Shown here: positions 1 through 64,000 of the stretch, piece after piece
How the letters are laid out: each line of letters starts with the position of its first letter
How positions within the stretch are numbered: position 1 is the stretch's first letter
Source of the DNA: Clostridia bacterium
Lineage (GTDB): Bacteria; Bacillota; Clostridia; Christensenellales; Aristaeellaceae
Length of the DNA: 64,000 nt
Assembly: GCA_017460395.1 (NCBI GenBank)
Contig: JAFUBA010000203.1
Location: 1 to 64,000 of the forward strand
Direction of reading: 5' to 3'
The notes under the pieces: model-generated
The model's database searches: none
The model's input: the letters and a program-made list of their open reading frames with translations, nothing else
What the model was told of the DNA's origin: nothing
Translations under genes and position numbers: made by a program

Positions 1-1088
1 ATGAGCAGAAGGCCGCCCACCTGGCCCGTGAGCACGCCGCCCTGCAGGCAGGCGCCCATGGCCACGCACTCGTCGGGATTGATGCCACGGGAGGGTTCCT
101 TACCGGTCAGCCGCTTCACCGCCTCCTGCACGGCAGGAATCCTGGTGGAGCCGCCGACCAAAAGCACCTTGCTCAGATCCCGGCTGCTGAGCCCCGCATC
201 CCGAAGCGCCTGTCGCACCGGCTCCTCCGTCTTCTCCACCAGGTGGCGGGTGAGCTCATTGAACTTTGCCCGGGTGACCGTCTCCTCCATGTGGTGCGGC
301 CCCCTCGCATCCTGGGCGAGGAAGGGCAGGTTCACCGTGGTTTCCGTGAGGCCGGACAGTTCCTTCTTCGCCTTCTCGGCTGCCTCCCGCACCCGGCTCA
401 TGGCCTCCATCTGGCCCACCAGATCGATGCCTTCCTTCTGCCGGAACTGGTCCAGGAGATACTTGGTCAGGCATGCGTCAAAGTCATCACCGCCAAGGTG
501 ATTGTTGCCGGCGGTGGCCAGAACCTGGATCACATCGTGGCTCACATCCAGCACGCTCACGTCAAAGGTGCCGCCGCCCAGGTCATACACCATCACCTTC
601 TGAGGTTCTTCCTTGTCGATGCCCCAGGCCAGCGCGGCCGCCGTCGGCTCGTTGATGATCCTCTCCACCTTCAGTCCCGCGATGGTCCCCGCATCCCGGG
701 TGGCCTGCCGCTGGGCATCGGTAAAGTAGGCCGGGACCGTGATCACGGCCTCATTCACGGGGCCGCCGAGGTACTTTTCCGCGTCCGTCTTGAGCTTTTG
801 CAGGATCATGGCGGAGATTTCCTGGGGTGTGTACTGTTTTCCGTCCACATCCACCTTCCGGTCGCTGCCCATCTCCCGCTTGATAGAGGAGATGGTCCGC
901 CTGGGGTTCATGGCCGCCTGCCTTCTGGCTGCATCGCCCACCAGCCGCTCTCCGCCCTTTGTGAACGCTACCACCGAGGGCGTGGTCCGCCCGCCCTCCG
1001 AGGAGGGAATGAGGACAGCCCTTCCGCCCTCCATGTATGCCATGCACGAGTTGGTCGTGCCAAGATCGATCCCGATTCTCCTTGCCAT
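1..1088 (-). CDS. dnaK: Molecular chaperone DnaK (Hsp70), 3' end outside the window
   Basis: ATP-dependent Hsp70 chaperone that binds unfolded hydrophobic peptides in the cytoplasm. About 362 residues are present, nearly the whole actin-like ATPase domain: the N-terminal phosphate loop GIDLGTTNS at residues 5-13, the second phosphate motif DLGGGTFDV near residue 166, and the adenosine motif VGGSTRIP near residue 309. The substrate-binding domain lies beyond base 1. The ATG at 1088 follows an AAAGGAG site at about 10 bases. The upstream gene is an unrelated leucine-rich-repeat gene, so this copy is not directly preceded by grpE or hrcA. I see no CIRCE inverted repeat in the 147-base leader. 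Family assignment is certain; whether it is the only dnaK is unknown. Confidence 0.97.
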
Positions 1089-1100
1089 AGGTATTCTCCT

Positions 1101-1139
1101 TTGCCGTATCCATGTCGGACGGAATTCATCCGACGGCAA
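1101..1139 (-). other. Hairpin in the dnaK leader
   Basis: Nested inverted repeats sit just upstream of the dnaK ribosome binding site: TTGCC (1101-1105) with GGCAA (1135-1139), and GTCGGA (1114-1119) with TCCGAC (1129-1134). In the dnaK mRNA this would fold 5' of the binding site. A role in expression control is only a guess. Confidence 0.4.
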
Positions 1140-1235
1140 GATTCTGGAATTCTATTTTGAAGTGAAAATGAATCTTCCGGGCCTGCGCGCACGAATTCAT
1201 GGAATTTTCATGATACGCTCATTTTTCTCATTCGC

Positions 1236-3458
1236 TCAGCACGGTTCCCAGAATTCTTCGTCTTCCACTGCTCTCCCGTCTTTCTTCCCTCGGATCACCT
1301 GCACCGAAGGTGCAATGCGCGCCGCTGTTAGATCACATTTCACCTTCGAGGCATCAATGCACCTGAGGGATGAGCACCTGCCGAATGCGTATGGGGCCAC
1401 CTCCCTGAGGGTCGAGGGCAGGATGATCTTTTCAAGACGGTCATTGTGGTACAGGGCAAGTCCCCCAATGGCCTGCACGCCCTCCGGAATCTCAAGCACC
1501 GGGCCAAGGCCGCAGTGGCTGAAGGCATTCATGGGAATCTCGCGGAGCCTCCTCGGCCACCGCACATGCTTGAGCTGGCTGCATTTTTCAAACGCAAAGT
1601 CCCCAAGCACGACATGTTCAGGCAGCACAATCTCTTTGAGCCCGGACTCAGCAAAGGCACTGCGCCCGATAGTCCCAAGCTTTTCTGGAAGACGGATGTT
1701 CCTGAGCATGATACACTCCCGGAACGCATGGTCGCCAATGTGCCTGATGCTCTCCGGCAGCTCGACCTCAGAGAGCATGGTACACCTGCGGAAGCACCCT
1801 GATGAAACAGTTTCAAGGGACGACGGCAGTGAAATGGAGGAAAGAAGACTGCACCCGAGGAAGACTTCCTCCTCCATCCGCTCAAGTGCACTCTCCCCTG
1901 CAAATATCACATCAGTCAGGCCGGTTTCCGCAAATGCGCCCTTGCCGATCACCCGGACGGAGGACGGGATGGTGATCTCATGGAGCGCATCGCACAGCGC
2001 CAGAAAGTATGGGGGAATCTCCCTGAGCGTTTCCGGAAGGACCACCCGCTCCACGCCGCAGTCCCGAAACATCCCCATAGACAGCGGCAGCGTTTCCGGC
2101 AATCTCAGCTCGCCTGTGAGGTCTGTGCCTTCAAAGCAGTAGGGGCCTGCCTTTTTCAGATGCGGCAGAAGGCCCCGCACGTCCAGCATCATGCAGTGCC
2201 AGAAAGCTTCTTCCCCCACAGAGATAATCTCGCATCCGTCCGTATGGATCTCCTTCAGCGCGGTGCACGCCTGGAATGCGCTGTCAGGCACAAAGACCTG
2301 TTCCTCTTTTTCGCCCTCCGGCTCATCTGGCGCTCCTTCAAAACAGACCCTCTCCAGTTCCTCAAACCCCATAAGAAACGCCTTCGGAAGCTGAACGCCT
2401 GCGGGAATATGTACCGCCTTCACCGCTTCCTGAAGATCCTGCCTTTCTGAGAAGACACCCTCCTGGATGGCACGCACGGGCTTCCCCGCAATGGACCGCG
2501 GGATCCAGACTTCCTCCTCCTGCCCCCGATACCTTGTGATGATCTGCCCGCCGTCCTCCGACGACTTCCACGCCCAGCTCCTGGACATGACCCGTGCGTT
2601 GTCCGGGCGAAGAAAGTCCGTTTCCTCCTGCCGCTCCCGCCGTCTCTCCAGTTTGCTCAGGTCATACAGTGCCTTTTTCCTTTCAAGCAGCACCGCCATG
2701 GCCTCGGTGAACTGTCTCTCGATACATATCTCTGCGAGCTCATCATATCGCTCCGGTGCCATCTCAGTCTCCCGGATCACACGGATCATCAGTTTCTGTG
2801 CGTCCGGCAGGTACTTTTCATTTGCCATCCACTTGAGCGTAATATATGCCATCGAACAGACCATCTGGCGCCACTGGCTCTCCCGCAGATTCGGCACAGC
2901 CTCTGGATGACGCAGCGCTCCGATGAACATGAGCCGCCTGCCGGTAGCATCATTGACCGGAAAGCTGACCCTGGGCAGGTCCAGATATATACCTGGCAGC
3001 CTCAGGAAAAAGGATGCTCTGATCCCCGCGAGCTTTACCGCATTTGGCGCAAAGACCCGGAGGACACGCCCCGGCTCGCCCCAATCCTGCGGATTCATTC
3101 TGCCCGTCAGTTCGAGGATAAAGTCGCTCCGGCACAATAGATTCAGCGTCGTGAGATTTGGAAAACGGCGCAGATATGTACAAACAGAGAGCGATACTCT
3201 ATGTTTCCTCGTTGCTTCCCCGCCGGGCACATACACAGTCACCTCCCGGACACCCTGCAGCTGCTCCGCGCTGAAGTATATGTCGAATTTCCACAGATTT
3301 ACATCTTCGCGCGCCACATGCAGCGTCAGTGTCTCCGGTGCCTCATACCCGAAGGTGCACGCATCGATTCTTCGCCGAAGAAGTTCCGCTTCTTCTTTTT
3401 CGGTGCCCCGAAGCTCTTTCTGCACAAGGTTTACCGCGTCACCCGTCTGTTTTTCCAT
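1236..3458 (-). CDS. Large cytoplasmic leucine-rich-repeat protein (BspA/LRR_5 type)
   Basis: A 740-residue protein. Roughly the last 400 residues are tandem LRR_5 (BspA-like) repeats, recognisable by the recurring pattern of short IxLPxxLxxIGxxAFxxC units, for example LPESIRHIGDHAFREC and LPSTLREVAPYAFGRC. BspA repeats usually occur in secreted adhesins, but this protein has no signal peptide, no transmembrane segment and no LPXTG anchor, and its N-terminal third is charged and non-repetitive. It is therefore probably intracellular. The start at 3458 is chosen because a GGGGGAT site precedes it at good spacing; an in-frame ATG lies 24 bases upstream at 3482. It is transcribed toward dnaK. 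Function is unknown; protein-protein interaction is the usual inference for such repeats. Confidence 0.85.
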   Translation of the reverse strand: MEKQTGDAVNLVQKELRGTEKEEAELLRRRIDACTFGYEAPETLTLHVAREDVNLWKFDIYFSAEQLQGVREVTVYVPGGEATRKHRVSLSVCTYLRRFPNLTTLNLLCRSDFILELTGRMNPQDWGEPGRVLRVFAPNAVKLAGIRASFFLRLPGIYLDLPRVSFPVNDATGRRLMFIGALRHPEAVPNLRESQWRQMVCSMAYITLKWMANEKYLPDAQKLMIRVIRETEMAPERYDELAEICIERQFTEAMAVLLERKKALYDLSKLERRRERQEETDFLRPDNARVMSRSWAWKSSEDGGQIITRYRGQEEEVWIPRSIAGKPVRAIQEGVFSERQDLQEAVKAVHIPAGVQLPKAFLMGFEELERVCFEGAPDEPEGEKEEQVFVPDSAFQACTALKEIHTDGCEIISVGEEAFWHCMMLDVRGLLPHLKKAGPYCFEGTDLTGELRLPETLPLSMGMFRDCGVERVVLPETLREIPPYFLALCDALHEITIPSSVRVIGKGAFAETGLTDVIFAGESALERMEEEVFLGCSLLSSISLPSSLETVSSGCFRRCTMLSEVELPESIRHIGDHAFRECIMLRNIRLPEKLGTIGRSAFAESGLKEIVLPEHVVLGDFAFEKCSQLKHVRWPRRLREIPMNAFSHCGLGPVLEIPEGVQAIGGLALYHNDRLEKIILPSTLREVAPYAFGRCSSLRCIDASKVKCDLTAARIAPSVQVIRGKKDGRAVEDEEFWEPC

Positions 3459-3538
3459 GTGCCCATCCCCCATAAAAACCATGCTGTGCCGGGAAGTATA
3501 TCACGATCACGTTTCACCCGAAAACCGAGATGTCTGCG

Positions 3539-3585
3539 AAAAGACCGGTTCTCCCTGCAGCATCGGGCAGGTGAACCGGTCTTTT
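3539..3585 (-). terminator. Terminator hairpin after thrH
   Basis: AAAAGACCGGTTC (3539-3551) is matched by GAACCGGTCTTTT (3573-3585), with an inner CCTGC/GCAGG stem. On the minus strand the stem is followed by a T tract, so it should end the thrH operon before the LRR gene. Confidence 0.8.
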
Positions 3586-3592
3586 CGACGCT

Positions 3593-4198
3593 TTACATAG
3601 CTTTCCTGATCGCTTCCAGGAGATCCTCATAGCGCTCAAAGGCGGGCAGCTCCGGATGGTCCATGCGGATCTTTTCGGTGGATCGGAAGAGGAAGCCTGC
3701 CTTGCTTGCCTGAATCATGGCAAGGTCGTTGTAGCTGTCCCCCGCCGCAATCGTCTCGTATCCGATGGACTGCAGCGCCTTCACGGTGCTGAGCTTGGAC
3801 TGGGGGATCCGCATCCTGTAGCCGGTAATCTCCCCGTTTTCGCCCACCTCCAGCGTGTTGCACATGATGGTGGGCCAGCCGAGCTTTCTCATCAGGGGCG
3901 TGGCGAACTGGGTGAAGGTGTCCGAGAGAATCAGGACCTGTCCCTCCTCCCGGAGGGCATCCAGGAATTCCCTGGCCCCGGGCATCGGGTCCACCGTGGC
4001 GATGGTGGCCTGGATCTCCTTCAGGCCCAGGCCGTGCTCCTTCAGGATCCCGATGCGGTACTTCATCAGCTTGTCGTAGTCCGGCTCATCCCTCGTGGTT
4101 CTGCGCAGCTCCGGAATCCCGGTGGCCTCCGCAAAGGCGATCCAGATTTCGGGGACCAGGACCCCTTCCAGGTCAAGACAGGTGATAACCATGCTCAT
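3593..4198 (-). CDS. thrH: ThrH: phosphoserine phosphatase / homoserine phosphotransferase
   Basis: HAD-superfamily enzyme of 201 residues. ThrH dephosphorylates phosphoserine and can transfer the phosphate to homoserine, linking serine and threonine synthesis. The HAD catalytic motif is present in the ThrH form, LDLEGVLVPE with Asp9 and Glu11, instead of the DxD of ordinary SerB. Motif II is LILSDTF near residue 92 and motif III is GDSYNDL near residue 150. Length matches the family. The start at 4198 follows AGGAGG at 8 bases. It is the third gene of an operon with a PfkB kinase and a CDF transporter, and a strong hairpin follows it. ThrH is best known from pseudomonads but also occurs in anaerobes. 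Confidence 0.93.
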   Translation of the reverse strand: MSMVITCLDLEGVLVPEIWIAFAEATGIPELRRTTRDEPDYDKLMKYRIGILKEHGLGLKEIQATIATVDPMPGAREFLDALREEGQVLILSDTFTQFATPLMRKLGWPTIMCNTLEVGENGEITGYRMRIPQSKLSTVKALQSIGYETIAAGDSYNDLAMIQASKAGFLFRSTEKIRMDHPELPAFERYEDLLEAIRKAM

Positions 4199-4232
4199 CG
4201 TATTTTCCTCCTCTTGCCAAATATCTTTTGTC

Positions 4233-5348
4233 TCAGAAGTCCAGGTCCATCTGCAGATGGACGCTGTACCCCCGGCAGATGTCCTCCGTCTCCTTCTGGA
4301 TTTCCTTCATCAGCTCTCCGCGGTTCTCCGCCTCAAGGTCGATGATCACATCCATCGTGACCGTCTTCTTCTTTTCATCCAGACGGAAGCCATGCACCTG
4401 CAGAACGCCGTCCCGGGCGGTAGCTGCTTTCATGACCCGGTGCTGCAGATCCAGTGCCTCCCCGGGCTTCGTGTTCTCGGCGTAGATGCCCACACCTGTG
4501 AGAATCACATTGTGCTTCCTGTATACCTCAGCTGCCAGCTCGCGCTCCATCTCATCGATTTCCTCTGCCGTCATGGTGTCCTCCACCGACACGTGCACGG
4601 AGCCCAGCAGTCTCTCTGGCCCATAGCTGTGCAGAATCAGGTCGAAGGCTCCATCCACCCTCGGGTCCTCGCAGATGGTCTTTCGAATTTCAGCGAGGAA
4701 ATCCCGGTCCAGCCGCTTGCCCAGGATCTCATCAAGGGTATCCCGGAGCATCTCGATGCCGGCCCGGATGATCATGATGGCGATCAGCACACCCACGTAG
4801 GCTTCCAGGGAAAGACCGGTAAGGAGGAAAATGACGGCACTGAGAAACACGGAAGCCGAGAGAATGGCATCCAGCCTTGCATCCTCGCCAGAGGCCACAA
4901 GGGAGGCGGAATTCACCTTTTCTCCCGTTTTCTTCACATAGGAGCCCATCAGAAGCTTGACCACCACGGCCGAGACAATGATCACGAGGGAGACCACAGA
5001 ATAGTCCGGCGTCTCGGGATGGATGATCTTTTTCACAGACTCCACCAGGGATGTCAGACCCGCATAGAGGACCAGGGCGGAGACGATCATGGCGCTCAGG
5101 TACTCCACCCGCCCATAGCCCAGAGGATGCTTTTTGTCCGGCTTTTTCCCGGCCAGCTTCGTCCCGGCAATCGTGATCACCGACGACAAAGCATCGCTCA
5201 GGTTATTCACCGCATCCAGCACCACCGCGATGGAATGTGACACGATGCCCACCACCGCCTTGAGGGCGGCCAGAAGGATATTCGCCAGAATCCCGATGAT
5301 GCTTGTCCGGACAATCACCTGTTCACGGCTCTGTGCTGTTTGAGACAT
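4233..5348 (-). CDS. Cation diffusion facilitator (CDF) metal exporter
   Basis: A 371-residue CDF family transporter that exports divalent metal in exchange for protons. It has six hydrophobic segments in the first 200 residues and a cytoplasmic C-terminal domain of about 170 residues. The metal site is visible as DAVNNLSDA near residues 45-53 (transmembrane helix 2) and GEDARLDA near residues 153-160 (helix 5). The DxxxD pairing is typical of the manganese/iron-type group rather than the HxxxD zinc group, so manganese is the likelier substrate. The start at 5348 is inside the last codons of the upstream kinase gene (26-base overlap) and follows GGAGGAG, which implies translational coupling. 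An in-frame upstream start at 5402 has no comparable site. Confidence 0.92.
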   Translation of the reverse strand: MSQTAQSREQVIVRTSIIGILANILLAALKAVVGIVSHSIAVVLDAVNNLSDALSSVITIAGTKLAGKKPDKKHPLGYGRVEYLSAMIVSALVLYAGLTSLVESVKKIIHPETPDYSVVSLVIIVSAVVVKLLMGSYVKKTGEKVNSASLVASGEDARLDAILSASVFLSAVIFLLTGLSLEAYVGVLIAIMIIRAGIEMLRDTLDEILGKRLDRDFLAEIRKTICEDPRVDGAFDLILHSYGPERLLGSVHVSVEDTMTAEEIDEMERELAAEVYRKHNVILTGVGIYAENTKPGEALDLQHRVMKAATARDGVLQVHGFRLDEKKKTVTMDVIIDLEAENRGELMKEIQKETEDICRGYSVHLQMDLDF

Positions 5349-6267
5349 GTAAATCAAACTCCTCCGGCTGAAATCTTGGGCACACGCTCTCTTTGGTGGC
5401 AATCACCGAGGAGGCAAGTCTCGTCCCGATGGCGCAGCTCTCCCCCAGATTTTTTCCGTAGGTCAGCCCGATGGCGACCCCGGCAAAGAAGGAATCCCCT
5501 GCACCCGTGGTGTCAATCACATCCACCTTCTGGGGAGGACAGAACCCGTGCTGCCCGTCCATCTGGGCCCACACCGCCCCCTGGTCGCCCATAGTCACCA
5601 CCATTCTCGGGATGCGGGCGCGCGTGACCTTCTCCTGGAGAATGTCCTCCAGCTGCTCCGGGTGCACCTCATCGTAATTCTCCGAGAAGAGGAGCCCCGC
5701 CTCCTGCTGGTTGCAGACAATGCAGCCGGTGCACTGCAGAAGATCCCGCCGCTCCATGGCGATGGACATGTTGGAGACAATGGCATAGATCTCCCTGTGG
5801 TGGCGCTCGGCCAGCTCGAAGATCTGCTTGATGATGGCCACGTCCATGTCGATCTCCACCACGATGCTGTCCGCCTGGGAGAAGATCTCATCGCCCTTTT
5901 CGCGCAGCGTATCTGAGATGGAGGAAAGCTCCGGCCTCGAGGAGATGGATGCGACCACGTCCCCCGAATTGTCAAACACCGCAAGCCAGGTGCCAAGGCC
6001 GTCCGGTGCCACGCGGATGAAATCACAGTTCACCTTGTGCCGCTTCAGCTTCTCCACCACGTCCACGCTGGTACCGCTCTCATCCACCACACTCACAAAG
6101 GTTGGCCGCAGCTCCACATTGGCAATGTCCTCCGCCACATTGCGGCTGACGCCCCCGTGGGTCTGCACGACCCTGCCCACATTCCTGCCGGCAGGGATGT
6201 ACTGCACCATGGGATATCCCTTGATATCCACAAACACAGCACCGATGACCACGATCCCGTACTTCAT
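5323..6267 (-). CDS. PfkB-family carbohydrate kinase
   Basis: A 314-residue ribokinase-type sugar or nucleoside kinase. The N-terminal GGVSRNVAEDIA (PfkB signature 1 region) contacts substrate, and DTTGAGDSFFAG near residues 250-262 carries the anion hole and catalytic Asp. Substrate cannot be told from sequence; related enzymes act on ribose, adenosine, pseudouridine or fructose phosphates. The ATG at 6267 follows GGAGG at 9 bases. A long in-frame extension back to 6462 would read through the promoter region and is not believed. It is the first gene of the operon kinase, CDF transporter, ThrH. A 16-base palindrome lies upstream, in the divergent region shared with glf. Confidence 0.9.
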   Translation of the reverse strand: MKYGIVVIGAVFVDIKGYPMVQYIPAGRNVGRVVQTHGGVSRNVAEDIANVELRPTFVSVVDESGTSVDVVEKLKRHKVNCDFIRVAPDGLGTWLAVFDNSGDVVASISSRPELSSISDTLREKGDEIFSQADSIVVEIDMDVAIIKQIFELAERHHREIYAIVSNMSIAMERRDLLQCTGCIVCNQQEAGLLFSENYDEVHPEQLEDILQEKVTRARIPRMVVTMGDQGAVWAQMDGQHGFCPPQKVDVIDTTGAGDSFFAGVAIGLTYGKNLGESCAIGTRLASSVIATKESVCPRFQPEEFDLHVSNSTEP

Positions 6268-6287
6268 TGCCTCTAGCCTCCGATTTC

Positions 6288-6316
6288 TTGAACTTCCGGG
6301 CATGTCATGATACCAT
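6288..6316 (+). promoter_or_regulatory. Candidate promoter for glf
   Basis: TTGAAC at 6288-6293, a 17-base spacer and TACCAT at 6311-6316. The -10 box overlaps the palindrome at 6312-6327. A minus-strand -10 (TATCAT, 6312-6307) for the kinase operon sits back to back with it. Confidence 0.45.
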
Positions 6317-6327
6317 GATATCATGGT
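6312..6327. promoter_or_regulatory. 16-base perfect palindrome, candidate shared operator
   Basis: ACCATGATATCATGGT is a perfect inverted repeat placed in the 193-base divergent region between the kinase operon and glf, covering the candidate -10 boxes of both strands. No regulator gene is adjacent, so the binding protein is unknown. Confidence 0.5.
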
Positions 6328-6460
6328 CTGAACACTTCGAAAAGCCAAAAAGCCTGTGCCGGAAAGGGTGCAGAGATACAGAACAGAAAGAATGCAACTT
6401 TTCTGTTCCATCGCCCCTTTGCGCTCATGCAGGCTCAGAAACATAGAAAGAGGCAGTTTC

Positions 6461-7588
6461 ATGTCGAAAACGTACGACTATCTCATTGTGGGCGCCGGAC
6501 TCTTTGGCGCCGTGTGCGCAAGGCAGCTGACGGATGCAGGGAAAAAGGTCCTGGTGATTGACCGGCGCGGGCACGTGGCCGGCAACGTGTACACGGAAAA
6601 GACGGAGGGCATCCATGTCCACGTCTACGGTGCACACTTCTTCCATACCAATCTTCCGGATGTCTGGACCTATGTGAACCGCTTTGCCACCTTCAACCGC
6701 TTTACCAACAGTCCCGTGGCCAACTACCATGGGGAGCTCTACTCCCTTCCCTTCAACATGTACACCTTTAACCGCATGTGGGGCGTCGTCACCCCCGAGG
6801 AAGCCAGAGAAAAGATCGAGCAGCAGAAGCGGGATGCCGGCATCACCTCCCCGAGGAACCTTGAGGAGCAGGCCATCTCCCTGGTGGGCACGGATATCTA
6901 TGAAAAGCTGATCAAAGGCTACACGGAAAAGCAGTGGGGGCGGAAATGCACGGAGCTTCCCGCCTTCATCATCCGGCGCCTGCCTGTTCGCTTCACCTTC
7001 GACAACAACTATTTCAACGCCCTCTTCCAGGGCATTCCCATGGGCGGCTACACCCGCATGGTGGAGCGCATGCTGGAGGGTATCGAGGTGCGCCTCGGGG
7101 AAGATTATCTCAAAGACCGCGCCGCATTGGATGCGCTGGCAGACACCGTCATCTATACAGGTCCCATCGATGCCTATTTCGGCCACTGCCTGGGTCATCT
7201 CGCCTACCGCTCCGTGCGCTTCGAGACGGAGGTTCTGGACACCCCCAACTTCCAGGGTAACGCCGCCGTCAATTACACGGATGCCGAGACCCCCTATACC
7301 CGCATCATCGAGCACAAATGGTTCGAGTTTGGGAAGGACGATGAGGGCCGGGACCTGCCGCGCACCGTCATTTCCCGGGAGTATTCCTCCGAGTGGAAGC
7401 CGGGGGACGAGCCCTACTATCCGGTGAACGACGGGGAGAATGGTGCGCTGTATGCCCGCTACCGCGAGCTGGCGGATAAGGAAGCGCATGTCGTGTTCGG
7501 CGGCAGACTCGGCGAGTACAAGTACTACGATATGGACCAGGTCATCCACAGCGCCCTGGAAACATCCGCACGACTGCTGAAGATCTGA
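6461..7588 (+). CDS. glf: UDP-galactopyranose mutase
   Basis: A 375-residue FAD-dependent mutase that interconverts UDP-galactopyranose and UDP-galactofuranose for cell-surface glycans. The Rossmann FAD motif GAGLFG is at residues 11-16, followed by the conserved HVYGAHFFHT segment (HxYGxHxFHT in the family), the EKQWGRK loop near residues 155-160 that touches substrate, and the C-terminal GRLGEYKYYDMDQVI segment. Full length for the family. The ATG at 6461 follows a GAAAGAGG site. A longer in-frame start at 6356 lacks a binding site. No glycosyltransferase or capsule cluster is next to it; a GNAT gene follows after 18 bases. Confidence 0.96.
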   Translation: MSKTYDYLIVGAGLFGAVCARQLTDAGKKVLVIDRRGHVAGNVYTEKTEGIHVHVYGAHFFHTNLPDVWTYVNRFATFNRFTNSPVANYHGELYSLPFNMYTFNRMWGVVTPEEAREKIEQQKRDAGITSPRNLEEQAISLVGTDIYEKLIKGYTEKQWGRKCTELPAFIIRRLPVRFTFDNNYFNALFQGIPMGGYTRMVERMLEGIEVRLGEDYLKDRAALDALADTVIYTGPIDAYFGHCLGHLAYRSVRFETEVLDTPNFQGNAAVNYTDAETPYTRIIEHKWFEFGKDDEGRDLPRTVISREYSSEWKPGDEPYYPVNDGENGALYARYRELADKEAHVVFGGRLGEYKYYDMDQVIHSALETSARLLKI

Positions 7589-7606
7589 CCCTGAAAGGAA
7601 GAACAG

Positions 7607-8143
7607 ATGGAGACAGACTACAGAGCCATGTTCCAGGCGCTCCACCCGGGCTTTTTTGAGCGGAGCGCCATCCAGGGCATGCCAGAGGATGCGGTGTATG
7701 AGGAGATGGTGCTGTCCCTTTCGGAGGCAAAGTGCCTGGATACGCCGCTCCCCTGTCCGGATGGGATCACCTTTTCTCTGTGCCGTGGCACCTCGCCCGG
7801 CCTGCACGAGGCGGTCCATCTGGTGGACCCTGACTGGGTGCAGTATTTTGGCCCTTCTCAGCGGGTCCTTCGCGCCCTGGACGGAGAGCGGACCGTCAGC
7901 TTCTGCGTCCTGGACAGCATGGGGTCCTTTGCGGGGCTTCGCATCGCGGGGCCCGGGTGCGTCGGCACGGTGCCGGACATGCGCCACCGAGGCATCGGAC
8001 AGCGGATGGTCCAGATAGCCACGGCCATTTTCCGCGACGAGGGCTATGATCTTTCCTATATCCACTATACGGGTGTCAGCCCCTTCTATGCAGGCCTCGG
8101 CTATGAGACGGTGCTCAGATGGAACCGGGCAGGATTCATCTGA
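7607..8143 (+). CDS. GNAT-family N-acetyltransferase
   Basis: A 178-residue protein with the GNAT acetyl-CoA fold in its C-terminal half: a beta strand GCVGTVPDMRH leads into the pyrophosphate loop RHRGIGQRMV near residues 126-135 (the RxxGxG/A signature), and the end, SPFYAGLGYE, is the usual GNAT motif B. The N-terminal 60 residues are not recognisable. Acceptor substrate is unknown. It is 18 bases behind glf with its own AAAGGAAG site, so it is probably co-transcribed. A strong terminator follows. Confidence 0.85.
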   Translation: METDYRAMFQALHPGFFERSAIQGMPEDAVYEEMVLSLSEAKCLDTPLPCPDGITFSLCRGTSPGLHEAVHLVDPDWVQYFGPSQRVLRALDGERTVSFCVLDSMGSFAGLRIAGPGCVGTVPDMRHRGIGQRMVQIATAIFRDEGYDLSYIHYTGVSPFYAGLGYETVLRWNRAGFI

Positions 8144-8168
8144 TCGTTCAACGCTGACCACTTCTTCT

Positions 8169-8207
8169 GCGGACACATGGAAAAACAGTACTTTGTGTCC
8201 GCTTTTT
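8169..8207 (+). terminator. Rho-independent terminator after the GNAT gene
   Basis: GCGGACACA (8169-8177) pairs with TGTGTCCGC (8194-8202) and is followed by TTTTT. It closes the glf transcript. A TATAAT box at 8235-8240 downstream is a candidate -10 for the next gene, though its -35 is weak. Confidence 0.85.
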
Positions 8208-8289
8208 CTCTATTTTCCCGCCTCCCTGTGAAGGTATAATTGCTTTACTTCATCCAGATCACCTTTCACAGCATAAGGAGGACCCGCCA

Positions 8290-9426
8290 ATGAAATACCG
8301 CCCCATGGGAAAGCTCGGCATCAGCGCCTCTGCCTTCGGCCTTGGCTGCATGCGATTTAACGGAACCGCTTCCGGCGACAGTGTGATTGACGAACAGAAA
8401 GCCGTCTCCCTCATCCGCCGCGCCATTGACGGCGGTGTTACCTATCTGGACACTGCCTATGTGTATCTGGACAAGACCTCTGAGATCGTGCTCGGAAAAG
8501 CACTGCAGGACGGCTATCGCGACAGGGTCACCATTGCCACCAAGATGCCGCTGGAATATGTGCACAACCGTGCCGAGATGGAAGCGCTGCTTGACAGTGA
8601 ACTGAAAAAACTCCAGACAGATCACATTGATTTTTACCTCATGCACGGCATTGACCGTGCAAAATGGGAATCCTTCAAGGCCATCGGCGCCCCTGCTTTT
8701 TTCGATGACATGAAGAAGGAAGGCAAGATCCGCTATAAATGCTTTTCCTTCCATGGCCCCTATGAGGACTTTGAGTATATCCTGCAGGACTACGACTGGG
8801 ATATGGTGCAGATCCAGTACAATTTCATGGACATCGAAAACCAGGCAGGGGAAAAGGGACTGAAGCTTGCCGGGAAGCTGGGCATCCCGGTGGTGATCAT
8901 GGAAGGACTGCTGGGCGGCAGACTGTCCCGGGCCCCTTCCAATGTGCAGGCCCTTTATGATGCCTTCCCTGTCCGCCGCACACCGGTGGAATGGGCTTTC
9001 CGCTGGCTGTGCAACCACCCGGAGGTCTCCGTGGTCCTCTCCGGCTGCAATGAAGCGGAACAGATTGATGACAATCTGCGCATTTTTGACACCGTGGAAA
9101 GTGGCATCATGAGCGAGGAAGAATGCCGCCTCATGGAAAATGTGCGCCTTGCCTACCTCAGCCGCACCAAAATCGGCTGTACCGGCTGCCGCTACTGCAT
9201 GCCCTGTCCCAATGGTGTGAACATTCCCGGCATCTTCTCCGTGTGGAACAATGTGTCCCTCTATGACACCGACCCGAAATGGAACTGGGATCTGAAACGC
9301 ATCATCGAAAACGGGCAGGGTGCAGATCACTGCATCGGCTGCGGTGCGTGTGAGGCAGCCTGCCCCCAGCACCTTGATATCGTGGAGAAGCTCCAGATCG
9401 CCTGGAAGGAACTGACCGCAGAATAA
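8290..9426 (+). CDS. Aldo/keto reductase with two ferredoxin-like 4Fe-4S sites
   Basis: A 378-residue protein: an NADPH-type aldo/keto reductase barrel in residues 1-280 (MGKLGISASAFGLGCM start, catalytic region GGVTYLDTAYVYLDK with the usual Asp and Tyr), then a cysteine-rich tail. Cys297, 300, 303 and 306 (CTGCRYCMPCP) and Cys348, 351, 354 and 358 (CIGCGACEAACP) match 4Fe-4S binding patterns. This fused family is common in strict anaerobes and is thought to move electrons between ferredoxin-like clusters and a carbonyl substrate, which is unknown. The start follows AAGGAGG. The gene stands 89 bases before an ABC exporter, with a GC-rich hairpin between. Confidence 0.93.
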   Translation: MKYRPMGKLGISASAFGLGCMRFNGTASGDSVIDEQKAVSLIRRAIDGGVTYLDTAYVYLDKTSEIVLGKALQDGYRDRVTIATKMPLEYVHNRAEMEALLDSELKKLQTDHIDFYLMHGIDRAKWESFKAIGAPAFFDDMKKEGKIRYKCFSFHGPYEDFEYILQDYDWDMVQIQYNFMDIENQAGEKGLKLAGKLGIPVVIMEGLLGGRLSRAPSNVQALYDAFPVRRTPVEWAFRWLCNHPEVSVVLSGCNEAEQIDDNLRIFDTVESGIMSEEECRLMENVRLAYLSRTKIGCTGCRYCMPCPNGVNIPGIFSVWNNVSLYDTDPKWNWDLKRIIENGQGADHCIGCGACEAACPQHLDIVEKLQIAWKELTAE

Positions 9427-9428
9427 AT

Positions 9429-9469
9429 CGGTGCGCCGTCCCCGGACCTCTCCCGGGCGGCGCCGTTTT
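9429..9469 (+). terminator. GC-rich terminator after the aldo/keto reductase
   Basis: Imperfect inverted repeat CGGTGCGCCG (9429-9438) with CGGCGCCG (9458-9465), inner CCCGG/CCGGG pairing, followed by TTTTC. It probably only attenuates transcription into the next gene, which lies 50 bases on. Confidence 0.6.
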
Positions 9470-9515
9470 CTCATACAGAAATCATTCTGAGCGATTGTCC
9501 ATTCTGGAGGAAGCT

Positions 9516-11267
9516 ATGTTTAAAACACTCCTGCGCCTCAGCCGCGAAGCGATCCGATACCGGGCGCTTTACCTGATTGCCATCCTCTCCACCCTCTCCC
9601 TGACTGCCGTCAACCTCACGGCCCCCAGGGTCCTGTCCTCCATGACCGGCATTGTGGAGAAGGGCATGGAGGAAAAGGACCTGAAGACCATCGGCATCAT
9701 GACCGCTGTTCTGACCGGGCTGTATCTCCTGCGCATCCTCTTCCGCTTTCTGAGCAACTATCTGGCGCACAAGGCCGCCTGGTATCTGGTGGGCGATCTG
9801 AGGACAAAGACCTACGACAAGCTCGAGCACATGCACATGGGCTACTTCCACGACAAGCAGACCGGAGATCTGATGAGCCGGGTGATCAATGACACAAGAG
9901 ACTTTGAACTGCTCTACGCCCACATGATCCCGGAAACCATCTCGAATGTGGTGACCTTTGCAGGTGTCCTGGTTGTCCTCCTCACCATCAACTGGAAGCT
10001 TGCCCTCATCACCTGCGCACCCATCCCCTTCATCTTTGCCTCCGGCTTTGTCTTTTCAAAGAAAGTCCGCCCCTATTTCCGGATTTCCCAGAAGAAAATG
10101 GGCGAACTGAACGGAAAGCTTCAGGACAATCTCTCCGGCATCCATGAGATTCAGTCCTTCGGGCGGGAGGAATATGAAACAGATAAGGTCAATGAGAAGA
10201 ACTTTGAGCATGTGCGTGCCATGCTCCATGCCCTGAAGATCAGTGCCGTCTTCCATCCCTCCGTGGAATTCATCTCCTCCCTCGGCACCATTCTTGTGGT
10301 AGCCTTCGGCGGATATCTGGCCTTTCACCATGAACTGAGCGTGGCAGACATTGTAGCTTTTCTCCTGTATCTGTCCCTGTTCTATGCGCCTGTCACAAGC
10401 ATGGCCAATCTTCTGGAAAACATGCAGCAGTCAATGGCCGGCGCAGAGCGCGTGCTGGACATCCTGGATGCCCCGGTGGAAATCCAGGACAGACCCGGCG
10501 CCGTGGATCTTGAGGATGTACACGGGGATATCACCTTCGAGCATGTCAGCTTTTCCTATGGCGAGCATGTCCCTGTGCTCCGGGATGTCTCCTTCCACTG
10601 CAAGAGCGGAAACATGCTGGCCATTGTCGGTCCCACAGGCGTCGGAAAGACCACCCTGACCCAGCTGATCTCCCGTTTCTATGAGCCGAATGAGGGCAGG
10701 ATTCTCATCGACGGCCACGAGATCCAGGATGTCACCATGGAAAGTCTTCGCAGGCATATCGCCCCGGTGCTTCAGGACACCTTCCTCTTCAACGGCACCA
10801 TCGCGGAGAATATCGGCTATGCCGTGCCCAGTGCCTCCATGGAGGACATTGAATCTGCCGCCCGCGCTGCCAACATTCATGAGGATATCATGGCCATGCC
10901 GGACGGCTATGAAACCCGGGTCGGCGAGCGCGGTCTGCGCCTGTCCGGCGGACAGAAGCAGCGTGTCGCCATTGCCCGTGCCATCCTCGGGAAGTCGCCC
11001 ATCATCATCCTTGATGAAGCCACGGCCTCCGTGGACGTGGAGACCGAGCATCAGATCCAGACAGCCATCGCAGGCATTGCAGGAAAACGCACCATCATCG
11101 CCATCGCGCACCGCCTGTCCACCATTCGAAGCGCAGATCAGATCATCGTCCTGGAGGAGGGACAGATCACGGAGACGGGCACCCATGAGCAGCTCCTGAA
11201 AAGAAACGGAAGCTATGCAAGGATGCACCGCGTTCAGAGTGAAGCAGCCACGGGCGGGATCGCCTGA
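9516..11267 (+). CDS. ABC exporter, fused membrane and ATPase domains (MsbA/LmrA type)
   Basis: A 583-residue half-transporter. Six transmembrane helices fill about residues 1-320 and the nucleotide-binding domain the rest: Walker A GPTGVGKTT near residue 372, signature LSGGQ near 478, Walker B with the intact catalytic Glu in ILDEATASVD near 499, and switch His in AIAHRLST. All ATP-site motifs are canonical, so it can work as a homodimer, unlike the paired genes at 26-30 kb. Likely exports a lipid, drug or peptide; the sequence does not say which. The ATG at 9516 follows CTGGAGGA; a TTG in frame at 9495 is less well placed. Confidence 0.92.
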   Translation: MFKTLLRLSREAIRYRALYLIAILSTLSLTAVNLTAPRVLSSMTGIVEKGMEEKDLKTIGIMTAVLTGLYLLRILFRFLSNYLAHKAAWYLVGDLRTKTYDKLEHMHMGYFHDKQTGDLMSRVINDTRDFELLYAHMIPETISNVVTFAGVLVVLLTINWKLALITCAPIPFIFASGFVFSKKVRPYFRISQKKMGELNGKLQDNLSGIHEIQSFGREEYETDKVNEKNFEHVRAMLHALKISAVFHPSVEFISSLGTILVVAFGGYLAFHHELSVADIVAFLLYLSLFYAPVTSMANLLENMQQSMAGAERVLDILDAPVEIQDRPGAVDLEDVHGDITFEHVSFSYGEHVPVLRDVSFHCKSGNMLAIVGPTGVGKTTLTQLISRFYEPNEGRILIDGHEIQDVTMESLRRHIAPVLQDTFLFNGTIAENIGYAVPSASMEDIESAARAANIHEDIMAMPDGYETRVGERGLRLSGGQKQRVAIARAILGKSPIIILDEATASVDVETEHQIQTAIAGIAGKRTIIAIAHRLSTIRSADQIIVLEEGQITETGTHEQLLKRNGSYARMHRVQSEAATGGIA

Positions 11268-11324
11268 GACACGTTTCTCGCAGCATTGCAGGGCAGCTGT
11301 CTCTGCCACATCCATAGCGTTTGG

Positions 11325-11356
11325 AAAAAGGCCGTCACCTGCGTGACGGCCTTTTT
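11325..11356. terminator. Bidirectional terminator between convergent genes
   Basis: AAAAAGGCCGTCAC (11325-11338), loop CTGC is part of the turn, and GTGACGGCCTTTTT (11343-11356). It has A and T tracts on both sides, so it can end the ABC exporter transcript on plus and the GH2 transcript on minus. Its last base is the first base of the GH2 stop codon. Confidence 0.92.
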
Positions 11357-14088
11357 CATGTGTTCCTGAAGATTCCCTGAACCTTCTCCAGCGGAAGCTC
11401 CTGCATGCCACGGATGTCCTGCGCCTGCAGGGACGCAAGATAGGTATATATTGCCTCCTGAAGACAGCGGCACTCCGGTGCCTCCATTTCGCCAAGACTC
11501 AAAGAGCTCACCATGAGATACCCATTCAGGCACCTCCCCTCAAAGAGCTGCGCCATGGGCCTCAGGAGGAGATAGGAGTCCATCTCCCCGATGATCGACC
11601 GCCAGTGTGCGGGGAGGATCATGGCGCGACGGTTTGCCATGCGCCACCACTGCCAGTTCGTGTGTTCTTCCGTCGGGAAATTCCGAAACAGCGGATGGTC
11701 TTCATCGATCAGCTGGCCCATGCCGCCCTCCTGGAAGGGGAAGGTGCCGACCGACCAGAAGTCCGTGCTGAACTGGGCCTGGATAGACCTGGGCATGGAT
11801 TCTTTTGACTGCATCGGCGTGAGATATACCTTGCCGCCGTCGCGAAGAACCTGGATCGCCCGCGCATCCAGCTGCTCCGTCTCATAGACACTTGCCGGGC
11901 AGGCGGGCTGCAGACGCGGATAGACCCAGAGGGGCCAGGTGAGGGCATGCTCGCCGCACCGCACCGCCAGCGTGAGTTTCTGCGGTGACGGAAAGCCTTT
12001 CAGGGAAAACGCCACGCTCCCAAGGTCCGAGAGCCTGCCCTGCGGCGCGATGCAGCCCGGGATTTCCCGTTTTTCCTCCCGTTCCCCGCCCCTGAGGGTG
12101 CACACGCACGTGCCCTGCCAGTCGCTTTTTCCGTAGTTTGCCAGCTGCAGGCGCACGCGGACCTCCTCGTCCGCATACCAGGTGTACCGCTGAAACCTGG
12201 CCAGCGGCACCACGCTCCGGTATACCTGATGAAACCAGCTGCCCTGCGCCTCGGGAAAGGGCTTTGGCTCCAGGTGGGTATTCATCAGCCCCACCAGCGC
12301 CGTCCCCTGGCCGGGAAAGTCCTGGAGGCCAAGGAGCGAGATCCCGGAGAGCTCCGGCGTCCGAAGGGCCGCCTCCACCTCCTCCCGGTAGCAAAGAGCA
12401 GCGAGCGCCCCGCTGGCACGGACCTGCCTTGGCCAGATCTCCTGAAAGCCCTTGTCCCGCACCTGCGATCGGACATGGGCAAGATTGTCCGGGCGTGTGA
12501 CGCATGTTGTCCAGCTGTCCCCGTCATCTTCTGCGAACTGCTCCAGCTCCCCGAAGTCCGGCAGCACCTCATACTGGCCGATCTCAAAGGTGAAGACCGG
12601 CTTTTTGTATGTCTTCCTCAGCGCCTGCATGGCATCTGAATACTGGTGTTCCGTCCCCGGTATTTCATGGTTCAGATATCCCTGCATGCCGGCCGATGTG
12701 GCCCGCATCGCCCGCTCCCCAAAGGACTGGGAGGTATAAAAATCGCTGTCCGCATCACAGCCGAGCGCGCCGTAGTGAGGGTTGCTTCCGTTTGCATAGA
12801 GCCTGGTGGGATCAATCTCCCGCGCCGAAAGAAGCATGCGTCCCATGAAGGCATGGCCCTCCTCCCCCGCATGCAGCTCATTGCCGAAGGTCAGCATGAC
12901 GAAGGATGGATGGTTGCCAAGAAAGCGGACCGTTTCCTGAAGCTCCGCCATGTAGTAGCGCTGCCTGACCTCGCCCTCGAAGGCGTTTTTCGGGTTCCAG
13001 CAGTCCAGCTCCGGCTGCATCAGCATGCCGAGGCGGTCGGCGACGGAAAAGGCAGATTCCGGCGGCACGTGGGAATGGAAACGCAGGCAGTTGACCCCGT
13101 AGGCCTGGTACGTCCGGATGATCTTCTCCCACGCCGTCTCGTCCATGGGCGGATAGCCTGTGTCCGGAAAGACAGCGCAGTTGGCCTCGGAGCGAAGGAA
13201 GATCCCCCGCCCGTTGAGCGAAATCCGCCCGTCGCCAGCGTCCCCAAACACCCTTCGCCCGAAGGACACGCTTTTTTCTTCCAGCCCGTCCCCCGAGAGC
13301 GTGATCTCAAGGAGCCGGTTTTCCTCATCCCGCTCAATCTCCCACATGTCTTCCCCGTCCCACGGTATCTCCGGCAGGCGGAATTCTGCCCGCCCGGGCG
13401 CCATGGAGACAAAGAGGGATACCTCACGGTGCCCTGTGCAGAGCCACAGTGTCCCCTGCCAGCCCTGAAGACTGCTGAGTGTCACCTCCGCATGGAACGC
13501 ATCTTTCCCCGGCAGTACCCGGATGCTCTCTGCGAAGGTTTCCCGCTCCCGCCGCAGCCGGATGTAGCCCAGCAGGCCGTTCCAGTTGGTCTGCGTCTCA
13601 TCGGTCGCCATGGAGGAATCCAGGATGTCATCCTTCGGCCACGAAGGGTAGCTGTTGTCGGACAGGATGGTCAGGGTGTTCTCCGGCAGCAGGGCGTCCG
13701 TCACCTCAAATACGTGCGGGGTTGCGAGCGTCTGGGGACGAAACGGCGGGATGGTGTGCCCGTTCAGGATGACGGTCAGCTCCCTCGCCCGCTCCACCTC
13801 CAGAAAGACCCGCTCGTCTGCCCTTTTCTCAAAGGAAAAAGACCTTGTGAACTTTGCAACACCTGTGAAGGTATGCTTTCTTGTCAGGCGGCTCGTGATC
13901 ACGTCCGTGTCCTGGCAGTTGACAGCCGCGTCCGGGTGCCAGGGGCGGTCCAGATGGTCCGGAAACCCCATCTGGTTCTGATCGAGGGTGCCGGGGAGCG
14001 TGACGCTCCACGCCTGTGTTTCCCCGTCCCGCGAGATGGTGCAGTTCCATGTGCCGTGAAGCGAAATGTTCCCTTGGTCCTCTCTCAT
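11356..14088 (-). CDS. Glycoside hydrolase family 2 protein
   Basis: A 910-residue GH2-type retaining glycosidase. Order: beta-sandwich sugar-binding domain (residues 1-170), immunoglobulin-like domain, TIM barrel from about 270 to 570, then about 340 residues of accessory beta domain. The acid/base is in LTFGNELHAG (Glu near 403) and the likely nucleophile in FTFEIGQYE (Glu near 502); their spacing of about 100 residues fits the family. The barrel entrance sequence VNCLRFHSHVPPESAF is typical of the beta-glucuronidase/beta-mannosidase side. No signal peptide, so it acts on imported oligosaccharide. The start at 14088 overlaps the lactonase stop by ATGA. Substrate is not predictable. Confidence 0.88.
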   Translation of the reverse strand: MREDQGNISLHGTWNCTISRDGETQAWSVTLPGTLDQNQMGFPDHLDRPWHPDAAVNCQDTDVITSRLTRKHTFTGVAKFTRSFSFEKRADERVFLEVERARELTVILNGHTIPPFRPQTLATPHVFEVTDALLPENTLTILSDNSYPSWPKDDILDSSMATDETQTNWNGLLGYIRLRRERETFAESIRVLPGKDAFHAEVTLSSLQGWQGTLWLCTGHREVSLFVSMAPGRAEFRLPEIPWDGEDMWEIERDEENRLLEITLSGDGLEEKSVSFGRRVFGDAGDGRISLNGRGIFLRSEANCAVFPDTGYPPMDETAWEKIIRTYQAYGVNCLRFHSHVPPESAFSVADRLGMLMQPELDCWNPKNAFEGEVRQRYYMAELQETVRFLGNHPSFVMLTFGNELHAGEEGHAFMGRMLLSAREIDPTRLYANGSNPHYGALGCDADSDFYTSQSFGERAMRATSAGMQGYLNHEIPGTEHQYSDAMQALRKTYKKPVFTFEIGQYEVLPDFGELEQFAEDDGDSWTTCVTRPDNLAHVRSQVRDKGFQEIWPRQVRASGALAALCYREEVEAALRTPELSGISLLGLQDFPGQGTALVGLMNTHLEPKPFPEAQGSWFHQVYRSVVPLARFQRYTWYADEEVRVRLQLANYGKSDWQGTCVCTLRGGEREEKREIPGCIAPQGRLSDLGSVAFSLKGFPSPQKLTLAVRCGEHALTWPLWVYPRLQPACPASVYETEQLDARAIQVLRDGGKVYLTPMQSKESMPRSIQAQFSTDFWSVGTFPFQEGGMGQLIDEDHPLFRNFPTEEHTNWQWWRMANRRAMILPAHWRSIIGEMDSYLLLRPMAQLFEGRCLNGYLMVSSLSLGEMEAPECRCLQEAIYTYLASLQAQDIRGMQELPLEKVQGIFRNT

Positions 14089-15218
14089 GTGTCGATCCCG
14101 CCTTTCTCCTCCACAGGTTTCAGCTCCGTCCCCTGCTCCCAGGCAAGACACACGGGAGAGGATACAGAAATTTTTTTCAGGGGTGCCCACACGCCCAAAT
14201 CACCCAGAATTGCCGAAATCACGACCGCATGTTCCTCCTGACAGGCACACAGGACCAGATTCCCCACCTTCAGGAGATCCCGCGGACAGCGGCCGGTATT
14301 CATCTTCCACTGCCGAGTCAGATTGCCCTTCTTCTGTACCTTCATCGAGGCCCACTGATCCCCGGACTTTCGTTTGCCGCGGTGGGTACAGTACACCACA
14401 TCCCGCTCTCTCCCTTCCCTGTCTCTCTCCCGGAAGAGCCGGATGGCGGCCGCCGTCCCTTCCGCTTTGCCTGGCAGGATCGCCTTGCGGTCCACCACGC
14501 GGCCCCCGAGGTCCAGTCGGATGATCTCCCGGGACAGTTCGCAGATCACATACATCCACGCATCCGTCCGCACAAAGTGCCGCGGTCCGGATCCCTCGGG
14601 CAGCCTCGCAAAGGGCGCCGTCTCCTCCCACGTGTCCTGTGTCCTTTGGAAGCGCCGGATTTCATCCGCACCCAGATCGCAGGTCAGAAGCTCCTCGGGG
14701 GATACAAAATACGTGAAATGTGCATGAGGCCCTTCCTGCCGCGCAGGGTTCACGCTGCCGTGGTGCCCGGGAAAGAGCTGTGCCCTCATCACCTGCCGCC
14801 CATCCAGCTCCACGATCATCACGGAACCGCTCGTATAGTTTGCCACGGCCAGCCACCGCTCATCCTGGGACAGCGCCAGATGGCAGGGGTTTTCGCCGCC
14901 GGTGGGCAGGGCCCACTTCACACTGTACTTCCTTCCCTCCATCTGCGCATAGACGACCTGGCCTTCCTTTTTTCCAAGGCCCTCGTCCACATAGAAAAGT
15001 CCGCCCTCCACCGGGAGCAGATAGGAGGGATCCTCGGCCCGGAGCGCCAGCTCCGCCTTCATATCGAGTTCGATCTGTCCCTGAGAGTTCAGCCTTGCCC
15101 TCACACGGTAGATCCCTTTGGAGCGACTTCCGTCGCCGGAAGATGGCGTCGTGTAGGTTCCGATCAGGATCGCACCGGTTCTTTTCTGTCTGTCTTTTGC
15201 AGCATGTCGCGTGTCCAT
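14085..15218 (-). CDS. Lactonase-family beta-propeller protein (Pgl/YbhE-like)
   Basis: A 377-residue seven-bladed propeller of the lactonase family, which includes 6-phosphogluconolactonase of the YbhE type. Family hallmarks: GTYTTPSS at the start of blade 1, GGENPCHLALSQDERWLAV near residue 107, QEGPHAHFTYFVSP near 160, GSGPRHFVRT near 210, and TGRCPRDLLKVGN near 307. The His and Arg residues in these loops form the presumed catalytic face. It has no signal peptide. It is the first gene of a two-gene operon with a GH2 enzyme (4-base overlap), which suggests a sugar lactone or aldonate-linked glycan rather than the pentose phosphate pathway. A strong minus-strand promoter lies about 95 bases upstream. 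Confidence 0.9.
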   Translation of the reverse strand: MDTRHAAKDRQKRTGAILIGTYTTPSSGDGSRSKGIYRVRARLNSQGQIELDMKAELALRAEDPSYLLPVEGGLFYVDEGLGKKEGQVVYAQMEGRKYSVKWALPTGGENPCHLALSQDERWLAVANYTSGSVMIVELDGRQVMRAQLFPGHHGSVNPARQEGPHAHFTYFVSPEELLTCDLGADEIRRFQRTQDTWEETAPFARLPEGSGPRHFVRTDAWMYVICELSREIIRLDLGGRVVDRKAILPGKAEGTAAAIRLFRERDREGRERDVVYCTHRGKRKSGDQWASMKVQKKGNLTRQWKMNTGRCPRDLLKVGNLVLCACQEEHAVVISAILGDLGVWAPLKKISVSSPVCLAWEQGTELKPVEEKGGIDT

Positions 15219-15275
15219 GATTGTCCTCCCGTCGCCTGTCTTCAGGCTGCTGGCTTCGTTTTTTCATTGTATATC

Positions 15276-15288
15276 CGTTCTCAGAACG
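15276..15288. promoter_or_regulatory. Palindrome downstream of the lactonase promoter
   Basis: CGTTCT-C-AGAACG is a perfect 13-base inverted repeat in the leader of the lactonase-GH2 operon, about 20 bases after the expected transcription start. It is a plausible repressor site. Confidence 0.4.
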
Positions 15289-15313
15289 ATCTGGAAGGAT
15301 CTTTGTAAAAGCC

Positions 15314-15342
15314 AGTATATCCCGCCCATTTTCTGCTTTCAA
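15314..15342 (-). promoter_or_regulatory. Promoter of the lactonase-GH2 operon
   Basis: On the minus strand TTGAAA (15342-15337), a 17-base spacer and TATACT (15319-15314). The -35 lies only eight bases from the -35 of the divergent GntR operon, so the two promoters share upstream DNA. Confidence 0.7.
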
Positions 15343-15350
15343 TACAGGGC

Positions 15351-15379
15351 TTGACAGAACCGTTTTAACTGTATATGCT
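15351..15379 (+). promoter_or_regulatory. Promoter of the GntR-ABC operon
   Basis: TTGACA at 15351-15356, a 17-base spacer and TATGCT at 15374-15379. The -10 lies inside the palindrome described at 15367-15393. Confidence 0.65.
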
Positions 15380-15393
15380 GTTTATGTACAGTT
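15367..15393. promoter_or_regulatory. Operator-like palindrome in the GntR promoter
   Basis: Half-sites AACTGTA (15367-15373) and TACAGTT (15387-15393) are exact inverted repeats, with partial symmetry continuing inward. They span the -10 box and transcription start. YtrA-type GntR regulators commonly repress their own operon from such TGTA/TACA sites, so autoregulation is likely. Confidence 0.65.
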
Positions 15394-15420
15394 ATCACGC
15401 TTATGTCAGGAGGAAATCCG

Positions 15421-15825
15421 TTGACACTTTTTCTGGATAACCGCTCCGGTCAGCCGATCTACGAACAGCTGTTTCAGCAGATCTCCCAGCAGATCATCTC
15501 CGGAGAGCTCCCGGAGGGTGCGCCGCTGCCCTCCATCCGGGGTCTTGCCAAGGATCTTCAGATCAGCGTCATCACCACCAAGAAGGCCTATGATATCCTC
15601 GAGCAGAAGGGCCTCATTGACACCGTTCCCGGGAAGGGCTGCTACGTGGCGAAGCGAAACCTCGAGATCATCCGGGAGCACACGCTGAGACAGCTGGAGG
15701 AGAACCTGCAGGAGGTCCTTCGCCTCGCACGGACCCTGAGCCTTTCCCGCCAGGACCTGCTCTCTATGATGGACCTTCTCTCAGACGCCTCAGACGAAAC
15801 TATGCAGGGAGGAAATACACCGTGA
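15421..15825 (+). CDS. GntR-family transcriptional regulator (YtrA subfamily)
   Basis: A 134-residue regulator: a winged helix-turn-helix at residues 5-75 (QPIYEQLFQQI, then LPSIRGLAKDLQ and the wing TVPGKGCYV), followed by a short helical tail of about 50 residues instead of a ligand domain. That short form is the YtrA subfamily, which usually represses a linked ABC transporter. A TTG start at 15421 is preferred because AGGAGG ends six bases before it. An ATG at 15403 would place the binding site inside the gene. The stop overlaps the start of the ABC ATPase gene, so the three genes form one unit. Confidence 0.9.
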   Translation: MTLFLDNRSGQPIYEQLFQQISQQIISGELPEGAPLPSIRGLAKDLQISVITTKKAYDILEQKGLIDTVPGKGCYVAKRNLEIIREHTLRQLEENLQEVLRLARTLSLSRQDLLSMMDLLSDASDETMQGGNTP

Positions 15826-16661
15826 ATGCCTTTGAGATGAATCACGTCACCCGCCGTTACAAGGACTTCTGTCTTGAAAACATCAACCTATCCCTTCCCT
15901 CCGGCTGTATTCTCGGCCTGATCGGGGAAAATGGTGCCGGCAAGTCCACCCTGATCCGCCTCCTCACAGGTCTTGAGGCGCCGGACGGCGGCACCGTCCG
16001 GGTGCTGGGGGAAGAAAACGGACAGAAGGGGCACCACATCCGGCAGCGCCTCGGCATCGTGCTCGAGCAGCAGGGATTCCCAGACATGACCGCCATAGAG
16101 CTATCCCGCCTCCTGGCTCCTGTCTTTCCCGCCTGGGACCAGGAAAAATACCTTGAGCTTCTCCGTCGCCTCTCGGTCCCGGAGGACCGTCACTATCTCT
16201 CCCTCTCCGCCGGCACCCAGAGAAAGCTCTCCCTGTGCACCGCACTGTGCCGGGACCCGGAGCTGCTGGTGCTGGATGAGAGCACCAACGGGCTGGATCC
16301 GGTGGCCCGGGAGGAGGTTGTCTACCTCCTGATGGACTATACCCGGGACGAGCGCCACAGCGTGTTCATCGCCTCCCACATCGTCTCGGACCTGGAGAAG
16401 CTGTGCGATGAAGTCGCCTTCCTGCACAGAGGAAAGCTGCTGCTCGTGGAAGAAAAGGATGCACTCCTTGAGCGCTACTGCAGGGTGCAGTGCACCCGGG
16501 AAGATCTGCAAGGGCTGCCGCCCTCCGATGTTCTCTCCGTGCACGATACGGGTTTTGGCGTTCAGGCCGTCATCGCGCGGCACGCTCTGCCCCCGTCTCT
16601 CCCCTTTATTCCTGTCTCCCTCGAGGATCTGTTCGTCTCCATGATCCGGGGTGCTGCTTGA
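15822..16661 (+). CDS. ABC transporter ATP-binding protein (YtrB-like)
   Basis: A 279-residue ABC ATPase. Walker A GENGAGKST is at about residues 34-42. The signature is the relaxed LSAGTQ near 127, and Walker B is LLVLDESTNGLDP near 148 with the catalytic Glu kept. The gene starts with GTG at 15822, overlapping the GntR stop by four bases, behind GGGAGG at 9 bases. It pairs with the permease at 16699. Related YtrABC-like systems respond to cell-wall stress or export antimicrobials; the substrate here is unknown. Confidence 0.92.
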   Translation: MNAFEMNHVTRRYKDFCLENINLSLPSGCILGLIGENGAGKSTLIRLLTGLEAPDGGTVRVLGEENGQKGHHIRQRLGIVLEQQGFPDMTAIELSRLLAPVFPAWDQEKYLELLRRLSVPEDRHYLSLSAGTQRKLSLCTALCRDPELLVLDESTNGLDPVAREEVVYLLMDYTRDERHSVFIASHIVSDLEKLCDEVAFLHRGKLLLVEEKDALLERYCRVQCTREDLQGLPPSDVLSVHDTGFGVQAVIARHALPPSLPFIPVSLEDLFVSMIRGAA

Positions 16662-16698
16662 TCGTCCGACCCAATTTCCCACAGAGAGGAGTCTTACC

Positions 16699-17295
16699 GT
16701 GAAAGGCCTCATCTACAAGGACCTGTGTACCCTCTTTCGCAACATGCGAAAGACACTTCTGATGATCTGTCTGTTTCTGATCCTGGGGATTGCCATGCCC
16801 GATGCCAGTTTCTTTCTGGTATATCCCATCCTCATGGCCGGCATGCTGCCCTCCACCCTGCTTTCCTTCGATGAGAAGACCGGCTGGAACACCTGTGTCC
16901 GCACCCTGCCCTTCTCGCCCCTGCAGCTGGTGGGCAGCCGCTACCTCGAATGCTTCTGTCTGATCGTGCTCCCTGTGTTTCTGGAGGGCATTGGTCTTTA
17001 TCTTCGGGACGGCAGTGCAGCCATGTGCCCCTTTCTCTTTGCTGCCGGCCTCCTCGGACCCACGATCATGATGCCCCTCTATTACCGCTTCGGCATGGAG
17101 AAGAGCCGATATGTCCTCCTTGGCATCTCGGGGCTTCTGGCCGTCCTTGCCACCTTCACCGCCATGGACCTGTCCGCCCTCTCCGGCATCCGGAACGTGT
17201 CTCTGCTCCTCATCGTCCTGCCCCTGTTTCTCCTCTCCTTTGCCGTATCCCTCTGTTTTCTCCGCACCTTGCCCGCAGGCGACACAGGCACCTGA
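16699..17295 (+). CDS. ABC-2 type permease of the GntR-linked transporter
   Basis: A 198-residue integral membrane protein with about six hydrophobic segments, in the pattern of the short ABC-2 permeases that accompany YtrA-type regulators. The N-terminal MKGLIYKDLCTLFRNMRKT is a typical cytoplasmic lead into helix 1. The start is GTG at 16699, behind GAGAGGAG at 7 bases; an in-frame ATG at 16651 overlaps the ATPase gene and has no binding site. It is the last gene of the operon and a terminator follows. Confidence 0.85.
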   Translation: MKGLIYKDLCTLFRNMRKTLLMICLFLILGIAMPDASFFLVYPILMAGMLPSTLLSFDEKTGWNTCVRTLPFSPLQLVGSRYLECFCLIVLPVFLEGIGLYLRDGSAAMCPFLFAAGLLGPTIMMPLYYRFGMEKSRYVLLGISGLLAVLATFTAMDLSALSGIRNVSLLLIVLPLFLLSFAVSLCFLRTLPAGDTGT

Positions 17296-17302
17296 TCTTC
17301 AA

Positions 17303-17337
17303 AAGACCCCGGAAAGCCAGAAGCTTTTCGGGGTCTT
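17303..17337. terminator. Bidirectional terminator between convergent genes
   Basis: AAGACCCCGGAAAGC (17303-17317) pairs with GCTTTTCGGGGTCTT (17323-17337) with one mismatch. It separates the ABC permease from the oxidoreductase gene on the other strand. Confidence 0.8.
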
Positions 17338-17345
17338 GTCGTCTC

Positions 17346-18419
17346 TTATACCCTGACCGCCTGCGCCTCCGCCTCAAGACACAGCTGTGCCGCCAGGAAG
17401 GCGTGCTCCTGTGTCATGGCGTTTTCTGTCCGGTTCAGACAGTCCAGAATCAGCGCACCAAAGAAGGGATAGCCGGTCACGCCGGTGGCATCGAGATGCT
17501 TTTCCCCCTTCCCGTTGACCAGGTACACGTGGTTGCCGCCCGTCTCCTGCCCCGCAAGGTCGATGTACTTGCGGATCTCAATGAAGCCCTCCGTGCCCAC
17601 GATGAAGGTTCTGCCGTCGCCCCAGGTTCTCAGCCCGTCCGGGGTAAACCAGTCGACCCGGAAATAGTTGGTGGTCCCGTTTTCGCCCGTGATGGCGCAG
17701 TCGCCGAAATCCTCCAGCTCAGGATACTGCGGATGCGCATAGTTCCCGATCCGGCTCAGCTGTACCTTTGCCGCCTTCTCCCCGGCATAGTACAGATACT
17801 GCTCAATCTGGTGGCTCCCGATGTCGCACAGGATGCCGCCATACCTCTCCTTCTCAAAAAACCATGCAGGACGCCCTGCGGCACCCAGGCGGTGGGGTCC
17901 AAAGCCTGTGACGCTGATCACCTTCCCGATCTCCCCGCTCTCCACCAGGTACCCTGCCAGCACGGCACCCTCCACGTGCAGTCGCTCTGAGTAGTAGACC
18001 ATGTACTTTTTTCCGGTCTCCTTCACCTTCTGCCTTGCCCGCTCCAGCTGCTCCATGGTCGTGAAGGGCGCTTTGTCGGTGAAATAGTCCTTGCCGGCGT
18101 CCATGACCCTGAGCCCAAAGGGCCCGCGCTCGGACGTGACGGCAGCCCCGGCCACCATATGGGCCCCCGGATCCCCCAGGACCTCCTCCTCCGACCTTGC
18201 GGCTTTTGCCTGCGGGTAGGTCTTCAGAAACCTTGCCACCTTCTCCTCGTCCGGATCATACACATACCGGAGCGTACCGCCGGCCTCCAGCAGCGCATTG
18301 GTCATCCCGTAGATGTGTCCGTGATCCAGGTGTGCTGCAGAAAAGACAAACTCGCCCTCCTTCACCACAGGCTTTGGCTTTCCCTTCGGTGCATAGTTCA
18401 TGCCGTCCATCTGGTTCAT
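17346..18419 (-). CDS. Gfo/Idh/MocA-family oxidoreductase
   Basis: A 357-residue NAD(P)-dependent sugar or cyclitol dehydrogenase-like protein. The nucleotide-binding turn is atypical: AAHLDHGHIYGM near residues 28-39 replaces the usual GxGxxG. The EKP motif is changed to TDKAPF near residue 117. The substrate domain keeps GGILCDIGSHQIEQYLY near residue 195, where the His is the usual catalytic base. These changes mark a subfamily, not decay. The start follows AGAGGAGG. It lies 41 bases downstream of a second, more orthodox family member, and both are transcribed divergently from an AraC regulator. Substrate is unknown. Confidence 0.88.
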   Translation of the reverse strand: MNQMDGMNYAPKGKPKPVVKEGEFVFSAAHLDHGHIYGMTNALLEAGGTLRYVYDPDEEKVARFLKTYPQAKAARSEEEVLGDPGAHMVAGAAVTSERGPFGLRVMDAGKDYFTDKAPFTTMEQLERARQKVKETGKKYMVYYSERLHVEGAVLAGYLVESGEIGKVISVTGFGPHRLGAAGRPAWFFEKERYGGILCDIGSHQIEQYLYYAGEKAAKVQLSRIGNYAHPQYPELEDFGDCAITGENGTTNYFRVDWFTPDGLRTWGDGRTFIVGTEGFIEIRKYIDLAGQETGGNHVYLVNGKGEKHLDATGVTGYPFFGALILDCLNRTENAMTQEHAFLAAQLCLEAEAQAVRV

Positions 18420-18460
18420 GTTCTGTTCCTCCTCTTGAGATATCAGGATATTTGGGGATA

Positions 18461-19633
18461 TCAGGACTTGTAGTCACTGCCCAGGGTGATGCTTCCCCCA
18501 AGCTCCATGACCGATGTGTTCTTCTCATAGAAATGCGGGGCGCCGCCCAGCATCCCGCCGCGGGTGTAGAAGGGGCTGTCCGGCAAAAGGGGCAGCCTGA
18601 CGGTTTTCCCCTCTGTCCCCGACAGATAGATGGCGCTGATCAGCTCGATCGTGTTGCGCCCGTCCTCCCCGCCGATGGCGGGCTGTCTGTCCTCCCGGAT
18701 CGCAGAAAGCACGTCCGCGATCTGCCCCGTGTGCCCCTCAAAGGGGAGCGGGGGCAGTGCGTCCACAAACGCCTGTATCTCCCTTTCCAGCGCTTCGTTC
18801 TTCTCCGGGAAACCATTGCTTTTGGAAAGCGATGCCGCGCAGCTGAAGGGCGCTGAGATCCTGGCCTTCTCGCACTGGAACACCAGCTTCTGCTCCTCCC
18901 CATGGTCCACCACCGAGGCCGTGAGCTGGCACAGGGACGAGGGATAGCGCAGGATGGACACGGAGAGGTCCTCCACCTCCGCATTGTCGTGCGATACGTT
19001 CGCCAGGACGCTGGTGACCTCCTCGGGCCGTCCCAGCATCCACAGCAGCATGTCGATGTGGTGCACCGCATGGTTCAGCGTGCACCCGCCGCCCTCCTTC
19101 TCCCAGGTACCCCGCCACCAAAGATCATAGTAGCAGTGGCCGCGCCACCACAGGGAATCCACCTGTGCATGCCGCACATTCCCTGCAAGGCCGCTGTCCA
19201 GCACCATTTTCAGGTCCCGGATGGGTTTTCTGAAGCGGTTCTGCGCGATGATGGACAGCTTCTTCCCGCTCTCATCCCTCGCCTTCAGCATGGCATCGCA
19301 CTCCTCAAGGGATGCTGCCATGGGCTTTTCGCAGATCACATGCTTCCCGTGCTGCATGGCCTCGATGGAGATGGATGCATGCACATAGGGCGGCGTGCAC
19401 ACGTCCACCAGGTCCACATCCTCCCCGAGTGCCTCATGGAAGTCCTCTGCCACACGGCAGTGCATGCCGAACTCCTCCATGAACCTCTGCGCCTTGCCTG
19501 GCACAATATCAACCAGCCAGGTCACCTCGCATTCCGCCATCAGGGTCTGATATGCCTCCATGTGGGCATGGGCGATATTGCCTGTCCCGACGATGGCCAC
19601 CCGGATCTTTCCGTCCTGTGTCGTCTTCTCCAC
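18461..19633 (-). CDS. Gfo/Idh/MocA-family oxidoreductase
   Basis: A 390-residue NAD(P)-dependent oxidoreductase with orthodox motifs: GTGNIAHAHM at residues 16-25 binds the cofactor, CEKPMA near 103 is the EKP motif, and GGGCTLNHAVHHIDMLLWM near 185 carries the catalytic His. The family interconverts alcohol and ketone groups of sugars and inositols. The start is GTG at 19633, preceded by AGGAGG at about 8 bases; the nearby ATG at 19638 is out of frame. With the next gene and the divergent AraC regulator it forms a small sugar-modification module. Confidence 0.92.
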   Translation of the reverse strand: MEKTTQDGKIRVAIVGTGNIAHAHMEAYQTLMAECEVTWLVDIVPGKAQRFMEEFGMHCRVAEDFHEALGEDVDLVDVCTPPYVHASISIEAMQHGKHVICEKPMAASLEECDAMLKARDESGKKLSIIAQNRFRKPIRDLKMVLDSGLAGNVRHAQVDSLWWRGHCYYDLWWRGTWEKEGGGCTLNHAVHHIDMLLWMLGRPEEVTSVLANVSHDNAEVEDLSVSILRYPSSLCQLTASVVDHGEEQKLVFQCEKARISAPFSCAASLSKSNGFPEKNEALEREIQAFVDALPPLPFEGHTGQIADVLSAIREDRQPAIGGEDGRNTIELISAIYLSGTEGKTVRLPLLPDSPFYTRGGMLGGAPHFYEKNTSVMELGGSITLGSDYKS

Positions 19634-19673
19634 TGCATTTTCCTCCTGCTCTCATTTTTGTTCTCATTTTCCA

Positions 19674-19703
19674 TTGTCCTGATTGTGCTGCTGGTAGTAT
19701 ACT
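19674..19703 (+). promoter_or_regulatory. Candidate promoter for the AraC-type regulator
   Basis: TTGTCC at 19674-19679, an 18-base spacer and TATACT at 19698-19703, about 100 bases before the regulator start. The rest of this 176-base divergent region is AT-rich and should hold the minus-strand promoter, which I cannot place. Confidence 0.4.
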
Positions 19704-19809
19704 TGGATCAAGATTTGCATGGTATTGGAAAATTTGCCAAAAAGTTTTCAGTTTTTGACCTTTTGATCACCTGCAGTATGCAGCGCAGCGAAATCAGGGA
19801 GAACCAGAC

Positions 19810-20640
19810 ATGACACCGGACTTTTCAGACGCCTCCTCGCCCTATGCACTCCACCACATCCGCAGCTGCACGCCCATGGAGGAGGTCTTTCACAGCCATC
19901 CATTCTTCGAATTCTACTTTTTCCTGGAGGGCTCGACCCGGCTCATCGTGGAGGACGTGGACCTGCATCCGAGGCGCGGCGACGGATTTCTCTTTCCCCC
20001 GGGCACGATGCACAGGAACATGCTCCTCGCTCCCGAAAAGCCCTACGAGCGCTTCTACTTCTACGTGACCCCGTCCTTCCTTCAGGAGATCAGCACGCAG
20101 GAGTGGAACCTGGAGGATGCAGCCCTGTCGCTGGCCGGGAAGGCAAGGTATCACGTGCACCTGATGGAGGCAGATCTTCAGGACCTTCGGGATGCCTGCG
20201 ACGATCTCATCTCTACCCCTGGCGCTGCACCGCCCGACCGCCTGATCCGCAGGGGAAAGATGATCATCCTCCTCTCCCGAACCCTCCAGGCGATGAGCCC
20301 GTCCTCCCCCCTGCCACCATCCGGGCACCGCTCCGCAAGGCTCATCCGCTATCTCCATGCCCATCTGCGGGAGGACATCACCCTTACGGACCTCGAGGAA
20401 GTGTTTCACGTGAACCAGTTCACGCTCCTTCGGGATTTCAAGGCCTATACCGGCATCTCCATCCACCGCTACCTCACCGAGTGCCGTGTCCAGGAGGCCA
20501 GGCGCTGTCTGCTCTCGGGGCTCAGTCCCGCGGAGGCTGCCGCAGACTGCGGATTTTCCGACTACACCACCTTCTACCGCGCCTTCCGCGCGCTGGAGGG
20601 CTGCTCTCCGAGGGCGTTTATGCTCAGATACAGACAGTGA
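19810..20640 (+). CDS. AraC-family transcriptional regulator
   Basis: A 276-residue regulator. An N-terminal cupin (residues 1-100; FHSHPFFEFYFFLEGS and PPGTMHRNML) is the sugar-sensing part, and a C-terminal double helix-turn-helix occupies residues 175-275. The last helices, AAADCGFSDYTTFYRAFRAL and GCSPRAF, match the AraC signature. It is divergent from two Gfo/Idh/MocA oxidoreductases and probably activates them. The start follows GGGAGAA. A terminator follows at 20710. Confidence 0.93.
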   Translation: MTPDFSDASSPYALHHIRSCTPMEEVFHSHPFFEFYFFLEGSTRLIVEDVDLHPRRGDGFLFPPGTMHRNMLLAPEKPYERFYFYVTPSFLQEISTQEWNLEDAALSLAGKARYHVHLMEADLQDLRDACDDLISTPGAAPPDRLIRRGKMIILLSRTLQAMSPSSPLPPSGHRSARLIRYLHAHLREDITLTDLEEVFHVNQFTLLRDFKAYTGISIHRYLTECRVQEARRCLLSGLSPAEAAADCGFSDYTTFYRAFRALEGCSPRAFMLRYRQ

Positions 20641-20709
20641 GTCCGGAGAAAGCCTGCGGCACGTTTTGACCTCATCTTGCAAAGCGGGCTTCATGATGGC
20701 ATACTGTCT

Positions 20710-20734
20710 CTGGCCTTTTGGGCCAGCAGTTTTT
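20710..20734 (+). terminator. Rho-independent terminator after the AraC gene
   Basis: CTGGCC (20710-20715), loop TTTTG, GGCCAG (20721-20726), then CAG and TTTTT. Confidence 0.7.
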
Positions 20735-20829
20735 ATCCCACACAGCATGCCCTGCCAGATTTCATGCCGGCAGAGCGGAAGGAGTGAAAAAAGGTGCATC
20801 TCGCCATTGTCCTGGCTCCATGCAGAGTC

Positions 20830-20863
20830 TGAGGAATCTGTATGGAGGAATATGCATTCCTCA
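20830..20863 (+). other. Hairpin in the MFS gene leader
   Basis: TGAGGAAT (20830-20837) and ATTCCTCA (20856-20863) are exact inverted repeats with an 18-base loop that itself contains GGAGG. They lie about 50 bases before the transporter start. The element could be a regulatory leader structure; no known riboswitch class was recognised. Confidence 0.35.
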
Positions 20864-20915
20864 GGCTTTGCTCGTTCATCAATAGGTCGAGAAAGATTGA
20901 GAAGGAGCAAAGACA

Positions 20916-22193
20916 ATGAAGAAAAGAACTCATCCTCTCCGGGATTTCTATGTCCTTTGGAGCACACAGAGCCTGTCCCAGTTGGGCAGCTCCATGACCG
21001 GCTTTGCGCTGACGCTGTGGCTGTACGAGAAGACAGGATCTGCGCTCAGCACAGCAGCCCTGACGATCTGTACCTATGCCCCCTATGTGTTCATGAGCAT
21101 TTTTGCCGGGGCCATCATTGACCGCCTCGACAAAAAGAAAATCATGCTGAACTGCGATGCCCTGGCGGCCCTGACCACGCTGCTGGTGCTGATCCTGTAT
21201 CGGACGGACAGGCTTGCGGTATGGCATCTCTATGCGATCAACGCTTTTTCCGGACTGATGAATACTGTCCAGCAGCCCGCGTCCGAGGTCACATACACGC
21301 TGATCATTCCCAAAGAGTATTACCAGAAAACGAGCGGCCTGCAGTCTCTGTCCCGCTCTCTGGTTTCGATCGGCAACCCGATGCTCGCCTCCGCGCTCTA
21401 TGGGCTGGCAGGCCTTACTGCAGTCATCGCAGTCGATCTTCTCACCTTCGGCATCGCCTTCCTTTCCCTGATGCTGTTCATTGATCTTCCGCAGATCCCC
21501 TCGAGCGATGCATCTGAAGAAAGTTTCATTCAGCAGGTGAAGGAAGGTCTTGGGTTTTTGCGCGGGACTCCCCTGGTTTTGCACGTCATCCTCTTTATGG
21601 CCGGCGTCAATCTGGTCGCCTCTGCGTTTGATGCGGTGCTCCCTGCGCTGGTCATTCCAAGAAGCGGAAACAGCACACTGGGCATTGTCACATCCTGCTC
21701 CGGCATTGCCATGGCGCTCGGCAGCCTGATCGTGTCCGTCATGCCAAAGCCACGGGACAGAGTGAGAATGATCTATTGGACGATGCTGCTGTCCCTCGGC
21801 ATTGAAAACTTCCTTCTGGCCTTTTCCAGAAATCCTGTCATCTGGTGCACTGGTCAGGTGATCGGATGGCTGCTTGTCCCGGTGATGAGTGCGAATGAGA
21901 ATGTCATCATGCGTTCTTCCGTGCCGATCCACCTTCAGGGGAGAGTGTATGCATGCCGAAACACGCTGCAGTTTTTCACGATCCCGCTTGGCCTTGCCCT
22001 GGGCGGTTTCTTTGTGGATCATATCTGCGAGCCGCTGATGGAGAAATACCAGACAGCAGAGTGGCTGACCCTGCTCTTTGGCAGCGGAAAAGGTTCCGGC
22101 GCCGCACTGATGATGTTTATCCTTGGCGTAGCCGGAATCCTGCTGTGCCTTGTTTCCGGTCAAAAGCTCAAACGGTATCATTACACTGAGTGA
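20916..22193 (+). CDS. MFS transporter (MFS_3 / MefA-EntS type exporter)
   Basis: A 425-residue major facilitator protein with twelve hydrophobic segments. The N-terminal RDFYVLWSTQSLSQLGSSMTG and the loop GAIIDRLDKKKIM between helices 2 and 3 (the GxxxDRxxRK-type motif) are characteristic of the MFS_3 group. That group contains macrolide efflux and siderophore export proteins. The export direction follows from the family; the substrate is unknown. The start is ATG at 20916 after GAAGGAG. It is monocistronic, closed by a strong terminator. Confidence 0.9.
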   Translation: MKKRTHPLRDFYVLWSTQSLSQLGSSMTGFALTLWLYEKTGSALSTAALTICTYAPYVFMSIFAGAIIDRLDKKKIMLNCDALAALTTLLVLILYRTDRLAVWHLYAINAFSGLMNTVQQPASEVTYTLIIPKEYYQKTSGLQSLSRSLVSIGNPMLASALYGLAGLTAVIAVDLLTFGIAFLSLMLFIDLPQIPSSDASEESFIQQVKEGLGFLRGTPLVLHVILFMAGVNLVASAFDAVLPALVIPRSGNSTLGIVTSCSGIAMALGSLIVSVMPKPRDRVRMIYWTMLLSLGIENFLLAFSRNPVIWCTGQVIGWLLVPVMSANENVIMRSSVPIHLQGRVYACRNTLQFFTIPLGLALGGFFVDHICEPLMEKYQTAEWLTLLFGSGKGSGAALMMFILGVAGILLCLVSGQKLKRYHYTE

Positions 22194-22209
22194 TAAGATA
22201 AATGATATG

Positions 22210-22237
22210 GCGCCGCCTGAACGGGCGGCGCTTTTTT
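22210..22237 (+). terminator. Rho-independent terminator after the MFS gene
   Basis: GCGCCGCC (22210-22217), loop TGAACG, GGCGGCGC (22224-22231), then TTTTTT. Confidence 0.93.
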
Positions 22238-22288
22238 ATGCCCGTTTGGATGTGAAACCGCATGGGCTGCGGCCGGCGAACGTCGGTT

Positions 22289-22316
22289 TTGCCTTTCCCT
22301 GCCCTCGTGCTATACT
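22289..22316 (+). promoter_or_regulatory. Candidate promoter of the second GH2 gene
   Basis: TTGCCT at 22289-22294, a 16-base spacer and TATACT at 22311-22316, about 70 bases upstream of the start. Confidence 0.55.
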
Positions 22317-22388
22317 CGCACCAGTAGCTTTCCTTCGGATTTTCATTCCTGCAGGTCATCCAACTCATGCTGATGCGAGGTGTCATTC

Positions 22389-24767
22389 ATGTCTTCTCCC
22401 CGCCATGTTCAATTCTTTGGATTTGACTGGTCCTTTGCACTGACAGACAGCCCGGACTTCCCGTCCCCCACCGCCCCCTGGCGATCGGTGCAGCTGCCCC
22501 ACGACTGGTCGTGCGACTATCCCCTCGAGGAATCCGCGCCCTCCTGCGGCTCCGGCGGCTATGCCCGCTGCGGCATCGGCTGGTATCAGAAGCACTTTCA
22601 TGCCGCCCCGGCCCCCGGCAGGCGCGTATACCTGCTCTTTGAGGGCGTATACATGCACTGCGATGTCTACGTAAACGGCCAGAGAATCGGCGGCCATGCC
22701 TACGGCTACACCTCCTTCACTCTGGAGTGCACGAAGGCCCTGAGGACCGGTGACAACGAGCTCCTGATCCGCGTGGACAACAGCCACCAGCCCGGATCGC
22801 GCTGGTACTCCGGCAGCGGCATCACCAGGGACGTCTATCTGGTGGAAACATCGGACACCCATGTGGACTTCTCCGGTATCTGCGTCCGCGCACGCGTGCA
22901 GGGGCCCATGGCCGAGGTGACGCTCGATACGGACCTGTGCCTGAAAGATGCTGGTCCCGCACTGACGCTCAAAACCAGGATCATCTCCCCTGCCGGGGAC
23001 TGTGTGGCCGAAATCACCTCCCCTGTCACAGGCAGCACTGTCCACCAGAGGACAACCCTGGATTCGTTTGACGTCTGGTCCCTGGAAAATCCGGCGCTCT
23101 ATACCGCATCTGTCGATCTGATGCGCGGGGAGACCGTGCTCGATACGGATGATACCCGCTTTGGTATCCGGAATATCGCCTTTACACCGCAGGACGGCTT
23201 TCTTCTCAACGATCAGAAGGTCATTCTGCAGGGCGTCTGTCTCCACCATGACGGCGGCTGTCTTGGCGCCGCTGTCCCTCGGGAGGTGTGGAAGCGGCGG
23301 CTGTCGCGCCTTCAGGACATGGGCTGCAATGCCCTGCGCTGTGCCCACAATCCCCCTGACCCCGCCCTCCTTGATCTGGCGGATGAGATGGGCTTTCTCG
23401 TCATGGATGAGGCCTTCGATGAGTGGCAGGCCATGAAGTCCAAGGAGGTCGGTGCCAACACGCATCAGAGCCGTGGCTATTCCGAGTGGTTTGACAGCTG
23501 CTGGCGTGAGGATATCACCTCCATGATCCGCCGGGACCGCAACCACCCGAGCATTATCATGTGGTCCATCGGCAATGAGATCTTCGAACAGGTGTCGTCA
23601 GACGGACACCTGGTGGCCAGGGCACTGGCCGGTCTCTGCCATGCCCTCGACCCCACGCGCCCTGTCACCGCCGCCTGCGATCAGGAAAAGGCTGAGCCTC
23701 AGGCCACAAGGGATGCATTCCTTAAGGAGCTTGACATCGTGGGCGTCAACTATCCGGACCGCTGGCGGGAGCGCACCGAGACCATGCTGCTGGAGGAAAA
23801 GCTCGAGCACCCGGAGCGGCTGTACCTTGGGACCGAGGATGTGGCCGTGAATGGACCCCGGGGCGATGTGAGGCTCAAAACAGAGGAGAGCATCTGGGGA
23901 CCTACGTCCTACTATGCCCACATGCTCAAGGCGGAAAAGCTGTGGAAGTTCATGCGCACAAGCCGCTTCATGATCGGGGACTTCATGTGGACCGGCATCG
24001 ACTACCTCGGGGAGTGTTTCTGGCCAAACCGTGCCTCCTCCGCGGGTGCCCTGGATCTGTGCGCCTATCCCAAGGACGGCTTCTATTTCTACCAGTCCCA
24101 GTGGCGGAAGGACATGCCCGTCCTCTACCTTCATCCGCACAGAAACCTGCCCCTTGAAAAGGGCGACATCTATCCGCAGATCGTCTACACCAACTGCTTC
24201 TCGGTAGAGCTCCTGGTCGGGAATCGCAGCTGGGGCGTAAAGGCCTATGAGTTTCCCTTCCAGGGCATGACGCAGCGGTGGGGACACTTTGACCGCCCGC
24301 TGAGCCCCGTCACGACCGGTGACCTGCACCTTTCCTGGGACATTCCCTTTGGCGATGAAGAAGTGACTGCCATCGGGCGGGACCAGGAGGGCCATGAGAT
24401 CATCCGGAGGACGCTTCGCCGCACAGGCCCTGCAGACCACCTGCAGGTGACGCCGGACCTTCCCTGCATTCCCCGGGATGGCAGATCGATAGCGCAGCTG
24501 GAGATCGCACTCATGGACAGAAGCGATCAGGTCGTGCCGGACGATGACCGCGAGTTTGAAATCTCGGTGAAGGGCGGCGAGCTTTTGGGTGTAGAAAACG
24601 GGCGTGTGGACGACCTGACCCCCGCCCGCGCCCCGGTCCATGCGACCTTCTGCGGCCTTGCACTGGCCATCGTGAGAAGCAGGCGGGAGGACGGGCCCAT
24701 CCGCGTGACCCTTCGCGCAAAGGGACTTCCCGAGGTCACGGCGGTGGTGCAGTGCATCACAGTGTGA
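22389..24767 (+). CDS. GH2 beta-galactosidase/beta-glucuronidase-like enzyme
   Basis: A 792-residue glycoside hydrolase family 2 enzyme. A jelly-roll sugar-binding domain (residues 1-165; LPHDWSCDYP, FEGVYMHCDVYVNG, GSRWYSGSGITRDVYL) is followed by an immunoglobulin-like domain, a TIM barrel from about 270 and C-terminal beta domains like those of the DUF4982 group. The acid/base is Glu397 in MWSIGNEIF. The nucleophile is probably Glu483 in LYLGTEDVAV, 86 residues later. GDFMWTGIDYLGE near 530 is the usual conserved loop. No signal peptide, so it is intracellular. ATG at 22389 follows GAGGTG; a GTG at 22380 overlaps that site. It likely removes non-reducing beta-linked galactose or a related sugar. 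Confidence 0.92.
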   Translation: MSSPRHVQFFGFDWSFALTDSPDFPSPTAPWRSVQLPHDWSCDYPLEESAPSCGSGGYARCGIGWYQKHFHAAPAPGRRVYLLFEGVYMHCDVYVNGQRIGGHAYGYTSFTLECTKALRTGDNELLIRVDNSHQPGSRWYSGSGITRDVYLVETSDTHVDFSGICVRARVQGPMAEVTLDTDLCLKDAGPALTLKTRIISPAGDCVAEITSPVTGSTVHQRTTLDSFDVWSLENPALYTASVDLMRGETVLDTDDTRFGIRNIAFTPQDGFLLNDQKVILQGVCLHHDGGCLGAAVPREVWKRRLSRLQDMGCNALRCAHNPPDPALLDLADEMGFLVMDEAFDEWQAMKSKEVGANTHQSRGYSEWFDSCWREDITSMIRRDRNHPSIIMWSIGNEIFEQVSSDGHLVARALAGLCHALDPTRPVTAACDQEKAEPQATRDAFLKELDIVGVNYPDRWRERTETMLLEEKLEHPERLYLGTEDVAVNGPRGDVRLKTEESIWGPTSYYAHMLKAEKLWKFMRTSRFMIGDFMWTGIDYLGECFWPNRASSAGALDLCAYPKDGFYFYQSQWRKDMPVLYLHPHRNLPLEKGDIYPQIVYTNCFSVELLVGNRSWGVKAYEFPFQGMTQRWGHFDRPLSPVTTGDLHLSWDIPFGDEEVTAIGRDQEGHEIIRRTLRRTGPADHLQVTPDLPCIPRDGRSIAQLEIALMDRSDQVVPDDDREFEISVKGGELLGVENGRVDDLTPARAPVHATFCGLALAIVRSRREDGPIRVTLRAKGLPEVTAVVQCITV

Positions 24768-24821
24768 CGGGACGGTTTTGTTCTTTGTCGGTATCTGCGG
24801 CCGCTCCCCGCCCATGCTGCG

Positions 24822-24850
24822 TTGCATTTCACTTTTTCCTGTGCTATTCT
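24822..24850 (+). promoter_or_regulatory. Promoter of the CoA-transferase gene
   Basis: TTGCAT at 24822-24827, a 17-base spacer and TATTCT at 24845-24850, 57 bases before the start. Confidence 0.6.
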
Positions 24851-24906
24851 TCGGCGTACTGCCCCGGCAAACGGCCGGGCGATACGTACATGAAAGGCGG
24901 AAAGCC

Positions 24907-26430
24907 ATGTTTCGCATCATGACAGCCGAGGAGGCCATCAGCCTCATCCGCGACGGGGACTGCATCTGTGTCAATTCCTTCGTCGGCATCGAAAACCCGG
25001 TGGCGCTCCACGAGGCCCTCTATGCGCGGTACCAGAAGACCCACTCACCCAAGCATCTCACCGTCGTCTCCTCCGCAGGTTTCGGCACCTGGGACGAGAA
25101 CGGCAATGCAGAGGGGTATATCCGCGACGGCGCGGTGGACCGCCTGATCTGCGGCCACTTCGGCGCCATGCCCTCCACCAAGAAGATCATTCTGGAAAAC
25201 CGGTTTGAAGCTTACAACCTGCCTCTGGGCTGCATCTCGCATGCCATCCGCGCCCAGGCCGGCGGCATCCCCGGCGCCCTGTCCAAGGTCGGACTGGACA
25301 TCTTCGTGGACCCGCGGCGCGAGGGACCCGGCATCAACCAGATCTCCACGGATTCCTCCTTCGTCAAGGTGGTGGAGGTGGACGGGCAGGAGTTTCTGTA
25401 CTATAAGCTCCCCAAGATCACCGTGGCGCTCATCAAGGGAACCGCGGCCGACCGGAGGGGTAACATCTCCTTCGACGACATGTACATGTCCGGGGACGCC
25501 CTCTCCATCTGCCAGGCGGCCAAGAGCCACAACGGCATCGTCATCGTGCAGGTGGACAAGCTGGTGGACCAGCCATCCCGCCCGAGAAACGCCATCATCC
25601 CCGGCTGCATGGTGGACGCCATCGTGGTGCAGGAACCCTCCCGTGAGGATGACGCGCTCAAAGCGCTGACGGGCTCGTTTGAGATCCGGTATGAGGACTG
25701 GAACACCTGGACAGAAAAACTGGAAAACCTGACCTCCGCCCACCGCCGGGAGAGCATCGCCAGCCAGATCATCGGGGAGCGTGCCTCCAGGGAGCTGCAC
25801 AAGGAAGACATCGTGAACATCGGCATCGGCATTCCGGAAACCATCTCCGGGTTTGCAAGAAAGACAGGCATGCTGGATCACATCACCCTCACCGTAGAAT
25901 CCGGCCACATCGGCGGTTTCCCCGCCTCCGGCAAGTACTTCGGCGCCATGATCGGCTCTGCGTCTGTCTATGACATGGCCAACCAGTTCGACATGTACAA
26001 TCACGGTGGCCTGGACATCTGCTTCATGGGTGCCCTGGAGGTGGACAGGCACGGGAACGTCAATGCCCACAGAGGACCCGGTGCCTATGCCGGGATCGGC
26101 GGTTTTGCCAACATCACCGCCAGAACCCCCACCGTCGTCTTCTGCATGACCTTCAACACCAAGGGGCTGGCTGTGGAACAGGATGCAGAAGGAAATGTGA
26201 ACATCCTGCAAAACGGTGTCATCCCCAAGTTTGTCGAGGAGGTGCGCAGCATCTCCTTCTCCGGGCGAAAGGCCATACAGAACGGACAGAAGGTACTCTA
26301 TGTCACGGAGCGCTGTGTCCTGATCCTCACCGCCCGCGGCCTCAAGCTCCTGGAAGTCTATCCCGGGGTCGATGTGCAGCGGGACATCCTGGATCTACTG
26401 CCCTTTGACATTGAGGTAGGGCAGATATAA
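24907..26430 (+). CDS. Acyl-CoA:acetate/propionate CoA-transferase (YdiF/Pct type)
   Basis: A 507-residue family I CoA-transferase with the alpha and beta halves fused. It moves CoA between acyl-CoA and short-chain acids through a covalent glutamyl-CoA intermediate. The catalytic Glu331 lies in TLTVESGHIGGFP, and the oxyanion segment GIGIPETISGF precedes it near residues 304-314. The N-terminal half has the GxGxxxxD-like DGDCICVNSFVGIENP segment. Role: probably propionate, butyrate or lactate metabolism in a fermenter. The start at 24907 follows GAAAGGCGG; the in-frame extension back to 24778 crosses the promoter. It stands alone, closed by a perfect hairpin. Confidence 0.94.
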   Translation: MFRIMTAEEAISLIRDGDCICVNSFVGIENPVALHEALYARYQKTHSPKHLTVVSSAGFGTWDENGNAEGYIRDGAVDRLICGHFGAMPSTKKIILENRFEAYNLPLGCISHAIRAQAGGIPGALSKVGLDIFVDPRREGPGINQISTDSSFVKVVEVDGQEFLYYKLPKITVALIKGTAADRRGNISFDDMYMSGDALSICQAAKSHNGIVIVQVDKLVDQPSRPRNAIIPGCMVDAIVVQEPSREDDALKALTGSFEIRYEDWNTWTEKLENLTSAHRRESIASQIIGERASRELHKEDIVNIGIGIPETISGFARKTGMLDHITLTVESGHIGGFPASGKYFGAMIGSASVYDMANQFDMYNHGGLDICFMGALEVDRHGNVNAHRGPGAYAGIGGFANITARTPTVVFCMTFNTKGLAVEQDAEGNVNILQNGVIPKFVEEVRSISFSGRKAIQNGQKVLYVTERCVLILTARGLKLLEVYPGVDVQRDILDLLPFDIEVGQI

Positions 26431-26441
26431 CCCGAAATAAG

Positions 26442-26469
26442 AAAAAGAAGGCCGCACGGCCTTCTTTTT
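26442..26469. terminator. Perfect bidirectional terminator
   Basis: AAAAAGAAGGCCG (26442-26454), CA, CGGCCTTCTTTTT (26457-26469): a 13-base perfect stem with A and T tracts. It lies between the convergent CoA-transferase and ABC exporter genes and ends two bases before the ABC stop codon. Confidence 0.95.
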
Positions 26470-26471
26470 GC

Positions 26472-28241
26472 TTATTCGAACTGGGCTGCATACAGCCTGT
26501 AATAAAAACCTTTCTGCGCCATCAGGGATTCGTGGGTGCCCTGCTCCACCACATCGCCGCCATTGAGCACCAGGATCAGGTCGGCATGCTGAATGGTGGA
26601 CAGACGGTGGGCAATCACAAAGCAGGTCTTGCCCTTCATGAGGTCACGCATCGCCTTCTGAATCTCCCTTTCCGTCCCCGTGTCCACGTTGGATGTCGCT
26701 TCATCAAGAATCAGCATCGGCGCGTGGTACAGCATGGCCCGGGCAATGGTGAGCAGCTGCTTCTGCCCCTTGGAGATGTTACCGCCATCCTCCCCGATCA
26801 CCGTCTGGTACCCGTCCGGCAGGCGCATGATAAAGGGATGGATGTGGGCCGCCTTTGCAGCCGCCACCACCTCGTCCATGGTGGCATCCGGTTTTCCGTA
26901 GGCGATGTTATCAAAGATCGTGCCCTTGAAGACCCAGGTGTCCTGGAGCACCATGGCATAGCTGGAGCGCACGCTCTTTCTCGTGCACGCCCGGGTCTCC
27001 TCCCCGTCAATGCGGATCTCGCCGCTGTTCACATCGTAAAAGCGCATCAGAAGATTGATGATCGTGGTCTTCCCGGCACCCGTCGGGCCCACAATGGCGA
27101 TGAGCTTTCCGGCATCCGCCCGCATGGTCAGATCGTGGATGATGGTCTTCCCGTCCTCGTACCCGAACTTCACATGGGACAGGGACACATCGCCCTTCAC
27201 ATGCTCGAGCGCCTTTGCACCCTCCACGTCCGCCACCTCCTCCGCCTCGTCCAGGAGCGTAAAGACGCGCTCTGCTGCTGAGAGGGCGGAGAACAGTTCA
27301 TTGATAATGTTCGCAATCTCGTTGATGGGACCGGAGAACTTCCTCGAATAGAGCACGAAGGAGGAGATGGAGCCGAGGCTGATGAGCTGGTTCATGTAGA
27401 GCACCGACCCGAACAGGGCGATCAGACTGAGGCCGATATTGTTGATAAAGCCCATGGTGGGGCCGATGGTGACACCGTAGCGGTCCGCCTCCCAGTAGGC
27501 CTCGGAGGCCTCGCCGTTGACCCCGTCAAAGCGCTCCTCCACCTTGTCCTCATAGGCGTAGGCCTGGATGGTCTTCTGGCCCGAGAGCATCTCCTCCACA
27601 AACCCGTTCATGGCGCCATAGCTCTTGGAGCGCCTGGAAAAGCGTGGCTGGGTGATCTTTCGCATCCTCGTGGTATAGATGATCGCGGCCGGCACGCTGA
27701 ACAGAGCCACGGCCGAGAGCGGGAGGGAGATGGAGATCATCATGAACAGGGCGCCTAACACCGTCACAATGCTGGTCATGATGGACACCACATCCGTAGC
27801 CATACAGGTGGAGATGACGTCAATATCATAGCTGACGCGGCTGATGATGTCCCCGCCCTGGTGCCGGTCAAAGTAGCCCACCGGGAGCTTCATCAGCTTA
27901 TCAAAGACGCTCTGGCGCATCCGCCGGGCCACCCGCTTGGAAATGTTCATCATCATCGCATGAATGGAGATGGTGAGGAGCGATGAGGCGACATAACAGA
28001 AGAGCATCCGCTCTGCATAGTAGTATACACGCTCAAAGTTGACCTTGCCCGCGCCGGCTGCCGCCTCGTTGATGGCAGAGCCTGCAAGATTCGGGCCCAG
28101 GAGCTGGAGGACATTGGAGAGAATACACAGGGCCCAGACGGCAGCGATCATCCACTTGAAGGGGCCAAGGTAGGTCAGAAGGCGCCGCAGCGTGCCCTTT
28201 GTATCCTTCGGTTTTCGCATGACAGCATCACGACGTGCCAT
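26472..28241 (-). CDS. Heterodimeric ABC exporter, subunit with intact catalytic site
   Basis: A 589-residue half-transporter: six transmembrane helices in residues 20-330, then the ATPase. Walker A GPTGAGKTT near 384, Walker B LILDEATSNVD near 510 with catalytic Glu, and switch His in VIAHRLST. The signature is NISKGQ near 486 instead of LSGGQ, which is the form seen in the consensus subunit of TM288/BmrD-like heterodimers. Its partner, one base upstream, has the reciprocal defects. The start at 28241 follows GGGGGAGG inside the end of the partner gene. Probable multidrug or lipid exporter. Confidence 0.93.
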   Translation of the reverse strand: MARRDAVMRKPKDTKGTLRRLLTYLGPFKWMIAAVWALCILSNVLQLLGPNLAGSAINEAAAGAGKVNFERVYYYAERMLFCYVASSLLTISIHAMMMNISKRVARRMRQSVFDKLMKLPVGYFDRHQGGDIISRVSYDIDVISTCMATDVVSIMTSIVTVLGALFMMISISLPLSAVALFSVPAAIIYTTRMRKITQPRFSRRSKSYGAMNGFVEEMLSGQKTIQAYAYEDKVEERFDGVNGEASEAYWEADRYGVTIGPTMGFINNIGLSLIALFGSVLYMNQLISLGSISSFVLYSRKFSGPINEIANIINELFSALSAAERVFTLLDEAEEVADVEGAKALEHVKGDVSLSHVKFGYEDGKTIIHDLTMRADAGKLIAIVGPTGAGKTTIINLLMRFYDVNSGEIRIDGEETRACTRKSVRSSYAMVLQDTWVFKGTIFDNIAYGKPDATMDEVVAAAKAAHIHPFIMRLPDGYQTVIGEDGGNISKGQKQLLTIARAMLYHAPMLILDEATSNVDTGTEREIQKAMRDLMKGKTCFVIAHRLSTIQHADLILVLNGGDVVEQGTHESLMAQKGFYYRLYAAQFE

Positions 28242-28242
28242 T

Positions 28243-30012
28243 TCAGCCCACCTCCCCCATCTGCGTCCTGTGAATATCCCGGTAGGTGGGACATGTCTTC
28301 AGAAGCTCTTCGTGTGTGCCGTGCCCGATGACCCGGCCTTCCTCCAGCACAAGGATGTCATCCAGATTCATGATGGAGGACACGCGCTGGGCAATGACGA
28401 TGGTCGTCGCATCGCTGTGGTGTTCCCGGATGGCCCGCCGCAGTGCGGCATCCGTCTTATAATCCAGGGCGGAGGATGAGTCATCCAGGATCAGGATCTC
28501 CGGCTTTGCAGCCAGCGCCCTTGAAATAAGAAGGCGCTGCTTCTGCCCGCCGGAGAAGTTGGCACCGGCGATCACAGACATGTGCTCGTACTGATCCTCA
28601 TACGCCTCCACGAAGTCGCGGGCCATGGCATCCCCCACGGCCATCCTGAGCATCTCCTCGCTCACATCCCGCCCGAAGGTCACATTCTCCCGGATGGTGT
28701 CCGCGAAGATCACATCATTCTGGAAGACCACGCCGAAGCGCTGCCGCAGTTCATCCAGGTCGTAGGTGCGCACGTCCCTGCCGTCCACATACACGTGTCC
28801 CTCCTGGGCATCGTAAAAGCGCATCAGGAGGTTCACGATGCTGGTCTTGCCGCTGCCGGTGGCACCGATGATTCCGAGGGACCCGCCCCGCGGAATCGAT
28901 ACGTCAATGTCCTGAAGGCACTTCTGCCTCGTGCTTCCTGCAAACTTCTGCTGGTTGCCGGTTTCCTCCCCGTCATCATCCTTTACATAGGAGAAGGATA
29001 CGTGGTCAAACACCACAAAGCCGTCCCGGGCAGTTTTCGGCGCCTTAGCTTCCTCCAGCCGCACCAGATCCTGCTTCATCTCCACCACCTCGGCAATCCT
29101 GCCGGAGGAGGCATTTGCCTTGGAGAGCATCATGAAGACACGGTTGAGGCCCATGACGCCCATCATGATCATGTTAAAGTAGGTGAGGAAAGCCAGGATG
29201 ACGCCGGGCTGTGTCACGCCAGCGTTCACGCGCCGGGCGCCGAAGATCACAACTAGGGTCAGGCCGATATTGAGAAACAGCGTCACGATGGGGCCCGGCA
29301 GCGCCATGATGATGCCCGCCTTGATGTCCCGCCTCGCGGTCTCCGCGTTCACGCCGCTGAAGCGCTTCATCTCGTCCTGCTCCCTCGACAGCGCCTTCAC
29401 CACCCGGATGCCGGTGATGTTCTCCCGCATGACCCGGACGATATCGTCCATGCCCCTCTGGACCATCTCGTAGAGCGGGATCCCCTTCATGGAGACGAAG
29501 ACCACCAGGGCGATGAGCACCGGCGCCATAATCACCAGGATCATGGCAAGCCCTGCGTCCATGGTCAGTGTGATGGCGATCCCGCCCAGGAGCATGATGG
29601 GCGCCCGGATGCCGATGGTCGGACTCGACTGGATGAAGGACTGCACGTTGTAGGTGTCAGAGGTCATCCTGGAGATCAGGGAGGGAAGTCCGATGGTGTC
29701 CATCTGGTGACCGGACAGGTGGAGGGCAGAGCGGAAGAGGTCCCGCCGCACCTCATAGGTCGCCTGCTTGGCCGTTTTCACGGAAAGCCGGTTGGCATTG
29801 ACGTTGAGAAAGCGCACCATGACCGCGAGGACAAGCATCGAAAGGCCCCACAGAAGGACCCTGGTCATCTGCCCTGTGGGCACCACATTGTCGATCAGGT
29901 GCTCCATGACATAGGGGATCAGCAGTTCCAGCACCGTGCCCATGAGCTTGATGCCCATGACCCCCGCCATGCGCGGCGCATACTTTCGAAGGTAGCTCCA
30001 AAGAAACTTCAT
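28243..30012 (-). CDS. Heterodimeric ABC exporter, subunit with degenerate catalytic site
   Basis: A 589-residue half-transporter. Six transmembrane helices precede an ATPase with Walker A GATGSGKTS near 380 and a good signature FSGGQKQR near 485. Walker B ends LILDDSSSALD near 508, where Asp replaces the catalytic Glu, and the switch His is Gln in VIAQRVSS. With the partner's SKGQ signature this makes one degenerate and one consensus ATP site, the known arrangement of TM287/288 and BmrCD exporters. A hydrophilic insert of about 20 residues precedes Walker A. The start follows CTGGAGAG. It is the first gene of the pair. Confidence 0.93.
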   Translation of the reverse strand: MKFLWSYLRKYAPRMAGVMGIKLMGTVLELLIPYVMEHLIDNVVPTGQMTRVLLWGLSMLVLAVMVRFLNVNANRLSVKTAKQATYEVRRDLFRSALHLSGHQMDTIGLPSLISRMTSDTYNVQSFIQSSPTIGIRAPIMLLGGIAITLTMDAGLAMILVIMAPVLIALVVFVSMKGIPLYEMVQRGMDDIVRVMRENITGIRVVKALSREQDEMKRFSGVNAETARRDIKAGIIMALPGPIVTLFLNIGLTLVVIFGARRVNAGVTQPGVILAFLTYFNMIMMGVMGLNRVFMMLSKANASSGRIAEVVEMKQDLVRLEEAKAPKTARDGFVVFDHVSFSYVKDDDGEETGNQQKFAGSTRQKCLQDIDVSIPRGGSLGIIGATGSGKTSIVNLLMRFYDAQEGHVYVDGRDVRTYDLDELRQRFGVVFQNDVIFADTIRENVTFGRDVSEEMLRMAVGDAMARDFVEAYEDQYEHMSVIAGANFSGGQKQRLLISRALAAKPEILILDDSSSALDYKTDAALRRAIREHHSDATTIVIAQRVSSIMNLDDILVLEEGRVIGHGTHEELLKTCPTYRDIHRTQMGEVG

Positions 30013-30057
30013 GCATTCTCTCCAGTTTGTGTCTGCCGTCCGGCCGTCTCACATCAT

Positions 30058-30092
30058 GCAAAAGAAAGCCCGCAGGGAAATTCCTGCAGGCT
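30058..30092 (-). terminator. Terminator after the DUF362 gene
   Basis: On the minus strand AGCCTGCAGG (30092-30083), loop AATTTC, CCTGCGGGCT (30076-30067), then TTCTTTT. It separates the DUF362 gene from the ABC exporter pair. Confidence 0.8.
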
Positions 30093-30106
30093 CTCCCTGA
30101 ATCCGG

Positions 30107-31108
30107 TCACTTTGCCCGGAAGGGCTGGACACCCTCCACAGCTTTCCCGGCATCAATCCGTGCGTCGCCGTGATCAATGTCCACAAGAATGTACCGGTCA
30201 TTGCCCATGCCGAGTTCCTTCATGCAGCTGAGCTGACGGTAGCCGTGGCGGGAGGAGATCCGCTCCACCATGGCCCTGCGGTCCGCTTCCTTCAGGGCAT
30301 GAATCATGTCCACGCCTGCCTGGTCCACGGCGAGAATGTCCACCGAGGCACAGATGCCGATGTCCGGCGTCACCACGGGCTCCGCAGCCACGCCCTCGCA
30401 GTCGCAGGACACGGAAATGTTGCGCATCACGTTCACATAGGTGACATGCTTTCCGAAAAAGTCGATGGTGGCCTTGGTGGACTCGGAGATCTTCTCCATC
30501 AGTTCCTCTTCGACAACGCCCCAGTCGTCTGTGTCCTTTCTGTGGATCATGCCCTTTCCGATGCGCCCGTCTGCGCAGCCAATACCGATGTTCTTGTTGG
30601 CACCGCCAAAGCCGCCCATGGTGTGGCCCTTGAAGTGCGTGAGGGCCACCATGGAATCATAGCCGGTCAGGTGGCTGCCCACGCTCATCTCCTCAAACCA
30701 TCTGCCGCCCTTTACGGGCAGCATGGCCGTGCCCTCCTCGTCGATGATGTCCACCTGCGTAAAATCGGTCCACCCATTGACCTCGAGAGTCTTTCTGTGG
30801 GCCTCGGTGGTATAGCGGTCGCCCTCATAGTAGGTGTTGGAGTCAATGACCCTCGCCTCTGAATCCATCTCCCGCTGCAGGAACACCCGAATCCAGGCAG
30901 GCGGAATGATGTTGGGACCATGGGGCTCACCGGTGTGCAGCTTCACGGCCACCTTCCCCTGGATCTGTCCGCTGACCCGCTCATAGATCCGGCACAGTCC
31001 CTCCGGGCTCAGATCCCGGGTGAAATATACAATGGATTCGTTTCCTGTGCGCTCCTCATAGGGGATATACCGGTTTTCCGCCCGGGCGGGCTTCAGTATC
31101 TTCTGCAT
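30107..31108 (-). CDS. DUF362 domain-containing protein
   Basis: A 333-residue DUF362 protein. Recognisable segments are VAVKLHTGEPHGPNIIPP near residue 55, VKGGRWFEEMSVGSHL near 133, the conserved LTHFKGHTMGGFGGANKNIG near 155-175 and IGICASVDILAVDQAG near 250. Many DUF362 proteins carry extra ferredoxin clusters; this one does not, and its few cysteines are scattered. Biochemical function of the family is not established. ATG at 31108 follows AAAGGAA at good spacing; an in-frame start at 31180 lacks a site. It is monocistronic and divergent from the pyrophosphatase gene. Confidence 0.9.
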   Translation of the reverse strand: MQKILKPARAENRYIPYEERTGNESIVYFTRDLSPEGLCRIYERVSGQIQGKVAVKLHTGEPHGPNIIPPAWIRVFLQREMDSEARVIDSNTYYEGDRYTTEAHRKTLEVNGWTDFTQVDIIDEEGTAMLPVKGGRWFEEMSVGSHLTGYDSMVALTHFKGHTMGGFGGANKNIGIGCADGRIGKGMIHRKDTDDWGVVEEELMEKISESTKATIDFFGKHVTYVNVMRNISVSCDCEGVAAEPVVTPDIGICASVDILAVDQAGVDMIHALKEADRRAMVERISSRHGYRQLSCMKELGMGNDRYILVDIDHGDARIDAGKAVEGVQPFRAK

Positions 31109-31403
31109 GCCTGATTTCCTTTCTATGTGTGCCGTTCTCTGTGCGGTCGTGTATCCAGTCTGCTCTTTTTTGAGCATCACCTTTCATTCTACCCGTCACT
31201 TCTTCATTTTTCAAACCGATTTTTCCATTGTAAACTACAGAAAAATCAACACTTCCAGAGAGATCCTGAAGCCGTTCTCTCTTCGCTGACAGGATTTTGG
31301 TGGCTGCCTTTTTCTGTACACCGCGCCGCGCACGTGATATCATTCTTTTGCCGGCATCATCCGGCACGGCACACCTGCAGTCTTGAAATGGAGGGTTTTC
31401 CGC

Positions 31404-33023
31404 ATGGATGTCACCTATGTATGCGGTCACCGCAATCCGGACACCGATTCCATCGTTTCCGCCATCGCCTATGCTGCCCTTCGAAATGCGCTGGGCGACA
31501 ACAGCTACGTGGCTGCCCGTCTGGGGCATCTCAATGACGAGAGCGCCTTTCTGCTCAAACGCTTCGGCTTTCAGCCTCCATACTTTCTGCACACGGTGCG
31601 CACACAGGTCCGGGACATCGATTTCGATCACCCGCCCCGCCTCAGCCCCACCGTGCCCGTCTCCCACGCCTGGGATACACTGCAGAACAATCCGGGACTC
31701 AGTGTGCTCCCGGTGACCAGGGAGGATGGCACACTCTTCGGGGTTGTCACTGCCGGCGGCATCGCAGAGAGCGATATGTCCTCCATTCAGCACCCTGAGG
31801 TGCAGTCTGTCCCCATCTTCAATCTCCTCTCTGCCCTCGAAGGCAGGATCATCAACAGCGACGAAAACATCTTTGAGACCATCTCGGGCGAGGTGGTCAT
31901 CGCGCTGCCCACGGCCGGATCGCCCCTGAGAGGCGTCAGGAGCGGCAGCATCATCCTGTGCGGGCAGCAGGAGGATGTGCTGCAGAAAGCCCTGGAGATG
32001 CAGGCCAGCTGCATCATCCTGTGTCAGAGCAATCTGGCGGAAAAATACCTTGGCATCTCCTCCCGGACATGTATCATCGCCACGCCCTGTGATGCATACC
32101 GCGCCGCCCGGATGATCTACCAGTCAATCCCGGTCAGCCGCATCGCTCAGACGGAGGACCTGGTATCCTTCCACCTGGATGACTTCCTTGATGATGTCCG
32201 GGAAAAGGTCCTGGAGAGCCGCTACCGATCCTATCCGGTGCTGGACGAGCAGGACAGGGTCGTGGGTACCCTCGGACGCTTTCACCTGATGCGTCCCAAG
32301 CGCAAGCGCCTGGTGCTGGTGGACCACAACGAGGTCGGCCAGTCCGTGCCGGGCCTCGAGCAGGCGGAGATCATCGGGATCATCGACCATCACCGTCTGG
32401 CGGACGTACAGACCGGCTACCCCGTGTATATGCGCAACGAGCCCGTCGGCAGCACCGCCACCATCGTGGCCACCATGTTCCAGGAGCACGGCATCATGCC
32501 GGGTGAGGCACTGGCAGGACTCATGGCCTCGGCCATCGTCAGCGATACGGTCATGTTCAAGTCCCCCACCGCAACGCCCAGGGACCGCAGGATCGCAGAG
32601 CGCCTGGCCCACATCGCCGGGCTGAACCTGGACGATCTCGGCAAGGAAGTCTTCTCCGCCTCCCAGGCGGGCGACAAGCCCGTGGATGTTCTCCTGAAGA
32701 CCGACTTCAAGGAATTCCATATCGGCGGACACGCCCTGGGCATCAGTCAGATCACCTCCATGGACTCCGCCCAGCTCCTGGAGCGCCTCGCGCAGTTCAG
32801 GGAAGCCATGGCCGCCACCCGTGCGGAAAAGCACTACGACATGTTCATCCTGATGATCTCCGATGTCCTCAGGGAAGGCACCGAGCTGATCTTTGAGGGC
32901 GATGCAGAGATCATCCGCCAGGCCTTCGGGGTGGATCAGATCACCGACGGGCATCTGTTCCTCAAGGGCATCATGTCCAGAAAAAAGCAGGTTGTCCCGG
33001 CCCTGGCCGCCCTGTGGGGCTGA
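31404..33023 (+). CDS. ppaC: Manganese-dependent inorganic pyrophosphatase with CBS/DRTGG insert
   Basis: A 539-residue family II (DHH) pyrophosphatase that hydrolyses PPi to phosphate. The N-terminal metal site is GHRNPDTDS with His9, Asp13 and Asp15. VDHNE lies near 310, and the DHH triad is Asp328, His329, His330. The C-terminal DHHA2 domain ends in KGIMSRKKQVVPAL. Between residues 65 and 300 sits a regulatory insert of two CBS domains around a DRTGG-like domain, as in the nucleotide-regulated clostridial enzymes (AMP inhibits, ATP or diadenosine polyphosphates activate). ATG at 31404 follows GGAGGG. The 295-base region upstream is AT-rich and holds the divergent DUF362 promoter. Confidence 0.95.
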   Translation: MDVTYVCGHRNPDTDSIVSAIAYAALRNALGDNSYVAARLGHLNDESAFLLKRFGFQPPYFLHTVRTQVRDIDFDHPPRLSPTVPVSHAWDTLQNNPGLSVLPVTREDGTLFGVVTAGGIAESDMSSIQHPEVQSVPIFNLLSALEGRIINSDENIFETISGEVVIALPTAGSPLRGVRSGSIILCGQQEDVLQKALEMQASCIILCQSNLAEKYLGISSRTCIIATPCDAYRAARMIYQSIPVSRIAQTEDLVSFHLDDFLDDVREKVLESRYRSYPVLDEQDRVVGTLGRFHLMRPKRKRLVLVDHNEVGQSVPGLEQAEIIGIIDHHRLADVQTGYPVYMRNEPVGSTATIVATMFQEHGIMPGEALAGLMASAIVSDTVMFKSPTATPRDRRIAERLAHIAGLNLDDLGKEVFSASQAGDKPVDVLLKTDFKEFHIGGHALGISQITSMDSAQLLERLAQFREAMAATRAEKHYDMFILMISDVLREGTELIFEGDAEIIRQAFGVDQITDGHLFLKGIMSRKKQVVPALAALWG

Positions 33024-33225
33024 CGCCTGAGAAGCCTGAAAAAAGCATCCTCCAGGGTTTGGGTTTTCAGGTGTTCGCCTTGGATGGGTCAGGGGAAACC
33101 CACAGGCCGGGCATTTCCGGAAAAAGAGTCTTCATGGAAACCGGAGTCACTGATGATACAGATGAGGATACTGTGGCTGTAGCACAGCGCGCAATATAAC
33201 TTCCAGCTTATCGATATGAATCGTT
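33024..33225. other. Non-coding stretch after the pyrophosphatase gene
   Basis: No gene is supported here. It holds an inverted repeat CCTGAAAA (33035-33042) with TTTTCAGG (33064-33071) without a good T tract, possibly a weak terminator. A short open frame ends at 33199 in an acidic DDTDEDTV stretch and may be another gene remnant, but nothing identifies it. Confidence 0.4.
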
Positions 33226-33276
33226 AACCCAGCGTCGCATCAGGCGGCGCTTTCTTTTTACCCTATTTGGAGGTGA
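33226..33276 (+). repeat. Left direct repeat (terminator plus ribosome binding site)
   Basis: About 50 bases beginning AACCCAGCG and ending GGAGGTGA. They contain a short hairpin (GCGTCGC...GGCGGCGC) and a T-rich tract. The first 32 bases match the copy at 34331 with two differences, and the ends match too. Together the copies bracket the 33.4-34.3 kb cassette. Confidence 0.75.
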
Positions 33277-33279
33277 CCC

Positions 33280-33399
33280 CTGATCTGCACCTATCCCGCT
33301 GACTGCACCGACTTCTCCGTGGGCGGCACTCTGGCTCCGCTGTCGGTGGAGGTCACGGAAATGCTGAACGGCAAATATGAACTGACACTGTTGTATTGA
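33280..33399 (+). pseudogene. Truncated prophage tail endopeptidase gene (N-terminus only)
   Basis: Directly after the GGAGGTGA site, 39 codons read ICTYPADCTDFSVGGTLAPL and continue to EMLNGKYELTL before a stop at 33397-33399. This matches my recollection of the N-terminus of the phage tail endopeptidase/minor structural proteins of siphoviruses in Clostridia, which begin with a short 'IYPADxTDF' strand and an ELNGxYELEL segment. The normal protein is several hundred residues or more. The expected ATG is a CTG here. It is a phage remnant, with no other tail gene nearby. Confidence 0.6.
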
Positions 33400-33439
33400 C
33401 TTCGTGCTGCAGAAAGCTCCTGCGGTGTATATATAGGTG

Positions 33440-33468
33440 TTGACAAGAAAACTTGGCATGCTTATCAT
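33440..33468 (+). promoter_or_regulatory. Strong promoter of the three-gene cassette
   Basis: TTGACA at 33440-33445, a 17-base spacer and TATCAT at 33463-33468, 33 bases before the first start codon. It is flanked and overlapped by two matching operator sequences. Confidence 0.8.
33441..33458. promoter_or_regulatory. Operator 1 of the cassette promoter
   Basis: TGACAAGAAAACTTGGCA overlaps the -35 box. It matches operator 2 at 16 of 18 positions. The two start exactly 30 bases apart, about three helical turns, so they face the same side of DNA. The linked XRE-type protein is the obvious candidate to bind. Confidence 0.65.
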
Positions 33469-33470
33469 TA

Positions 33471-33488
33471 TGACAACAAAACTTGTCA
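33471..33488. promoter_or_regulatory. Operator 2 of the cassette promoter
   Basis: TGACAACAAAACTTGTCA has perfect 6-base arms (TGACAA/TTGTCA) around CAAAAC and lies just downstream of the -10 box, over the transcription start. Confidence 0.7.
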
Positions 33489-33500
33489 AGGAGGATTCCA

Positions 33501-33806
33501 ATGAACAAAGAAGAGATTCTGAAAAGAGCCCAGGTGGAGAATGAGGATGAAAGAGAGATTCAGGTAAAAGATAAGTCGATAACCTTTTCATACGTCGTAT
33601 TGGTCATCATGGCAACTGTTTTCACGTGCATTCGCGCAGAACAGGGGCTTCCGATGATGGATTTGTGTGCTACTGTCTGCGGTTCTGTATGTGCAGGTAT
33701 GGTATATCGATTTATGAAGACAAAGGGGAAAGCATATCTCCTGATCGCCGCAATTACTTTCATTGTGATGATCTTTGCAATTGTGCGGTTTGCTATGGGG
33801 CACTGA
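33501..33806 (+). CDS. Small two-helix membrane protein (DUF6442-like)
   Basis: A 101-residue protein. An acidic, charged N-terminus (MNKEEILKRAQVENEDERE) leads into three hydrophobic stretches, at about residues 28-43, 48-65 and 77-95, and a short tail. The N-terminal pattern resembles DUF6442 proteins, which are commonly encoded next to a small helix-turn-helix gene. ATG at 33501 follows AAGGAGG at 7 bases. It is the first gene of a compact three-gene unit whose base composition is more AT-rich than the flanks. Its role is unknown; a membrane sensor or partner of the repressor is conceivable. Confidence 0.8.
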   Translation: MNKEEILKRAQVENEDEREIQVKDKSITFSYVVLVIMATVFTCIRAEQGLPMMDLCATVCGSVCAGMVYRFMKTKGKAYLLIAAITFIVMIFAIVRFAMGH

Positions 33807-33809
33807 GTT

Positions 33810-34016
33810 ATGAATGATAAACTTCAGCTAAAGAACAGACTAAAGGAATATAGATCAGAATCAGGACTATCCCAAGCACAGCTTGCGGAGATGGTTGGCG
33901 TCTCGCGAAATACCATCAGTTCAATTGAAACAGGACAGTTCAATCCTACAGCGAAACTGGCGCTGATACTTTGCATCGCTTTGGACAGAAAATTTGAAGA
34001 ACTGTTTTATTTTTAA
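33810..34016 (+). CDS. XRE/Cro-type repressor (YozG-like)
   Basis: A 68-residue helix-turn-helix protein consisting of the DNA-binding domain alone. NRLKEYRSESGLSQAQLAEM and VGVSRNTISSIETGQ form the HTH, and the tail SAKLALILCIALDRKFEELF-type helix ends the domain. Small proteins of this kind often repress their own promoter. It starts three bases after the membrane protein stop, so the genes are co-transcribed. The paired operators at 33441 and 33471 are its probable targets. Its codon use and composition match the cassette, not the flanking chromosome. Confidence 0.92.
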   Translation: MNDKLQLKNRLKEYRSESGLSQAQLAEMVGVSRNTISSIETGQFNPTAKLALILCIALDRKFEELFYF

Positions 34017-34026
34017 GGAGGTTTCC

Positions 34027-34281
34027 ATGGATAAGCAAACAGAAGGAATTGTTGTGTCTGTAAAAAAACAATGGTGGTTAAAAATTAACTCGAAGCAACC
34101 AAGGACAGACCCGTTAGATGGCGCGACCTTCCCACACATAATCAAAGTCACGTATACGGTTGATGGCAACGATTATACCAAGTGGAAATGGGTGAATGCA
34201 GGTCTCCCGGCACCAAAGGTGGGAAATACGGTACAAGTTTTGTACAGTTCGGATAAACCGTCAAAGGCGAAAGTGATATAA
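34027..34281 (+). CDS. Small soluble protein of the HTH cassette (unknown function)
   Basis: An 84-residue protein, predicted mostly beta strand: TEGIVVSVKKQWWLKI, HIIKVTYTVDGNDYTKWKW and VLYSSDKPSKAKV. It resembles DUF3592-like or OB-type small barrels and, as I recall, relatives are often misnamed as sugar ABC permeases; it has no transmembrane segment. ATG at 34027 follows AAGGAGG at 6 bases, ten bases after the repressor stop. The same trio of small membrane protein, HTH and this protein recurs in Clostridia as I recall, but its function has not been described to my knowledge. Confidence 0.75.
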   Translation: MDKQTEGIVVSVKKQWWLKINSKQPRTDPLDGATFPHIIKVTYTVDGNDYTKWKWVNAGLPAPKVGNTVQVLYSSDKPSKAKVI

Positions 34282-34298
34282 GAAAGATATATACAAAG

Positions 34299-34320
34299 CG
34301 GCGGGGATTGCTCCCCGCCG
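34299..34320 (+). terminator. GC-rich hairpin ending the cassette
   Basis: CGGCGGGG (34299-34306), loop ATTGCT, CCCCGCCG (34313-34320). No T tract follows directly, but the right direct repeat downstream contains a second hairpin with TTTCTTT. Confidence 0.6.
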
Positions 34321-34330
34321 TCCGATGATA

Positions 34331-34378
34331 AACCCAGCGCCGCATCATGCGGCGCTTTCTTTACCTTTCTGGAGGTGA
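34331..34378 (+). repeat. Right direct repeat (terminator plus ribosome binding site)
   Basis: Second copy of the repeat at 33226: AACCCAGCGCCGCATCATGC, then GGCGC and TTTCTTT, ending GGAGGTGA. Its hairpin GCGCCGC/GCGGCGC is perfect here. The binding site leads into no gene; after GGAGGTGA the sequence runs into the end of the dehydrogenase gene on the other strand. Confidence 0.75.
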
Positions 34379-34396
34379 ACTTTTTCAGGTCAGAAA

Positions 34397-35356
34397 TCAA
34401 TATCCTCTTTTCCTGTCCACCACATGCAGAAGCTCCTCGCCCCGCCCATAGCGGTCCAGATTTTCCAGAAACTGCCGCACGATCTGTGCCCGGGTAAAGG
34501 ACAGCGTCATGTTGCCTGCCACATGGGGTGTGATGTGGAGTCGCGGGCAGGACCAGAGCGGACTGTGCTCCGGCAGAGGCTCTGTGTCAAAGACGTCCAG
34601 GGCAGCACCGCCAAGGCGCCCGGAGCGCAGAAGCGCGCACAGCGCCTCCTCATCCAGCGCGGAGCCGCGGCCCACATTCACCAGGAAGGCCCCCTCCGGA
34701 AGAAGTGCGAGGCGATCTGCATTCATGACGCGCTTCGTCTCCGCTGTGGATGGCAGGGACATGATCAGAAGATCCGTTTCAGGAAGCAGCTGATCCATTG
34801 CATCCATAGTCGCTGTGCTGTCTATGCCCTCTGTGGCCCTTCCGCTCCGGTTCACCCCACGGATCCACTTTGGCGAAAATGCGCGGAGGCGCTTTGCCGT
34901 CTCCCGCCCGATGTCCCCTGTGCCAAACAGCAGCACGCGGCTTCCGTGGATGGAGCGGATCGGCAGATCGCGCCGCCATCCCTTCCCCGCCACGATCTCC
35001 CGGTATTCTCCCTCGCGCCGCATCATCTCCAGGGTCACCATCACGATATGCTCTGAGATGGTGACACCGTAGGCGCCGGAAGAGTTGGTCAGAATGGCAT
35101 CCGGGGATGCAAAGGCACCCGGGCGAAGATACGGTTCCACGCCCGCAAAGGGCGTGCAGCACCAGGAAAGGTGCTCTGCGCGCTCCGTGAGCAGCGTCCC
35201 CTGCCCAAAGACGATCTCCGCGTCCCGTACTTCCTCAAGCGCATCCTCCGGCCTTTCAAAAAACAGGGGGTTCAGGCCATAGCGCTCTGCCATCTCCTGA
35301 ATGCTCTTTTTCTCTTCCCCCGTTAGACCACTTAATGCCACCACTAGCTTTCTCAT
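34397..35356 (-). CDS. D-2-hydroxyacid dehydrogenase
   Basis: A 319-residue NAD(P)-dependent dehydrogenase of the D-isomer 2-hydroxyacid family. The nucleotide-binding motif GTGDIGRETAKRLRAF starts near residue 145. The catalytic Arg lies in LVNVGRGSALDEEAL near 228 and DVFDTEPLPEHSPLW near 255 contains the conserved Glu. The catalytic His is in HITPHVAGNM near 278. Length is normal. Substrate may be pyruvate, glyoxylate or a branched 2-keto acid. The neighbouring genes give no hint. It is divergent from an AEC transporter, which could carry its acid product. Confidence 0.93.
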   Translation of the reverse strand: MRKLVVALSGLTGEEKKSIQEMAERYGLNPLFFERPEDALEEVRDAEIVFGQGTLLTERAEHLSWCCTPFAGVEPYLRPGAFASPDAILTNSSGAYGVTISEHIVMVTLEMMRREGEYREIVAGKGWRRDLPIRSIHGSRVLLFGTGDIGRETAKRLRAFSPKWIRGVNRSGRATEGIDSTATMDAMDQLLPETDLLIMSLPSTAETKRVMNADRLALLPEGAFLVNVGRGSALDEEALCALLRSGRLGGAALDVFDTEPLPEHSPLWSCPRLHITPHVAGNMTLSFTRAQIVRQFLENLDRYGRGEELLHVVDRKRGY

Positions 35357-35524
35357 CTGTCGTCCCCCATGTTCGGCATGGATGCCTGAATCCTATTGTG
35401 TTCCTGCCCTCCGAGGCATACAATCTTGTCCGCGTGTGAGCGGCGAGCCGATTATAGCGAAAACGCCTCCCTCATACAAACGTCCCTTCCGCACATCCCC
35501 ACCCGTCTGGAGCGTGATACCGTC

Positions 35525-36442
35525 ATGACACAGCTGCTCGAGCTGCAGTTCAGCCTGTTTTGCATGATTTTTGTGGGTTTTCTGGTTCGAAAGCTCGGCC
35601 TGGTCAGCCGGGAGGGTGAAAAGAGCATCACCAGTCTCGTGATTCATGTCGTCCTCCCCTGCAACATCGTGACCTCCTTCCTCAGTGCCCCGCCGGACGG
35701 CGCCCGGGACGTGAGCTGGATCTTCCTCATCTCCCTGATCGTGCAGCTGCTTGCCTGGATCTGGGGGATCCTCTTTGACCGCCATCTCTTCCGGAATGCC
35801 AGCAACGATGAGAAGAAGAGTCTTCGCTACGGCATGATCTGCTCCAATGCCGGTTTTCTCGGAACGCCCCTGGCGGAGGGTGCCTTCGGAGATGCCGGCA
35901 TGATGCTCGCAAGCGTCTACCTTCTGCCGCAGCGCGTCATGATGTGGTCGGCAGGGCTTGCCATCTTTTCCGGGGAGCGGGACCGGAGGGCAGAGATCCG
36001 AAAGGTCATCACCCATCCCTGCGTCATTGCCTGCCTGATCGGCCTTGTGCTCATGCTCAGCCGCTGGACGCCGCCATCTCTCCTGCTCTCCCCGGTGCAG
36101 ACCCTCTCCCGGTGCAATACAGCCCTTTCCATGAGCGTGATCGGGATGATTCTCTCGGAGATGGATCTGAAAACACTCTGGGACAGGAAGGTTGCCCTCT
36201 ACACGCTCCACCGTCTGGTGACCTTTCCCCTGATCATCTACCTCCTCTGTATGATTTTGCCCGTATCCCCTCTCGTGCGGGGTGTGAGCGTACTCCTCTG
36301 CTGCATGCCGGCCGGTGCCACCACCTCCATGCTGGCCAGGACCTATGACGCAGACGCGCACTTTGCCACCCGCCTGGTCATCTTTTCCACGCTCTGCTCC
36401 ATCCCGGCCATCGCCGCGTGGAGCCTGCTGCTTCTTTCCTGA
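35525..36442 (+). CDS. AEC-family transporter (auxin efflux carrier type)
   Basis: A 305-residue membrane protein with about ten hydrophobic segments, matching the bacterial AEC family of permeases, some of which carry malate or malonate. Conserved points are CMIFVGFLVRKLGLVS at helix 1, SNAGFLGTPL in the middle (the GxPL/I crossover region) and CMPAGATTSMLA near the end. ATG at 35525 follows a GGAG site; the long in-frame extension upstream to 35396 is not credible. Divergent from a D-2-hydroxyacid dehydrogenase, so organic acid transport is a reasonable inference. Confidence 0.9.
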   Translation: MTQLLELQFSLFCMIFVGFLVRKLGLVSREGEKSITSLVIHVVLPCNIVTSFLSAPPDGARDVSWIFLISLIVQLLAWIWGILFDRHLFRNASNDEKKSLRYGMICSNAGFLGTPLAEGAFGDAGMMLASVYLLPQRVMMWSAGLAIFSGERDRRAEIRKVITHPCVIACLIGLVLMLSRWTPPSLLLSPVQTLSRCNTALSMSVIGMILSEMDLKTLWDRKVALYTLHRLVTFPLIIYLLCMILPVSPLVRGVSVLLCCMPAGATTSMLARTYDADAHFATRLVIFSTLCSIPAIAAWSLLLLS

Positions 36443-36477
36443 TCCTGAAATCCTGATCCTGAAATCTAATCTTGAAA
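36437..36477 (+). repeat. Tandem 14-base repeat over the end of the AEC gene
   Basis: TCCTGATCCTGAAA occurs twice in a row (36437-36450, 36451-36464) followed by a degenerate third unit TCTAATCTTGAAA (36465-36477). The stop codon TGA of the AEC gene lies in the first unit. Confidence 0.8.
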
Positions 36478-36490
36478 TGAGGCGCTTTCC

Positions 36491-37768
36491 ATGGCTACAG
36501 TCACCCTGTCCGAGGTGTATGACACCGCCTTCCGTTTCTACGATGCCGCCCCCTGGGATCTGCTTCGTACATCTCAGGTCTTTGCTCTCCGGCTTCCGGG
36601 CCATCCGGACCCGTACTATCTGTCCCTCAACGGCTATGACGGGATCATTGAGGGGCTGGTTGTCTATCCGCACACAGAGCATGGCATTTTCTCCATGTAC
36701 CAGCAGCTGCTCATGAACCAGCGCGCATCTTTTCTGAACAGACACAGTCTGAGTAATGACACAGACAGGTGCAGCATCTTCTTCTATCCGGGGGACCAGC
36801 TGGGCACAAGAAACATCGTACCCATCAAAGCGTACCTTGCCAGGAAGCATATTCGCTTTCGCCCTGAGCTCTGCTACCCGGAAATCTTCTCACAGCGCCC
36901 CTACAAAATGTATGACCTTCCTCTGGAGGAGGACAGGGAGATTCTGAAGGAGGCCATGGAAGCAGCCATCTATCTGACCACGCTGCCGCCCGATACATTT
37001 GATGAGGAGATGGATGAGACGCTCTCCTGCTTCCTGAAGCCCGGTGCCAGGGTCAGCATGCTTACAAAAAGCGAGGGTGCCGGGGATGGCGGAAATCCCT
37101 ATACCATTTCCTCTGTCTGTCTCCCACCGGATGTCGTCAGCTGCTCCCTTCCGAAGCCTTCCCTCAGAAACGAAGCACTGCTTGAAAAGCTGCAGAAGCT
37201 TCCAAGAGCGCATTCCTGGGCAGTCCGCCTTTTCTACACCACAAATGAGGTGTACCAGGAGCATGTGCAGGACCGCTACAATTACTATCTTCTGAGCCTG
37301 ATTGCCTTTGACGAGGACGCGGAAAAGCCAAAACTCCTCGGCACCTATGATGCCTACGACACAGACTCAGACGGGGAGCCCATGCTCGAGGCACTGGCCG
37401 GATTCATGATCAAATCCGGCTTCTGCCCCAGGGAGTTTCTCGTGGACCGGGCGCTTACGCACTCGCTGCTTCAGTCCTTCTCCAGGCAGCTCTCCATTCG
37501 CCTCGTCCCTGTGAAGAGCTATCCCGATCTGGATGACATGGAGGAGGGGGAGAAATATATTGCAGAGCAGGCTTCCGAGGAGTTTGATGATGCAGAGGAC
37601 ACAGATCCGTATATCCTTCTCCGTCAGTACTGCTACAAGGTGCGCCAGTCCGACGCGGAGGACATGCGCAGCATGCCGGAGGATATCTATCATGCCCTCG
37701 CACAACTCGCTGAGGATGGGCACCTTCCGGAGGATGTCTGGAGAAAGATGCAGAGGTACCCAAAATAA
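36491..37768 (+). CDS. Hypothetical protein, 425 residues (DUF6930/DUF7309-like)
   Basis: A soluble protein of 425 residues without signal peptide or membrane segment. The first 160 residues (TLSEVYDTAFRFYDAAPW, then YYLSLNGYDGIIEGLVVYP) and a later segment (LLSLIAFDEDAEKPKLLGTY, then REFLVDRALTHSLLQSFSRQ near 310) recall the DUF7309 and DUF6930 domains that occur together in Firmicutes proteins of unknown role. The C-terminus is acidic. It starts at 36491 after GAGGCG, 48 bases behind the AEC gene, and is 59 bases before pepC. I cannot assign a function. Confidence 0.75.
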   Translation: MATVTLSEVYDTAFRFYDAAPWDLLRTSQVFALRLPGHPDPYYLSLNGYDGIIEGLVVYPHTEHGIFSMYQQLLMNQRASFLNRHSLSNDTDRCSIFFYPGDQLGTRNIVPIKAYLARKHIRFRPELCYPEIFSQRPYKMYDLPLEEDREILKEAMEAAIYLTTLPPDTFDEEMDETLSCFLKPGARVSMLTKSEGAGDGGNPYTISSVCLPPDVVSCSLPKPSLRNEALLEKLQKLPRAHSWAVRLFYTTNEVYQEHVQDRYNYYLLSLIAFDEDAEKPKLLGTYDAYDTDSDGEPMLEALAGFMIKSGFCPREFLVDRALTHSLLQSFSRQLSIRLVPVKSYPDLDDMEEGEKYIAEQASEEFDDAEDTDPYILLRQYCYKVRQSDAEDMRSMPEDIYHALAQLAEDGHLPEDVWRKMQRYPK

Positions 37769-37827
37769 GGCTCCAACGGGAAGCTCAAAAAAACGCCAGA
37801 ATCATGCACACAAGGAGGATCCCACGT

Positions 37828-39135
37828 ATGCTTACACAGTCCCAGCTTGACCTCTTTCGCCGCAAGTACCGGGAGGACCTGAGCGCCCCCGCGCTCTGCG
37901 GAGCCCTTGCCAGAACCGACATCCGGGACCTGGCCTTTCGCCCCATGCAGGCGGCAAAGCTCAGCGGTGAGTTCAGCGTGGAGGTGAAAACACGCGGCAT
38001 CACCTTCCAGCAAAACAGCGGCCGCTGCTGGATGTTTGCCGTTCTCAACATGCTCCGAGAAAAGGTGGCAGAGCGTCTGAACCTTGAGGAGTTCAAGCTC
38101 TCCGGCAACTACATGTCCTTCTGGGACAGGCTGGAGAAGGCCAACAACGTCCTGGAGATGGCCATTGAGACGGCAACAAAACCCATGCTGGACCGGAGCG
38201 TCGAGTACATCCTCTCCGGCTTTCACGACGGCGGCTACTGGGACATGGCGGCAGATCTGGTGAGCAAGTACGGCGTCGTGCCGGAATCCGCCATGCCGGA
38301 AACCTACCAGAGCACACACACCTCCGCCTTCATGAAGCTCCTGAACCGAAAGCTCCGCGCGGATGTGCTGGAGCTGCGCGCCCTTGTCTGCGCTGGGCAG
38401 GACCCCGAGCCCCGGCGCACCGAGATGCTCAGTGAAATCTACAAAATGGAATGTATCGCCTTCGGCGAGCCGCCCGCCACCTTCGATTTCAGCTGCCGGG
38501 ACAGGGATGGGCAGCTGCATGTGTGGCATGACCTGACGCCCAAGCAGTTCTACATGGAGCAGATCGGCATCGATCTTTCCCAGTACATCACCATCACCAA
38601 CCATCCCACCTCCGGTCTGCCCATGAACTGCCACTACCGCTTCCACTATATCGGTTCCATGGCAGGCAGCTGGGTCCGAAATCTCAATCTCACACAGAAG
38701 GAGCTTCAGGATCTTTGCATCCGCCAGCTCAGGGATGGTGAATGCGTGTGGTTTGGCTGTGACTCAGGTGCCCACGGCGACCGGAAGACGGGCGTGTGGG
38801 ACCCGGACAGCGTGAACTACTCGGACCTTTTCGGCGGCGTGAGCCTTGATATGTCCAAGCGCGACCGCCTGGAGAGCCACGAAAGCTATGCCGATCACGC
38901 CATGATTCTCGTGGGCGTCAACCTGGACGCTGACGGAAACCCGGACCGGTGGAAGATCGAAAACAGCTGGGGCGAGGAAGTCGGACGGAAGGGCTATTTC
39001 GTCTGCAGCCAGAAGTACTTTGAGGAGTATGTATATGAGGCCATCATCCACAGAAAATACCTGACGGATGCGCAGGCAGCGCTTCTGGACACTGATCCCA
39101 TGGAGATCCCCGCCTGGTACAGCGACTGGATGTAA
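37828..39135 (+). CDS. pepC: Aminopeptidase C (bleomycin hydrolase family, C1B)
   Basis: A 435-residue cytoplasmic cysteine aminopeptidase that trims N-terminal residues from peptides. The catalytic triad is visible: Cys67 in QNSGRCWMFAV, His357 in SYADHAMILVGV and Asn379 in IENSWGEE. Length and C-terminus fit PepC. These enzymes form hexamers with an internal chamber. ATG at 37828 follows AAGGAGG; an in-frame start at 37804 lacks a site. A strong hairpin follows the stop. Confidence 0.96.
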   Translation: MLTQSQLDLFRRKYREDLSAPALCGALARTDIRDLAFRPMQAAKLSGEFSVEVKTRGITFQQNSGRCWMFAVLNMLREKVAERLNLEEFKLSGNYMSFWDRLEKANNVLEMAIETATKPMLDRSVEYILSGFHDGGYWDMAADLVSKYGVVPESAMPETYQSTHTSAFMKLLNRKLRADVLELRALVCAGQDPEPRRTEMLSEIYKMECIAFGEPPATFDFSCRDRDGQLHVWHDLTPKQFYMEQIGIDLSQYITITNHPTSGLPMNCHYRFHYIGSMAGSWVRNLNLTQKELQDLCIRQLRDGECVWFGCDSGAHGDRKTGVWDPDSVNYSDLFGGVSLDMSKRDRLESHESYADHAMILVGVNLDADGNPDRWKIENSWGEEVGRKGYFVCSQKYFEEYVYEAIIHRKYLTDAQAALLDTDPMEIPAWYSDWM

Positions 39136-39144
39136 AGCAGGAAT

Positions 39145-39184
39145 AAAGCAGGACAGCGCCCGTATGGGCGCTGTCCTGCTTTTT
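39145..39184. terminator. Bidirectional terminator between pepC and the pectin operon
   Basis: AAAGCAGGACAGCGCCC (39145-39161), GTAT, GGGCGCTGTCCTGCTTT (39166-39182) then TT: a 17-base perfect stem. Its T run touches the stop codon of the serine hydrolase gene on the minus strand. Confidence 0.95.
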
Positions 39185-40533
39185 CAATATCCTGTTGCGA
39201 CGCCGTCATAGCCCTCCGTCACGGAATCGAAGGATTTTCTTGACTGGACCGTCATCGCATGATCATGGATGTGTACCTGCATGTCAAACCCGCAGGGCGC
39301 CTTCCCGACGGCAAAGCACCGCACGCGAAGGAGGTCCTCCCTGACCCAGCCGCCGCTGCAGAGGGCCGGCACCTCGTCCCAGCCGGGATAGGAAATCTCG
39401 AGGTTTTTTCCGCGTCCAAAGGGCAGTCTCACCTGTCCCCTGGCATTTTCATAGACGAGGCAGTCGCCATCGACCGCCAGGCTTCTGAGGCCCAGCGGAT
39501 TGCCCTCCTCGAAGGTGTATTTCCCGGTTTGGATGCCCTTCCCGTGACCCTCCATGCCGGGCGCGTCCGAGAGCGCCACCGTCTGTCTCGTCTCAATGAG
39601 GCATCCGTCCGCATCTCTTCTTGATATGAAGGGATAAACCTCCTCAAAGAAGGCATTGTATATCCTCTGCACACCCACCGGATCCAGCCTCGTGTCCGCG
39701 ATGGTGGTGAGCACCACCTTTTTTTCCGGGCAGATGACGGCCAGCTGTCCCCCAAGGCCGTACATGGCAAAGCCTGCGCGCGTGCGCCAGCACTGCCAGC
39801 CGTACCCGTATTTCTCCTCCTCGTTGGTCTGGAGCAGCGTGTCGATTTTCTTTTCACCCATCTCCTGTGTAAACCAGCCTGGGATCAGGCCGTCCCCGCC
39901 CCTCAGGATGCACTCTGCTACCTTGTGCAGATCCCTCAGGCTCATCAGGAGCCCTGTGCCGCCCTGGCAGCAGCCGGATGGATCCCGGAGCCACTGCTTT
40001 TCATCCGTGGCACCAAGGGGCGTAAATAGACGCTCCTCCAGAAACTCCAGGACCTGCTTCCCGCTCAGCCGCCTGACCAGCTCTGCCAGCACCTGGGAGC
40101 AGCCGGTATCATAGTGAAAGACGGTGCCGCTCTCATGGCTCGGTGTAACCAGGAAAAACTGTCTCGCCCAGTTCTCATCCGTGCCCTCCCGGTAGGCAGT
40201 CCTTCTGTGGCAGGTGGCCATGCGCAGCATGTTCCGGATGGTGAGGCGGCGGAGCCTCTCGTCCGTCCCCTCGTCCACCCAGTCCGGGAAAAAGTCACAG
40301 ATGCTCTGGTCTAGCCCGAGTGCCCCGTCCTCTGCCAGCATGCCCACCGCGATCCCGGTCATGGTCTTGCTCACCGAATACATCCGGTGCATGTCCCCCT
40401 CCCGGAACGGCGCATAGTACACCTTTGCCAGCATCTCACCTTCGCAGGACAGCTGGAAGCCGTGCATCATGACATCCTCGCGGTCAAGTCGTTCCATGAA
40501 AGCCTGAATGGCCTGTGTATTGTTTCTCAGCAT
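39184..40533 (-). CDS. Serine hydrolase of the beta-lactamase/esterase family
   Basis: A 449-residue class C beta-lactamase-like serine hydrolase. The nucleophile motif SxxK is SVSK near residue 53, and the second motif is a YxN variant YDTG near 142. The C-terminal 120 residues form a beta domain. There is no signal peptide, so it is not a periplasmic or secreted penicillin-binding protein. It is the last gene of a pectin-oligosaccharide operon, and its start overlaps the GH105 gene by seven bases. An esterase role on acetylated or methylated sugar acids fits the context better than lactam hydrolysis. Confidence 0.88.
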   Translation of the reverse strand: MLRNNTQAIQAFMERLDREDVMMHGFQLSCEGEMLAKVYYAPFREGDMHRMYSVSKTMTGIAVGMLAEDGALGLDQSICDFFPDWVDEGTDERLRRLTIRNMLRMATCHRRTAYREGTDENWARQFFLVTPSHESGTVFHYDTGCSQVLAELVRRLSGKQVLEFLEERLFTPLGATDEKQWLRDPSGCCQGGTGLLMSLRDLHKVAECILRGGDGLIPGWFTQEMGEKKIDTLLQTNEEEKYGYGWQCWRTRAGFAMYGLGGQLAVICPEKKVVLTTIADTRLDPVGVQRIYNAFFEEVYPFISRRDADGCLIETRQTVALSDAPGMEGHGKGIQTGKYTFEEGNPLGLRSLAVDGDCLVYENARGQVRLPFGRGKNLEISYPGWDEVPALCSGGWVREDLLRVRCFAVGKAPCGFDMQVHIHDHAMTVQSRKSFDSVTEGYDGVATGY

Positions 40534-41636
40534 ACGTTCATCTCCCGCCGCTCGGCCTCGCTCGCCGCCTGAATAAAGGCACCGGTCCCCTTGAGATCGA
40601 AGCTGGTGACGGTCTCTGAGATATAATAGTCAAAGGATCCGTCCCTGCCCCCGCTCCCTCCGAGGCCCGCGCCCTGACAGCATTTGGCGATGAAGTACTC
40701 GCCGCTTCGCATCCTGCCGAGGAACTGCCGCTGAAGCGCCCTGTAGCTCTCCATGGCCTCCCGCTCGACATCCTCCGGCAGAAGCCCGGCCCGCGCGCCG
40801 CGAAGCATGGCATAGACCATCTGCGAGGAGCCCGAGGACTCGAGATAATTGCCGCATCTTCCCGGGCAGTCCAGCACCTGCAGCCAGACGCCCTCCTGGC
40901 GGATGGCGAGGAGCCTGCACGTGAGCGTCCCGAAGATTTCAAGGACCTCCCTGTACCCCGTGACCCCCGGATCCACCTGGCTGAGCGTGTCGGCCAGGGC
41001 CACCATATACCATCCCACGGCCCGCCCCCAGGCATGCCTTGCACGCCCGGTCTCCGGGTCTGCCCAGATCTGCACCTTCTGTTCATCCCAGCCATGGCAC
41101 GGAAGACCGGTGACGGGGTCGAGGGTGTGCTCCCAGGCCAGCACCAGCTGGCGGAGAGCATCCACCACCTTCTCTTCCTCCCCGAAGGTTTTCGCCGCCT
41201 CCACATAGAAGGGAACCGCCATGTGCTGACCGTCCAGCCACATCTGGTAGGGGTATACCTGCTTGTGCCAGAAGCCGCCGTCACTGGTCCTCGGCTGCTC
41301 CTCCAGCTGCGAATAGAGTGCTTTTGCCGCCAGGCGATACTTTTCCTCCCCGGTCTCCCTCAGGCACCACAGAATGTCCTTGCCCAGACACAGGTAGTCG
41401 AGGTTGAACGCCTCCCTCCTGTACCCGCGCATGTGGCCGCTTGAATCCACCATCTGGTCCAGGGAGTTCAGGACATAGTCTCTGTATGCCGCATCGCCCG
41501 TCAGATGGTAGAGCATCTCCATCCCCCGGAAGACCACGGAGTAGTCGTAGCTCCAGTCCCGCGCAAGCAGCCCTTCGCGGGCCATCAGGCAGCGGGCAAC
41601 CTTCTCACCCGCGCGCTCAAGATAGCCTTCGACCAT
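40527..41636 (-). CDS. GH105/GH88 unsaturated rhamnogalacturonyl hydrolase (YteR-like)
   Basis: A 369-residue (alpha/alpha)6-barrel enzyme that hydrates and releases the unsaturated uronic acid left by pectate or rhamnogalacturonan lyases. Key parts are YPYQMWLDGQHMAVPF near residue 130, with the catalytic Asp, and RHAWGRAVGWYMVALADTL near 200-218, which is the most conserved stretch of GH105. ESSGSSQMVYAMLRG near 268 is also characteristic. No signal peptide, as expected for this cytoplasmic step. The start follows GGGGAGG. It is 18 bases from the upstream pectinesterase fusion, so the genes are one operon. Confidence 0.94.
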   Translation of the reverse strand: MVEGYLERAGEKVARCLMAREGLLARDWSYDYSVVFRGMEMLYHLTGDAAYRDYVLNSLDQMVDSSGHMRGYRREAFNLDYLCLGKDILWCLRETGEEKYRLAAKALYSQLEEQPRTSDGGFWHKQVYPYQMWLDGQHMAVPFYVEAAKTFGEEEKVVDALRQLVLAWEHTLDPVTGLPCHGWDEQKVQIWADPETGRARHAWGRAVGWYMVALADTLSQVDPGVTGYREVLEIFGTLTCRLLAIRQEGVWLQVLDCPGRCGNYLESSGSSQMVYAMLRGARAGLLPEDVEREAMESYRALQRQFLGRMRSGEYFIAKCCQGAGLGGSGGRDGSFDYYISETVTSFDLKGTGAFIQAASEAERREMNVC

Positions 41637-41654
41637 CGCTTTTTCCTCCCCGCG

Positions 41655-43361
41655 TCATCGCACCACCACATGGTCTTCCCGCGCGATGAGGTCATCCAGG
41701 TGTCCGTCGGCACTCCCGAAGTCCCCCTGCATTTCATCCACCTGACCGCCCCGCATGAGGCGCAGGAACAGGTCTGCCACCCTGGCCGCGCCGCGCAGCT
41801 GCAGATGGCTGTTGTCCGAGCATCCTTCCGGATAGTTTGCATGTCCCTTCTCCACATAGCAGTAGAAGGCTTTGGTGCCCTCCGGTCCCAGGCGCTGGAA
41901 GTCCGACATGGTCGCCTTCTCCAGGTCCACCAGCTGCACGCCACGGTAGTCCGCCAGCGCCCGCATGGCATCCGGATATGCCCCGTGGGTCTTCAGGAGC
42001 CGCCCCTCCTGGTCAAAATGGCGCCGTGCGATGGGCGTGCATAAAATGGGGGTGGCGCCCTGCCGCCTGGCGGCATCAATATACATGTTCAGATATTCCG
42101 GGAAGGTGACGTGAGGGGAGGTGTAGCGCGTCGGATCATCCTTCTCGTCGTTGTGGCTGAAGGAGATGATCAGGCGGTCCCCCGGGCGCAGGCAGCACTC
42201 AATATAGTTCAGGCGCTTTTCCGCCACAAAGCTCTTGCTGCTTCGCCCGTTCACCGCACAGTTTTCCACGAACGCATGCTCCGAAAGAAGACTGCCCAGC
42301 ATCTGGCCCCAGCCGGCCATGGGTGCACGGTCGGGGGCATAGTTTGCCATGGTGGAATCTCCGCAGAGGAACCAGGTCGGGGTTCTTCTGTCTGGCCGCC
42401 AGCCGTCGAAGCCGCCGATGACCTCCGGGATCGTCAGCACCATGGCCTCCTCCGGGCTCAGACGTTTCTGGGCCGGGTGCCTCGTACTCTGATCGGCGCG
42501 CGCGCCGTATGTCCCATACTCCCCGCACCTCTCGGTGATCTTCTTTTCCTCGTCCCAGTCATGGAACCCTTCCGGGGCCACATGCTCGTCCATCTCGCAC
42601 TCGAGAAAGACCGTCCTTGCAAACTTCCGCCAGGGCCGACCCAGAAACGCCTGTCCCGCCTCGCATGCCCCTGTCAGGCGGCAGCGGTGGAACACAAAGC
42701 CGTACATCTGTGTTTCCGGCGTGTTGGCCGCGGTGTACAGGCCGCCCCGCTCGTTCATGAACAGGGTGCACTTCTCAAACCACACCCGATAAGGCCCGAA
42801 GATGAAGTCCACATCCCCCTGGATGTAGCAGTCCTCAAAGTACTGCCGGGCATGGGTCAGCGGGGAATCCCCGACGCTCTCGACACACTCCGCCGTGCTC
42901 TTTCTCGGCAGAATGTCTTTTTCCACCTTGGGCATCAGAGGCCCGCAGAACAGGGTGTCCTGGGAGCCAATCAGGCGGCAGTTGCGGAAGGTGCACCGGT
43001 CGCCCGCGGCATACACGGCCACAGCCTGGCCCACGTCCCGGCCGTCCCCCGCATCGTTTCGGATCGTGAGGTTTTCCACCTCCACATTTTTCCCCGTGAT
43101 GAGCATGGTGAAGGAGAGGAAGGTGCCCCGCTCCGTGCCGTCGGGGTTTTTGTCCTTGGCGCAGGCATCGAAGGTCACCACGGTCCTGTCCCGGGCTTCC
43201 CCGATGATCCTGAGATTATCCTTGTTGACCACCACCCGCTCGTGGTACTCATCCATGCGAAGCAGCAAAATGGTCGGTGTGCGTCCGCCGCCCGGCACAT
43301 GGTCGATGGCCTCCTGAAGCGAGGTAAAGTCACCGCTCCCGTCTTTGGCAATAATATACAT
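41655..43361 (-). CDS. Pectinesterase-SGNH acetylesterase fusion
   Basis: A 568-residue two-domain protein. Residues 1-300 are a carbohydrate esterase family 8 pectin methylesterase beta helix: GSGDFTSLQEAID at 8-20, QAVAVY, SQDTLFCGP near 134 and DVDFIFGP near 184 (the two catalytic Asp), and FLGRPWRKF near 241 (Arg). Residues 330-530 are an SGNH rhamnogalacturonan acetylesterase: GDSTMANY near 335 (Ser), GWGQML, NGRSSKSF, FSHNDEKDD and SDNSHLQL near 515 (Asp, His). The enzyme would strip both methyl and acetyl groups. It has no signal peptide, unusual for a pectinesterase. Start 43361 has AAGGA at good spacing, while 43370 lies on top of it. Confidence 0.93.
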   Translation of the reverse strand: MYIIAKDGSGDFTSLQEAIDHVPGGGRTPTILLLRMDEYHERVVVNKDNLRIIGEARDRTVVTFDACAKDKNPDGTERGTFLSFTMLITGKNVEVENLTIRNDAGDGRDVGQAVAVYAAGDRCTFRNCRLIGSQDTLFCGPLMPKVEKDILPRKSTAECVESVGDSPLTHARQYFEDCYIQGDVDFIFGPYRVWFEKCTLFMNERGGLYTAANTPETQMYGFVFHRCRLTGACEAGQAFLGRPWRKFARTVFLECEMDEHVAPEGFHDWDEEKKITERCGEYGTYGARADQSTRHPAQKRLSPEEAMVLTIPEVIGGFDGWRPDRRTPTWFLCGDSTMANYAPDRAPMAGWGQMLGSLLSEHAFVENCAVNGRSSKSFVAEKRLNYIECCLRPGDRLIISFSHNDEKDDPTRYTSPHVTFPEYLNMYIDAARRQGATPILCTPIARRHFDQEGRLLKTHGAYPDAMRALADYRGVQLVDLEKATMSDFQRLGPEGTKAFYCYVEKGHANYPEGCSDNSHLQLRGAARVADLFLRLMRGGQVDEMQGDFGSADGHLDDLIAREDHVVVR

Positions 43362-43411
43362 GGCAATCATTCCTTATCTGTAAAATCTGCTATGATCTGT
43401 CGAATCTGCGC

Positions 43412-44059
43412 TTATCCCACCAGCTGCAGCTCTCTGAGTTTTTCTGCCACCATCCTGGCGAAGGTTTCCGCACCCTGTCGCTGTGTGTGGGTATCGTCCC
43501 GGTTGCCCTTCGGATAGGCAGGGTACACACCCTCCTCCACCCACATGTACAGCTTCCGGCTCTCCTCATCCCCCAGGGCGGCAACATGCTGGTAGGAGAG
43601 GGCATAGATATCAATGAGGGGCACACCCTTCATCTTTGCCAGCGTCCGGATCGCATCCGGATAGTCATCGTGGGATGAAAGCAGTACACCATCCCGGAAG
43701 TACCGCCTGCAGATGGGCGTCACCAGCACCGGGACAGCCCCTCTCTGTCTGGCTGTATCCACAAAGATGGAGAGATTGTTCTGAAAGCTGCCCCAGGGAT
43801 CCGTGTGCCGCCAGACGAGATCGCTGGTGTCATTGTGCGTGAACTGAATCAGCACAAGGTCTCCCTCCTGCATCTCGCCCTCCACCTCCTGCAGTCTCCC
43901 CTCGCTGAGAAACGACTTGGTGGATCTGCCGCCCCTGGAGAGGTTCCGCACCTCTGCTTCGGGCAGCATCTCGCCCAGCACCTGGCCCCAGCCGGTGATC
44001 GGCTCCTGCTCCTCGGTGTAGGATGCGGCCGTGGAATCCCCGCAGACATAGATTCTCAT
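43412..44059 (-). CDS. Rhamnogalacturonan acetylesterase (SGNH hydrolase)
   Basis: A 215-residue SGNH/GDSL esterase of carbohydrate esterase family 12 type. Block I GDSTAASYT is at residues 7-15 with the nucleophile Ser. GWGQVLGEML is near 23, RGGRSTKSF near 43 (Gly), QFTHNDTSD near 72 (Asn), and RDDTHTQRQGA near 188 carries the Asp and His. It removes acetyl groups from rhamnogalacturonan or pectin oligosaccharides. It is the promoter-proximal gene of the four-gene operon. Its sequence resembles the C-terminal half of the next gene, so the operon holds two related deacetylases. No signal peptide. Confidence 0.93.
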   Translation of the reverse strand: MRIYVCGDSTAASYTEEQEPITGWGQVLGEMLPEAEVRNLSRGGRSTKSFLSEGRLQEVEGEMQEGDLVLIQFTHNDTSDLVWRHTDPWGSFQNNLSIFVDTARQRGAVPVLVTPICRRYFRDGVLLSSHDDYPDAIRTLAKMKGVPLIDIYALSYQHVAALGDEESRKLYMWVEEGVYPAYPKGNRDDTHTQRQGAETFARMVAEKLRELQLVG

Positions 44060-44115
44060 ATGATACCAGTCCCCTTTCTCCTGATCGTCCTCTGCCCTCC
44101 GGCTTATACTCCCCC

Positions 44116-44144
44116 ATTATTTTTGTGTTGTCACGGTCTGTCAA
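44116..44144 (-). promoter_or_regulatory. Promoter of the pectin operon
   Basis: On the minus strand TTGACA (44144-44139), a 17-base spacer and AATAAT (44121-44116), about 55 bases before the acetylesterase start. Confidence 0.75.
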
Positions 44145-44150
44145 GACAGA
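44137..44150. promoter_or_regulatory. Operator-like palindrome at the pectin promoter
   Basis: TCTGTC-AA-GACAGA is a perfect 14-base inverted repeat that covers the -35 box of the pectin operon, so a bound protein would block polymerase. No regulator gene is adjacent. Confidence 0.6.
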
Positions 44151-44255
44151 GGTTTCCCTTGTCCTGCATGTTTCCCCCCGTTGTATGCAAGTCGTGCCGA
44201 TTATGCTATCATGCAGGAGGTTTCACTTCATCTTTTCCCAAGAGGTGATCCTGCG

Positions 44256-45332
44256 TTGGTTCAAGTTCTTATGATCATCATGGCCTTTGGCGCACTTTTG
44301 GGCGGCCTGGACCGGATTCTGGGCAACCGTTTCGGCTTCGGCAAGGCCTTTGAGGAAGGATTCCAGATGCTTGGCCCGGTGGCCCTGTCCATGGCCGGCA
44401 TCATCTGTCTTGCCCCGGTGCTCTCCAGTGTTCTGGGCAGGGTGATCACTCCCCTGTATCACGCCCTGCACCAGGATCCGTCCATGTTTGCTTCGATCCT
44501 TGCCATTGACATGGGCGGGTATCAGATGGCGCTGGAGCTGGCGGACGATGCGCTGATCGGCCGCTTTGCCGGGATCATCGCAGCATCCATTCTGGGCTGC
44601 ACCATCTCCTTCACCATCCCCGCCGGCATGGGGCTTCTGGAGGGCGAGACCCGGCAATACTTCGGCCGTGGCATCCTCTACGGGCTTGTGTCCATGCCCT
44701 TTGCCCTGCTGATCGGTGCGCTCCTCTGCCGCCTGCCGCTGATTCCATCCCTGGTCTTATGCCTGCCGGTCATCATCCTCACGGGACTCATCATGGTCTG
44801 CCTCATCCGTTTCCCGGAGAAAACCCTCAAGGGCTTTGCCGTCTTTGCCCAGGGGCTGAAGATCCTCACGACGCTGGGTCTTGCCGTGGGTGCCTTCCAG
44901 TATCTGAGCGGCTGGGTCATTCTGCCGCACCTGGCACCCCTGGAGGACGCCATGGTGATCATCTCCTCCATCTGCATCACCCTCCTCGGTTCCCTTCCCC
45001 TGGCGGAAGTGCTCCGCAGGGTCCTGAAAAAGCCCATGGAAAAGATGGATGCCTTCTTTCGCATCGGGGAAGGCGGCGTCATGGGCATGCTCCTCAGCTA
45101 CATGAATGCCACACCGGGCCTGGTGGCTATGAAAACCATGCCGCCCAGGGCCGTGGTCATCTGTGCTGCCTTCACTGTCTGTGCCGCATCTGCCGCCACC
45201 GCCCATTTTGCCTTCACCATGAGCGTGCAGCCGGACCTGGCTCTGCCGCTGCTTGTCACCAAACTCCTGGGGGCAGTCATCGGGGCCGTGATTGCTCACT
45301 GCATGACCCGGGATCTGGCTCAGGACACATAA
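44256..45332 (+). CDS. eutH: EutH-type ethanolamine permease
   Basis: A 358-residue membrane protein with about ten hydrophobic segments, matching EutH: IMAFGALLGGLDRILGNRF at the start, FEEGFQMLGPVALSMAGIIC, SILAIDMGGYQMALELADD near 85-105 and AHFAFTMSVQPDLALPLLVTKL near the end. EutH moves ethanolamine into cells at low pH. I chose TTG at 44256 because AGAGGTGA lies about 9 bases before it. An ATG at 44271 has no site, and the frame also extends to 44181. No other eut gene is present in the window, which is unusual because EutH normally sits in a eut operon. Confidence 0.9.
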   Translation: MVQVLMIIMAFGALLGGLDRILGNRFGFGKAFEEGFQMLGPVALSMAGIICLAPVLSSVLGRVITPLYHALHQDPSMFASILAIDMGGYQMALELADDALIGRFAGIIAASILGCTISFTIPAGMGLLEGETRQYFGRGILYGLVSMPFALLIGALLCRLPLIPSLVLCLPVIILTGLIMVCLIRFPEKTLKGFAVFAQGLKILTTLGLAVGAFQYLSGWVILPHLAPLEDAMVIISSICITLLGSLPLAEVLRRVLKKPMEKMDAFFRIGEGGVMGMLLSYMNATPGLVAMKTMPPRAVVICAAFTVCAASAATAHFAFTMSVQPDLALPLLVTKLLGAVIGAVIAHCMTRDLAQDT

Positions 45333-45351
45333 AGATTTCCTCCCCGGGGGA

Positions 45352-45903
45352 GAGTCTAAATTCAAAGACCTGTCCAACCTTATCCCCGTAAACGACAGAA
45401 ATGACTTTCATTAGGTCGACAAGCAGAACCTGCACATTGACTTCAGCACGTCCACCTTTCCCTCCTGCATCGAGTATCGCCGGATGGGCGAAGAGCTCTG
45501 GTCGCATCCCGGGCTCATCGATGCAGATCTGCAAACGAATCTGCAATATGATGAGCGTGGCAGATCTATCCTTGAGACCCGGAGAACACGGTTCCTTCGC
45601 AGCGGTTTTCCCGTCTGTGAACACAGGCCCGATGGCGGCATTTTCGTTGACATGAATCATGATGGAAACTGTTATCTGGTCAGGGGACTTCGGTCGCCCC
45701 CGGATGAACCGATGTCAGAGAAGGATCTTCCCTGCATGGCCGGGAAATCCACCCTGCTCCCCTTCAGTGGACACATCGTGACAGACGGGCTTCTTGAGGT
45801 GTCCAAGTACGATCACCACGCGGGAAGCAGTGAAATGTTTGAGCTGATCAAGCATACCGTGGGCGTCATCCTGAAAAGCGGGAAGGTATATTCCACGCTG
45901 TAA
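45352..45903 (+). pseudogene. Decayed gene of unknown function with an internal stop
   Basis: One reading frame continues from about 45352 through KFKDLSNLIPVNDRNDFH, a TAG at 45412-45414, then VDKQNLHIDFSTSTFPSCIE and on to 45903. The sequence on both sides of the TAG looks like ordinary protein in the same frame, so this is probably one gene that lost its start and gained a nonsense codon (TGG to TAG is a one-base change). The downstream piece could begin at ATG 45484, but it has no ribosome binding site. The 139 residues after that ATG contain no motif I know. Confidence 0.55.
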
Positions 45904-45940
45904 AACCTCCCTTGTTTCTCCGTCCGATTTCCTTTATTTC

Positions 45941-45969
45941 TTTACTTCCAAAGGAAAGATTTTTATAAT
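45941..45969 (+). promoter_or_regulatory. Promoter of the pantothenate transporter gene
   Basis: TTTACT at 45941-45946, a 17-base spacer and a perfect TATAAT at 45964-45969. Transcription would start near 45976, at the base of the leader hairpin. Confidence 0.7.
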
Positions 45970-45971
45970 AC

Positions 45972-46088
45972 GCGTGCAGTTTGGCTGGCAGTCATCCGCC
46001 AGACCGTAGAAGACTGCACGCCCCTTTTTTGAGGAAATCTTTGGGGGAACAACTTTTTTATCGTAGGGTATCTCTCAGGAGAACCTGA
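45972..46088 (+). ncRNA. Structured 5' leader, candidate attenuator or riboswitch
   Basis: A 9-base perfect outer stem GCGTGCAGT (45972-45980) with ACTGCACGC (46013-46021) encloses an inner hairpin CTGGC/GCCAG flanked by GG and CC, with one bulged A. It is followed at once by CCC and TTTTTT, the form of an intrinsic terminator. A second small hairpin TCAGG-AGAA-CCTGA (46075-46088) sits just before the GGAGG of the gene. The element starts at the predicted transcription start and lies entirely within the leader. Its bulged-A stem next to pantothenate genes recalls the 'pan' RNA motif, but I cannot confirm membership. It could instead be an upstream terminator. Confidence 0.45.
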
Positions 46089-46100
46089 ACGGAGGAAATC

Positions 46101-46727
46101 ATGAAAAGCATACAGTCTGTCGCCCGGACCCCCGTGTCCATCCGCTCCACCCGCTCCCTGACCCTTCTTGCCATGTGCATTGCTGTTCTGGTCGTTCTGT
46201 CCCAGATCAACATTCCGCAGCCCGCGGGTCTTTCCATCACCTTCAACATGATTCCCGTGGCCATCGCTGCCATCGCCCTGGGGATGCCCGGCGGCGCCAT
46301 TGTGGGCGGTGCCTTCGGCCTGATCAGCTTCCTGCAGTGCTTCGGCATTCTCGGCTACAGTGCCATGGGCGCGGCGCTTGTCAATGTATCTCCCTTTCTC
46401 ATGCTTGTGCAGCGCTTTGGATCCAGGATCCTGGTGGGCATTCTCTCCGCGCTGGTGTATCGGCTTCTGTCGAAAACAGGCATGAACCATAAGCTGGTCT
46501 TTACCATCACGGGGTTTTCGGCGGCTTTTTTCAATACACTGCTTTTTATGACCACACTGGTGCTGCTCTTTGGCCACAGTGAGTATATGCAGGGTCTCAT
46601 GGCCGGGCGCTCGGTCCTGGCATTTATCATTGCATCGGTTGGGATCAACGCGGTGGTGGAGATGGTCGTCTCAGCCCTTGTCACCGGCGGCATCGCCACG
46701 GCACTGAGAAAGGCCAGTCTGCTCTGA
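46101..46727 (+). CDS. ECF transporter S component, probably pantothenate-specific (PanT-like)
   Basis: A 208-residue membrane protein with five to six hydrophobic segments. It has the pattern of ECF S components: TLLAMCIAVLVVLSQINIP in helix 1, SITFNMIPVAIAAIALGMPG in helix 2-3, and GGAIVGGAFGLISFLQC. S components bind a vitamin and dock with a shared energising module encoded elsewhere. Specificity is inferred from coaX, 63 bases downstream, which phosphorylates pantothenate. The start follows GGAGG, and a structured leader precedes it. If the specificity is right, this pair brings in and traps vitamin B5. Confidence 0.82.
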   Translation: MKSIQSVARTPVSIRSTRSLTLLAMCIAVLVVLSQINIPQPAGLSITFNMIPVAIAAIALGMPGGAIVGGAFGLISFLQCFGILGYSAMGAALVNVSPFLMLVQRFGSRILVGILSALVYRLLSKTGMNHKLVFTITGFSAAFFNTLLFMTTLVLLFGHSEYMQGLMAGRSVLAFIIASVGINAVVEMVVSALVTGGIATALRKASLL

Positions 46728-46790
46728 GGCGCTGAAGGTCCTCGTCTTATGATTACAGTCCCGAGTACATTGTCTTGAGGAGGAACCCTT

Positions 46791-47561
46791 ATGATCTTCA
46801 CCATGGACATCGGAAATACCAACATCAAGACCGCCCTGTTTCAGGGGGAGGAGATGATCCGCTACTGGCGGATCTCCACCAACAAGATGTACACGTCCGA
46901 TGAGTATGGCATCACCATCTCCCACCTGTTTGAGCATGAAGGGTTTTCTCCGAGGGATGTCCAGGGCATCATCATATCCAGCGTCGTGCCCACGGTGAAC
47001 TTTACCATTGAGCACATGTGCCAGAACTACTTTCATCTCACGCCCATGATGATCGGCCCCGGCATCCGCACCGGCATCAACATCAAGTATGAAAACCCGA
47101 GGGAGCTGGGCAGCGACCGTATTGCCAATGCGGTGGCCGCCTACGAGGAATACGGAGCCCCGGCCATCACCATCGACTTTGGCACCGCCACCACCTTCGG
47201 GGTCGTGGATGAGGGCGGCGTGTTCCTCGGAGGCCTGATCTGCCCCGGCATCAAGATTGCCAGCGAGGCACTGGCGGGCGGCACGGCAAAGCTTCCCCGC
47301 TTTGAACTGACAAAACCGGAACACGTCATCGGCAGAAATACCCTCTCCAACCTTCAGTCCGGCATGTTCTATGGTTATGTAGGGCTCGTGCAGCACATCA
47401 TCCACAAGATCCGCCAGGAGCTGGGTAAGCCTGCCACGGTGATTGCCACCGGCGGCATGGCTCAGATGATCGCAGATGAGTCCCGCGCCATCGACCATGT
47501 GGACGGCCTTCTGACCCTCAAAGGACTCCGCCTGATCTGGGAGCACAATCAGGACTCCTGA
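46791..47561 (+). CDS. coaX: Type III pantothenate kinase
   Basis: A 256-residue kinase of the ASKHA superfamily that makes 4'-phosphopantothenate, the first step of coenzyme A synthesis. The phosphate motif DIGNTNIKTALF is at residues 6-17, GSDRIANAVAAYEEYG near 105 contains the conserved Asp and Arg, DFGTATTFGVV near 127 is the second phosphate motif, and VIATGGMAQMI near 220 the adenosine motif. Length is normal for CoaX. The start follows GAGGAGG. It lies behind the S component gene and is probably co-transcribed with it. Confidence 0.96.
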   Translation: MIFTMDIGNTNIKTALFQGEEMIRYWRISTNKMYTSDEYGITISHLFEHEGFSPRDVQGIIISSVVPTVNFTIEHMCQNYFHLTPMMIGPGIRTGINIKYENPRELGSDRIANAVAAYEEYGAPAITIDFGTATTFGVVDEGGVFLGGLICPGIKIASEALAGGTAKLPRFELTKPEHVIGRNTLSNLQSGMFYGYVGLVQHIIHKIRQELGKPATVIATGGMAQMIADESRAIDHVDGLLTLKGLRLIWEHNQDS

Positions 47562-47634
47562 TCCAAAATCACAGGAACATTTTCCCAGATTCAGACTGCA
47601 ACCAACTGCAATCATAATAAAGGGGGGAGACCCG

Positions 47635-48156
47635 ATGAAGAATATCAGTGAACGCGAGGAGATGCTGTCGGTCCTCACATCCTACCATGCTGCCCTCGAC
47701 CTTCTGGACGCATACGACCATCAGACGATGGAAAAGCCGGACGGGCACGGGTGCCTGCATGTCCTGACATATGATGAGTGCCGCGAATTCATTGATCAGA
47801 TGCGCTTTGGCCGCGACTCACAGCTTTTCGGCAACGAAAAGGATGATTCATTCCGGGGCTCGCTTGCCGCCATTTACCAGACCTTCATGGGCGAGGACGT
47901 GTACCCCTCCCTCGAGGAAAAGGCTGCCAGTCTCCTCTACTTTGTCACCAAGAATCACAGCTTTTCCGATGGCAACAAGAGGATCGCAGCGGCGCTCTTT
48001 CTGTATTTTCTGGACCGGAACGGCGCCCTCTTCCAGGACGGAAAAAAGCGCATCCAGGATCAGACGCTGGTGGCACTGACCATCATGATCGCCGAATCCC
48101 GTCCCCAGGAAAAGGATATGATGATCCGCACCGTCATGAACTGCCTTTCTCTGTGA
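47635..48156 (+). CDS. Fic-domain protein (RhuM-associated Fic type)
   Basis: A 173-residue protein made almost wholly of a Fic domain. The active-site loop HSFSDGNKRIAA (HxFxDGNKR) is complete, with His108. FGNEKDDSFRGSLAAIYQTF and YPSLEEKAASLLYFVTKN before it match the Fic part of RhuM-family virulence proteins, which here lacks the RhuM N-terminal domain. Fic enzymes transfer AMP or another nucleotide to target proteins. I see no separate antitoxin gene and no obvious inhibitory S/TxxxEG motif. The start follows GGGGGAG. It may be co-transcribed with coaX, 73 bases upstream. Confidence 0.9.
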   Translation: MKNISEREEMLSVLTSYHAALDLLDAYDHQTMEKPDGHGCLHVLTYDECREFIDQMRFGRDSQLFGNEKDDSFRGSLAAIYQTFMGEDVYPSLEEKAASLLYFVTKNHSFSDGNKRIAAALFLYFLDRNGALFQDGKKRIQDQTLVALTIMIAESRPQEKDMMIRTVMNCLSL

Positions 48157-48173
48157 CAGTTCCATTTCCAAAA

Positions 48174-48202
48174 ACAGCAGGAAGGATGTTCCTTCCTGCT
48201 GT
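48174..48202. terminator. Bidirectional terminator
   Basis: ACAGCAGGAAGGA (48174-48186), TGT, TCCTTCCTGCTGT (48190-48202): a 13-base perfect stem with TTTT-containing tracts on each side, between the Fic gene and the zinc-ribbon gene. Confidence 0.9.
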
Positions 48203-48208
48203 CATGTT

Positions 48209-49324
48209 TTATGGCACGAGCAGATCCGCTCTGCCCTGGCGTGCAAAGAACAGAATCGCTGCAATCACGGCAATCACGCATGCAATGGTCACAATGACCC
48301 GCATGGGGCTTGTGGGTGCCTCGCCGCCGACCTTGCCGGTCTGGCCGTTCACCAGCACATGATAGGGCTTGTCCTTGAAGGTAAAGCTGGACAGGTACAT
48401 GGGCAGAAGGGACAGCTTGTAGCGCACCTGGCGGTGCTGTGAGTTCACGCTGTTCACTCTCGCTTCATCCGCCCGGGTCAGAATATCGCTGGTGGCAAGA
48501 CTCTCCATCTTCTCCTCAATGACCTTCTGTGCGCTCTCCCACCCTCCGTTCACATTCACGGCCGGCTTTTCCGCACTGAAGCCCGACAGGAATCCCGCCT
48601 GATAGCGGCACAGCTCCTCCAGCTTATATGGCTGGACCCGCCTGAGCAGATAGTCCGGCAGACGCTGGCTGCCCGGGATCAGGATTTCCTCAAAGTGGTT
48701 TGACACAAAGCCGGAGGTGGGCTCCCAGCGGGTCTTCTGCACCATGCGCTTTTCTTCCACCTGTTTCCCGTCCCGCTCCACGGTCACCGTCTCCTCCACC
48801 TCATAGTGGTAGCCGGCCTCGCCCGTGTAGCGGCTGGATGTATCCGAATTGTATGCCCAGTAGGGCAGGTAGACGCCGGTGATCTGTCCCAGCGCCGCCA
48901 TCTTCTTCGCCTTGCCCGGTGCAAACTTCTTTTTCCTGAGCCAGGTCCTGAACGCGGATACCGCATCATCCTTGGAAACAGAAAAGGGAATCACGCTTTC
49001 CGGGGCAATGCCTGCGCTTGACTGGTCATCGAGAATTCTGGGACTTCCGCAGAAGGCGCAGATCGTCGCCGATTCCCCGGGGCCGAGCACCGTCTCGGCG
49101 CCACAGCTCTCGCACCTGACCACCCGCTTCTCATCGCCCCAGTCCATCTCCTCCGCCTTTGGTGCCTGCAGGATGTCATAGACCTCCGGCTTTGAGCGGT
49201 CAAGGGGAATGGCCGTCTCGGTATTGCAGAAGGGGCAGGTCATGTTCATCCCCTTTGGATTCCATACCGGTCTTCCGCCGCAGCCCGGACAGGAAAAGGT
49301 ACTGGATTTCTGAAGTTCTGCCAT
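48209..49324 (-). CDS. Zinc-ribbon protein with a C-terminal membrane anchor
   Basis: A 371-residue protein. Two zinc ribbons open it: CPGCGG...CPFC (residues 11-33) and CESC...CAFCGSP (about 71-93). A beta-rich middle region carries VYLPYWAYNSDTSSRYTGEA near 160, which recurs in TFIIB-zinc-ribbon membrane proteins of Firmicutes. Near the end are a hydrophobic helix (RVIVTIACVIAVIAAILFF) and a short tail. Function of the family is unknown. The second of two adjacent ATG codons (49324) is best placed behind AAAGGAG; 49327 is also possible. Confidence 0.85.
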   Translation of the reverse strand: MAELQKSSTFSCPGCGGRPVWNPKGMNMTCPFCNTETAIPLDRSKPEVYDILQAPKAEEMDWGDEKRVVRCESCGAETVLGPGESATICAFCGSPRILDDQSSAGIAPESVIPFSVSKDDAVSAFRTWLRKKKFAPGKAKKMAALGQITGVYLPYWAYNSDTSSRYTGEAGYHYEVEETVTVERDGKQVEEKRMVQKTRWEPTSGFVSNHFEEILIPGSQRLPDYLLRRVQPYKLEELCRYQAGFLSGFSAEKPAVNVNGGWESAQKVIEEKMESLATSDILTRADEARVNSVNSQHRQVRYKLSLLPMYLSSFTFKDKPYHVLVNGQTGKVGGEAPTSPMRVIVTIACVIAVIAAILFFARQGRADLLVP

Positions 49325-49389
49325 CATGGTCTCCTTTCTGGCCGCAAGGCCCTGCCTGTCAGGTTTTCGTTGCAGTATTCTCTGACATA

Positions 49390-49418
49390 ATTCTATTCCG
49401 GTGGATTCCGTTTGACAA
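49390..49418 (-). promoter_or_regulatory. Promoter of the zinc-ribbon gene
   Basis: On the minus strand TTGTCA (49418-49413), a 17-base spacer and TAGAAT (49395-49390). A plus-strand TTGACA at 49412 overlaps it, but its -10 is poor. Confidence 0.65.
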
Positions 49419-49489
49419 TCCTTTTCTTCCCATTGTCTGTATTCCACGCGTTTTGAATTCTACGTGATTCTTTTGTGCGAGGTGAATCC

Positions 49490-51175
49490 ATGCGTTACCG
49501 CCGCCTTCCCGCCTGCATGCTCTGTGTGCTCGCGCTCCTCTTCCTGCTGTCCTCCGCCAGTGCAGGTGAGACCGCCTGGCTCACAGACAGCAGCATCTAT
49601 CATCCAGGGCAGGCCCTGGCCATCCCCTTTGAGAGTGATCTCTCTTCCGTCACCATCTATCTGACGGATACCGACGGGCGTGCCATCCAGACCATGCCGT
49701 ATGAGCTGGAGGACGGAAAGGGTACCCTGACCATCCCTGCAGACTTTTCTGCGGACGAGGGTGAGTATCTCCTCTTCCTCGCGGGCGGATCGGCTTCGTC
49801 TTCCCTGCCGCTGACCGTCTCCACACCTTTCCCGGAGATCCTCTTTCTGGATGCGGACTGGACGCTGACAGACACCTGGCGCGCCTATGTCAGTGTCAAT
49901 ACGCCCGGCACCCTCGTGTTTTTCTCGCCCCTCGGGCAGGAGCTTGCCCGCGCGGACATCACGGAGGACACGCAGCGCGTCCCATGGAACGGGGATTTAC
50001 CCGAGAGCGGCGACATGGAAATCACCGCCCGGCTCATCGACCACAGCGGGCTCATTTCGGATCCCTTCTCGTTTGACCTGACGGTCCCGGAAAAGGAACC
50101 GCCGCATGCGGCCAGGGACATCATCGTGCACACCCCGTCGGAGCTCTCCGGCGTGACCTGTGACCATGACGTGTGCTTCTGGAAACTGCAGATGGGACTG
50201 GTGGAGGAGAACGAGGAAAACATCTGGAAGGTACTGACCCAGCCCGTGACCGTGCTGGACGGGTCCGAGCGGCACCAGGTGAAGATACGCAGAGAGCCAG
50301 ATGCTGATTGCCGGGAGTACACCGGCAGCGTCACCTGCCTCTCCCAGGCGGTGCATGTGCTGCAAAAGGGCGACACGTGGACACTGATCCAGGCCTATTC
50401 CTCCTCCGTGGAGGGCAGCAGTGTCCCGGTATTCGCCGAATGCTTTACGGGCTACGTGGAGACCAGCCTCCTCAGGGAAAAGAATGTCTCCCAGCATGTG
50501 GGCGTCGTGGTGGACAAGCTGACACAGCGCCTGCACGTGTTTGTGGACGGCCATTACTACTCAAGCCTTCTGTGCTCCACCGGCTATGCCCGCCAGGACA
50601 CGCCCTTCAATGAGACGCCTGCCGGCGAATTTCTTGCCATCTCCCATACCGGCGGATTCTGGGCAGGAGACCTCTATTGTGACATGGCCATCCGCATCAA
50701 TGACGGGATCCTTCTCCATGAGGTGCCCTGCACCATCACGGAGGAAGCGGACGGCACCAAGACGAGACATTATGAGAGATGTGAGTATTATCTTGGCGAG
50801 AAGGCCAGCCACGGCTGCATCCGCATTCAGCGGTCCCTCAGCCCGCAGCGGGTGAACATGAAGTGGCTCTGGGACAATCTGCCCCGTTCCGGCGATCGGG
50901 CCAAGGTCATCATCTGGGACGACACCGGCAGGACCCTGGGCTACCCCAGCGACGACTTTGTGCTCTACTACAACCCGAACAACGGGCGCATGTACCACTC
51001 AGATCCGAACTGCGTCCAGGTCAACGAGAAGTTCTGGCCGCTTTCTTCCTTTTCCTACAGCCAGCTGGACGAGGCCCCCTTTGCCTCCCTCACGCCCTGC
51101 CCCGGCTGCACACCGCAGCTGAGAAAAACCGGAATCGATACCGTCAACCGTAAAAACGACGGGCACGCATACTGA
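49490..51175 (+). CDS. Secreted L,D-transpeptidase (YkuD family)
   Basis: A 561-residue exported protein. Residues 1-27 form a signal peptide (RRLPACMLCVLALLFLLSSA ending SASAG). About 150 residues of immunoglobulin-like beta domain follow, then an SH3-like segment and the YkuD catalytic domain from about 335 to 470. The active site is in ASHGCIRIQ, with His441 and Cys443. The C-terminal 80 residues add a small Cys-containing domain (MYHSDPNCVQV, LTPCPGCTP). The enzyme makes 3-3 peptidoglycan cross-links or attaches proteins to the wall. ATG at 49490 follows GCGAGGTGA. Confidence 0.93.
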   Translation: MRYRRLPACMLCVLALLFLLSSASAGETAWLTDSSIYHPGQALAIPFESDLSSVTIYLTDTDGRAIQTMPYELEDGKGTLTIPADFSADEGEYLLFLAGGSASSSLPLTVSTPFPEILFLDADWTLTDTWRAYVSVNTPGTLVFFSPLGQELARADITEDTQRVPWNGDLPESGDMEITARLIDHSGLISDPFSFDLTVPEKEPPHAARDIIVHTPSELSGVTCDHDVCFWKLQMGLVEENEENIWKVLTQPVTVLDGSERHQVKIRREPDADCREYTGSVTCLSQAVHVLQKGDTWTLIQAYSSSVEGSSVPVFAECFTGYVETSLLREKNVSQHVGVVVDKLTQRLHVFVDGHYYSSLLCSTGYARQDTPFNETPAGEFLAISHTGGFWAGDLYCDMAIRINDGILLHEVPCTITEEADGTKTRHYERCEYYLGEKASHGCIRIQRSLSPQRVNMKWLWDNLPRSGDRAKVIIWDDTGRTLGYPSDDFVLYYNPNNGRMYHSDPNCVQVNEKFWPLSSFSYSQLDEAPFASLTPCPGCTPQLRKTGIDTVNRKNDGHAY

Positions 51176-51180
51176 ATATG

Positions 51181-51219
51181 ACACAAAGACAGCAGCGCAG
51201 AGCGCTGCTGTCTTTGTGT
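51181..51219. terminator. 18-base perfect bidirectional terminator
   Basis: ACACAAAGACAGCAGCGC (51181-51198), AGA, GCGCTGCTGTCTTTGTGT (51202-51219). It lies exactly between the L,D-transpeptidase stop and the TAG of the minus-strand gene at 51220. It has no long T tract on either side. Confidence 0.8.
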
Positions 51220-51576
51220 CTACTGCAGTGATACTGCTTCCTTCATCTGAGAAAGAAGCTGCTCAATCTGATGGATTTTCTCCTTCAGGATTGCGTTCTC
51301 CCGAGTCAATCGCTGAATTTCGTCCGCCTGCCGGGCGATCTGGGACGTCAGATCAGCGGGCATGGGATCCACCGCCTCATTCTGCACGATCTTTGTTCTG
51401 TTGCGTGACCCCGGATCCTGCGACTTTGGTATGATCTCATGGGTTTCGGGATTGACCCGCCCAAGGTAGGTCCGTCTGCTTTTCGGCTTCTTCGTCACAG
51501 GATCCCTGTAGGACTCAGCCTGAAAGGCATAGACGACCCCCGTTTTCTTGTTGGTCTGGTATAGCATATACGCCAT
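51220..51576 (-). CDS. Small protein resembling the N-terminus of IS1634-type transposases
   Basis: A 118-residue protein. The first 45 residues, with YQTNKKTGVVYAFQAESYRD and RRTYLGRVNPETHEIIP, resemble the strand-rich N-terminus of IS1634-family transposases. The last 40 (QADEIQRLTRENAILKEKIH) form a coiled coil. The rest of the transposase, including the DDE domain, is absent and no inverted repeats or target duplication are seen. It is open and has a tidy terminator, so it may be a domesticated fragment rather than a decaying one. ATG at 51576 follows AAAGGGA, 54 bases after sbcC. Confidence 0.65.
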   Translation of the reverse strand: MAYMLYQTNKKTGVVYAFQAESYRDPVTKKPKSRRTYLGRVNPETHEIIPKSQDPGSRNRTKIVQNEAVDPMPADLTSQIARQADEIQRLTRENAILKEKIHQIEQLLSQMKEAVSLQ

Positions 51577-51630
51577 GTGACACACGTCCCTTTCAGAAAT
51601 CACGCAGACACATCGAACTCCTGCAGGCTG

Positions 51631-54399
51631 TCAGGTCTCGATCGTGGCCACGCTGCCGCCCGTTTTCTGCTTTCTCACGACAATCTGCCTGTCAATGGCC
51701 GTCTTCAGTTCCGACACATGGGAGATGATGCCCACCAGCCGGTGGCCTTCTGTCAGTCCTTCCAGGACACGGACGGCCTCCTTCAGGGTGTCCTCATCCA
51801 GTGAGCCGAATCCTTCGTCCACAAACAGCGTGTCGATCTCCATGCCGCCACTGCTCATCTGGATCTCTTCGGACAGACCCAGGGCCAGGGAGAGGGAAGC
51901 GATGAACGACTCGCCGCCGGAGAGCGTCTTCACACTGCGCTCGCTCCCGTTATAGTGATCCACCACATTGATTTCAAGTCCGGACTGGCTCCTCAGATTC
52001 TCCGCCTTGTCCCGCCGCACCATCTCATAGCGCCCCTGGGACATCCTCATCAAGTGAATGTTGGCCCGCCTCAGGATCCTGTCAAAGTAGTGCTGCTGGA
52101 TATAGGTTTCCAGCATGACGCGCTCTTTGCCCTTCAGATTTCCACATGCGGTATCCGAAAGACTGGACATCCAGACCCAGGTTGCATCGATTTCCTCCAG
52201 TTCTGCCTGGCCATCAGTGATTCCACGCTGCACATCGCGGTTCGTCTCCAGGCGGTGCACCAAAGCGTCCTGCTGTGCATGGAAGGCCTTTTTCCTGCCC
52301 TGTGCCTCCGCCTGTTCGGCCCTAAGGACATCGGATGGCCTGGTCTTCTCCATGGAAGTCAGATTTTCCCGGAGCTGCGCGATCCTGGCCTCAAGCTCCA
52401 CTTTTGTCCGTTCTTTTTCCTGATACGCCTTCTCGGCACTCACCCGCGCCCTGTCCAGGCCATCCGCCTGCTGCTCAAGGCGCTCTTTTTCTTTCTGTGC
52501 ATCCGCCTTCCCGGGATAGGCCAGGTCCTTCATCCGCTCCTCGCAGCTGGCCTGATCGGCCGCGATCTGCTGTGACACCTTCGTCTGCTCCCCGCGGAGC
52601 TCCTCCAGCGTCCTCTGAAGCGCCTGAATGTCTGCTTCCTGCTCCGGCAGTTGCTTCTCCAGAACCTCCTTTTCCCGCAGGCGGTTGTCCTCCTCCTGAA
52701 TGTCCGACTGGAGTGCGCGAACCGATGCCTTCTCTTTCTTCAGGCTTTCCTGAATCGCTTGTTCGGGCGTCTCCGGGGGCTCCTCCGGAAATACCTCCTG
52801 AAGTTTCACATGAAACGCATCGCCTGCCGCATTCCATTTGCCCCTGGTTTCCGCCGCCTGCGCGCTCCGCTTTCCAGCTTCCGCCATGGCCTCCTTTGCC
52901 GCTTCCTCCGCCTGAAGAACGCTCTCCTCCGTCAGATCCGCCCTTCGCAATGCGGCCTTGCAAGGATGCACCGTGGATCCGCACACCGGGCAGGGCTGGC
53001 CATCCTCCAGCATGCTCGCCATGATCCCTGCCTGCTCAAGATTGAAGTGGCGCCTCAGCTCTGCGGCCGTCCGGCTGCGCTCATCGGACACGCGCTGTGA
53101 TTTCAGGTACGCTTCCTGGTGTTCCGAAAGCTGCGCCTCCAGTTTGCCCAGCGCCCGAAGATCCCGCTGCAGCGCTTCGAGTTCGCGGACCCTTCGCCCG
53201 GTTTCATCCAGCTTTCTGCCAAGCACCTCCCGCTGCTCCCCGGCGTGCGCCAGGTCTCTGAGCCGCGCCTGCATTTCAGCCAGCGTGTCCCGCGCCTTCG
53301 TCAGCGCCGTGTCCTTCTCAAGGACCTTTTCCTCCGTCTTCTTCTGTCTCTTTTCCATCTCGCGGATGCCTTTTCTCCGCGCTTCCACATCATCATACGC
53401 AGGCAGGGTTGATTCTATGGTGTGGGCATCCCGTCGAAGCTGCTCCACCTCTCCCTGCCGCGCCTGCCGGGCCTCCATCTCCGCTTTTCTGTCTGAAAGC
53501 TCGTGCCGGATCTGTGTGAGGTTCTTCTCTGCATCCTCAAGACCCTTTTCCTGCTTCTCCCGCTCCTCGCTCCTTGCAAGGTCGGCAGAGACCCGCTCAA
53601 GAGACCTGTCGTTATGGTCCATGGCCTCCCGGAGCCGGAAGAGCTGATCCTCATCTTCCGTGAGGAGCTGCCCCAGAAGCGTCAGGGTGTCCTCTGTCAG
53701 CATCTCCCCTGCCATGGCCTTCTGTGCACTCTCCGAAAAGAGGCTGTGCTCATCGCAGATCAGCCGTCCACAGTATCCGTCCATCCTGGCCTTCACCTGT
53801 TCTCTTTTCGAGGAAAGCGCCAGCGCGTCCTGCCGGACCCTGTCCTGGAAGTCCTGGTAGATCTTCGTGTGGAAGATGCTGCGGAACCGCTCCTGACGCT
53901 CCCGGGTGTCCGAGAGCAACAGACGCAGAAAATCCCCCTGGGCGATCATGGAAATCTGGCAGAACTGTGCCCTGTCCACGCCCAGGATCTCCTGGATCTT
54001 CCGCGTGACCTGACTTGCCTGATTTTCCGCATGCCCGTCCGGATAGACCAGCTCCGCCTGCGAGGGCTGCTTGGTGAAGCCCTCCCCCCGGAGTTTTTTT
54101 CTCATGTACTCGGGATTTCGCCTGACCCGGTACCGCTTTCCCTGGTGGAGAAATTCCAGCTCCACATACGTGTCCGTGATGTCTCCCGCCATCTTGGACC
54201 TGAGCATGGAAGGCTCCCGGTACTCACCGCTCGGTGCCCCGAAAAGAGCAAAGGTGATGGCATCGAAGATGGTGGTCTTGCCGGCACCCGTATCCCCGCA
54301 GATGAGATACAGACCCTCCTCCCCCAGTTTCTCCATGTCCAGCACCTGGCACGATGCATACGGTCCGAAGGCGGAGATGGTGATCTTCAAGGGTCTCAT
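51631..54399 (-). CDS. sbcC: SbcC, ATPase subunit of the SbcCD nuclease
   Basis: A 922-residue SMC-like ATPase (Rad50 relative). With SbcD it opens hairpins and cuts blocked DNA ends. Walker A is CGDTGAGKTTIFDAITF near residues 32-48. Long coiled coils fill about 170-440 and 480-740. The zinc-hook CPVCGS sits between them near 470. The signature LSGGESFIASLSLALGL is near 820 and Walker B TLFVDEGFGSLDE near 850. The start overlaps the sbcD stop by ATGA and follows GGGAGGTG, so the subunits are translated together. Confidence 0.97.
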   Translation of the reverse strand: MRPLKITISAFGPYASCQVLDMEKLGEEGLYLICGDTGAGKTTIFDAITFALFGAPSGEYREPSMLRSKMAGDITDTYVELEFLHQGKRYRVRRNPEYMRKKLRGEGFTKQPSQAELVYPDGHAENQASQVTRKIQEILGVDRAQFCQISMIAQGDFLRLLLSDTRERQERFRSIFHTKIYQDFQDRVRQDALALSSKREQVKARMDGYCGRLICDEHSLFSESAQKAMAGEMLTEDTLTLLGQLLTEDEDQLFRLREAMDHNDRSLERVSADLARSEEREKQEKGLEDAEKNLTQIRHELSDRKAEMEARQARQGEVEQLRRDAHTIESTLPAYDDVEARRKGIREMEKRQKKTEEKVLEKDTALTKARDTLAEMQARLRDLAHAGEQREVLGRKLDETGRRVRELEALQRDLRALGKLEAQLSEHQEAYLKSQRVSDERSRTAAELRRHFNLEQAGIMASMLEDGQPCPVCGSTVHPCKAALRRADLTEESVLQAEEAAKEAMAEAGKRSAQAAETRGKWNAAGDAFHVKLQEVFPEEPPETPEQAIQESLKKEKASVRALQSDIQEEDNRLREKEVLEKQLPEQEADIQALQRTLEELRGEQTKVSQQIAADQASCEERMKDLAYPGKADAQKEKERLEQQADGLDRARVSAEKAYQEKERTKVELEARIAQLRENLTSMEKTRPSDVLRAEQAEAQGRKKAFHAQQDALVHRLETNRDVQRGITDGQAELEEIDATWVWMSSLSDTACGNLKGKERVMLETYIQQHYFDRILRRANIHLMRMSQGRYEMVRRDKAENLRSQSGLEINVVDHYNGSERSVKTLSGGESFIASLSLALGLSEEIQMSSGGMEIDTLFVDEGFGSLDEDTLKEAVRVLEGLTEGHRLVGIISHVSELKTAIDRQIVVRKQKTGGSVATIET

Positions 54400-55529
54400 G
54401 CCAGGTCACCTCCCAGACTGTGGAACAGGCCCTTCACATACGCTTTCATCCTGTCATCCATTCCTCTGCCGTTCATCTCCGCATAGAAGCGGTCAAACAG
54501 TTCCGTTTCGCTGAGCTTTTCCATCTCCTGCTCCATCTTCAGCATCGGGTCTGTCCGCGTTCTGAGATTGTCATAGGAGAGCTTCATCAGGTTCGGATAG
54601 ATCGTCCTGAGCTTTGCCAGGGCATCCGGCACATCCTCCTCGTCCGTCAGGATCACGTGAACATAGTCGTCCCGCTTTTCCTCCTCCCGGCCTCGGCGAA
54701 GGGCAACCTCGCTGTATGTGCCGCGCACCTCACGCAGGTCCCGCAGCGGTTTCAGGAGACATGTGCGCACGGACACCTGCCCCTTTTCCCCGAGTTCCAC
54801 CATGGTCACAGACTTCTGGTGGTCCTTTTCCGAGAAGGAATATTTCAGCGGAGACCCGCAGTAGCGGATGTGCTCCACGCCCACCTTCTGTGGCCCATGG
54901 ATGTGCCCGAGCGCCACATAGTCAAAGGGTGCAAACACGGAGGCGTCCACGTTTTCCGTGCCGCCTACGTGGATCTCCTCGCTCTCGCAGGTCTGGGCAC
55001 CGGTCACAAACTGGTGGGTCACCAGCACGTTTCTCACGCCCGTGTCCACCCCCATGGCCTCGATGGCGCATCGCATGGCCTGGGTATAGTCCTCGATCCC
55101 GTCACCGAAAAAGCGCCGGGCCTGAGATGGGCGGAGAAACGGCAGGAGGTACACCCGGACAGTGCCGTACTCATCCTGCATTTCCAGTGCCCTCGTCTCC
55201 CCGGCATAGACCGGTGCAATATGGATCCCGCCCTTTTCCATGAGCCGCCCGCCAAAGGCGAGCCGCTCCGGCGAATCATGATTGCCTGCAATGAGGAAGA
55301 CCTGAAGATGACGCTCTGAAAGCGCATAGAGAAAATCATCCAGAAGTGTCACGGCTTCGGAGGATGGCACCGACTTGTCGTACACGTCCCCTGCGAGGAT
55401 GACGCCCTGCGGCTTCTCGCGGTCCGCGATGACGAGGATCTCCTCCAGAATCGCCTTCTGATCCTCCAGCATGGAAAAATCATTGACCCGCTTTCCCAGA
55501 TGCAGGTCAGACAGATGCATGAGTTTCAT
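54396..55529 (-). CDS. sbcD: SbcD, nuclease subunit of the SbcCD complex
   Basis: A 377-residue calcineurin-like metallophosphoesterase (Mre11 relative). The metal-binding motifs are visible: HLSDLHLGKRV at residues 4-14, ILAGDVYDKSVPS near 48-60, LIAGNHDSPERL near 81-92, LVTHQFVTG near 170 and YVALGHIHGPQ near 203-213. Together with SbcC it degrades hairpins and protein-blocked ends. ATG at 55529 follows GAGGAGG; the in-frame GTG at 55544 would overlap that site. Unusually, it sits directly behind a sugar kinase in a DeoR-headed operon. Confidence 0.97.
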   Translation of the reverse strand: MKLMHLSDLHLGKRVNDFSMLEDQKAILEEILVIADREKPQGVILAGDVYDKSVPSSEAVTLLDDFLYALSERHLQVFLIAGNHDSPERLAFGGRLMEKGGIHIAPVYAGETRALEMQDEYGTVRVYLLPFLRPSQARRFFGDGIEDYTQAMRCAIEAMGVDTGVRNVLVTHQFVTGAQTCESEEIHVGGTENVDASVFAPFDYVALGHIHGPQKVGVEHIRYCGSPLKYSFSEKDHQKSVTMVELGEKGQVSVRTCLLKPLRDLREVRGTYSEVALRRGREEEKRDDYVHVILTDEEDVPDALAKLRTIYPNLMKLSYDNLRTRTDPMLKMEQEMEKLSETELFDRFYAEMNGRGMDDRMKAYVKGLFHSLGGDLA

Positions 55530-55540
55530 TCCCTGCCTCC

Positions 55541-56539
55541 TCACACCGACAGCCCGTCTGCATGGGTCGATGCCTCATACCGGTCCACACCCTCCATGAT
55601 GGAAAGAAGGGTTTCCCGGTCCACATGATCCCTGGCCGCAAGCCCCACGGCGCCGGCCATGGGGCCAAAGCGCGGCTGTGTCAGGCGCGCACCCAGGGCC
55701 TCCACCTCTTCCCGGAAAGGCACAAGGATACAGTCCCCGCCCCGGAAGAGGCCGCCCGAGTAGGACACCATGGGCGGCACCTCAAAGTGCAGCCGTCCCA
55801 TCAGGGCGCGGACCAGATCTGCCAGCTCCGCTGCGCCCCTTCGATAGATGGCATCCGCCACCGGGTCGCCCATGTCCCAGATATTCTTCAGGTGCCGCTG
55901 CAGGGAGGCCACCTTCGCCACATCCCCGTTATCCGTGAACTCATCGATGGCACCCGCCACATGCAGCGGATCCTGAAGGTGGAACAGTTCCATGAAATAA
56001 TCGTACAGACAGGTCTTCTCCATGCGGCCGTCCGCCTGACGGAAGAAGGCATTCACCGCCTGTACGCCAGCCCAGTAGGAGGAACCTTCGTCCCCATAGA
56101 AGACGGTCCATCCACCGGCCCTCGCCTTTCCTCCGTGTCCATCCTCCCCGTAGGCGATGGAGCCCGTGCCGGCCACCACATGGATGCCACTCTGCCCGCC
56201 AAGGGCACCGCACCAACCCGCCACCTGATCCCCCATGACGAGGAATGGGACGCCCGGAAGCGCCCTGGACACTGCTTCCTCCATCCACGCAGTACTCTCC
56301 CGGCTCTCCCCGCAGCATGTCAGAGCAAAGGCTGCAGCCGCAAGAGCGTCTGGCGCAAGATCTGCCTTTTTGAGGAAGTCTTGCACATACCCTCTGAGCG
56401 TCCGGACGTATGCATCCTTGCTCTCCCGAAGCGGCATGATGCCGGGGAAAGACGCCTTTCCCAGCACCTGACCGCGCTCGTCTGCAAGGCACAGTGCCAG
56501 CTTGGTTCCGCCGCCGTCGCACCCGAGAAATATGCTCAT
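55541..56539 (-). CDS. BadF/BadG-type ATPase, probable N-acetylhexosamine kinase
   Basis: A 332-residue ASKHA-fold protein of the BadF/BadG/BcrA/BcrD ATPase family, close to N-acetylglucosamine kinases. The phosphate loop GCDGGGTKLALCLAD is at residues 6-20, and the second motif VVAGTGSIAYGE is near 121-132, followed by AGGWTVFYGDEGSSYW near 141. YSGGLFRGGD near 272 is the adenosine motif. It most likely phosphorylates an amino sugar. Its start overlaps the DeoR stop by ATGA. No binding site separates them; GGGGAGG lies inside the regulator gene. sbcD begins 11 bases after its stop. Confidence 0.9.
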   Translation of the reverse strand: MSIFLGCDGGGTKLALCLADERGQVLGKASFPGIMPLRESKDAYVRTLRGYVQDFLKKADLAPDALAAAAFALTCCGESRESTAWMEEAVSRALPGVPFLVMGDQVAGWCGALGGQSGIHVVAGTGSIAYGEDGHGGKARAGGWTVFYGDEGSSYWAGVQAVNAFFRQADGRMEKTCLYDYFMELFHLQDPLHVAGAIDEFTDNGDVAKVASLQRHLKNIWDMGDPVADAIYRRGAAELADLVRALMGRLHFEVPPMVSYSGGLFRGGDCILVPFREEVEALGARLTQPRFGPMAGAVGLAARDHVDRETLLSIMEGVDRYEASTHADGLSV

Positions 56540-57309
56540 GCCTCAGCCTCCCCGCCTGCGACCACCACATGAATGCCATTGTTTCGAAGCTTTTCCAGCT
56601 CCTCCACAGGTGCCGCGGCATCGGTGATGACCGTGCTGAAGGCATCTGCCTGGGCATAGGTCATCAGGCTTGTCACGCCGAATTTCCCGCCGCAGACCAT
56701 GAGGATTGCCTGGTCACTGATCTCCACGGCTTTTTTCTTGATCTCATACTCCATGCGGCTGGAATTGGTAACCCCATGTTCCGAGATGCCGGTGGCCGCC
56801 ATGAAGGCCTTGGAGATATTGTAGCGGCTGAGAAACGACACCGTGTCGTCCCCGGTCATGGAGCGGGTCTTGTGACGGAGCTGGCCGGGGAGCGCAATGA
56901 GGCGGATATTTTCCATCTCAACCGCCCGCAGCATCACCTCAAGGTTGTGCGTCACAATGGTCAGGTTCCGCTTCTCCCGGAGGCCGTCCATCATCTGCAC
57001 GGTGGTGGTGCCGGAATCCAGGAAAATGATATCTCCGTCCTCCACCATCTCCGCTGCCTTATTCCCGACCTGCCGCTTCCCCGTATGATCCCCGGCGGAT
57101 CTCACCTCATAGGCTACCAGGGCCGCCGCAGAGGACTGGGTCGTCACACCGCCGTATACTTTGATCAGAATGCCATCGCGGACAAGCTCTGCCACGTCCC
57201 GTCTGACCGTATTCATGCTGACCTGAAAAGCCTCTTTGAGCTCTTCCATCGTGACAGTTTCCCGCTCCGTCACATAGCGTTCTACCTCCAGAAGCCGCCT
57301 GGATTTCAT
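56536..57309 (-). CDS. DeoR/GlpR-family transcriptional regulator
   Basis: A 257-residue DeoR-type regulator. The N-terminal winged helix-turn-helix (VTMEELKEAFQVSMNTVRRD and the GILIKVYGG wing) covers residues 1-60, and a sugar-phosphate-binding domain covers 75-240 with the conserved DGDIIFLDSGTTTVQMMDGL near 92 and GISEHGVTNSSRMEYEIK near 172. Such regulators usually repress and are released by a phosphorylated sugar. The kinase that follows could make its effector. It heads the chain DeoR, kinase, SbcD, SbcC and is divergent from the lyase/ABC operon. Confidence 0.94.
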   Translation of the reverse strand: MKSRRLLEVERYVTERETVTMEELKEAFQVSMNTVRRDVAELVRDGILIKVYGGVTTQSSAAALVAYEVRSAGDHTGKRQVGNKAAEMVEDGDIIFLDSGTTTVQMMDGLREKRNLTIVTHNLEVMLRAVEMENIRLIALPGQLRHKTRSMTGDDTVSFLSRYNISKAFMAATGISEHGVTNSSRMEYEIKKKAVEISDQAILMVCGGKFGVTSLMTYAQADAFSTVITDAAAPVEELEKLRNNGIHVVVAGGEAEA

Positions 57310-57406
57310 CTGAATCCCTCAATTCTGTAGTTACCCGTTGTCCGCGACCGCTGCATGCGTATCACAGCAATGATTAATTTACTCACTTTTCTGAGCATTT
57401 CAATAG

Positions 57407-57467
57407 TTGTGTCACAATTTGGGCATTTTTAGGCGTTATCCCTCTGTATTATCGCGATTTTGATCAA
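57407..57467. promoter_or_regulatory. Operator-like repeats in the DeoR divergent region
   Basis: TTGTG-T-CACAA (57407-57417) is an 11-base perfect palindrome. TTGATCAA (57460-57467) is a second one, followed by a related TTGATAA. The palindrome at 57460 lies inside the minus-strand promoter. These are candidate DeoR sites. Confidence 0.4.
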
Positions 57468-57477
57468 CTTTTGATAA
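57448..57477 (-). promoter_or_regulatory. Promoter of the DeoR-kinase-sbcDC operon
   Basis: On the minus strand TTATCA (57477-57472), an 18-base spacer and GATAAT (57453-57448), about 140 bases before the DeoR start. Confidence 0.5.
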
Positions 57478-57504
57478 TTTTTCTGGTAAAATTATGCGTA
57501 AGAC

Positions 57505-57533
57505 TTGACACAGTCTTGTCCTTTGTATATGAT
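57505..57533 (+). promoter_or_regulatory. Promoter of the lyase/ABC operon
   Basis: TTGACA at 57505-57510, a 17-base spacer and TATGAT at 57528-57533, about 70 bases before the first start. This is one of the best promoter matches in the window. The 296-base divergent region is AT-rich. Confidence 0.75.
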
Positions 57534-57605
57534 CCCCGGTGAGACATCAAAATTTGTTTTTATTGGCTGATTTTTGGCCCGTTTCTTTGGGCTGAGGTAG
57601 CTTAC

Positions 57606-59249
57606 ATGAATCATCTGATGCAGCTGGTTCCTTCCTGTGATGCACGGGTAGATGCTCTTCTCGCATCTCAGACGCCCTCGGGCGAATATGTGCCGGGAAA
57701 TCTGTTTACAGACACCCGCAACCAGGGCTTTTCGATCTCGCAGGTCTTCTTTGCCTACCTGACGCCTGAGAGCCGCCACTGCCTGAAGGAATCTGTGGCA
57801 GATTCACTTTCACTGGCCCTTTCCTGGGAGGAAGAACACCTTCGGGAGAACGGCAGCATGGATCTGGCTACCTGCAATTTTGCCTCCGCACCGGACACGG
57901 CCTTTACCGTCAATGCGCTGCTCATGCCCCTTATGTATCTGCATACGAACGAATCCCTGGCAGCGCTTCCCGGTGTAGCCTCTCTTGCAGACAGGCTGAG
58001 GCACCTTATCTTCCGTGCCTGTGAGGGCATCATTGCCGGAGGCTTCCATACCCCAAACCACAGATGGGCCATCGCTGCGTGTCTGAAAACCGCAGGCCGC
58101 CTGCTGGAGAATCAGGACTTTTCCCGGACAGCAGATCTGTATCTGGCCGAGGGTCTGGATATTGATGCGGACGGTGAGTTCGCCGAGAGAAGCACCGGCA
58201 CCTACAATCTGGTCAACGACGATCAGATGATCCGGCTCTATCTTGCCACCGGCGAGCGCATGTATCTTGATGCCGCCTGTGCCAATCTTCGGATGATGCG
58301 GTGCTACATGGAGCCGGATGACACCATCTTTACCATGAACTCCACCCGCCAGGACCACGGCACCAGGGTCTATCCGGAAGGGTACGCCATCCTGTGTGCC
58401 CTGTGCGGATATCTTTCGGAGGATGCTTCGCTCCTTGATGATGCGGAAAAGTACTTTCAGGCATCCCTCCGCCACGGCAGAGTGCCCAGAGGCCTTGAAT
58501 GGCTGAAGATTTTTCCGGACATGGATGCCATGATGCGCAAGGGAGATCACCACCCCGTTGAGTATCACCGCTTCTTCCCCGCCTCCGGCATAGTACGTCT
58601 GCGGCGGGATACCTGGTCCATGACGCTTCTGGACGGAAAGCCGGACTTTCTGTATTTCCAGTCCCAGACGCAGCGCCTGTCCATGTCGATCTACGCAAAT
58701 GTCTGCGACAAGCGACATTTCCTCTCCTCCGGCATCACCCGGGAGGAGGACGGATATACCCTCTGCTGTCACTGGGACAGCTGGTACTATGAGCCCTTCG
58801 GCGAGGAACGTGAAACCCGCGACTGGTGGCAGATGGACAATGAGCACACCAGGCAGAAAAAGATCCTTGGCGGGCTTGATATGCACATTCATGTAAAGCC
58901 GCTTCCGGACGGGTTTTCCATGCGTATCAAAGCCACGGGGCTGGACCGTGTACCGGTTCGCCTGGAAGTCACACTTCCCTCCGGTACGCTCCTGCGCGGC
59001 GAAAGCTTTTTCATGCGGACTGTGCCGGGCAGCAGCGTCCATGCTCAGGAAGGTTTTCTGGAGTCTCAGGCCGATGATGGTTCCATCCTGTCCTTCGGGC
59101 CCTGTTTTTCCGAGCACATGGTCCAGTACCGCATGGGGAATGCACTTCCCCAGAGCTCAGATGGTTTCACCGCATTTCTCAATGCGCTGACGCCCTTTGA
59201 CCGGGAGATCACCTTTTCCACCAAAAAGGTTTTTCCATATACCGCCTGA
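57606..59249 (+). CDS. Putative polysaccharide lyase or related carbohydrate enzyme
   Basis: A 547-residue cytoplasmic protein. The first 330 residues look like an (alpha/alpha) toroid, with GGFHTPNHRWAIAACLKTAG near 142-161 and AERSTGTYNLVNDDQMIRLY near 192. The rest is beta-rich (GIVRLRRDTWSMTLLDGK, LCCHWDSWYYEPF). This toroid-plus-beta-sheet plan and the NHRW and Tyr-rich motifs resemble heparinase II/III-like polysaccharide lyases. I cannot name the family and substrate is open. No signal peptide. It is the first gene of an operon with two sugar permeases and a binding protein, so it should act on the imported oligosaccharide. Confidence 0.6.
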   Translation: MNHLMQLVPSCDARVDALLASQTPSGEYVPGNLFTDTRNQGFSISQVFFAYLTPESRHCLKESVADSLSLALSWEEEHLRENGSMDLATCNFASAPDTAFTVNALLMPLMYLHTNESLAALPGVASLADRLRHLIFRACEGIIAGGFHTPNHRWAIAACLKTAGRLLENQDFSRTADLYLAEGLDIDADGEFAERSTGTYNLVNDDQMIRLYLATGERMYLDAACANLRMMRCYMEPDDTIFTMNSTRQDHGTRVYPEGYAILCALCGYLSEDASLLDDAEKYFQASLRHGRVPRGLEWLKIFPDMDAMMRKGDHHPVEYHRFFPASGIVRLRRDTWSMTLLDGKPDFLYFQSQTQRLSMSIYANVCDKRHFLSSGITREEDGYTLCCHWDSWYYEPFGEERETRDWWQMDNEHTRQKKILGGLDMHIHVKPLPDGFSMRIKATGLDRVPVRLEVTLPSGTLLRGESFFMRTVPGSSVHAQEGFLESQADDGSILSFGPCFSEHMVQYRMGNALPQSSDGFTAFLNALTPFDREITFSTKKVFPYTA

Positions 59250-59291
59250 CAGTACAGCACCACCAGGAACCCAAAAAGGAGAGATGCCATC

Positions 59292-60245
59292 GTGAGCAAG
59301 AACAAGGCAAAGTCCACCATTGCCCCGCACAAGAAGGGGTGGCTGAAGCTCTATCTGACCACCAGCTGGCAGCTGTATGCCATGATGCTGGTCCCCATCG
59401 TGTACATCATCTGCTTCAAATACAAGCCGATGCTGCACATTGTCATCGCCTTCAAGAAGTACAATGCCTTCAATCCGAACCTCTCCATGTGGGATATGCC
59501 GTGGGTCGGCTTCCAGTGGTTTGAGGAAGCGTTCCGGGATTCGCTGTTCTGGAAGTCCCTGGCCAACACCCTGATTCTGAATCTGGGCGATCTGATCCTG
59601 GGCTTCCCCTTCCCGATCATCCTGGCCATCTTCCTCAACGAGCTGCGGTCCAATAAGATCCGCAAGGCAACACAGCTGTCACTGTATCTGCCCAACTTCC
59701 TTTCCTGGGTGATCATCGCCGGTATCTCCTCCCAGCTCTTTGCTGCAAGCGGTCTGGTCAACAATCTGGTGTCAGCCCTCGGCGGCAGCACCGTGCCCTT
59801 CCTTTCCAACACCATCTGGTGGCGGTTTGTGTACTGGTTCATGGGCATCTGGCAGAGCGCCGGCTACAGCCTGATCATCTACCTGGCTGCCCTGATGAGC
59901 AATGACCCCAGCCTGAGCGAGGCAGCCTATATCGACGGTGCTACCAGAATGCAGAGAATCTGGCATGTCACCGTACCTCAGATCATGCCCACGATCTCCA
60001 CCCTCCTGATCATGCAGGTCGGCAAAGTGGTGTCCATCTCCTTCGACCGTCCCTACATGATGAGCAACGCCCTGGTGACCGATGCATCCCAGGTCATTTC
60101 CACCTTCGTTTACGATCGTGCCTTCACCGGACATCGATTTGACTACGCTGCTGCCATCGGTCTGTTCCAGTCCGTGGTCGGCATTGTCCTGATCCTGATT
60201 GCCAATCAGGGCTCCAAGAAAATGGGACAGGAGGGCATCATCTGA
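59292..60245 (+). CDS. Sugar ABC transporter permease (LplB/MalF type)
   Basis: A 317-residue binding-protein-dependent permease with six transmembrane segments. The cytoplasmic EAA loop that docks the ATPase is SEAAYIDGATRMQRIWHVTV near residue 212. The N-terminal KLYLTTSWQLYAMMLVPIVY and GFQWFEEAFRDSLFWKSL segments are typical of the LplB family, which imports complex oligosaccharides including pectin and rhamnogalacturonan fragments. The start is GTG at 59292, behind AAAGGAGAG. The stop overlaps the next permease start by one base. No ATPase gene is in the operon, so a shared MsmX-type ATPase encoded elsewhere is needed. Confidence 0.95.
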   Translation: MSKNKAKSTIAPHKKGWLKLYLTTSWQLYAMMLVPIVYIICFKYKPMLHIVIAFKKYNAFNPNLSMWDMPWVGFQWFEEAFRDSLFWKSLANTLILNLGDLILGFPFPIILAIFLNELRSNKIRKATQLSLYLPNFLSWVIIAGISSQLFAASGLVNNLVSALGGSTVPFLSNTIWWRFVYWFMGIWQSAGYSLIIYLAALMSNDPSLSEAAYIDGATRMQRIWHVTVPQIMPTISTLLIMQVGKVVSISFDRPYMMSNALVTDASQVISTFVYDRAFTGHRFDYAAAIGLFQSVVGIVLILIANQGSKKMGQEGII

Positions 60246-61111
60246 TGAATGAACTGAATACAAAGCAGGAAAGACGCTACCAGATTCTCTGGTCCATCTT
60301 CTTTATCGTTGTGTCCATCATCGCGATCATCCCCATCCTGCGCGTCGTTTCGATCTCCTTCTCCTCCAAGGATGCCATCCTCAAGGGCGAGGTCTTTGTA
60401 TGGCCCATCGGCTTCAACACCGATGCCTACACCAAGGCACTCAAAACCGGTAACTTCCTCGGCACGCTGTGGTATTCCGTCCGGCTGATGCTGGAGGCCA
60501 GCGCCATCAACATGGTCATGACCATCCTCCTGGCATACCCGCTTGCCCGGCGCTCTCTCAAACTGTCCGGCGCCATCATGACCTTCTGCGTGCTGACCAT
60601 GTACCTGAATCCGGGCACCATCCCCAACTATTTCAACGTCCGTGATTTCAAGCTGATCAACACTGTCTGGGCCCTGCTGATCCCCGGCGCCATGAGCGTG
60701 TACAACATGATCATCATGCGCACAGCCTTCAGAGCCATCGATGAGAGCCTCTATGAGGCTGCAGGCATTGAGGGCTGCTCGGAGTTCCGCATCATGTGGC
60801 AGATTGCTGTGCCGCTGACCGTACCGACCATCGCGACCCTGGCCCTGTTCTATGCCGTGTCCCGCTGGAACGGTATCGAAGACCAGCTGTACTACATCAA
60901 CACCTCCAGCCTCTACACCGTGCAGATGACCCTCAAGCAGATGATTGAGTCCATCGCCATCTCCGCGGAGGAGGGCTCCACAACTCAGATGACGCCCGAC
61001 AACGTCAAGGCAGCCAGCATCACCCTGTCCATGCTGCCCATGCTGATCGTCTATCCCTTCGTGCAGCGTTTCTTCACCCAGGGCATCATGCTGGGTGCTG
61101 TGAAGGGCTGA
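60245..61111 (+). CDS. Sugar ABC transporter permease (LplC/YtcP, MalG type)
   Basis: A 288-residue permease with six transmembrane segments, partner of the upstream protein. EAA loop: LYEAAGIEGCSEFRIMWQIA near residue 173. The YtcP/LplC-type landmarks VSISFSSKDAILKGEVFVWP near 37 and YLNPGTIPNYFNVRDFKLIN near 119-138 are present. It ends with the usual RFFTQGIMLGAVKG. The start codon shares its A with the TGA of the first permease (TGATG). 118 bases with a weak hairpin separate it from the binding protein gene. Confidence 0.95.
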   Translation: MNELNTKQERRYQILWSIFFIVVSIIAIIPILRVVSISFSSKDAILKGEVFVWPIGFNTDAYTKALKTGNFLGTLWYSVRLMLEASAINMVMTILLAYPLARRSLKLSGAIMTFCVLTMYLNPGTIPNYFNVRDFKLINTVWALLIPGAMSVYNMIIMRTAFRAIDESLYEAAGIEGCSEFRIMWQIAVPLTVPTIATLALFYAVSRWNGIEDQLYYINTSSLYTVQMTLKQMIESIAISAEEGSTTQMTPDNVKAASITLSMLPMLIVYPFVQRFFTQGIMLGAVKG

Positions 61112-61229
61112 TATCTGATCCCGGTTTTCCCTTCTTTCCTTTGGAATTAAGCCTCTTCGGCGGCTGATTCATATAGTTTCTTTTTCATTTTCCACTTTCA
61201 ACTCATTTGACCAAGAGGAGGAACCCGTA

Positions 61230-62762
61230 ATGAAAAAGTTTGTCTCCCTCATCCTGCTGGTTGCCATGATGGCTACCATGCTGTCCGTGCCGGCTATGGC
61301 CGACGACACCGTCACCCTCAAGGTGATGCTGTGGGACCGCGGCGATGCTCCTGCCGGCGGCACCGTGGAAAACAGCAAGATGACCACCTACATCAACGAC
61401 CAGATCAAGGACCTGGGCATCCAGGTAGAATTCGTCTCCACCCCCCGCTCCGGCTCCGATGACAAGCTGGTGACCTGGATGGCCGGCGGCTCTGCCCCCG
61501 ACATCATCTTCACCTATGGCCAGGGCACCTTCCTGTCCTTCGCGCTCCAGGGCGGTCTGACTGATCTGGGCCCCGCCATCGCGAAGCTGGGCGAAGGCAA
61601 CAACATCGAGACCTATGTGGGCGATGTCATGAACATGGGTAACATCAATGGCGCGCAGTATGCTCTTCTGTCCAAGCGCGGCGCTGCAAATCCCCGTCAT
61701 ACCGCTTACATCCGTCAAGACTGGCTGGATGAGCTGGGTCTGCCCATGCCCACCACCAAGCAGGAACTGATCGACACCCTGTACAAGTTCAAGGAAGCCA
61801 AGCCGGATTGCATCCCGTGGGCAATGAACGGCCGTACCGACACCGAGAAGACCTATCTCAACTTCGTCGGCTCCTATGTGGACTTTGCAGACCTCAAGGA
61901 CGAGTACAAGTATTCTGAAGGCTACATCGTGATGCACGATGGCGCTCTGGACGGCATCCGTGAGCTCAACCGGCTCTACAACGACGGCATCATCGGCCAG
62001 GACTTCGCCACCGACACCACCGAAGACCTCTTCAAGGCAGCTGTCTCCTCCGGCAACGTCGGTTTCGTGCTGGATGACAACACCCGTATCTTCGACTACA
62101 TGGAAGCGCTCAACTGCGAGAACGGTCAGCAGGTCCGCACCACCTTCGTGCCCGTGTCCGCTTTCACCAAGGCTGACGGCGAGATCCGCAACCCCTTCGA
62201 GTATGCTTATGGCATGTACATCATGGTCCCGATTACCTCCGAGAGCAAAGTGGATGCTGCCATCACCTATCTGAACTGGCTGGCTGATCCCGTGAATGCC
62301 GAGAACGTGGCCTATGCTCCCGAACACACTGTGGACGAGACCACCGGCGTGCCGGTTCCCTTCACCGGTGACCAGCTGTCCGAAATGGGCTACAAGACCA
62401 CTCTGGACGACTTCAACATCCTCAACAAGCACTTCCTGTTCACCGAAGCGCGCGAAGGCGTCATCGCCGGTTATCAGGGAAGCAACATCTTCGAGACCTA
62501 TGACTGGTTCGCAAACCTCTATGACACCCTGCAGGTTGGCTTCTTCCGTTATCCCACTATGCCCATGGCACCCGAAGTGGAATCCGAGAAGGGCGACACT
62601 GTGAAGGCTGACATGATCAAGTATGTGTACCGCCTTGTGTCCGCGCCCACCGATCAGTTCGATTCTCTGCAGAGCGAACTCTACGCTAACCTCGTGAACG
62701 CTGGCCTCAACCAGATTCTGGATGCCCGCGATGCCTACTACACCGAGGTTGTGGGTGAATAA
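61230..62762 (+). CDS. Extracellular sugar-binding protein of the LplBC-type importer
   Basis: A 510-residue substrate-binding protein (family 1 type). The N-terminus MKKFVSLILLVAMMATMLSV ends at PAMA-DD, a signal peptidase I site. There is no cysteine lipobox, so the protein would not be lipid-anchored, unlike nearly all Gram-positive counterparts. The mature part has the usual WMAGGSAPDIIFTYGQGTF near 82-100 and LFKAAVSSGNVGFVLDDNTR near 266. Codon use looks more biased toward preferred codons than in the neighbours, consistent with high expression. The start follows AGAGGAGG. It is the last gene of the lyase-permease-permease-binding protein operon. Confidence 0.94.
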   Translation: MKKFVSLILLVAMMATMLSVPAMADDTVTLKVMLWDRGDAPAGGTVENSKMTTYINDQIKDLGIQVEFVSTPRSGSDDKLVTWMAGGSAPDIIFTYGQGTFLSFALQGGLTDLGPAIAKLGEGNNIETYVGDVMNMGNINGAQYALLSKRGAANPRHTAYIRQDWLDELGLPMPTTKQELIDTLYKFKEAKPDCIPWAMNGRTDTEKTYLNFVGSYVDFADLKDEYKYSEGYIVMHDGALDGIRELNRLYNDGIIGQDFATDTTEDLFKAAVSSGNVGFVLDDNTRIFDYMEALNCENGQQVRTTFVPVSAFTKADGEIRNPFEYAYGMYIMVPITSESKVDAAITYLNWLADPVNAENVAYAPEHTVDETTGVPVPFTGDQLSEMGYKTTLDDFNILNKHFLFTEAREGVIAGYQGSNIFETYDWFANLYDTLQVGFFRYPTMPMAPEVESEKGDTVKADMIKYVYRLVSAPTDQFDSLQSELYANLVNAGLNQILDARDAYYTEVVGE

Positions 62763-62777
62763 TTTCCCCTGGTCTTG

Positions 62778-62832
62778 AAGATACATTCTTGTATCTTGGG
62801 CACCTGCGCCGCTTTGGCGCAGGTGCCTTTTC
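62778..62832 (+). terminator. Double terminator after the binding protein gene
   Basis: A first hairpin AAGATACA-TTCT-TGTATCTT (62778-62797) is followed by a strong one, GGCACCTGCGCC (62799-62810), GCTTT, GGCGCAGGTGCC (62816-62827), then TTTT. Confidence 0.92.
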
Positions 62833-62860
62833 GTATCGCGGCTTCCTTGCCCCTGGATTC

Positions 62861-62889
62861 TTGGAGATGACGCATGATTGCACTATAAT
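62861..62889 (+). promoter_or_regulatory. Promoter of the DUF2974 gene
   Basis: TTGGAG at 62861-62866, a 17-base spacer and TATAAT at 62884-62889, 33 bases before the start codon. Confidence 0.7.
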
Positions 62890-62921
62890 CTCGCCATACC
62901 ACTTCTCATCGGAGGCATCCC

Positions 62922-64000
62922 TTGGATACACTTTATGACTATGTCTCCTGGTACGCTGACGTGTCCTTTCTGGCACTTCCTCTTCGCACAGAGGACACCC
63001 TCGTCTTCTCCTACCTTGCCTACGAGGATTACACACCGGTTTTGAAGGGGCTGTGCGCGGATAACCTTCGTTCTCTTCTCCGCTACCATCTGGCCAAGAT
63101 GCCGGAGAATGATCCTGCGCAGGCAGAGTACAAGCGCCTGATCCGTGCGATCTCCGATTCTTCCCGCTTCGGTGACCTTCGTGTGCTGGACTTCCAGAAT
63201 GTCCTGGATGTCACAGAACATACGCAGTTTGCCGCACTGACCCTGGAGTATGCGTCGGGTCAGGTCTATATCTCTTTTCGCGGGACAGACCAGACCATCG
63301 ACGGATGGCGTGAGGATTTTATGCTGTCCTTCATGGAGACAGAGGGGCAGCGCCTTGCTCTCGCCTATCTCAGGAAGAACCTGGACCGATTCCATCGCCT
63401 GACGGTCGGCGGACATTCCAAAGGCGGGAACCTCGCCATGTATGCTGCCTCCCATCTGTCCGATGAAGATCTTCGCTGCATCGATCATATCTACATTCAT
63501 GATGCCCCGGGCTTCTGCAGCGATGTCATGGACGTTTCCCTGCTTCAGCAGATTCGGAATATGACAACCTCTGTGACGCCTTCCTTCTCCGTCATCGGAC
63601 GGCTGTTTGATCCACATATTCCTGACGTCACCATCGTTCCATCCACGAAGGACGGTATCATGCAGCACGATCCCGTCTACTGGGGCATGGAACATGGGGA
63701 GCTCATCTCCCTCAAGAAGCATGATCCCTCCTCCGAATATCTCCATGAGGCAGTGGAGGACTGGCTGAGCGACTGTGATGCCTCTGTAAGACGTGATCTG
63801 ACCAACCAGCTCTTTGATGGACTCTCATCCGATGGCTCCATGACTCTGGAAGACCTGTCCAGAAAAGGGCTTCCCTATCTTGAGAAACGGATGCTGTCCA
63901 CGATCCAGGGCCTCTCTCCCATCTCCAAAATGGCCATGCTGCGCGCGCCGCTCTCCATTCTCTTTGGCCGCCGCTTTGGGAAGATCCGCGCATCTTCGCT
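62922..64000 (+). CDS. DUF2974 (Mbeg1-like) alpha/beta hydrolase, 3' end outside the window
   Basis: The first 359 residues of a lipase-like protein. The start is TTG at 62922, behind GGAGG at 6 bases and 33 bases after a TATAAT. The N-terminal DTLYDYVSWYADVSFLALPL is a hallmark of the Mbeg1-like/DUF2974 family. A strand with YISFRGTDQTIDGWREDF near 110-127 forms the oxyanion region, and GGHSKGGNLAMYAA near 163-176 is the nucleophile elbow with Ser166. Such cytoplasmic hydrolases are common in Firmicutes, and their substrates are unknown. No stop is reached before the window ends. Confidence 0.9.
   Translation, partial: MDTLYDYVSWYADVSFLALPLRTEDTLVFSYLAYEDYTPVLKGLCADNLRSLLRYHLAKMPENDPAQAEYKRLIRAISDSSRFGDLRVLDFQNVLDVTEHTQFAALTLEYASGQVYISFRGTDQTIDGWREDFMLSFMETEGQRLALAYLRKNLDRFHRLTVGGHSKGGNLAMYAASHLSDEDLRCIDHIYIHDAPGFCSDVMDVSLLQQIRNMTTSVTPSFSVIGRLFDPHIPDVTIVPSTKDGIMQHDPVYWGMEHGELISLKKHDPSSEYLHEAVEDWLSDCDASVRRDLTNQLFDGLSSDGSMTLEDLSRKGLPYLEKRMLSTIQGLSPISKMAMLRAPLSILFGRRFGKIRASS

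What the first reader, a model, noticed from the sequence alone, without database searches (positions are those of the whole stretch)
33440..33488. Paired 18-bp operators in phase around a near-consensus promoter
TTGACA-N17-TATCAT is flanked by TGACAAGAAAACTTGGCA and TGACAACAAAACTTGTCA, starting exactly 30 bases apart. One covers the -35 and the other the start site. This is the geometry of cooperative repression by a dimeric Cro-like protein, and the second gene of the operon encodes exactly such a small protein. It makes a compact self-regulated switch, possibly linked to the co-encoded membrane protein as sensor.
Basis: partly seen in the sequence, partly recalled or inferred. Interest (0 to 1): 0.58.

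Follow-up and report, generated by a model that had tools for sequence, protein, structure and literature searches.

The report
Self-repressing phage-cargo membrane-protein switch
Two matching DNA sites around a strong promoter are a real, widely conserved switch by which a tiny repressor very probably controls itself and a small membrane protein, in a gene cassette that phages and other mobile DNA carry among gut bacteria.

Summary
In detail: TGACAAGAAAACTTGGCA (33441-33458) and TGACAACAAAACTTGTCA (33471-33488) start 30 bp apart around TTGACA-N17-TATCAT. It is not chance: 93 of 98 cassettes with a close homologue of the 68-aa XRE protein carry the site upstream (2-10 of 98 loci in each of 10 shuffles). 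47 of 98 carry three sites. In 85 of 88 loci the middle site contains an exact -35 TTGACA. When the recognition-helix residue Asn34 is Gln, the operator arm tends to change from CTTGGCA to CTTGACA. The XRE protein is therefore the likely reader, as an autorepressor. The 'in phase, cooperative' detail fails: spacings run from 30 to 36 bp. The first gene encodes a three-helix DUF6442 membrane protein whose N-terminus is conserved and whose transmembrane part diverges. XRE's best structural match is CylR2, half of the cytolysin CylR1/CylR2 pair. In phages the cassette sits between dit and tal as a moron (4 of 20 loci; 5 empty, 11 with other cargo). The window copy is a chromosomal relic with a tal stub beside it. 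Antagonism of XRE by the membrane protein is inferred, not shown. New variant of a known kind.

The parts
33440..33468 (+). promoter TTGACA-N17-TATCAT of the cassette
   Evidence: same architecture in 88 of 88 loci with a site pair
33441..33458 (+). operator over the -35 (O2 of the fuller array), TGACAAGAAAACTTGGCA
33471..33488 (+). operator just after the -10, over the inferred start site (O3), TGACAACAAAACTTGTCA
   Evidence: the start site itself is inferred
33490..33494 (+). ribosome-binding site GGAGG of the first gene
   Evidence: read from the sequence
33501..33806 (+). DUF6442 membrane protein, 101 aa, three predicted helices, conserved N-terminus
   Evidence: PF20040 4e-16; AlphaFold model; conservation profile
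33810..34016 (+). 68-aa XRE/Cro-like repressor, recognition helix SRNTISSIETGQF
   Evidence: HTH_3 9e-16; CylR2-like fold
34027..34281 (+). third gene, DUF3592 domain protein (variable third gene of the cassette)
   Evidence: PF12158 4.9e-8; 65% identical homologue in the same place in L012 and L013
34331..34378 (+). terminator plus tal-type ribosome-binding-site block that ends the cassette (right copy)
33226..33279 (+). second terminator plus ribosome-binding-site block (left copy) of the same dit-tal boundary
33280..33399 (+). truncated N-terminus (39 codons) of a phage tal gene (prophage endopeptidase tail), then a stop

Best explanation
The operon is a portable, self-repressing cassette. 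A dimer of the 68-aa XRE protein binds the 18-bp palindromes (ideal TGCCAAGTNNACTTGGCA). The site over the -35 and the site over the start point block RNA polymerase, so XRE holds its own operon (DUF6442 membrane protein, XRE, and here a DUF3592 protein) at a low level. Diverse DUF6442 proteins keep one conserved cytoplasmic N-terminal helix. The most likely reason is that this helix meets XRE and, on a membrane signal, weakens its binding and turns the operon on, as proposed for CylR1/CylR2. The cassette travels as cargo on phages (between dit and tal), conjugative elements and plasmids; the window copy is a chromosomal relic of such cargo. Shown here by computation: sites, promoter geometry, conservation, covariation, linkage, phage context. 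Inferred: binding, repression, the membrane protein's action on XRE, the signal.
For: Sites in 93 of 98 homologous loci against 2-10 in shuffles. An exact TTGACA lies inside the middle site in 85 of 88 loci, with a -10 at 16-18 bp in 88 of 88 (254 of 1760 random positions). Arm position 3 is A in the middle site (87 of 88), where the -35 demands it, but more often C in the other two (39 of 46 and 52 of 88), so protein preference and promoter constraint can be told apart. Of XRE orthologues, 115 of 122 with Asn34 and 9 of 16 with Gln34 have sites, against 1 of 17 Gln34 paralogues; the main right-arm base is G in 100 of 115 Asn34 loci and A in 6 of 9 Gln34 loci. The recognition helix is identical in 94 of 96 sequences. 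XRE's best structure matches are CylR2 chains 2xiu and 1utx (Z 13.5 and 13.0, rmsd 0.7 over 63 residues). 75 of 75 partner proteins match PF20040. The N-terminal motif MNKEEILxKSRxENKxxD is conserved while the transmembrane part is not. In 12 isolate genomes, 8 of 13 exact sites lie in the cassette and 5 elsewhere, equal to the 5 of the reversed control pattern, so no wider regulon is seen.
Against: No binding, expression or interaction data. Three XRE orthologues have neither the sites nor a DUF6442 gene next to them (L053, L061, L102). Gln34 loci without sites are common (7 of 16) and two Gln34 loci keep CTTGGCA or a like arm (L160, L200). The Fisher test (6e-5) treats related sequences as independent. 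Nothing directly shows that DUF6442 touches XRE, and direct homology of DUF6442 to CylR1 was not tested.
Confidence: 0.62

Rival explanations
1. XRE is a plain homeostatic autorepressor that limits a membrane protein which is toxic in excess; the membrane protein does not act on XRE, and its own job is lysogenic conversion or superinfection exclusion.
For: Operators lie only on the cassette's own promoter; a moron position between dit and tal with its own promoter and terminator; varied transmembrane parts could match varied targets.
Against: The DUF6442 N-terminus is the most conserved part across otherwise diverged proteins, and one XRE serves two or three DUF6442-like genes in 8 of 98 loci; both fit a shared partner better.
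Confidence: 0.22
2. A type II-like toxin-antitoxin pair with the membrane protein as toxin and XRE as antitoxin and autoregulator, kept for stability of mobile elements.
For: Small autoregulated pair on phages, plasmids and integrative elements; a weak match of XRE to the Y4mF antitoxin model (44.9 bits, cut-off 71.65).
Against: No antitoxin model in the rows shown passes its cut-off; the XRE is wholly a DNA-binding domain with no extra antitoxin segment; orphan XRE and multi-membrane-gene operons occur.
Confidence: 0.1
3. A phage immunity (Cro or CI-like) switch for lytic growth.
For: Up to three tandem operators and a Cro-like fold.
Against: It sits among late tail genes in L015, L016, L019 and L020 or on chromosomes, has no divergent early promoter, and its sites do not recur beyond chance elsewhere in host genomes.
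Confidence: 0.03
4. Some other host factor, not XRE, reads the palindromes.
Against: The sites follow the XRE across classes and mobile elements, vanish next to paralogues (1 of 17) and shift with residue 34.
Confidence: 0.03

Closest known systems
CylR1/CylR2 of the Enterococcus faecalis cytolysin operon (and Bib1R1/R2 of bibacillin)
   Same: XRE has the CylR2 fold (Z 13.0-13.5, rmsd 0.7 over 63 residues, 36% identity) and is paired with a small predicted three-helix membrane protein; passages of PMC3709268 describe CylR1 as having three predicted transmembrane helices and being required for induction, with CylR2 the repressor.
   Different: CylR1/R2 genes are transcribed divergently from a lantibiotic operon that they control in response to a peptide; here the only visible target is the cassette's own promoter, and homology of DUF6442 to CylR1 was not tested. 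The bibacillin preprint (passages read) says the system had only been described for cytolysin and that its spread in other gene clusters was unexplored.
Phage lambda and 434 Cro with three-site operators
   Same: A small HTH fold (434 Cro 3cro Z 9.6) and up to three tandem operators over a promoter.
   Different: No divergent promoters, no CI partner, variable spacing, not a lytic switch.
Phage morons (lysogenic-conversion cargo)
   Same: Own promoter and terminator, inserted between two late tail genes in some phages and absent in near relatives.
   Different: It encodes its own autorepressor, and is also found on conjugative elements, plasmids and bare chromosome.
SdpR/SdpI of Bacillus subtilis (recalled, not looked up)
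   Same: A small membrane protein thought to control a co-encoded repressor.
   Different: SdpR is ArsR-like, not XRE; no sequence relation was tested.

Membership tests
DUF6442 (Pfam PF20040) | score above the curated cut-off of 25 bits | tested here: met
   59.6 bits, 4e-16 for the window protein; 75 of 75 partner proteins match at E <= 0.001
CylR2-type XRE regulators | single HTH domain of about 66 aa with CylR2 fold including terminal strands | tested here: met
CylR1/CylR2 system | membrane partner related to CylR1 by sequence | not tested
   the cytolysin locus was not fetched; only the three-helix topology was compared (PMC3709268 passages)
CylR1/CylR2 system | regulator genes divergent from, and controlling, a lantibiotic operon | tested here: not met
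   the sites lie only on the cassette's own promoter and the left neighbour is a tal stub on the same strand
CylR1/CylR2 system | induction by a peptide through the membrane partner | not testable with these tools
   needs an expression assay
lambda/434-type genetic switch | tandem operators controlling two divergent early promoters | tested here: not met
   one promoter only at the operators, 2-3 sites
phage moron | own promoter and terminator, extra relative to related phages at the same junction | tested here: met
   L274, L276, L282, L284 against empty junctions L279, L285, L286, L290, L291; the window copy itself is a relic outside an intact phage
type II toxin-antitoxin system | antitoxin model above cut-off with a toxin partner | tested here: not met
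   best antitoxin model 44.9 bits against a cut-off of 71.65; a fold search for the partner found nothing at E <= 0.001

The most novel reading that the evidence does not exclude
One near-invariant repressor and operator form a standard socket into which mobile elements plug many different three-helix membrane sensors through a shared N-terminal helix. The result would be a large unrecognised class of membrane-signal switches, CylR1/CylR2 being a distant relative, which report envelope events such as antimicrobial peptides or incoming phage and are traded between phage tail-gene hotspots, conjugative elements and chromosomes.
Probability: 0.25. Interest if true: 0.75.

Novelty: new variant of a known kind. 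Interest (0 to 1): 0.5.

Why it matters
DUF6442 has no known function and none of the 5.39 million held papers contains the name. A match of at least 63% identity to this XRE occurs in 32 of 391 sampled genomes of the class (counted from the rows). The conserved sites give a direct handle on it: a promoter fusion plus a gel shift would show what switches it on. If DUF6442 relieves repression on a membrane signal, the mechanism of CylR1/CylR2-type signalling, described in the passages read as not understood, becomes testable in a family with many natural variants. It also marks the dit-tal junction of gut and rumen siphophages as a cargo hotspot.

Tried and rejected
Chance palindromes: rejected. 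Fixed helical phase and cooperative geometry: rejected as a conserved feature. A genome-wide regulon: none seen in the window's genome (3 exact matches to a loose pattern, 2 of them the cassette) or in 12 isolates. Empty chromosomal site in relatives: not settled; 6 of 9 genomes of the genus (the window's own included) matched the upstream gene at DNA level, but the right-hand neighbour was not found next to it in the loci examined. A common chromosomal context: none; 632 flanking ORFs fall into 496 clusters, and the commonest Pfam family matches only 5 of 149 nearest-neighbour proteins (149 of 154 listed were aligned). Those 632 include ORFs from some loci that lie on the minus strand and were misplaced in that script. 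Defence context: PADLOC models hit at most 5 of 149 neighbours, mostly generic regulators. Fold match for DUF6442: none at E <= 0.001 in PDB or BFVD. Direct repeats as a mobile-element end: they proved to be phage terminator plus ribosome-site blocks. Papers on the motif or on small XRE plus membrane pairs: the listings showed nothing on this family; one search found no paper holding CylR1, homolog, membrane protein and XRE together. The viral scan with a Gln34 query mostly refound known loci and added no new Gln34 cassette; one search gave 3 partial matches only.

Limits: one search kept the best 80 of 510 confirmed loci; I used 17 of 25, leaving out L026-L033 (51% identity or less, or short partial matches). 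Covariation counts are not corrected for kinship. In one search rows with under 330 bases upstream were dropped. The site consensus used for scoring was taken from the loci themselves.

Full report
1. What is there. Behind them lie three genes on the plus strand: a 101-aa DUF6442 membrane protein at 33501-33806 (PF20040, 4e-16), a 68-aa XRE protein at 33810-34016 (HTH_3, 9e-16) and a DUF3592 protein at 34027-34281 (4.9e-8). A terminator-like hairpin follows at 34336-34356. The XRE start lies 3 bases after the membrane-protein stop.

2. Is it more than chance. Close homologues of the XRE protein were fetched from viral contigs and genome contigs. Of 98 loci (the window, 17 of the 25 viral loci, all 80 genome loci returned), 93 have at least one site scoring 12 or more of 16 to TGCCAAGTNNACTTGGCA within 1.5 kb upstream of XRE; 47 have three sites, 42 two, 4 one, 5 none. 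Shuffling the same upstream stretches ten times gave 2-12 sites in all, against 229 observed. The five without sites are L023 and L024, whose XRE is 64% identical with a changed recognition helix, and L053, L061 and L102, which lack a DUF6442 gene next to XRE.

3. Geometry. Where three sites exist, the first two are mostly 25-27 bp apart (all values 23-27, with one of 35 in L078) and the last two 30-36 bp. In 88 loci with the last pair, the middle site contains an exact TTGACA in 85 and a -10 with at least 4 of 6 matches lies at a 16-18 bp spacer in all 88 (77 at 17 bp; control 254 of 1760 random positions). The last site starts 2-8 bases after the -10. Position 3 of the arm is A in 87 of 88 middle sites, as TTGACA demands, but C in 39 of 46 first sites and 52 of 88 last sites; the scoring consensus has C there, which leans the latter counts. 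So one stretch serves as -35 and operator at once. Spacings of 30, 33, 34 and 35 bp are all common, so a fixed helical phase is not conserved. Steric blocking at two places is enough.

4. Who reads the sites. The recognition helix SRNTISSIETGQF is identical in 94 of 96 sequences of the set (L023 and L024 left out of that count). In the combined set (159 distinct loci; those with under 330 bases upstream dropped), sites occur in 115 of 122 Asn34 orthologues, 9 of 16 Gln34 orthologues, 0 of 1 other orthologue, 1 of 17 Gln34 paralogues and 0 of 2 other paralogues. The main base after CTTG in the right arm is G in 100, T in 13 and A in 2 of 115 Asn34 loci; A in 6, G in 2 and T in 1 of 9 Gln34 loci (Fisher 6e-5, not corrected for kinship). 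Exceptions include L160 and L200.

5. No wider regulon. In 12 named isolates a strict form of the site occurs at 13 places; by their coordinates 8 are in the cassette and 5 are not, and the reversed control pattern also occurs at 5. In the window's genome a looser pattern has three exact places, two of them the cassette.

6. The membrane partner. All 75 partner proteins aligned match PF20040. Conservation is concentrated in M-N-K-E-E-I-L-x-K-S-R-x-E-N-K-x-x-D, ahead of three hydrophobic stretches that vary freely. AlphaFold gives three helices, 3-48, 55-74 and 77-98 (mean pLDDT 89.3), so the conserved segment continues into the first membrane helix. A basic stretch between the second and third helices suggests, by the positive-inside rule, that the N-terminus is cytoplasmic (inference). 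Eight of 98 loci have two or three such genes before one XRE. No fold match reached E 0.001.

7. The repressor. The AlphaFold model (pLDDT 94.6) matches CylR2 best: 2xiu Z 13.5 and 1utx Z 13.0, rmsd 0.7 over 63 residues; Deinococcus dr_2454 (9k3w) is close at 12.6, tied with these. Sequence search agrees. In passages of PMC3709268, PMC12304293 and the preprint PMC11343131, CylR1 is a small putative membrane protein thought to alter DNA binding by CylR2, by an unknown mechanism. DUF6442-XRE therefore works like CylR1/CylR2, but I do not file it as a member: the divergent target operon is absent and CylR1 homology was not tested.

8. Where it travels. In L015, L016, L019 and L020 the cassette lies directly upstream of a prophage-endopeptidase-tail (tal) gene, with one small extra gene between in L015 and L016; in L020 the gene before it is a distal tail protein, Dit. 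Fetching relatives of the tal start gave 20 phage loci. A Dit match was found upstream in all 20 (partial in L278 and L287); the junction holds this cassette in 4 (the same four contigs), nothing but a few bases in 5 (L279, L285, L286, L290, L291) and other cargo in 11. Most cargo ends in a similar hairpin, a T-rich run and the tal ribosome site. The window has this end block twice: on the left followed by 39 codons of tal and a stop (33280-33399), on the right where the block ends the cassette and tal is missing. The window's genome has no other tal match. Of 9 genomes of the genus, only the window's has the XRE. Other carriers include a Clostridioides phage record, an Agathobacter plasmid record beside a replication initiation factor gene, a Vescimonas record near an rRNA-methyltransferase leader, a conjugative Carnobacterium plasmid and lactobacillar plasmids. 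Genome loci show ordinary, unrelated neighbours.

9. Mechanism and confidence. Autorepression by XRE through these sites: about 0.85. DUF6442 acting on XRE: about 0.5. The signal is unknown. The combined statement is given 0.62.

10. Verdict. It is a new variant of the small-XRE-plus-membrane-protein kind, notable for its near-invariant operator, its dual-use -35 and its life as mobile cargo.

Noticed in passing
L274-L293, between Dit and Tal genes: The dit-tal junction of this gut/rumen siphophage group is a cargo hotspot: 5 of 20 empty, 4 with the XRE cassette, 11 with other cargo (for example an ArsR-permease set, a sigma factor set and a MerR gene, named from reading the sequence, not from a search), most ending in a similar hairpin plus ribosome-site block.
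   Followed up: partly
L296, L297, L299 and window 33280-33399: Short N-terminal tal stubs (24-42 residues matched) lie on chromosomes of the window's genus; the one in L299 directly follows the same end block, and the one in L297 lies near a sigma-factor-like gene resembling the phage cargo of L287, as if cargo moves between phage and chromosome with a piece of tal attached.
   Followed up: partly
window 33226-33279 and 34331-34378: Two near-identical terminator plus ribosome-site blocks flank the cassette and were found nowhere else in the window's genome.
   Followed up: yes
L058, L063, L066, L073, L077, L078, L092, L105: Two or three DUF6442-like genes precede a single XRE under one operator array.
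   Followed up: partly
downstream of XRE in 34 of 98 loci: A variable third gene within about 45 bases by a simple scan (some may be chance ORFs): DUF3592 here and in L012/L013; a recurring 100-aa three-helix protein in L009, L050, L051, L053, L054, L059, L079, L088; DUF3784 annotated in L237.
   Followed up: partly
L053, L061, L102: XRE orthologues with the same recognition helix but no neighbouring DUF6442 gene or sites.
   Followed up: no
L241 upstream of XRE: A Lactococcus plasmid copy has three tandem altered sites about 21 bp apart (ACAAGTTTRCTTATA type) with a Gln34 helix.
   Followed up: no
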